Assembly: GCA_017936205.1 (NCBI GenBank)
Contig: JAGBGB010000301.1
Span: 1 to 14,994 of the forward strand
Source: Oscillospiraceae bacterium
Lineage (GTDB): Bacteria; Bacillota; Clostridia; Oscillospirales; Oscillospiraceae
Direction of reading: 5' to 3'
Length of the DNA: 14,994 nt
Shown: in pieces, positions 1-14,994 of the stretch
Position numbering within the stretch: position 1 is the stretch's first letter
How the letters are laid out: each line of letters starts with the position of its first letter
The notes under the pieces: generated by a model
What the model was told of the DNA's origin: nothing
The model's database searches: none
Seen by the model: the letters and a program-made list of their open reading frames with translations, nothing else
Translations under genes and position numbers: made by a program

Positions 1-144
1 ATCCCATCCCATGAATGCATAGTGATAGGCAGCGTCATATGCCTTAGTGGGAGCCTTGCCGCTGTATATCGCCATTTCACCCTGAGGAACAGTTTGCTTC
101 TGGAGGATTGTTCCATTCTCATCCTGGAAGGTAACAGTGAATCT
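1..144 (-). other. Listeria-Bacteroides (Flg_new/InlB B-repeat) type domain, partial
   Basis: Residues 1317-1364 of the PL8 protein read RFTVTFQDENGTILQKQTV... and end in YAFMGWD. This fits the YTVTFxDxDG...TxTVxxG...YxFxGWD pattern of this small cell-surface repeat. It is cut by the window edge. The usual role is as a spacer or surface-associated module; it has no catalytic function. Confidence 0.7.
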
Positions 145-3100
145 GGGCTCAGGCATATCGGCTTCCGGTCCCATGTAGATATAATCCACAGTGATCTTGG
201 CGATGGAGCCTTCCTGCTTAGCTTTGGTATATTGGAATCGGATGCCCAAAGACTTGACATAGTCCAAGGCGCGGTAGGCATCGCTTATGGGCATATATAC
301 CGTCTGATACTCCCCATCCTTAATGGTAAAGGGAACGGAATTGGTATAATCGTTTACGGTAATGTGATCGTTTTCTACGATGGAGACCAGCTGCAGATTA
401 GGGGTCTTTCCACTTTGAGCCACAAGTCCCTCGGTTTTGAATCGAACTGCAAGGATCTCCGCATTGGCAGGATCATAAGACAGAGCGTGGCGGTTTGTGT
501 TTCCCTGCCATCCGTATTTGCCGGAGGTGCCGGAGGTTGCCAGATAGGCTCCGTAATGCTCACTGCTTCCCAAGGTACCGTAGTAGTCGCAGGAGGTATA
601 CAGGCTCAGGGTCCCGTCCTCATTGTTCACGGTGAATATATTGCCGGCCTGGTCGGTACAGGCGGTAGCCCATGCAGGATTATCCTGACGATCATAGTCG
701 TGTCCACCGTAAGCCCCCTCCTGGAAGCGGTCGTTACTTCCGTCGTTGCTGAAGTCGAAGAGCAGTGCTTCGGTCTTAGGCCCGATATAGATATAATCTA
801 TGGTAGCTGTTCCTCCCTGGAGATAGCCGAAGTTGAAGCACACGCCCTTGAGCTTATTGAAGGTAGAGATCTTCTTGGAGCCCAGATTCATGGTCAGTGT
901 CACATACTGCCCCTCTAAGCTCCCTCCGTCTAAGCAGGCTGTATCAATGGCTAACTTAATGGACTCACGATCCGGATTGGAGGTGCTGTTGCTCCAATAC
1001 TGGGCACCGTCTACCAGATAATACAGGTAGACTCCGGGATCATAGTCACCGTTCTTCTTGACATTGTCCAGCTTGAGCCGCACTTGGAAGATCTCAGCCT
1101 TACTTGGGGCGAAGCTTAAGAAATTTGCTTTAGTCGTATCCGATGCGAAGGCATAATTGGCAGTAGAATCGGAGGGCTGGATCATGGTAGTATTCACGCC
1201 GCTCCGAGTGGTCAGAGGCACCGTCATAAATCCGTCGGAGATGGTCAGACTCTCATCCATGTGAGCCGTTGCCCACAGCCCTGCATCGGCATAGTTCTTG
1301 TAGCCGTAGACCGTGCTCTTATACTTGCCTGCGGTCTTGGTATTGAAGTCGAACATGAGCTGGTCGAAGGTCTGAGGCACGAATTCTGCCTCGAAGGTCC
1401 GACCTCTGGAGCCGCTGAAGTTGATCTTTAGACTGATCTTAGATGTTCCGCTGAGGGTGATCTTAGAATCAGCACGGGTGGTACGGAGGCTGCGGTTAAT
1501 GGTAATGGTACCGGTAGAGAGCTTCTGAGTGGGATCGCTGGCAGCGAGGAGGTACTTGCCGTCCTTCTCCCGGACCATGACGATCATGGGCTTATCTACG
1601 GTAATGTCACCGTAAGTCCCTGCCTTCCAGAAGACCATGGCGGTAATGCCCAGCTTCTTCTCCTTCACCACATGGAGGGAGGTAGTAGCCTTCACAATTT
1701 CCACATCGGGAGACTGGGTATATGCCTTGGTCTCTTCCACATTCTTCTCAGGAAGCATGACATAACTGTACTGTCCGTTTACGGGTTTGCTGCCGTGGTC
1801 CAGCCACAGCTCAAGGAAGCTGTACGCCCCGTTCTTTACTGTAGCATCCAGGCTGTACTTGTTCCAATCATCGTTGGTATCGTCTCCATCATCCGTAGCC
1901 TGACGGAAGGCTTTATTCACATAGACCTGTCCGCCGGAGGGGAAGTAGTAGCCCCCGAAGCTCTCTGCATGGACCCACTTGGGATTCGTAAAGCTCTTGG
2001 GAGAAGAAAAGCTGCTGACCTTCTCCAGCATGACACCGTCTACCTGGATATCTTCCGTGCCGTAGGTTGTCACTCCGTCTACCTTGCTGTTCTCGAAGAG
2101 GGCACGGTTGTCCACATAGGTGTGGACATTGTTGGTACGGGTGGTGAAGTCAATGTCCGTACCTACGCATACGATCTCATCATCAAACATGAAGTAGGAT
2201 TTTTTTGCTGTGAGATCAGAGGCAAGAACCTGCTTCTTCTTATTTAATTCCAGGTTCGGATCGAATTTGGCACGCTCCATCAGAGATACCTCTGACTTAG
2301 ACTCCGCCGAGGACCAGCTGTATGCCTCGAAGTCCATTGCAGCGGTGACGAAGCTCCCTGCCATCTCCACACCGCCGACGAAGGTAGCTGCATCCACGCC
2401 GTCCTTGTTCTTTTCCAGTGTCCAGCTTTCCGTATTGGTGGAGTAGTTATAGCTATAGGTCGTGCCGGGTAAATACGCCTTTTTGTTGCTCCATGGTTTC
2501 CGAAGCGTGCTGTCCTCCTCCGTGGTGCCGGGCACTCGGTAGAGATTGGCATACCGAGTATAGAGCTCCCCGAACTGATCCGTCTTATAGGTGGTCTCAT
2601 CGTTATAAACATACAGTGCTCCGTCCCCACCGAACCAACCGTAACGGTTACAGCCGTTAATGCTCTCAGGGATGGCGATGCGGCTGGAGCTCATGGACAG
2701 TGCCACGGAATACCCCTCGTTCTGCTGTACTGCACGGTCACTACGGAAGCGTACCGCACCGTAGATCCTTTCATCCAGAGGAATGTTCTGATCTACCAGA
2801 ATGTCCTTCAGTGTTTGGGCAATATTCACATCACCCATAGCCTTAGCATAATAGGCATAGGCCTTCTCCGTCTCCTCCGGTGTATCCTGCAGGAGAGCGG
2901 AACGGACAAACTGCTTGATCTTTAGGTCAGAAGCTCCATCGAAAGCTCCCACCAATAACAAAGCACTGGACATAAGATTCCTAATGTAGGAGAAGCCCAT
3001 AGCGGGGAACCGTCCCGTAAAGGGCACCATCATCATATTCTTATGCATGGTGGGCTTAAAGGTGGTCTCCAGCCAGTCAACCATACTCTCCGCATCCTCT

Positions 3101-4092
3101 AAGGCAAAGGCAGTGCCTGCCATGGCAGAGTAGGTATTCATTATACGCTCGCCCAAGACATCTGTGCCGTAGGTTCCCTCCAGACCCCAATACTTATGGC
3201 AAATATAGGAGCCGTCCTCCTTGACCCCCTCCACTGTATCATAGTGGGGCTTTAAATAGTAGGCCAGATTGGTCCTGGTCTCTTCCATAAGGGTGGTATT
3301 CTTGGTCAAGGCAGAGATCATGGTGCAGATATTCAGCCTGGTACGGCGGTTCGCCAGAGTGGTCGTATCCATTTGCCCGTCATTATTGGGACGGCATACA
3401 TTGATGAAATGCAGACAATTATCCGTGTAATACTTGGCAATGGTGCTCTCTGTAGAATTAGCATAGGGATACATTACCAGCAAAGTACGCAGGATCTCCA
3501 GGGGTCCTCCGTAGGACCAATCCCACCAGTTGTAGATAGCACTGCGATTCGCACTGGCACGCTGGGAGTCAAAGTAAGCCTTGCTATAGAAATTCTGCCC
3601 CTTCTTCAGTGCGAAGAAGATGGCATCCCTTAGCTCTTGGTTTTTATAGAGCTCCTGGGTCACCACATTACCGTTGCTGTCCTTGTAGATATACTGGGCT
3701 CCACGGGTTCCATATGCCTGAGCCAGACTGTACAGATCCTTAAACTGCAACCGAATGGTATTGCTTTTCGTCTCTGCGGTCATATTGACCGTGCCGAAGA
3801 TCCGATTGCTATTGGAGCGGTTTTTCTCTAAGTCCTGCCATTTTGTTCCGGCCTTATAGCTGATGCCGGAGGTAGACAGACCCGTAGTGCTGCTCTTAGC
3901 CCCTACGATATCCCGAATCACAGGGTCATCCCAATTCACACTGTCACTGCCACAGAGGATCCTCTTGTAATTGTTGATCAGGGTACTCCAATCAGAGGCT
4001 GTGTAAGTAGCTGCCTCTGCAAAGAATGCCTGTTGCGGCAGCAATGTCAAGAGAATTGCAACCAGAAGAATCGCCGAGATTATACGCTTCAT
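1..4092 (-). CDS. Secreted polysaccharide lyase family 8 (hyaluronate/chondroitin/xanthan lyase type), C-terminus off left edge
   Basis: The frame is open from ATG 4092 to the left edge (1364 codons, no stop). A signal peptide is clear (MKRIISAILLVAILLTLLP..., likely cut after AEA27). PL8 enzymes cleave acidic polysaccharides by beta-elimination outside the cell. All four catalytic landmarks are present: Asn188 in NWWDWSYGGP, His299 and Tyr308 (nine apart, as in streptococcal hyaluronate lyase), and Arg361 in TGRFPAMG. The central beta domain shows SMSSSRIAIPESIN (about residue 465) and KKSYFMFDDEIV (about 630); a C-terminal PL8 beta domain follows near 800-880. Two FDF-type accessory modules (909-1105, 1110-1310) and a Listeria-Bacteroides-type repeat (1317-edge, ending YAFMGWD) complete the visible part. 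An in-frame ATG at 4104 is an alternative start. I prefer 4092 because the 14205 gene has a similar leader in which the matching upstream ATG is out of frame. The substrate is unknown. The Glu that I expect in the family motif NWWDxEIG is replaced here (WSYG). Confidence 0.9.
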   Translation of the reverse strand, partial: MKRIISAILLVAILLTLLPQQAFFAEAATYTASDWSTLINNYKRILCGSDSVNWDDPVIRDIVGAKSSTTGLSTSGISYKAGTKWQDLEKNRSNSNRIFGTVNMTAETKSNTIRLQFKDLYSLAQAYGTRGAQYIYKDSNGNVVTQELYKNQELRDAIFFALKKGQNFYSKAYFDSQRASANRSAIYNWWDWSYGGPLEILRTLLVMYPYANSTESTIAKYYTDNCLHFINVCRPNNDGQMDTTTLANRRTRLNICTMISALTKNTTLMEETRTNLAYYLKPHYDTVEGVKEDGSYICHKYWGLEGTYGTDVLGERIMNTYSAMAGTAFALEDAESMVDWLETTFKPTMHKNMMMVPFTGRFPAMGFSYIRNLMSSALLLVGAFDGASDLKIKQFVRSALLQDTPEETEKAYAYYAKAMGDVNIAQTLKDILVDQNIPLDERIYGAVRFRSDRAVQQNEGYSVALSMSSSRIAIPESINGCNRYGWFGGDGALYVYNDETTYKTDQFGELYTRYANLYRVPGTTEEDSTLRKPWSNKKAYLPGTTYSYNYSTNTESWTLEKNKDGVDAATFVGGVEMAGSFVTAAMDFEAYSWSSAESKSEVSLMERAKFDPNLELNKKKQVLASDLTAKKSYFMFDDEIVCVGTDIDFTTRTNNVHTYVDNRALFENSKVDGVTTYGTEDIQVDGVMLEKVSSFSSPKSFTNPKWVHAESFGGYYFPSGGQVYVNKAFRQATDDGDDTNDDWNKYSLDATVKNGAYSFLELWLDHGSKPVNGQYSYVMLPEKNVEETKAYTQSPDVEIVKATTSLHVVKEKKLGITAMVFWKAGTYGDITVDKPMIVMVREKDGKYLLAASDPTQKLSTGTITINRSLRTTRADSKITLSGTSKISLKINFSGSRGRTFEAEFVPQTFDQLMFDFNTKTAGKYKSTVYGYKNYADAGLWATAHMDESLTISDGFMTVPLTTRSGVNTTMIQPSDSTANYAFASDTTKANFLSFAPSKAEIFQVRLKLDNVKKNGDYDPGVYLYYLVDGAQYWSNSTSNPDRESIKLAIDTACLDGGSLEGQYVTLTMNLGSKKISTFNKLKGVCFNFGYLQGGTATIDYIYIGPKTEALLFDFSNDGSNDRFQEGAYGGHDYDRQDNPAWATACTDQAGNIFTVNNEDGTLSLYTSCDYYGTLGSSEHYGAYLATSGTSGKYGWQGNTNRHALSYDPANAEILAVRFKTEGLVAQSGKTPNLQLVSIVENDHITVNDYTNSVPFTIKDGEYQTVYMPISDAYRALDYVKSLGIRFQYTKAKQEGSIAKITVDYIYMGPEADMPEPRFTVTFQDENGTILQKQTVPQGEMAIYSGKAPTKAYDAAYHYAFMGWD
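163..765 (-). repeat. Accessory module FDF/IDYIYxGPE, copy 2 of the PL8 protein
   Basis: This encodes residues 1110-1310, beginning LLFDFSND and ending VDYIYMGPE. In between are a YGxxxYD...WATA segment and an EILAVRFKTE strand. The same order of motifs occurs in the preceding copy and twice in the phosphodiester glycosidase. I infer a jelly-roll, carbohydrate-binding-like module from its all-beta appearance and its place behind catalytic domains. I cannot assign a named family. Confidence 0.7.
778..1368 (-). repeat. Accessory module FDF/IDYIYxGPE, copy 1 of the PL8 protein
   Basis: This encodes residues 909-1105, starting FDQLMFDFN directly after the lyase domain and ending IDYIYIGP. YGYKNY, LWATA and IFQVRLKLD correspond to segments in copy 2 and in both copies of the 7530-4360 protein. 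It is probably a glycan-binding or spacer module; the function is inferred from position only. Confidence 0.7.
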
Positions 4093-4132
4093 GTGCACTG
4101 TCATCCTTTCCTAAAAGCTCATTTATTGTACG

Positions 4133-4163
4133 ACAAACAAAAGGAACATTTGTGAAAGCTCCT
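4133..4163 (-). promoter_or_regulatory. Weak leader hairpin with U-rich tail upstream of the PL8 gene
   Basis: On the minus strand AGGAGC and GTTCCT can form six pairs (one G-U) around a 10-base loop. A TTTTGTTTGT tract follows. It lies in the predicted untranslated leader, about 40-70 bases before the start. It could act as an attenuator, but the stem is short and chance is likely. Confidence 0.2.
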
Positions 4164-4197
4164 CAAAAATATTCCCTTCACCCTTGTCCTTAGTATG

Positions 4198-4226
4198 AAT
4201 ATAACACATATGCCTTTTGAACACAA
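4198..4226 (-). promoter_or_regulatory. Predicted sigma-A promoter of the PL8 gene
   Basis: Read on the minus strand, TTGTGT (4226-4221) is separated by 17 bases from TATATT (4203-4198). The -10 matches five of six consensus positions and the -35 only its TTG. Initiation near 4190 would give a leader of about 100 bases. Its place between the upstream terminator and the lyase start supports an independent transcript. Confidence 0.5.
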
Positions 4227-4297
4227 TAGTTAAATCCAAATTTTTACAAAGCACTACATTTTCTTTCCAAAAAAGACATTCATGAAGTTAATGATTG

Positions 4298-4348
4298 CAA
4301 AAATCACAAACAGCCACTTTCAGTTCAATCTCCGGAAAGTGGAGTTTG
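4298..4348 (-). terminator. Rho-independent terminator after the phosphodiester glycosidase gene
   Basis: On the minus strand CAAAC-t-CCACTTTC pairs with GAAAGTGG-ct-GTTTG around a 13-base loop, and GATTTTTGC follows. The stem begins 11 bases past the stop at 4360. The T tract is short (five), so termination may be incomplete, but position and stem are good. Confidence 0.7.
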
Positions 4349-4359
4349 TTTATAAGGGT

Positions 4360-7300
4360 TTAGTTTTTAAAGTACATATTTGCACTGTCACTGTAAGCAA
4401 AGAGTGCCTTGCATAGGGTCAACAGGTCACCTGTTCTATTGTTTCCATAGGTATCGGCACTATATTGGAGCGTACAGGAAACCGGAGTCATGCCTTCATA
4501 AATTTGAACACTGACAACAGTTCTCAATTCCGCAGCTAAAAGCCCATTGAAGGAGAATGCGTAGAGATCCTTCTCGGCACTGTAGATTTCGGATTCCTTG
4601 AGTACGATTGTTTTCATCTGACCTGTTATCCCCTCATAGCTGATACGGAGCTGCAGATCACCTATCTCCCCTTCGTACGCTGTGAGCTTGAAAACGAACT
4701 TTAGTGTGACTTTGGAGGTAAGATCCAAGGCTTTCCCTACCCAAACAACAGAGGAGTCAGAAACATCATCAAGAATGTGATTTGTGTTCCCGAAGTCGGC
4801 ACGATCCATATCACTGAGATACGCTCTATGGACTTCTGTCATTTCTCCGTCAGCAAGGGCATCTGTTCTGTAGCTCTTGAAAACCTGAGCCTTAGAGCCA
4901 TAGCGCAGCAGATCCGCACAAAGGACCTTCAGGCTGTCCGGCCTTGCTGCATTGTTTAACTGAGAATAAGCGTAGGTAGCAATGCTGTACTCATCTACAG
5001 GAGAATAATAGGGCTGACCATCCTTTGTACCATAGAGGATCGAGGATATCCTGTCATTCATCTGTGTCGCAGTCATGCCGTCCAGGGTGAAGTAATAGTA
5101 GTCCTCCCTCTCCACAGGTTCTATCCGGATAACGGACTTTCCGGTCTTCTCGTTGCCCTCGTAGGTGTCAAATGTACTCTCCATATAAACCGTAGTCATG
5201 TCAAAGCCCTCTAAAAGGGCCTTAGACACCAACAGATTTACGGAAATATCACTTGCCAGGTTCAGGCTGTGATTCAGCTTCAGGGAAGCATCCTCCACAG
5301 GCTCTTTATGTTCCGACTCTCCGCAGATACAGAACCCCTCTATATATGTATGAGCTTCCTCTGCCGACCACAGACATTTTTCACAGCGGATCAAATGGGT
5401 ACGGCTGTCAATCACCGTATAGACATAGCTGTGGGATGCCTCAGGAGCATTACAGGCAGGGCCCACATAGATATAATCGATCGCAATGTCACCGATCGTA
5501 TTCCCCTTGATATTCTGGAAACGGAAGCCCAGACACTTGATCATATCCGCAGTCTTGAAGCCGACACTCACAGGAATGGTCAGTGTTTGGAAGGTGCCGT
5601 TGGACAAGGAATATGTCTGACGAATGTCGTTCTTATAGCTATGCATATCCTGTTGTGTATAGTAATATTCCATAACAAGGGTAGGTTTTTTCCCTGTGGG
5701 TACCATGCAGTTATCTGTCTTGAATCGAATCTGCAGAACATCGCAATTCCCAGGGGGAAAGCTGAAGGGAAAATAAGAATAGGTCGTTCGTCCCGTAAAA
5801 TGTCCGTAGGAATTGGTTGTCTTGACCCAGGGACCGTAGGTCAAATTCCCTGCTTCCTCCGAGCCACTGTAGCCGTCTGTCGCCTCTACATGGAGTAGGC
5901 CTTCTGTGTTGTCAATTATGAATGCACTGTTAGAGCTATTATACGCCGTTGCCCAGTAACCCAAGTCAGCCCTGTCAAAGTTCATAAAGCCATAAGGAAT
6001 GGTATTATATCGCTCTTTAGAGCTCCTATCGTTCGTAAAATCGAACAACAGGAAATCAGGTGTTGTCGCGCCGACCTCAGGGCCGACATAGATGTAATCA
6101 TAAGTAAACTTCACAGTGGTCTTGGCAGGATCCTCGATCAGCAGATTGTACACCTCCGGTCGGATAGCTGTAATGGCATCTGCTTCCTTAAGATTCAATT
6201 TCCCCTCTAAAACAAAATAGTCTCCAGTGGTATACTCTGCAGGGAGTGCTCCGGACCAAGCTATCGCTGTACTCTCCTCTCCGTCATCGATCGCATACAT
6301 CAGACGGAAATGGGCAGACCCATCCGTGGAGCCCTCGACCTTCATTCTGACCTTGAAATAATCGTCACCGGTAGGAACATATCTTAGCGGATGTCCTCCG
6401 GTATAGCTGGAATTGAGGGATGTGATCAAGGGATGAATATGTCGGGTCGCAGGATGTGCAGCGGTCGTGGAAAAGGACATGGTTCCTGCTGTATGATCGA
6501 ATGCAGGTGCCGTAGAATAGGTGTGGTGATAGTGCCAGCTCCCGACGTCAAAATTCTTGTCCCCATAAATATCTGCCTTGTACCTCTCCTTGGCAGCAGC
6601 ATCATTGGTAAAGTCGAAATAGAGCCGATCCGACTGAGGCTCTGTCACAAGGAACAGCACAGAAGAAACCTTCCGCTCCCCGGCTGCATCCGAAGGAGAA
6701 TTGCGGATCACCAAATCAGAGCTACCTTCTCTCTGTGTAGCAAAGAGGGAAGATCCACCACCGTCTAAGTTAATGGCATCTACACAACCCAGGGAGAACA
6801 TAAGCTCAGACATATCGTTGATGGTAACTCCGTAGGAATTGGTTTTGCCGTTAACAACGAAGGTGACAAGTGTGCCGTCTGCCTTCAGGCCAATGGCAGT
6901 ACGGGCAGAAAGCTGCTCTGCATTCTGCTTGATCTGCTTTCCGTCCCGAACAAGCCACTGTCTTCCGGCAACGGCCTCAAGAACATCACTGTGATCATCG
7001 GTATAGGTACGGAAGGCATAGCTTCCGTCCTTCAAAATAGCAAAGTAGATCTTCGCATTGCTGTCAGAAGGGTGGATCACATTCCCTTCTACCTTAATGA
7101 GACCCATAGGCTCCCCACTGTCAAAGGCAAAGTTCCCGTTCATCGCAAAGATCACATTGCGAGAGGTTGCTTTCTCGTAAGCAGCGGCTTGGTCAGTAGG
7201 TCTGGTGAAGGAATAGCTCAAATCGCTTGCCGCCGCAGATCGGGTAGCTTTAGAGCTTCCTTCCGTAAAGTATTTGCTGTAGGACACCTTCAGCCTCGCC

Positions 7301-7530
7301 TTAGCAGTAGGTGCCACCTGAAGCATGAACCCCTGATGCCCACCGCTCATTGCAACAGCCGATTCCGTTACGCCGGACATCAAGGTCGCATCCGTTTTAG
7401 AAAGAACCGTACTTTCGATCTTTTCCACACTGTCCCCTGTGTGATAGGCTTCAACACAAGACAGACATAAGTTCATGAAAAAAAGAACTGTAACTACTGC
7501 GATACCGAACCTTCTCATAATATTGTTCAT
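4360..7530 (-). CDS. Secreted phosphodiester glycosidase (NAGPA family) with accessory modules
   Basis: The 1056-residue protein begins at ATG 7530. The frame is open to ATG 7581, but GGGAGG five bases before 7530 and a signal peptide starting there (MNNIMRRFGIAVV..., cut after VEA28) fix the start. Residues about 75-298 form the NAGPA domain, with NGNF at 131-134, SARTAIGLKADG at 209-220 and NLDGGGSSLF at 254-263. Family members hydrolyse sugar-1-phosphodiesters, as the mammalian uncovering enzyme does with GlcNAc-1-phosphate. Two FDF/YIYVGPE modules follow (301-484, 493-691), then a ribbon-like segment with CEKC (716-719) and CICG (734-737), then the shared C-terminal module (748-1056). The gene lies 72 bases after its upstream neighbour without a terminator, so an operon is likely. 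The family call is firm; the natural substrate (capsule, teichoic acid or host glycan phosphodiester) is unknown. Confidence 0.9.
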   Translation of the reverse strand: MNNIMRRFGIAVVTVLFFMNLCLSCVEAYHTGDSVEKIESTVLSKTDATLMSGVTESAVAMSGGHQGFMLQVAPTAKARLKVSYSKYFTEGSSKATRSAAASDLSYSFTRPTDQAAAYEKATSRNVIFAMNGNFAFDSGEPMGLIKVEGNVIHPSDSNAKIYFAILKDGSYAFRTYTDDHSDVLEAVAGRQWLVRDGKQIKQNAEQLSARTAIGLKADGTLVTFVVNGKTNSYGVTINDMSELMFSLGCVDAINLDGGGSSLFATQREGSSDLVIRNSPSDAAGERKVSSVLFLVTEPQSDRLYFDFTNDAAAKERYKADIYGDKNFDVGSWHYHHTYSTAPAFDHTAGTMSFSTTAAHPATRHIHPLITSLNSSYTGGHPLRYVPTGDDYFKVRMKVEGSTDGSAHFRLMYAIDDGEESTAIAWSGALPAEYTTGDYFVLEGKLNLKEADAITAIRPEVYNLLIEDPAKTTVKFTYDYIYVGPEVGATTPDFLLFDFTNDRSSKERYNTIPYGFMNFDRADLGYWATAYNSSNSAFIIDNTEGLLHVEATDGYSGSEEAGNLTYGPWVKTTNSYGHFTGRTTYSYFPFSFPPGNCDVLQIRFKTDNCMVPTGKKPTLVMEYYYTQQDMHSYKNDIRQTYSLSNGTFQTLTIPVSVGFKTADMIKCLGFRFQNIKGNTIGDIAIDYIYVGPACNAPEASHSYVYTVIDSRTHLIRCEKCLWSAEEAHTYIEGFCICGESEHKEPVEDASLKLNHSLNLASDISVNLLVSKALLEGFDMTTVYMESTFDTYEGNEKTGKSVIRIEPVEREDYYYFTLDGMTATQMNDRISSILYGTKDGQPYYSPVDEYSIATYAYSQLNNAARPDSLKVLCADLLRYGSKAQVFKSYRTDALADGEMTEVHRAYLSDMDRADFGNTNHILDDVSDSSVVWVGKALDLTSKVTLKFVFKLTAYEGEIGDLQLRISYEGITGQMKTIVLKESEIYSAEKDLYAFSFNGLLAAELRTVVSVQIYEGMTPVSCTLQYSADTYGNNRTGDLLTLCKALFAYSDSANMYFKN
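4363..5289 (-). repeat. Shared C-terminal module, copy in the phosphodiester glycosidase
   Basis: This encodes residues 748-1056: SLKLNHSLNLASDIS at the start, DEYSIATYAYSQLNN and LLRYGSKAQVFKSY in the middle, and TPVSCTLQYSADTYGNN and LCKALFAYSDSA at the end. It is clearly homologous to 7606-8538 and 14625-14994 but is the most diverged of the three. I recall similar unnamed C-terminal modules in Clostridia exported proteins; the function is not known to me. Confidence 0.85.
5458..6054 (-). repeat. Accessory module FDF/IDYIYxGPE, copy 2 of the phosphodiester glycosidase
   Basis: This encodes residues 493-691 from DFLLFDFTND to IDYIYVGP. The YGFMNFD, YWATAYN and VLQIRFKTDN segments match the PL8 copies closely in order and spacing. 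It is inferred to be a non-catalytic binding or spacer module. Confidence 0.75.
6079..6630 (-). repeat. Accessory module FDF/IDYIYxGPE, copy 1 of the phosphodiester glycosidase
   Basis: This encodes residues 301-484 from DRLYFDFTND to YDYIYVGPE, directly behind the catalytic domain. YGDKNFD and YFKVRMKVEG match the motif order of the other three copies; the central part is more diverged. Confidence 0.7.
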
Positions 7531-7541
7531 AATAACCTCCC
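7531..7541 (-). promoter_or_regulatory. Ribosome binding site that fixes the phosphodiester glycosidase start
   Basis: GGGAGG (7541-7536) is followed by TTATT and ATG at 7530. It is the strongest Shine-Dalgarno site in the window. It rules against the upstream in-frame ATG at 7581, which would place 17 charged residues before the signal peptide. Confidence 0.9.
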
Positions 7542-7602
7542 GGATTCGTTCAAGGAAGCAGATTGCTTTGCTTTGCCGCAATCACTGTTAGGCTCCCTCG
7601 TT

Positions 7603-10600
7603 TTATCCAATGAAATAGGATTTTGCACTGTCAGAGTATGCAAAGAGGGCTTTGCATAGGTCGAGCAATGCACCTTCCTTATTGTTGCCGTAGGTGTCCG
7701 CACTGTATTGCAGGGTGCAGGAAACAGGGGTGCTTCCTACGAAGATCTGAACAGAAACCACCGTCCGAAGCTCTGCAGCCAAGAGGGCATCTAAGGTGAA
7801 GGCATAAAGCATCCGATCCGGGTTGTAGAGCTCAGGAGTCTCTAAGGTCAGGGTCTTAGGCGTGCCGTGGATGTCAGTGTAGCTTACCTTTAGACTCAAC
7901 TTGGACAGATCGCTCTTGTAATTGACAGGGTCGAAGACGAATTTCAGAGCAACCTTGGATTCCAGATCCAGAGCCTTGCCTGCCCATGTAATGGTGGCAT
8001 TGTCAACATCATTCAGAACCTTATTGGTATTTCCGAAGGTCACAGCCCCTATATCGGACAGATATGCCCTGTGTGCTGCTGTCATATTGGCATCTGCAAG
8101 GGCATCCGTTCGGTAGCTCTTGAAGATCTGTGCCTTTGCACCATAGCGGAGCAGATCTGCGCAGAGGATCTTCAATGCTTCCGGTCTGCCGGGGTTGTTC
8201 AGCTGAGAATAGGCATAGCTTGCGATGCTGTATTCATCCACAGGGGAGCAATAAGGCTGCCCGTTCTTGGTGCCGTAGAGGACAGAGGAGATCTTATCAT
8301 TCATTTGCACAGCGGTGAGACCGTCCAGGGTGAAATAGTAATAATACTCCCTTTCTACAGGGTCGATGCGGATGGTTGTGGTTCCCGTCTTTCCGTTACC
8401 CACGTAAGTGTCAATGACACTCTCCACATAGACCGTGTCCATGTCAAAGCCCTCCAGGAGGGTCTTGGGGATCAACAGATTGATAGAAATATCACTTGCC
8501 AAATTCAAGCTGTGATTCAGCTTTAAGGAAGAATCTTCCACAGCTTCCTTAACTTCCGGTTCACCACAAATGCAGAAGCCATCCTCATAACTGTGGGATG
8601 CCTCGACAGAATAGTCACAGTTCTTGCAGGTGACTGAGTGGGTCAGGGCATTGAGTTTGGCATAAATGTAGCTGTGTCCTGTTGCCGGAATGAGCTGCTG
8701 AGGAACTGAAACTTGACCGCAAAGGCTGCAATGGGAGCCTTCTGTCAGTCCGGTCTCGGTGCAGGTTGGGGCAGCTGCTTCGTCTATCACGTCGATATGT
8801 CCGTGGGCTGCCACCTCCTTTGTGTAGCTGTCTCCACAATTCGGGCAGGTAAAGACATTTAGGCCGTTTTCGGTGCAGGTAGGTACCTTCGTTTCACTAA
8901 GGTGTGAGTGAATGCGTGTCTGTGTCGGAACATAGATACGGAAGGCTGCACAGACTTCCTCTTCTCCGATCTCCTCCATGGAGCTTCCGTCGGCCTTACC
9001 GATATTAAATCCCCGAATCGTATCATTCCCCCACCATTCCGGTGTTACTATGATATAGGGTGCTTGGGTAACGGGATTCCGGGGAACGCTCTGGAGGTGG
9101 TTTGTATCCCACCCATCAGGACGATACTTCCACCCCTCTGCCAGGAGAATGACAGATCCTACGGGAAGCTCTTCCCTCGTAAATCTGGCTGTTGCACAAT
9201 AGTTTTTGCTGTTACTTAAATGTGTAATTGGGCGATCATAGGAAGCTCTGTCTGTGGGGTTCCAAAATGCACACTTTGTTATGCCAAGGCTAAGCTGCGT
9301 ATATCCGGAGGCCGGAGCTTCTCCTGTTAGCAGAGAAGGTGTCACAGCAAAGGGCACTTCGTATGCATTTTTAACCGCTTCTATTACAATGAGTTTTTCC
9401 TCAGGGGTCATATCACCGGGCATATAGCTTATGTGATCAACAGTGAGCTTTGCGGTGGACTTGAGGAACATCAATGTAGTCAGATATCTTCCCACATAGG
9501 TACTCATATGATATCCGTCACGGGTCAGCGTATCTCCAAAGAGAGAGCTTCTTGCATTTTGAACAGCCGTTCCCGAAGGAATCATTATATCAAAGGCATC
9601 ATTCGTACAAATCTTGTTCTTTGTTGCGGAAAGAATCCCATTGTACATGGTCATTTGATCGTTATTGTAGCTCTTAAATGCTGAATGGGTACAATCTTGT
9701 TGATAGGCCCACGTCATGTGCCAGGCCAGCTTTGTGGAAGCATTGGAATTTCGGTTATCCGTTGCTGTCAGCTTTCCCTTAACATAGTCGATCAAATAGG
9801 ACAGGTTCTCATTATAGCTGCTTTCCAAGCCACTGACGGTATGCCCCTCCTGTAAAACAACGTAGTCCCAGCTTCGATCTGTCAGGGCGGAACTGATTCT
9901 ATAGTCGCTTGTGGTTTCCCATGTTCCGCTGTCGTTAAAGTAGTACAGATAGGCCGGAGAGTCGTTGGCTGCATTGGCTGCATGCTTCTGCATATCACAG
10001 TTTGCAATATATAGGTTTCCCAGTGCTACTTTTTCCACACCAAGGTCCCGTGCACTCTGCCATGCGTACCATAATGCATCGGTGGTATAGCTGTTACCAA
10101 TGGCGAGAATTTCCAGCACTCCGTCGCCGTCTACATCCCAGGAATGCTCATGGTAGGCCACCAAGCGAAGGCTCATCTCCAGGGGCCCTTCCCAAGCCAT
10201 CACATTCAGTCTACAGTTCTCAGGATAAAAGTCACGAGCGGCAGCAAGCTCCTCATTTGTAATGTCGGCACTATATGTGCCGTCCGGAAGTGCGATTGTC
10301 ACGGTCAAAGTACCCTGCTGATTTCTCGCGAGGGTCATGGACCACTGCACATCACGGAAATGCTTGTAGGTTAAATTGCTATCCGAGAAAAGCTGACGTC
10401 CCAAGTATCCATTCAGACACAGGGATACCTTACCATGTTGGAGATCAAAAACAAAGCCGAACGCAGTGTCCTGTGCTCCCTCGGATGTGAAACTCACAGC
10501 ATATTTGGTACTTCCGTTGGCCGTGGCGTAGTTTCTGTAGTTGGTAAGATCGTCGAAATAGAGCGTTAATCCATCCAAGCTCACAGTTTTCCGCAATTGA

Positions 10601-13600
10601 ACTCCTGTAAGGGGAGAAGCTCCATGGAAATCCACATTCAAGCCATGGTCAAAAGCATCCTCAGAAAGTGCAATCTTGGAACGAACCTTATAAATGTCAT
10701 CCCTTGCAAAATAGGTCATCGGCTCCACCGAGCTACGCCAACCCACAAGATCAAAGCTGAGGGTAGGATTTGCACCCGATGCAGTAAAATAGAAACAGCA
10801 GCTTCTCGGATCAAAGGTGTCTGTCTGAAGGATGTACGAAGAATCTATCGCAGCAGTGAGAACATCGGAATCTATCATCAAATTCACGCAGTACCCTGCG
10901 TCAGAAGATCGTGTGAATTGTATTCCCCACGGTTTTCCCTCAAGGCTACTCGCTTTCAGACGCTCGTCCTTGATGATGGGGGTGCCGTCTATTGCAAGTC
11001 GATCCGTTGCACCTACGGTCTGCCTGCCTGCATAGAGTGCACCGTTTGCAAAATCAAACACAATGCCAAAAGAATTCCGTTCATAGCCCCCCGGTCCAAA
11101 GGAAAGGGCAAGCTTGGACGGATCGGAGGCAGTTCCATTGTTGATATATCCGCTCAGATTGTCGATTTGGAGATAGAGGTCCTCCAAAGAAACCGGTACA
11201 CGAATGCCTTCCCCCGTAGTGGTCACAGCAGATGTAAAGGAATAGTGCAGACCATTTCCCAAGGGAGCTTCCTCGACGGTGACATATTTGCTCCACACAT
11301 TAGCGGTATTTACCTGATGTGCAGTGCCATTGCGCAACAAAGCATGTTCTGCTTTTGCAACGCATAATCCTTCGTTTGCGGTGCCTGCACCGACGATAGC
11401 ATATATTCCCAGCTTGTCATAAGGAAGGGTGACGGTAAACTGCGTCAGTTCATGCTTGCTGCCTCGCCCCAAAACCTCGCCGCTCAAAAGATCTGTGAGC
11501 ACAAAGCGGTCAAATTTGCTCAAATTCATTCCCTCGAAGGGTACACTGATTGTGGTTGTCACCGTATTCCCTTCTGTGTTGTGATTCCCCACAATCAGGA
11601 TGCCGGTATTATCAGCATAACGGGCATAGGCCTGCAAATCAAGTGCTCCGGTGGTATCAACCTTACAGATGTTTGTGTCCCGATGGTTTTGGGCAGCTTG
11701 GTCAAACACATAGCCATACTCGCGACGAATGCGTAGCATTTGCTTTACCTCTTCATAGAAGGCGGCATTTGCCTCAGATGCTAAGCTACACCATTTGGTT
11801 GCGTCGAAATATAGGCGGATGCCCGAGGGGGTAGAATTGAATTCATCACCCAAATACCATATGGGAATGTAGGAGGAGAAGATGCCCTGATAGGCAATAT
11901 CTAAAAGATTGTTTTTGAAAGAGAAATAATAACTGTCGTGGTTGCTGAAGGCATAGGTGTAGTATTTGTGAGTACCTCCCGTACCATTCTTTTGATCCTC
12001 TATTGTACCGCTGATGGTGCCGTTTTTGACTGCATCAACAATGTTGAAGCCTTCGTCAATAAAGAACTCCTTATCATCCTTCTGGTGCTCGCCGATAGCG
12101 GTGGAGGTTTTGTCGTAACCCTTATAATTCATTACGCCGTACTGCTCCATATCGTAAGCACCGCTGCGATCATTGGCACTTTCCCCGATATAGACCAAAT
12201 TTCTGCCGCTGTCTTGGATTGCCTTACGGAAGCGTGCACAGACAGCCTCCTTAGCATATTGGGGCTCACAATCATAGAGAATACCGTCGATATCCGTCTT
12301 CTTAACGATATCCAGAAGGGTTTCCGTATACCATGAAATCAGGGCCTCATTTGACCAGTCCCAGGCCTTGCCTCCCCAGGCATCCTTGCCGGTGTACCAA
12401 TCCGGATGAGCCTGATAAATAGGAGAATCCGTGGTTGTTCCCCATGTAATGGCATTGAAAATAACATAGATATTGCGTTTATGTGCCTCTGCCACAAAAT
12501 CAGCGAAGATCTGCCAGCCCTGTTCATAGTCCTCTGTACCCGTAATGGCAGGGTCAATAGATTGGAGGCCCAGATTGACATAGTGATTGCCTGCAGTACC
12601 GTCATTTTTCGTCCCGGGTTCACCTACGGAAGTGATCCATATGCAGTTTACCCCCATTTCCTGTACATGGTCTAAGACAGCCACTGCCCCGTCGAGGGTC
12701 CCTTCCTTTGTGGCACGAGGAATGTTAACCTCCATAATAGCTGCCGAGCTGAGCCACGTCGGTGTGCCGTCGGCATCAACGGAAACCTCCGTGCTTGGGA
12801 CATAAGGGTCCATCAAGGTGCTGTTGTCAATGCACGTGGGAACCGCCTTCCGTGTCAGTGCAAGTAAATCAATACTCAGTGTCGTATTAGCCTGAGCGGA
12901 CATCAGATATGCGTAGCAATGCTCCGGGCGGAATGCACTGTCATGCTTGACAACCGAAGCTCCTATTGTTGCACAATGCCGCCGTCCGTCAATTTCAATA
13001 GCAACCTCATAGTCCCCGTCCGATTGACGGGAAATGTCAACCGTCCAATCCTTCCCTTCCATATTTTCATATTGAAAAACGGAAGACGAGAACAGAGGTG
13101 TACCAACAGAGACCACTCGGCCCGGACTGACGGTACCGTTACTGACCTCCGCATTGGAGGCATAGATCTTGCCACTGCCAAACTCAAAGATCAAACCGAA
13201 GGAGCTCCGGGACATCATGCCTGTGCCAAAGGTAAGGCAGAGTCTTCCGAGTTTTGCGGCATCTGTTGTATGCAAATTGGAAAAGTGGAAGCGAAGTGCA
13301 TCTAAGGAAACGGGAATGACCAAGCCTTCCGTCACAGAATGGGCCGCAGCGGTAAAATCATAATGTAGACCACCCTCTGCCCCCTCCGCAACCCTTAGCC
13401 ATTTTGACCAGCTATTGAGGGTGTCAGCATAATTCCCGGTGCCTCTCAGGAGTGTGTCTGCTTCCGTCAGGATTTGCGGAACCGGAGTCTGCTTCCAGCC
13501 CTCCAGAGTAAGAGAGAAGCTGGGCAGGTTTTTCACCGCCATAATTGCCATGCAGCAGTTAGCAGGATCAAAGCTTGCGTTTTCAATCAATCCCCGGGGA

Positions 13601-14205
13601 ATAACGCCTTGCAAGGTCTTGTTGCTTACATGAACAATAAGCAAATAATTGCCGTCCGGTTCCCTTTCCATGGCGATGGTCCACTGCTGTCCCTTTAAGC
13701 CTGCAGAAGTCAAAGCCCCGTCCTGCAGGATGGCAGTTCCGGTTTCAACCAAGGATGAGCCGTCTTTCTGTCCTATGTATATCTTCCCGTTCTTCGTATC
13801 GAAAATCAGACCAAAATCGAAGCGGTCATACTCCCCGTCCCCAAAGGAAATGGCGAATCTTCCATTTGCACTTGGGGCATTATTTTCATAAGAACTGAAT
13901 TTCAACTGCAATCCGTTTAAATCCAGCTTCCGGGACAGCCCTTCGAAAACCGTTCCTACTGCCTTTGTGAACTGAAATTCCAGGCCCGTCCCCTTTTCCT
14001 TCACCGACAGATAGGGAGCCCAGTCGTTTGCTGTCTTCTTAATACTGCTGCGTCCGGCACGGAGGGTTGTGTCGGCGAGACTCGGTGTGTTCCACCCCTC
14101 CTCATCCAAGAGGATCTGCTCCTCTGCCATGGGCTCTGCTGCCACAAAGCCGGTAAACAGTCCGGTCAGAATCGAAAGAATTAAAAACGCTGTAATGACT
14201 CTCAT
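7603..14205 (-). CDS. Giant secreted GH13-like hydrolase with SGNH/DUF4886-type esterase domain
   Basis: The protein has 2200 residues with a signal peptide (cut near VAA23). Order: two beta modules (41-240, 243-454); a GH13-like barrel (461-940); two more beta modules (947-1160, 1163-1352); an SGNH domain like DUF4886 (1364-1620); a beta region (1625-1760); zinc-ribbon-like repeats with CPNC, CSLC, CKNC and CICG (1766-1883); the shared C-terminal module (1890-2200). GH13 evidence: the likely nucleophile Asp645 in GILYDCEP, Glu675 in IGES and SNHD at 754-757. The usual region-I DxxxNH is NAITW, and the Arg before the nucleophile is Leu643, so activity may differ from amylase. SGNH evidence: GNSYT with Ser1372 and DGYH with Asp1563 and His1566. 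The protein probably attacks an acylated extracellular glycan. The start has an AAGGGA site about ten bases upstream. The phosphodiester glycosidase gene follows. Confidence 0.88.
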   Translation of the reverse strand: MRVITAFLILSILTGLFTGFVAAEPMAEEQILLDEEGWNTPSLADTTLRAGRSSIKKTANDWAPYLSVKEKGTGLEFQFTKAVGTVFEGLSRKLDLNGLQLKFSSYENNAPSANGRFAISFGDGEYDRFDFGLIFDTKNGKIYIGQKDGSSLVETGTAILQDGALTSAGLKGQQWTIAMEREPDGNYLLIVHVSNKTLQGVIPRGLIENASFDPANCCMAIMAVKNLPSFSLTLEGWKQTPVPQILTEADTLLRGTGNYADTLNSWSKWLRVAEGAEGGLHYDFTAAAHSVTEGLVIPVSLDALRFHFSNLHTTDAAKLGRLCLTFGTGMMSRSSFGLIFEFGSGKIYASNAEVSNGTVSPGRVVSVGTPLFSSSVFQYENMEGKDWTVDISRQSDGDYEVAIEIDGRRHCATIGASVVKHDSAFRPEHCYAYLMSAQANTTLSIDLLALTRKAVPTCIDNSTLMDPYVPSTEVSVDADGTPTWLSSAAIMEVNIPRATKEGTLDGAVAVLDHVQEMGVNCIWITSVGEPGTKNDGTAGNHYVNLGLQSIDPAITGTEDYEQGWQIFADFVAEAHKRNIYVIFNAITWGTTTDSPIYQAHPDWYTGKDAWGGKAWDWSNEALISWYTETLLDIVKKTDIDGILYDCEPQYAKEAVCARFRKAIQDSGRNLVYIGESANDRSGAYDMEQYGVMNYKGYDKTSTAIGEHQKDDKEFFIDEGFNIVDAVKNGTISGTIEDQKNGTGGTHKYYTYAFSNHDSYYFSFKNNLLDIAYQGIFSSYIPIWYLGDEFNSTPSGIRLYFDATKWCSLASEANAAFYEEVKQMLRIRREYGYVFDQAAQNHRDTNICKVDTTGALDLQAYARYADNTGILIVGNHNTEGNTVTTTISVPFEGMNLSKFDRFVLTDLLSGEVLGRGSKHELTQFTVTLPYDKLGIYAIVGAGTANEGLCVAKAEHALLRNGTAHQVNTANVWSKYVTVEEAPLGNGLHYSFTSAVTTTGEGIRVPVSLEDLYLQIDNLSGYINNGTASDPSKLALSFGPGGYERNSFGIVFDFANGALYAGRQTVGATDRLAIDGTPIIKDERLKASSLEGKPWGIQFTRSSDAGYCVNLMIDSDVLTAAIDSSYILQTDTFDPRSCCFYFTASGANPTLSFDLVGWRSSVEPMTYFARDDIYKVRSKIALSEDAFDHGLNVDFHGASPLTGVQLRKTVSLDGLTLYFDDLTNYRNYATANGSTKYAVSFTSEGAQDTAFGFVFDLQHGKVSLCLNGYLGRQLFSDSNLTYKHFRDVQWSMTLARNQQGTLTVTIALPDGTYSADITNEELAAARDFYPENCRLNVMAWEGPLEMSLRLVAYHEHSWDVDGDGVLEILAIGNSYTTDALWYAWQSARDLGVEKVALGNLYIANCDMQKHAANAANDSPAYLYYFNDSGTWETTSDYRISSALTDRSWDYVVLQEGHTVSGLESSYNENLSYLIDYVKGKLTATDNRNSNASTKLAWHMTWAYQQDCTHSAFKSYNNDQMTMYNGILSATKNKICTNDAFDIMIPSGTAVQNARSSLFGDTLTRDGYHMSTYVGRYLTTLMFLKSTAKLTVDHISYMPGDMTPEEKLIVIEAVKNAYEVPFAVTPSLLTGEAPASGYTQLSLGITKCAFWNPTDRASYDRPITHLSNSKNYCATARFTREELPVGSVILLAEGWKYRPDGWDTNHLQSVPRNPVTQAPYIIVTPEWWGNDTIRGFNIGKADGSSMEEIGEEEVCAAFRIYVPTQTRIHSHLSETKVPTCTENGLNVFTCPNCGDSYTKEVAAHGHIDVIDEAAAPTCTETGLTEGSHCSLCGQVSVPQQLIPATGHSYIYAKLNALTHSVTCKNCDYSVEASHSYEDGFCICGEPEVKEAVEDSSLKLNHSLNLASDISINLLIPKTLLEGFDMDTVYVESVIDTYVGNGKTGTTTIRIDPVEREYYYYFTLDGLTAVQMNDKISSVLYGTKNGQPYCSPVDEYSIASYAYSQLNNPGRPEALKILCADLLRYGAKAQIFKSYRTDALADANMTAAHRAYLSDIGAVTFGNTNKVLNDVDNATITWAGKALDLESKVALKFVFDPVNYKSDLSKLSLKVSYTDIHGTPKTLTLETPELYNPDRMLYAFTLDALLAAELRTVVSVQIFVGSTPVSCTLQYSADTYGNNKEGALLDLCKALFAYSDSAKSYFIG
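7606..8538 (-). repeat. Shared C-terminal module, copy in the 2200-residue protein
   Basis: This encodes residues 1890-2200, from EDSSLKLNHSLNLASDIS to FAYSDSAKSYFIG. Over the last 123 residues I count nine differences from the gene at the right edge. Over about 160 aligned bases nearest the stop I count about 19 differences by eye, many of them silent. Confidence 0.88.
10150..10719 (-). repeat. Internal beta module, copy 4 of the 2200-residue protein
   Basis: This encodes residues 1163-1352. It keeps the module's landmarks VSLDGLTLYFDDL, AFGFVFDLQHGKV, WSMTLAR, FYPENCRLNV and MSLRLVAY. It is the most diverged copy and leads straight into the esterase domain. Confidence 0.75.
10726..11367 (-). 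repeat. Internal beta module, copy 3 of the 2200-residue protein
   Basis: This encodes residues 947-1160, just after the GH13-like domain. Landmarks are ALLRNGT, WSKYVTVEE, VPVSLEDLYLQIDNL, SFGIVFDFANGALYAG, FDPRSCCFYF and LSFDLVGW. It resembles copy 2 most. Confidence 0.8.
12844..13479 (-). repeat. Internal beta module, copy 2 of the 2200-residue protein
   Basis: This encodes residues 243-454. Landmarks are TLLRGTG, WSKWLRVAE, VPVSLDALRFHFSNL, SFGLIFEFGSGKIYAS, FRPEHCYAYL and LSIDLLAL. It directly precedes the GH13-like domain. The all-beta appearance and position suggest a lectin-like or carbohydrate-binding role, which is inference. Confidence 0.8.
13486..14085 (-). repeat. Internal beta module, copy 1 of the 2200-residue protein
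   Basis: This encodes residues 41-240, the first domain after the signal peptide. Landmarks are TTLRAGR, WAPYLSVKE, LDLNGLQLKFSSY, DFGLIFDTKNGKIYIG, WTIAMEREPDGNY, FDPANCCMAI and FSLTLEGW. I cannot match it to a named domain family. Confidence 0.8.
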
Positions 14206-14240
14206 GTATGGTCATTCCCTTCTGTAAAATATCTACATAT

Positions 14241-14268
14241 ATTATACATTATTTTGGGGAAATTGCAA
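14241..14268 (-). promoter_or_regulatory. Predicted sigma-A promoter of the 2200-residue protein gene
   Basis: On the minus strand TTGCAA (14268-14263), a 16-base spacer and a perfect TATAAT (14246-14241) precede the start at 14205. The transcript would begin near 14233, giving a leader of about 30 bases. It probably drives both this gene and the phosphodiester glycosidase gene. Confidence 0.7.
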
Positions 14269-14312
14269 TCTCTTCTATGGGGACTCACCATATATCCTTG
14301 TACAAACATTTA

Positions 14313-14346
14313 CCCCTTATCCGGAATCATTACGCCGGATAAGGGG
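14313..14346. other. Perfect 12-bp inverted repeat (hairpin)
   Basis: CCCCTTATCCGG (14313-14324) and CCGGATAAGGGG (14335-14346) pair perfectly around a 10-base loop. Neither side has a T tract, so a standard terminator is doubtful. It lies 45 bases upstream of the -35 box of the 14205 gene. It could be a transcript end, a processing site or a protein-binding palindrome. Confidence 0.75.
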
Positions 14347-14375
14347 CATCGTACATTGTTGACGCACTGACCGTG

Positions 14376-14469
14376 CTATAATACTGTTTCTTGATAAAAT
14401 GGTTTGAAAACCATTTTATTGCAGGATGAATATCCTGCACCGCCTATGGCGGCAAGAACAGTATTACAG
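14376..14469. repeat. Four-way-junction structured element A
   Basis: A closing stem (14376-14393 with 14453-14469) surrounds three hairpins. They are ATAAAATGGTTT with its complement (14394-14419, 12 bp), GCAGGAT/ATCCTGC (14421-14438, 7 bp) and CCGCC/GGCGG (14440-14452, 5 bp). Only bases 14420 and 14439 are unpaired at the junction. The one mismatch of the closing stem on the plus strand (A against C) becomes a G-U pair in a minus-strand RNA. The function is unknown. It could be a structured RNA or a small mobile palindromic element. Confidence 0.75.
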
Positions 14470-14470
14470 G

Positions 14471-14547
14471 TTATTTCTTGGCGGCTTTGCCGCCATGCCG
14501 CGTACCAGCGTCATAATAAAACGGTTAATCCGTTTTATTAGAAATAA
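14471..14547. repeat. Four-way-junction structured element B, inverted diverged copy of A
   Basis: The closing stem TTATTTCT (14471-14478) with AGAAATAA (14540-14547) surrounds three hairpins. They are TGGCGGC/GCCGCCA (14479-14495), a weak one at 14497-14512 with one mismatch, and AATAAAACGG/CCGTTTTATT (14515-14539). Read on the minus strand, hairpin order, spacing and junction sequence match element A read on the plus strand. The two are therefore inverted homologues that abut with a single base between them. Confidence 0.7.
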
Positions 14548-14572
14548 GTATAAGGGTAGCCTTTGTCTCACA

Positions 14573-14606
14573 GAAACCCCTCAAAGAAAGATCTCTGAGG
14601 GGTTTC
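14573..14606 (-). terminator. Terminator-like hairpin after the right-edge gene
   Basis: GAAACCCCTCA and TGAGGGGTTTC form an 11-bp perfect stem around a 12-base loop, 15 bases past the stop at 14622. The minus-strand tail is only TTTC then TGTG, so the T tract is poor. The position argues for a terminator all the same. Confidence 0.6.
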
Positions 14607-14621
14607 CGGCCTGGGTGAAAA

Positions 14622-14994
14622 TTATCCTGCAAAATAGCGTTTGGCACTATCCGAGTAGGCGAAGAGTGCCTTGCACAGGTCGAGCAATGTGCCTTCCTTA
14701 TTGTTGCCGTAGGTGTCGGCGCTGTATTGCAGGGTGCAGGATACAGGAGTGCTGTCTGCGAAGATCTGAACAGAAACCACAGTCCGAAGCTCTGCTGCCA
14801 ACAGTGCATCTAAGGTGAAAGCATAGAGCTTCCGATCCGGGTTGTAGAGCTCGGGAGTCTCTAAGGTCACGGTCTTAGCTGTGCCGTGGATGTCGGTGTA
14901 GCTGACCTTCAGGCTCAGCTTGGACAGATCGCCCTTGTAATTGACAGGATCAAAGACAAATTTCAGAGCTACCTTGGATTCCAGATCCAGAGCC
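14622..14994 (-). CDS. 3' end of a secreted-protein gene with the shared C-terminal module
   Basis: The last 123 codons are inside the window. The frame continues past the right edge from ALDLESKVALKFVFDP to the stop at 14622. No ATG start belongs here: the in-frame ATG at 14870 lies inside the module. The residues match the last 123 of the 2200-residue protein with nine differences, so the whole gene is probably another exported multidomain enzyme of this locus. Its catalytic part is outside the window and cannot be named. It is followed by a hairpin terminator and then by the structured elements. Confidence 0.88.
   Translation of the reverse strand, partial: ALDLESKVALKFVFDPVNYKGDLSKLSLKVSYTDIHGTAKTVTLETPELYNPDRKLYAFTLDALLAAELRTVVSVQIFADSTPVSCTLQYSADTYGNNKEGTLLDLCKALFAYSDSAKRYFAG

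Follow-up and report, generated by a model that had tools for sequence, protein, structure and literature searches.

A short hairpin-rich element of Oscillospiraceae, very probably an IS630-type MITE

The structured region near the right end of the window, by which we mean the whole stretch of 14,994 nucleotides of Oscillospiraceae bacterium DNA analysed here (assembly GCA_017936205.1, contig JAGBGB010000301.1), is very probably one copy of an IS630-type MITE, a non-autonomous DNA transposon. The element carries no transposase gene of its own, is shorter than 200 bp (169 bp) and is dispersed in at least 38 places. To judge from similar ends, an IS630-family DDE transposase would recognise its terminal repeat, TACTNNTTYTYNATAAAA, and move it in trans, with insertion presumably at TNA and duplication of these three bases. 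Inside the ends lie six predicted hairpins in two half-units, and each predicted closing stem contains or adjoins the terminal repeat.

The first-pass annotation had described two abutting, inverted copies of a four-way-junction element. Both junctions fold as described, and the stem sequences quoted for them are present in the window fold. The two copies, however, are halves A and B of one composite element, since the B half adjoins A in 37 of 38 places in the genome of origin.

Borders and parts of the element

The window copy has a 169-base core at 14382-14550, with TAA at 14379-14381 and 14551-14553. Its borders were drawn from 16 complete own-genome copies and 39 other spans, and with covariance model R1. 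The parts are, in the order of their positions:

14379-14381, unstranded: left target-site duplication TAA; concerted TAA/TAA, TGA/TGA and TCA/TCA in other copies
14382-14550, plus strand: whole element, MITE core of 169 bp; complete copies and covariance model R1
14382-14401, plus strand: left terminal inverted repeat TACTGTTTCTTGATAAAATG; consensus over 54 ends
14382-14393, plus strand: half-unit A closing stem, 5' arm; from the fold
14394-14419, plus strand: hairpin 1 (half-unit A); two-sided change of one pair from G-C to A-U in 14/52 copies
14420-14439, plus strand: hairpin 2 (half-unit A); two-sided changes in 8/8 pairs among 14 sequences from several genera
14440-14452, plus strand: hairpin 3 (half-unit A); from the fold
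14453-14463, plus strand: half-unit A closing stem, 3' arm, in which the terminal repeat recurs internally in inverted orientation; from the fold
14464-14470, plus strand: linker joining the half-units; from the alignment, the two own-genome subfamilies diverging here and just downstream
14471-14478, plus strand: half-unit B closing stem, 5' arm; 72.1% of cells paired
14479-14495, plus strand: hairpin 4 (half-unit B); one pair with two-sided change in 11/52 copies
14496-14513, plus strand: hairpin 5 (half-unit B), with a C-T mismatch in the window copy; 74.6% of cells paired
14515-14539, plus strand: hairpin 6 (half-unit B); two-sided change of one pair from G-C to A-U in 13/52 copies
14540-14547, plus strand: half-unit B closing stem, 3' arm; from the fold
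14531-14550, minus strand: right terminal inverted repeat, reading TACTTATTTCTAATAAAACG on the minus strand; 17/20 identity with the left end of an IS630-family IS (in genome G010)
14551-14553, unstranded: right target-site duplication TAA; borders of the window copy

In the segment 14360-14560 the predicted fold is a pair of four-way junctions, in each of which a closing stem bears three hairpins (MFE -80.1 kcal/mol, z -7.16, 0/200 shuffles as good). Over 23 spans of 148-189 bp from 20 genomes, the median fold z against mononucleotide shuffles is -9.2 and the median number of hairpins is five. In copies of some relatives, internal matches to TNATACTNNTTCT are seen in the 3' arm of the half-unit A closing stem. 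The two outermost pairs of the half-unit B closing stem are formed in just 8 to 10 of 52 copies, hairpin 5 aligns poorly between the subfamilies, and the C-T mismatch in this middle hairpin of B is absent from 49 of 51 scorable copies.

The halves had also been said to align along their length. This holds for the outer 45 bases of A and reverse-complemented B (0/1000 mononucleotide shuffles as high), where the likeness consists of the terminal repeat and the first hairpin, but not for the inner part, where similarity is not significant (84/1000 mononucleotide shuffles as high). The correspondence proposed for 'hairpin 3' belongs to this inner part, for it matches the innermost hairpin of A with that of B.

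Copies, target duplications and the candidate mobiliser

In a BLAST search of the own draft genome (G000) with half A, at least 38 places matched by 52 bases or more, a lower bound on the copy number as 40 of 51 candidates were scored. Sixteen copies are complete with both flanks. Many copies lie at contig ends, so that some places may be the two halves of one copy; such repeats break draft assemblies. The own-genome copies form two subfamilies, which differ around the linker.

Identical triplets flank 49 of 55 spans from five genomes (G000, G014, G016, G009, G013). They are TAA in 44, TGA in three and TCA in two, the last two triplets containing no TA; of the six mismatched spans, one is a nesting artefact and another a copy interrupted by a different IS. 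Where insertions are nested, both empty and filled sites are seen within the family, at TAA in locus L125 and at TTA in L074 and L120; in L120 two insertions used a single TTA of the hairpin 1 loop. From the concerted triplets and these empty and filled sites it follows that the target duplication is TNA and that the element ends are TACT...AGTA. An empty orthologous site of the window copy was not found among 16 same-genus genomes, one of which matched, with 45 apparently paralogous matches. The adjacent segment 14600-14994, which holds a minus-strand ORF (14622-14993), matches G016 45 times at 65-96% identity, and the search of 15 further genomes of the genus gave no match; by sequence it appears to belong to an extensive family of paralogous genes or to be a repeated domain.

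The terminal-repeat consensus was derived from 54 ends of 27 spans; no span was obtained from 10 of 37 loci, and four of the 27 spans, mis-called or weak-ended, count in this tally though they are absent from the 23-span fold set. Matching duplications in 26 of these 27 spans are not independent evidence, because the span rule favours equal triplets.

Smaller members carry similar marks. In G013 three near-identical 39-bp palindromes, each at a site of its own, are bounded by the terminal repeat of the family; TAA flanks two of them left and right (L145, L151), and the third has TCA/TGA (L142). Identical triplets also flank a 47-bp palindrome in G009 and a 50-bp palindrome and a 65-bp half-element in G014, which gives four solo palindromes of 39-50 bp with the same TNA on both sides. 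In G400, 24-bp perfect palindromes, TACTTTTTCTTKMAAGAAAAAGTA, were observed near IS630-family copies, flanked by TGA/TGA (L373), TGA/TTA (L376), TGA/TCA (L378) and TAA/TTA (L379); the triplets are identical in one of the four and inverted in two. A recurrent insertion context, ACCGATAA / TAAATCGG, was noted in G014 on both sides of three copies (L063, L107, L129) and on the right only of three others (L128, L139, L184), and these copies may hence have landed in another dispersed repeat.

Further copies are present in related genomes. By BLAST, 6 of 60 genomes matched, the own genome among them, one (G042) with a 23-base match only. An exact-pattern scan of named genomes gave 42 stretches, all in two Oscillospiraceae bacterium MAGs, RGIG930, which comes from dairy cattle rectum, and SIG473. 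A covariance model made from 14 sequences, with seven candidates per genome scored, matched 27 of 400 genomes sampled from the family Oscillospiraceae, in 15 of 106 genera; the model sequences themselves came from five of the 27 matched genomes (three genera). Of the best 25 loci (L255-L279), 18 yielded a span with both ends, two of them by a wrong call, and several of the remainder are partial or degenerate. Copies from other genera show the same layout with different stem sequences. In the sample of the class, the covariance search matched 0 of 390 genomes besides the own. A terminal-repeat pattern matched 21 of 400 family genomes, with two control matches.

No match was found in the phage and plasmid collections, nor in viral contigs with a narrow pattern; a wider pattern gave 14 loci in viral contigs, one of them a family member (L245) and the other 13 chance-like by eye. 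The member lies at 4886-5051 of its locus, on the viral-listed IMG/VR contig 3300010163, with flanks TAA and TAG, and could be host-derived or phage-carried.

The mobiliser is likely to be an IS630-family IS, as judged from its ends and encoded domains. G010, a genome of the same genus, holds a 1104-bp element whose ends read TACTATTTTCTAATAAAAC / TACTAAACTCTAATTAAAGC and which is flanked on either side by TAA. This element encodes an HTH ORF (HTH_33 and HTH_23) and, downstream in a different frame, a DDE_3 ORF (PF13358 1.4e-22; NF033545, IS630, 1.4e-42). The right end of the window copy matches the left end of this IS at 17 of 20 positions, whereas other window 20-mers reach at most 14/20; the left end of the window copy agrees less well with the two ends of the IS (14/20 and 10/20), and the best window 20-mer match to the IS right end is 14/20. 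The G010 IS ends show no comparable hairpin layout, so the MITE is no simple internal deletion of this IS.

A PF13358 transposase occurs in 7 of 37 element-bearing genomes, and in G010 and G400, though not in the other five, similar ends were seen next to it. It was not found in the own genome, which is 72.5% complete, or in G014 and G016; these three have the most copies of the window subfamily. In G400 a similar right end stands at 10 of 14 PF13358 loci, with a one-sided TAA, TTA or TGA outside, and a matching left end was not seen at these ten. At the G400 locus L329 a degenerate IS630 C-terminus, recognised by eye and under the profile cut-off (PF13358 E 8.4e-6), abuts the terminal repeat. 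A stretch upstream of an IS630 gene in G400 (L360 1-60, G400:C165) has a motif suggestive of a group II intron 3' end.

PF01609 transposases were rejected as partner, the eight loci inspected in four of five genomes not being bounded by element ends; one PF01609 IS (L167 1-650, G014:C27) truncates a MITE copy, at whose right end it lies. Pairs of TNATACT...AGTATNA 0.7-3.2 kb apart enclosed a large ORF in 31 spans from 1.02 Mb of loci; eight of these were judged by eye from their translations and none read as a transposase.

Taken together, the copies, duplications, nested insertions and the IS630-family IS with similar ends support one of the readings first offered, that of a palindromic element dispersed and mobilised by a transposase. 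The conditions named at the outset as refuting did not hold: relatives carry further copies, an alignment shows covariation, and Rfam has no family that matches at threshold.

Covariation, genomic setting and rival explanations

What is unusual in the element is its fold: the arrangement of hairpins is retained from genus to genus although their sequences differ. In the set of 14 sequences from several genera, two-sided change is seen in 23 of 64 pairs, compared to 12.9 in shuffles (0/500 reach this count) and 3 to 7 in slid controls, whereas further pair types number 43 against 38.8 (29/500 reach); the shuffles do not preserve the relatedness of the sequences. This cross-genus covariation, for which a check had been proposed, is strong and present in both half-units. 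A second alignment comprised 52 close copies, namely the 55 spans minus a type-2 element, the nested artefact and the IS-disrupted copy. In it 91.7% of cells are paired and 51 cells show two-sided change (19.2 in shuffles), but neither the pairs with two-sided change (5 vs 5.6) nor further pair types (26 vs 28.0) are in excess. As the two-sided pair count in the close copies is not above shuffles, the case for covariation rests on the 14-sequence set.

Gene context was assigned with a home-made gene caller for the 39 of 55 spans with sufficient flanks, a nested copy included: the neighbouring genes are convergent for 23, tandem for 10 and divergent for one, while two copies are inside an ORF call and three at an edge. 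The convergent share of those with two clear neighbours is thus 23/34, compared to 14/134 background junctions, 12/73 of those that are 40 bases or longer, and 11.4% of intergenic bases (42 loci), a background somewhat lowered by the exclusion of element-bearing junctions. The window copy itself sits between two minus-strand ORFs. Farther off, window 1-7581 carries on its minus strand polysaccharide lyase family 8 and phosphodiester glycosidase (NAGPA) genes, beside an ORF of 2200 aa. Pre-insertion sites fold about as well as controls (mean -22.3 kcal/mol over 50 sites, -21.3 over 91 controls), hence nothing here points to hairpins as targets.

Selection on the fold is plausible. It had been held that compensated change implies such selection, but this does not follow, as hairpin-templated DNA correction yields compensated changes too. 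Single copies show what read as inverted loops in hairpin 2 (L126, four bases), hairpin 5 (L184, three bases) and hairpin 6 (L179, five bases), all of them short strings. Loop inversion is a DNA event, and the inverted loops suggest that the hairpins rearrange at the DNA level. These loops and the absence of a strand bias favour the view that the compensated changes come from mutation alone, by hairpin-templated repair or template switching in replication, with no selection on the fold. Against this speak the similar multi-hairpin layout across genera, as drift and correction should lose or reshuffle hairpins too, and the unpaired intermediates seen in several stems; we consider this explanation tenable, but somewhat short of an even chance. 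The chances are about even that DNA-level hairpin correction keeps the layout jointly with selection, which would favour an insert that is compact and well tolerated close to the 3' ends of genes. The fold may instead be part of the transposition cycle, with extruded DNA hairpins needed for end pairing, replication or repair escape, and with half-units and even single hairpins as mobile modules. The solo palindromes, the 65-bp half-element, the internal terminal-repeat copy and the cross-genus layout with stem turnover fit such a role, while the 39-bp palindrome with TCA/TGA and the identical triplets in only one of four 24-bp palindromes of G400 fit it poorly, and we regard it as rather unlikely. 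If true, it would mean structure-dependent IS630-type DNA transposons with a 3-bp TNA target, built of independently mobile palindromic modules.

A mobile or dispersed structured RNA, the fold being selected through a working transcript (a small RNA, or a terminator or stabiliser at mRNA 3' ends), would account for the covariation across genera, the strong fold (z -7.16 in the window, median -9.2 over 23 spans) and the enrichment between convergent genes (23/34 vs 11.4% of background intergenic bases). The strands give it no support: distinct pair events number 14 G-U and 18 A-C, and of 63 elements, mostly close relatives, the fold is better on the plus strand in 37 and on the minus strand in 25. 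Insertions are readable from either side, however, so that transcripts may have a role despite the missing bias. In Rfam no family reached its gathering score in the window, where matches are sub-threshold only (E 0.21 to 1.6); at E up to 5 four such matches cover 14505-14610, chiefly on a neighbouring hairpin. A consensus scan of 14200-14640 gave no terminator-like site, and the convergent bias of the pneumococcal elements BOX, RUP and SPRITE has been read as tolerance in the portion of the source available (PMC3049150). We consider an RNA role decidedly unlikely for this element. That a Y1 (HUH) transposase, such as a RAYT or IS200/IS605 TnpA, moves it as a folded single strand of DNA, in the manner of REPINs, is extremely unlikely. 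The DNA is rich in hairpins, and Y1 matches, some RAYT-like by sequence, occur in 13 of 20 element-bearing and 5 of 15 element-free genomes tested. Yet the 3-bp TNA duplications are true ones, and target-site duplication is not expected of IS200/IS605-type insertion. Y1/RAYT proteins were also rejected as partner because in 21 Y1 loci loosely matched ends never framed the Y1 gene as an element, the loose 7-base end pattern giving chance-like pairs in two loci only (L291 and L294), and the RAYT-like gene inspected in the own genome is flanked by GTAG-type palindromes, not by the element.

This own-genome RAYT-like Y1 protein (L304 1210-2050, G000:C184) lies between GTAGGGGCGATG palindromes, an arrangement of the REP/REPIN kind; a second weak Y1 match lies at a distance of about 3.9 kb. 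RAYT-like ORFs of three other genomes (L305, L307 and L308, in G014, G016 and G011) contain in-frame GADDSVRP-type repeats, which may be a GTAG-type palindrome translated inside its own transposase gene.

Comparison with described elements

REP/REPIN sequences are dispersed palindromes in composite inverted arrangements, and the IS630-type MITE described here resembles them in both respects. It differs by the lack of a GTAG foot, by its 3-bp duplications and in that no RAYT was found beside it. The comparisons that follow hold for those portions of the cited papers that were available. Like the CIR elements of Caulobacter and Brucella, the element has two arms and a linker, but each CIR arm is a long inverted repeat and IS630-linked terminal repeats are not described for CIR there (PMC2229807). 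Correia/NEMIS elements of Neisseria are likewise small MITEs, with TA termini and stem-loop transcripts; their stem-loop arises by pairing of the two ends, whereas the element has two multi-hairpin half-units (PMC2229807). BOX of pneumococcus is also modular and structured, and its mobilisation by a resident IS has been proposed; its modules are boxA-boxB-boxC and the proposed partner is ISSpn2 (PMC3049150).

The nearest described case in this material is RUP (PMC2229807), a 107-bp MITE with TA-containing targets that is linked to IS630-Spn1 (PMC2229807, PMC3049150). Both RUP and the element are non-coding, shorter than 200 bp and tightly folded, with IS630-like terminal repeats and an excess between convergent genes (PMC2229807, PMC3049150). 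Unlike RUP, the element measures 148-189 bp in the 23 full spans, duplicates TNA, is built of two multi-hairpin half-units and has relatives in several genera.

In the open-licence PMC literature searched, the element was not found by title or abstract opening, nor was any test of a MITE fold by cross-genus covariation; it is commonly noted that MITE transcripts fold stably (PMC10969869, as far as its available text goes). According to the available part of PMC8533490, IS630/Tc1/mariner elements duplicate TA, and most Sailor elements TATA. In place of this classical TA the element duplicates TNA, and the IS630-type partner departs from the TA rule as well (TAA/TAA in G010; TAA, TTA or TGA in G400). 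Within the literature covered, the element thus differs from described IS630-type MITEs by its TNA duplication and by a modular fold conserved across genera, and the TNA duplication would extend the described target behaviour of IS630-type transposases.
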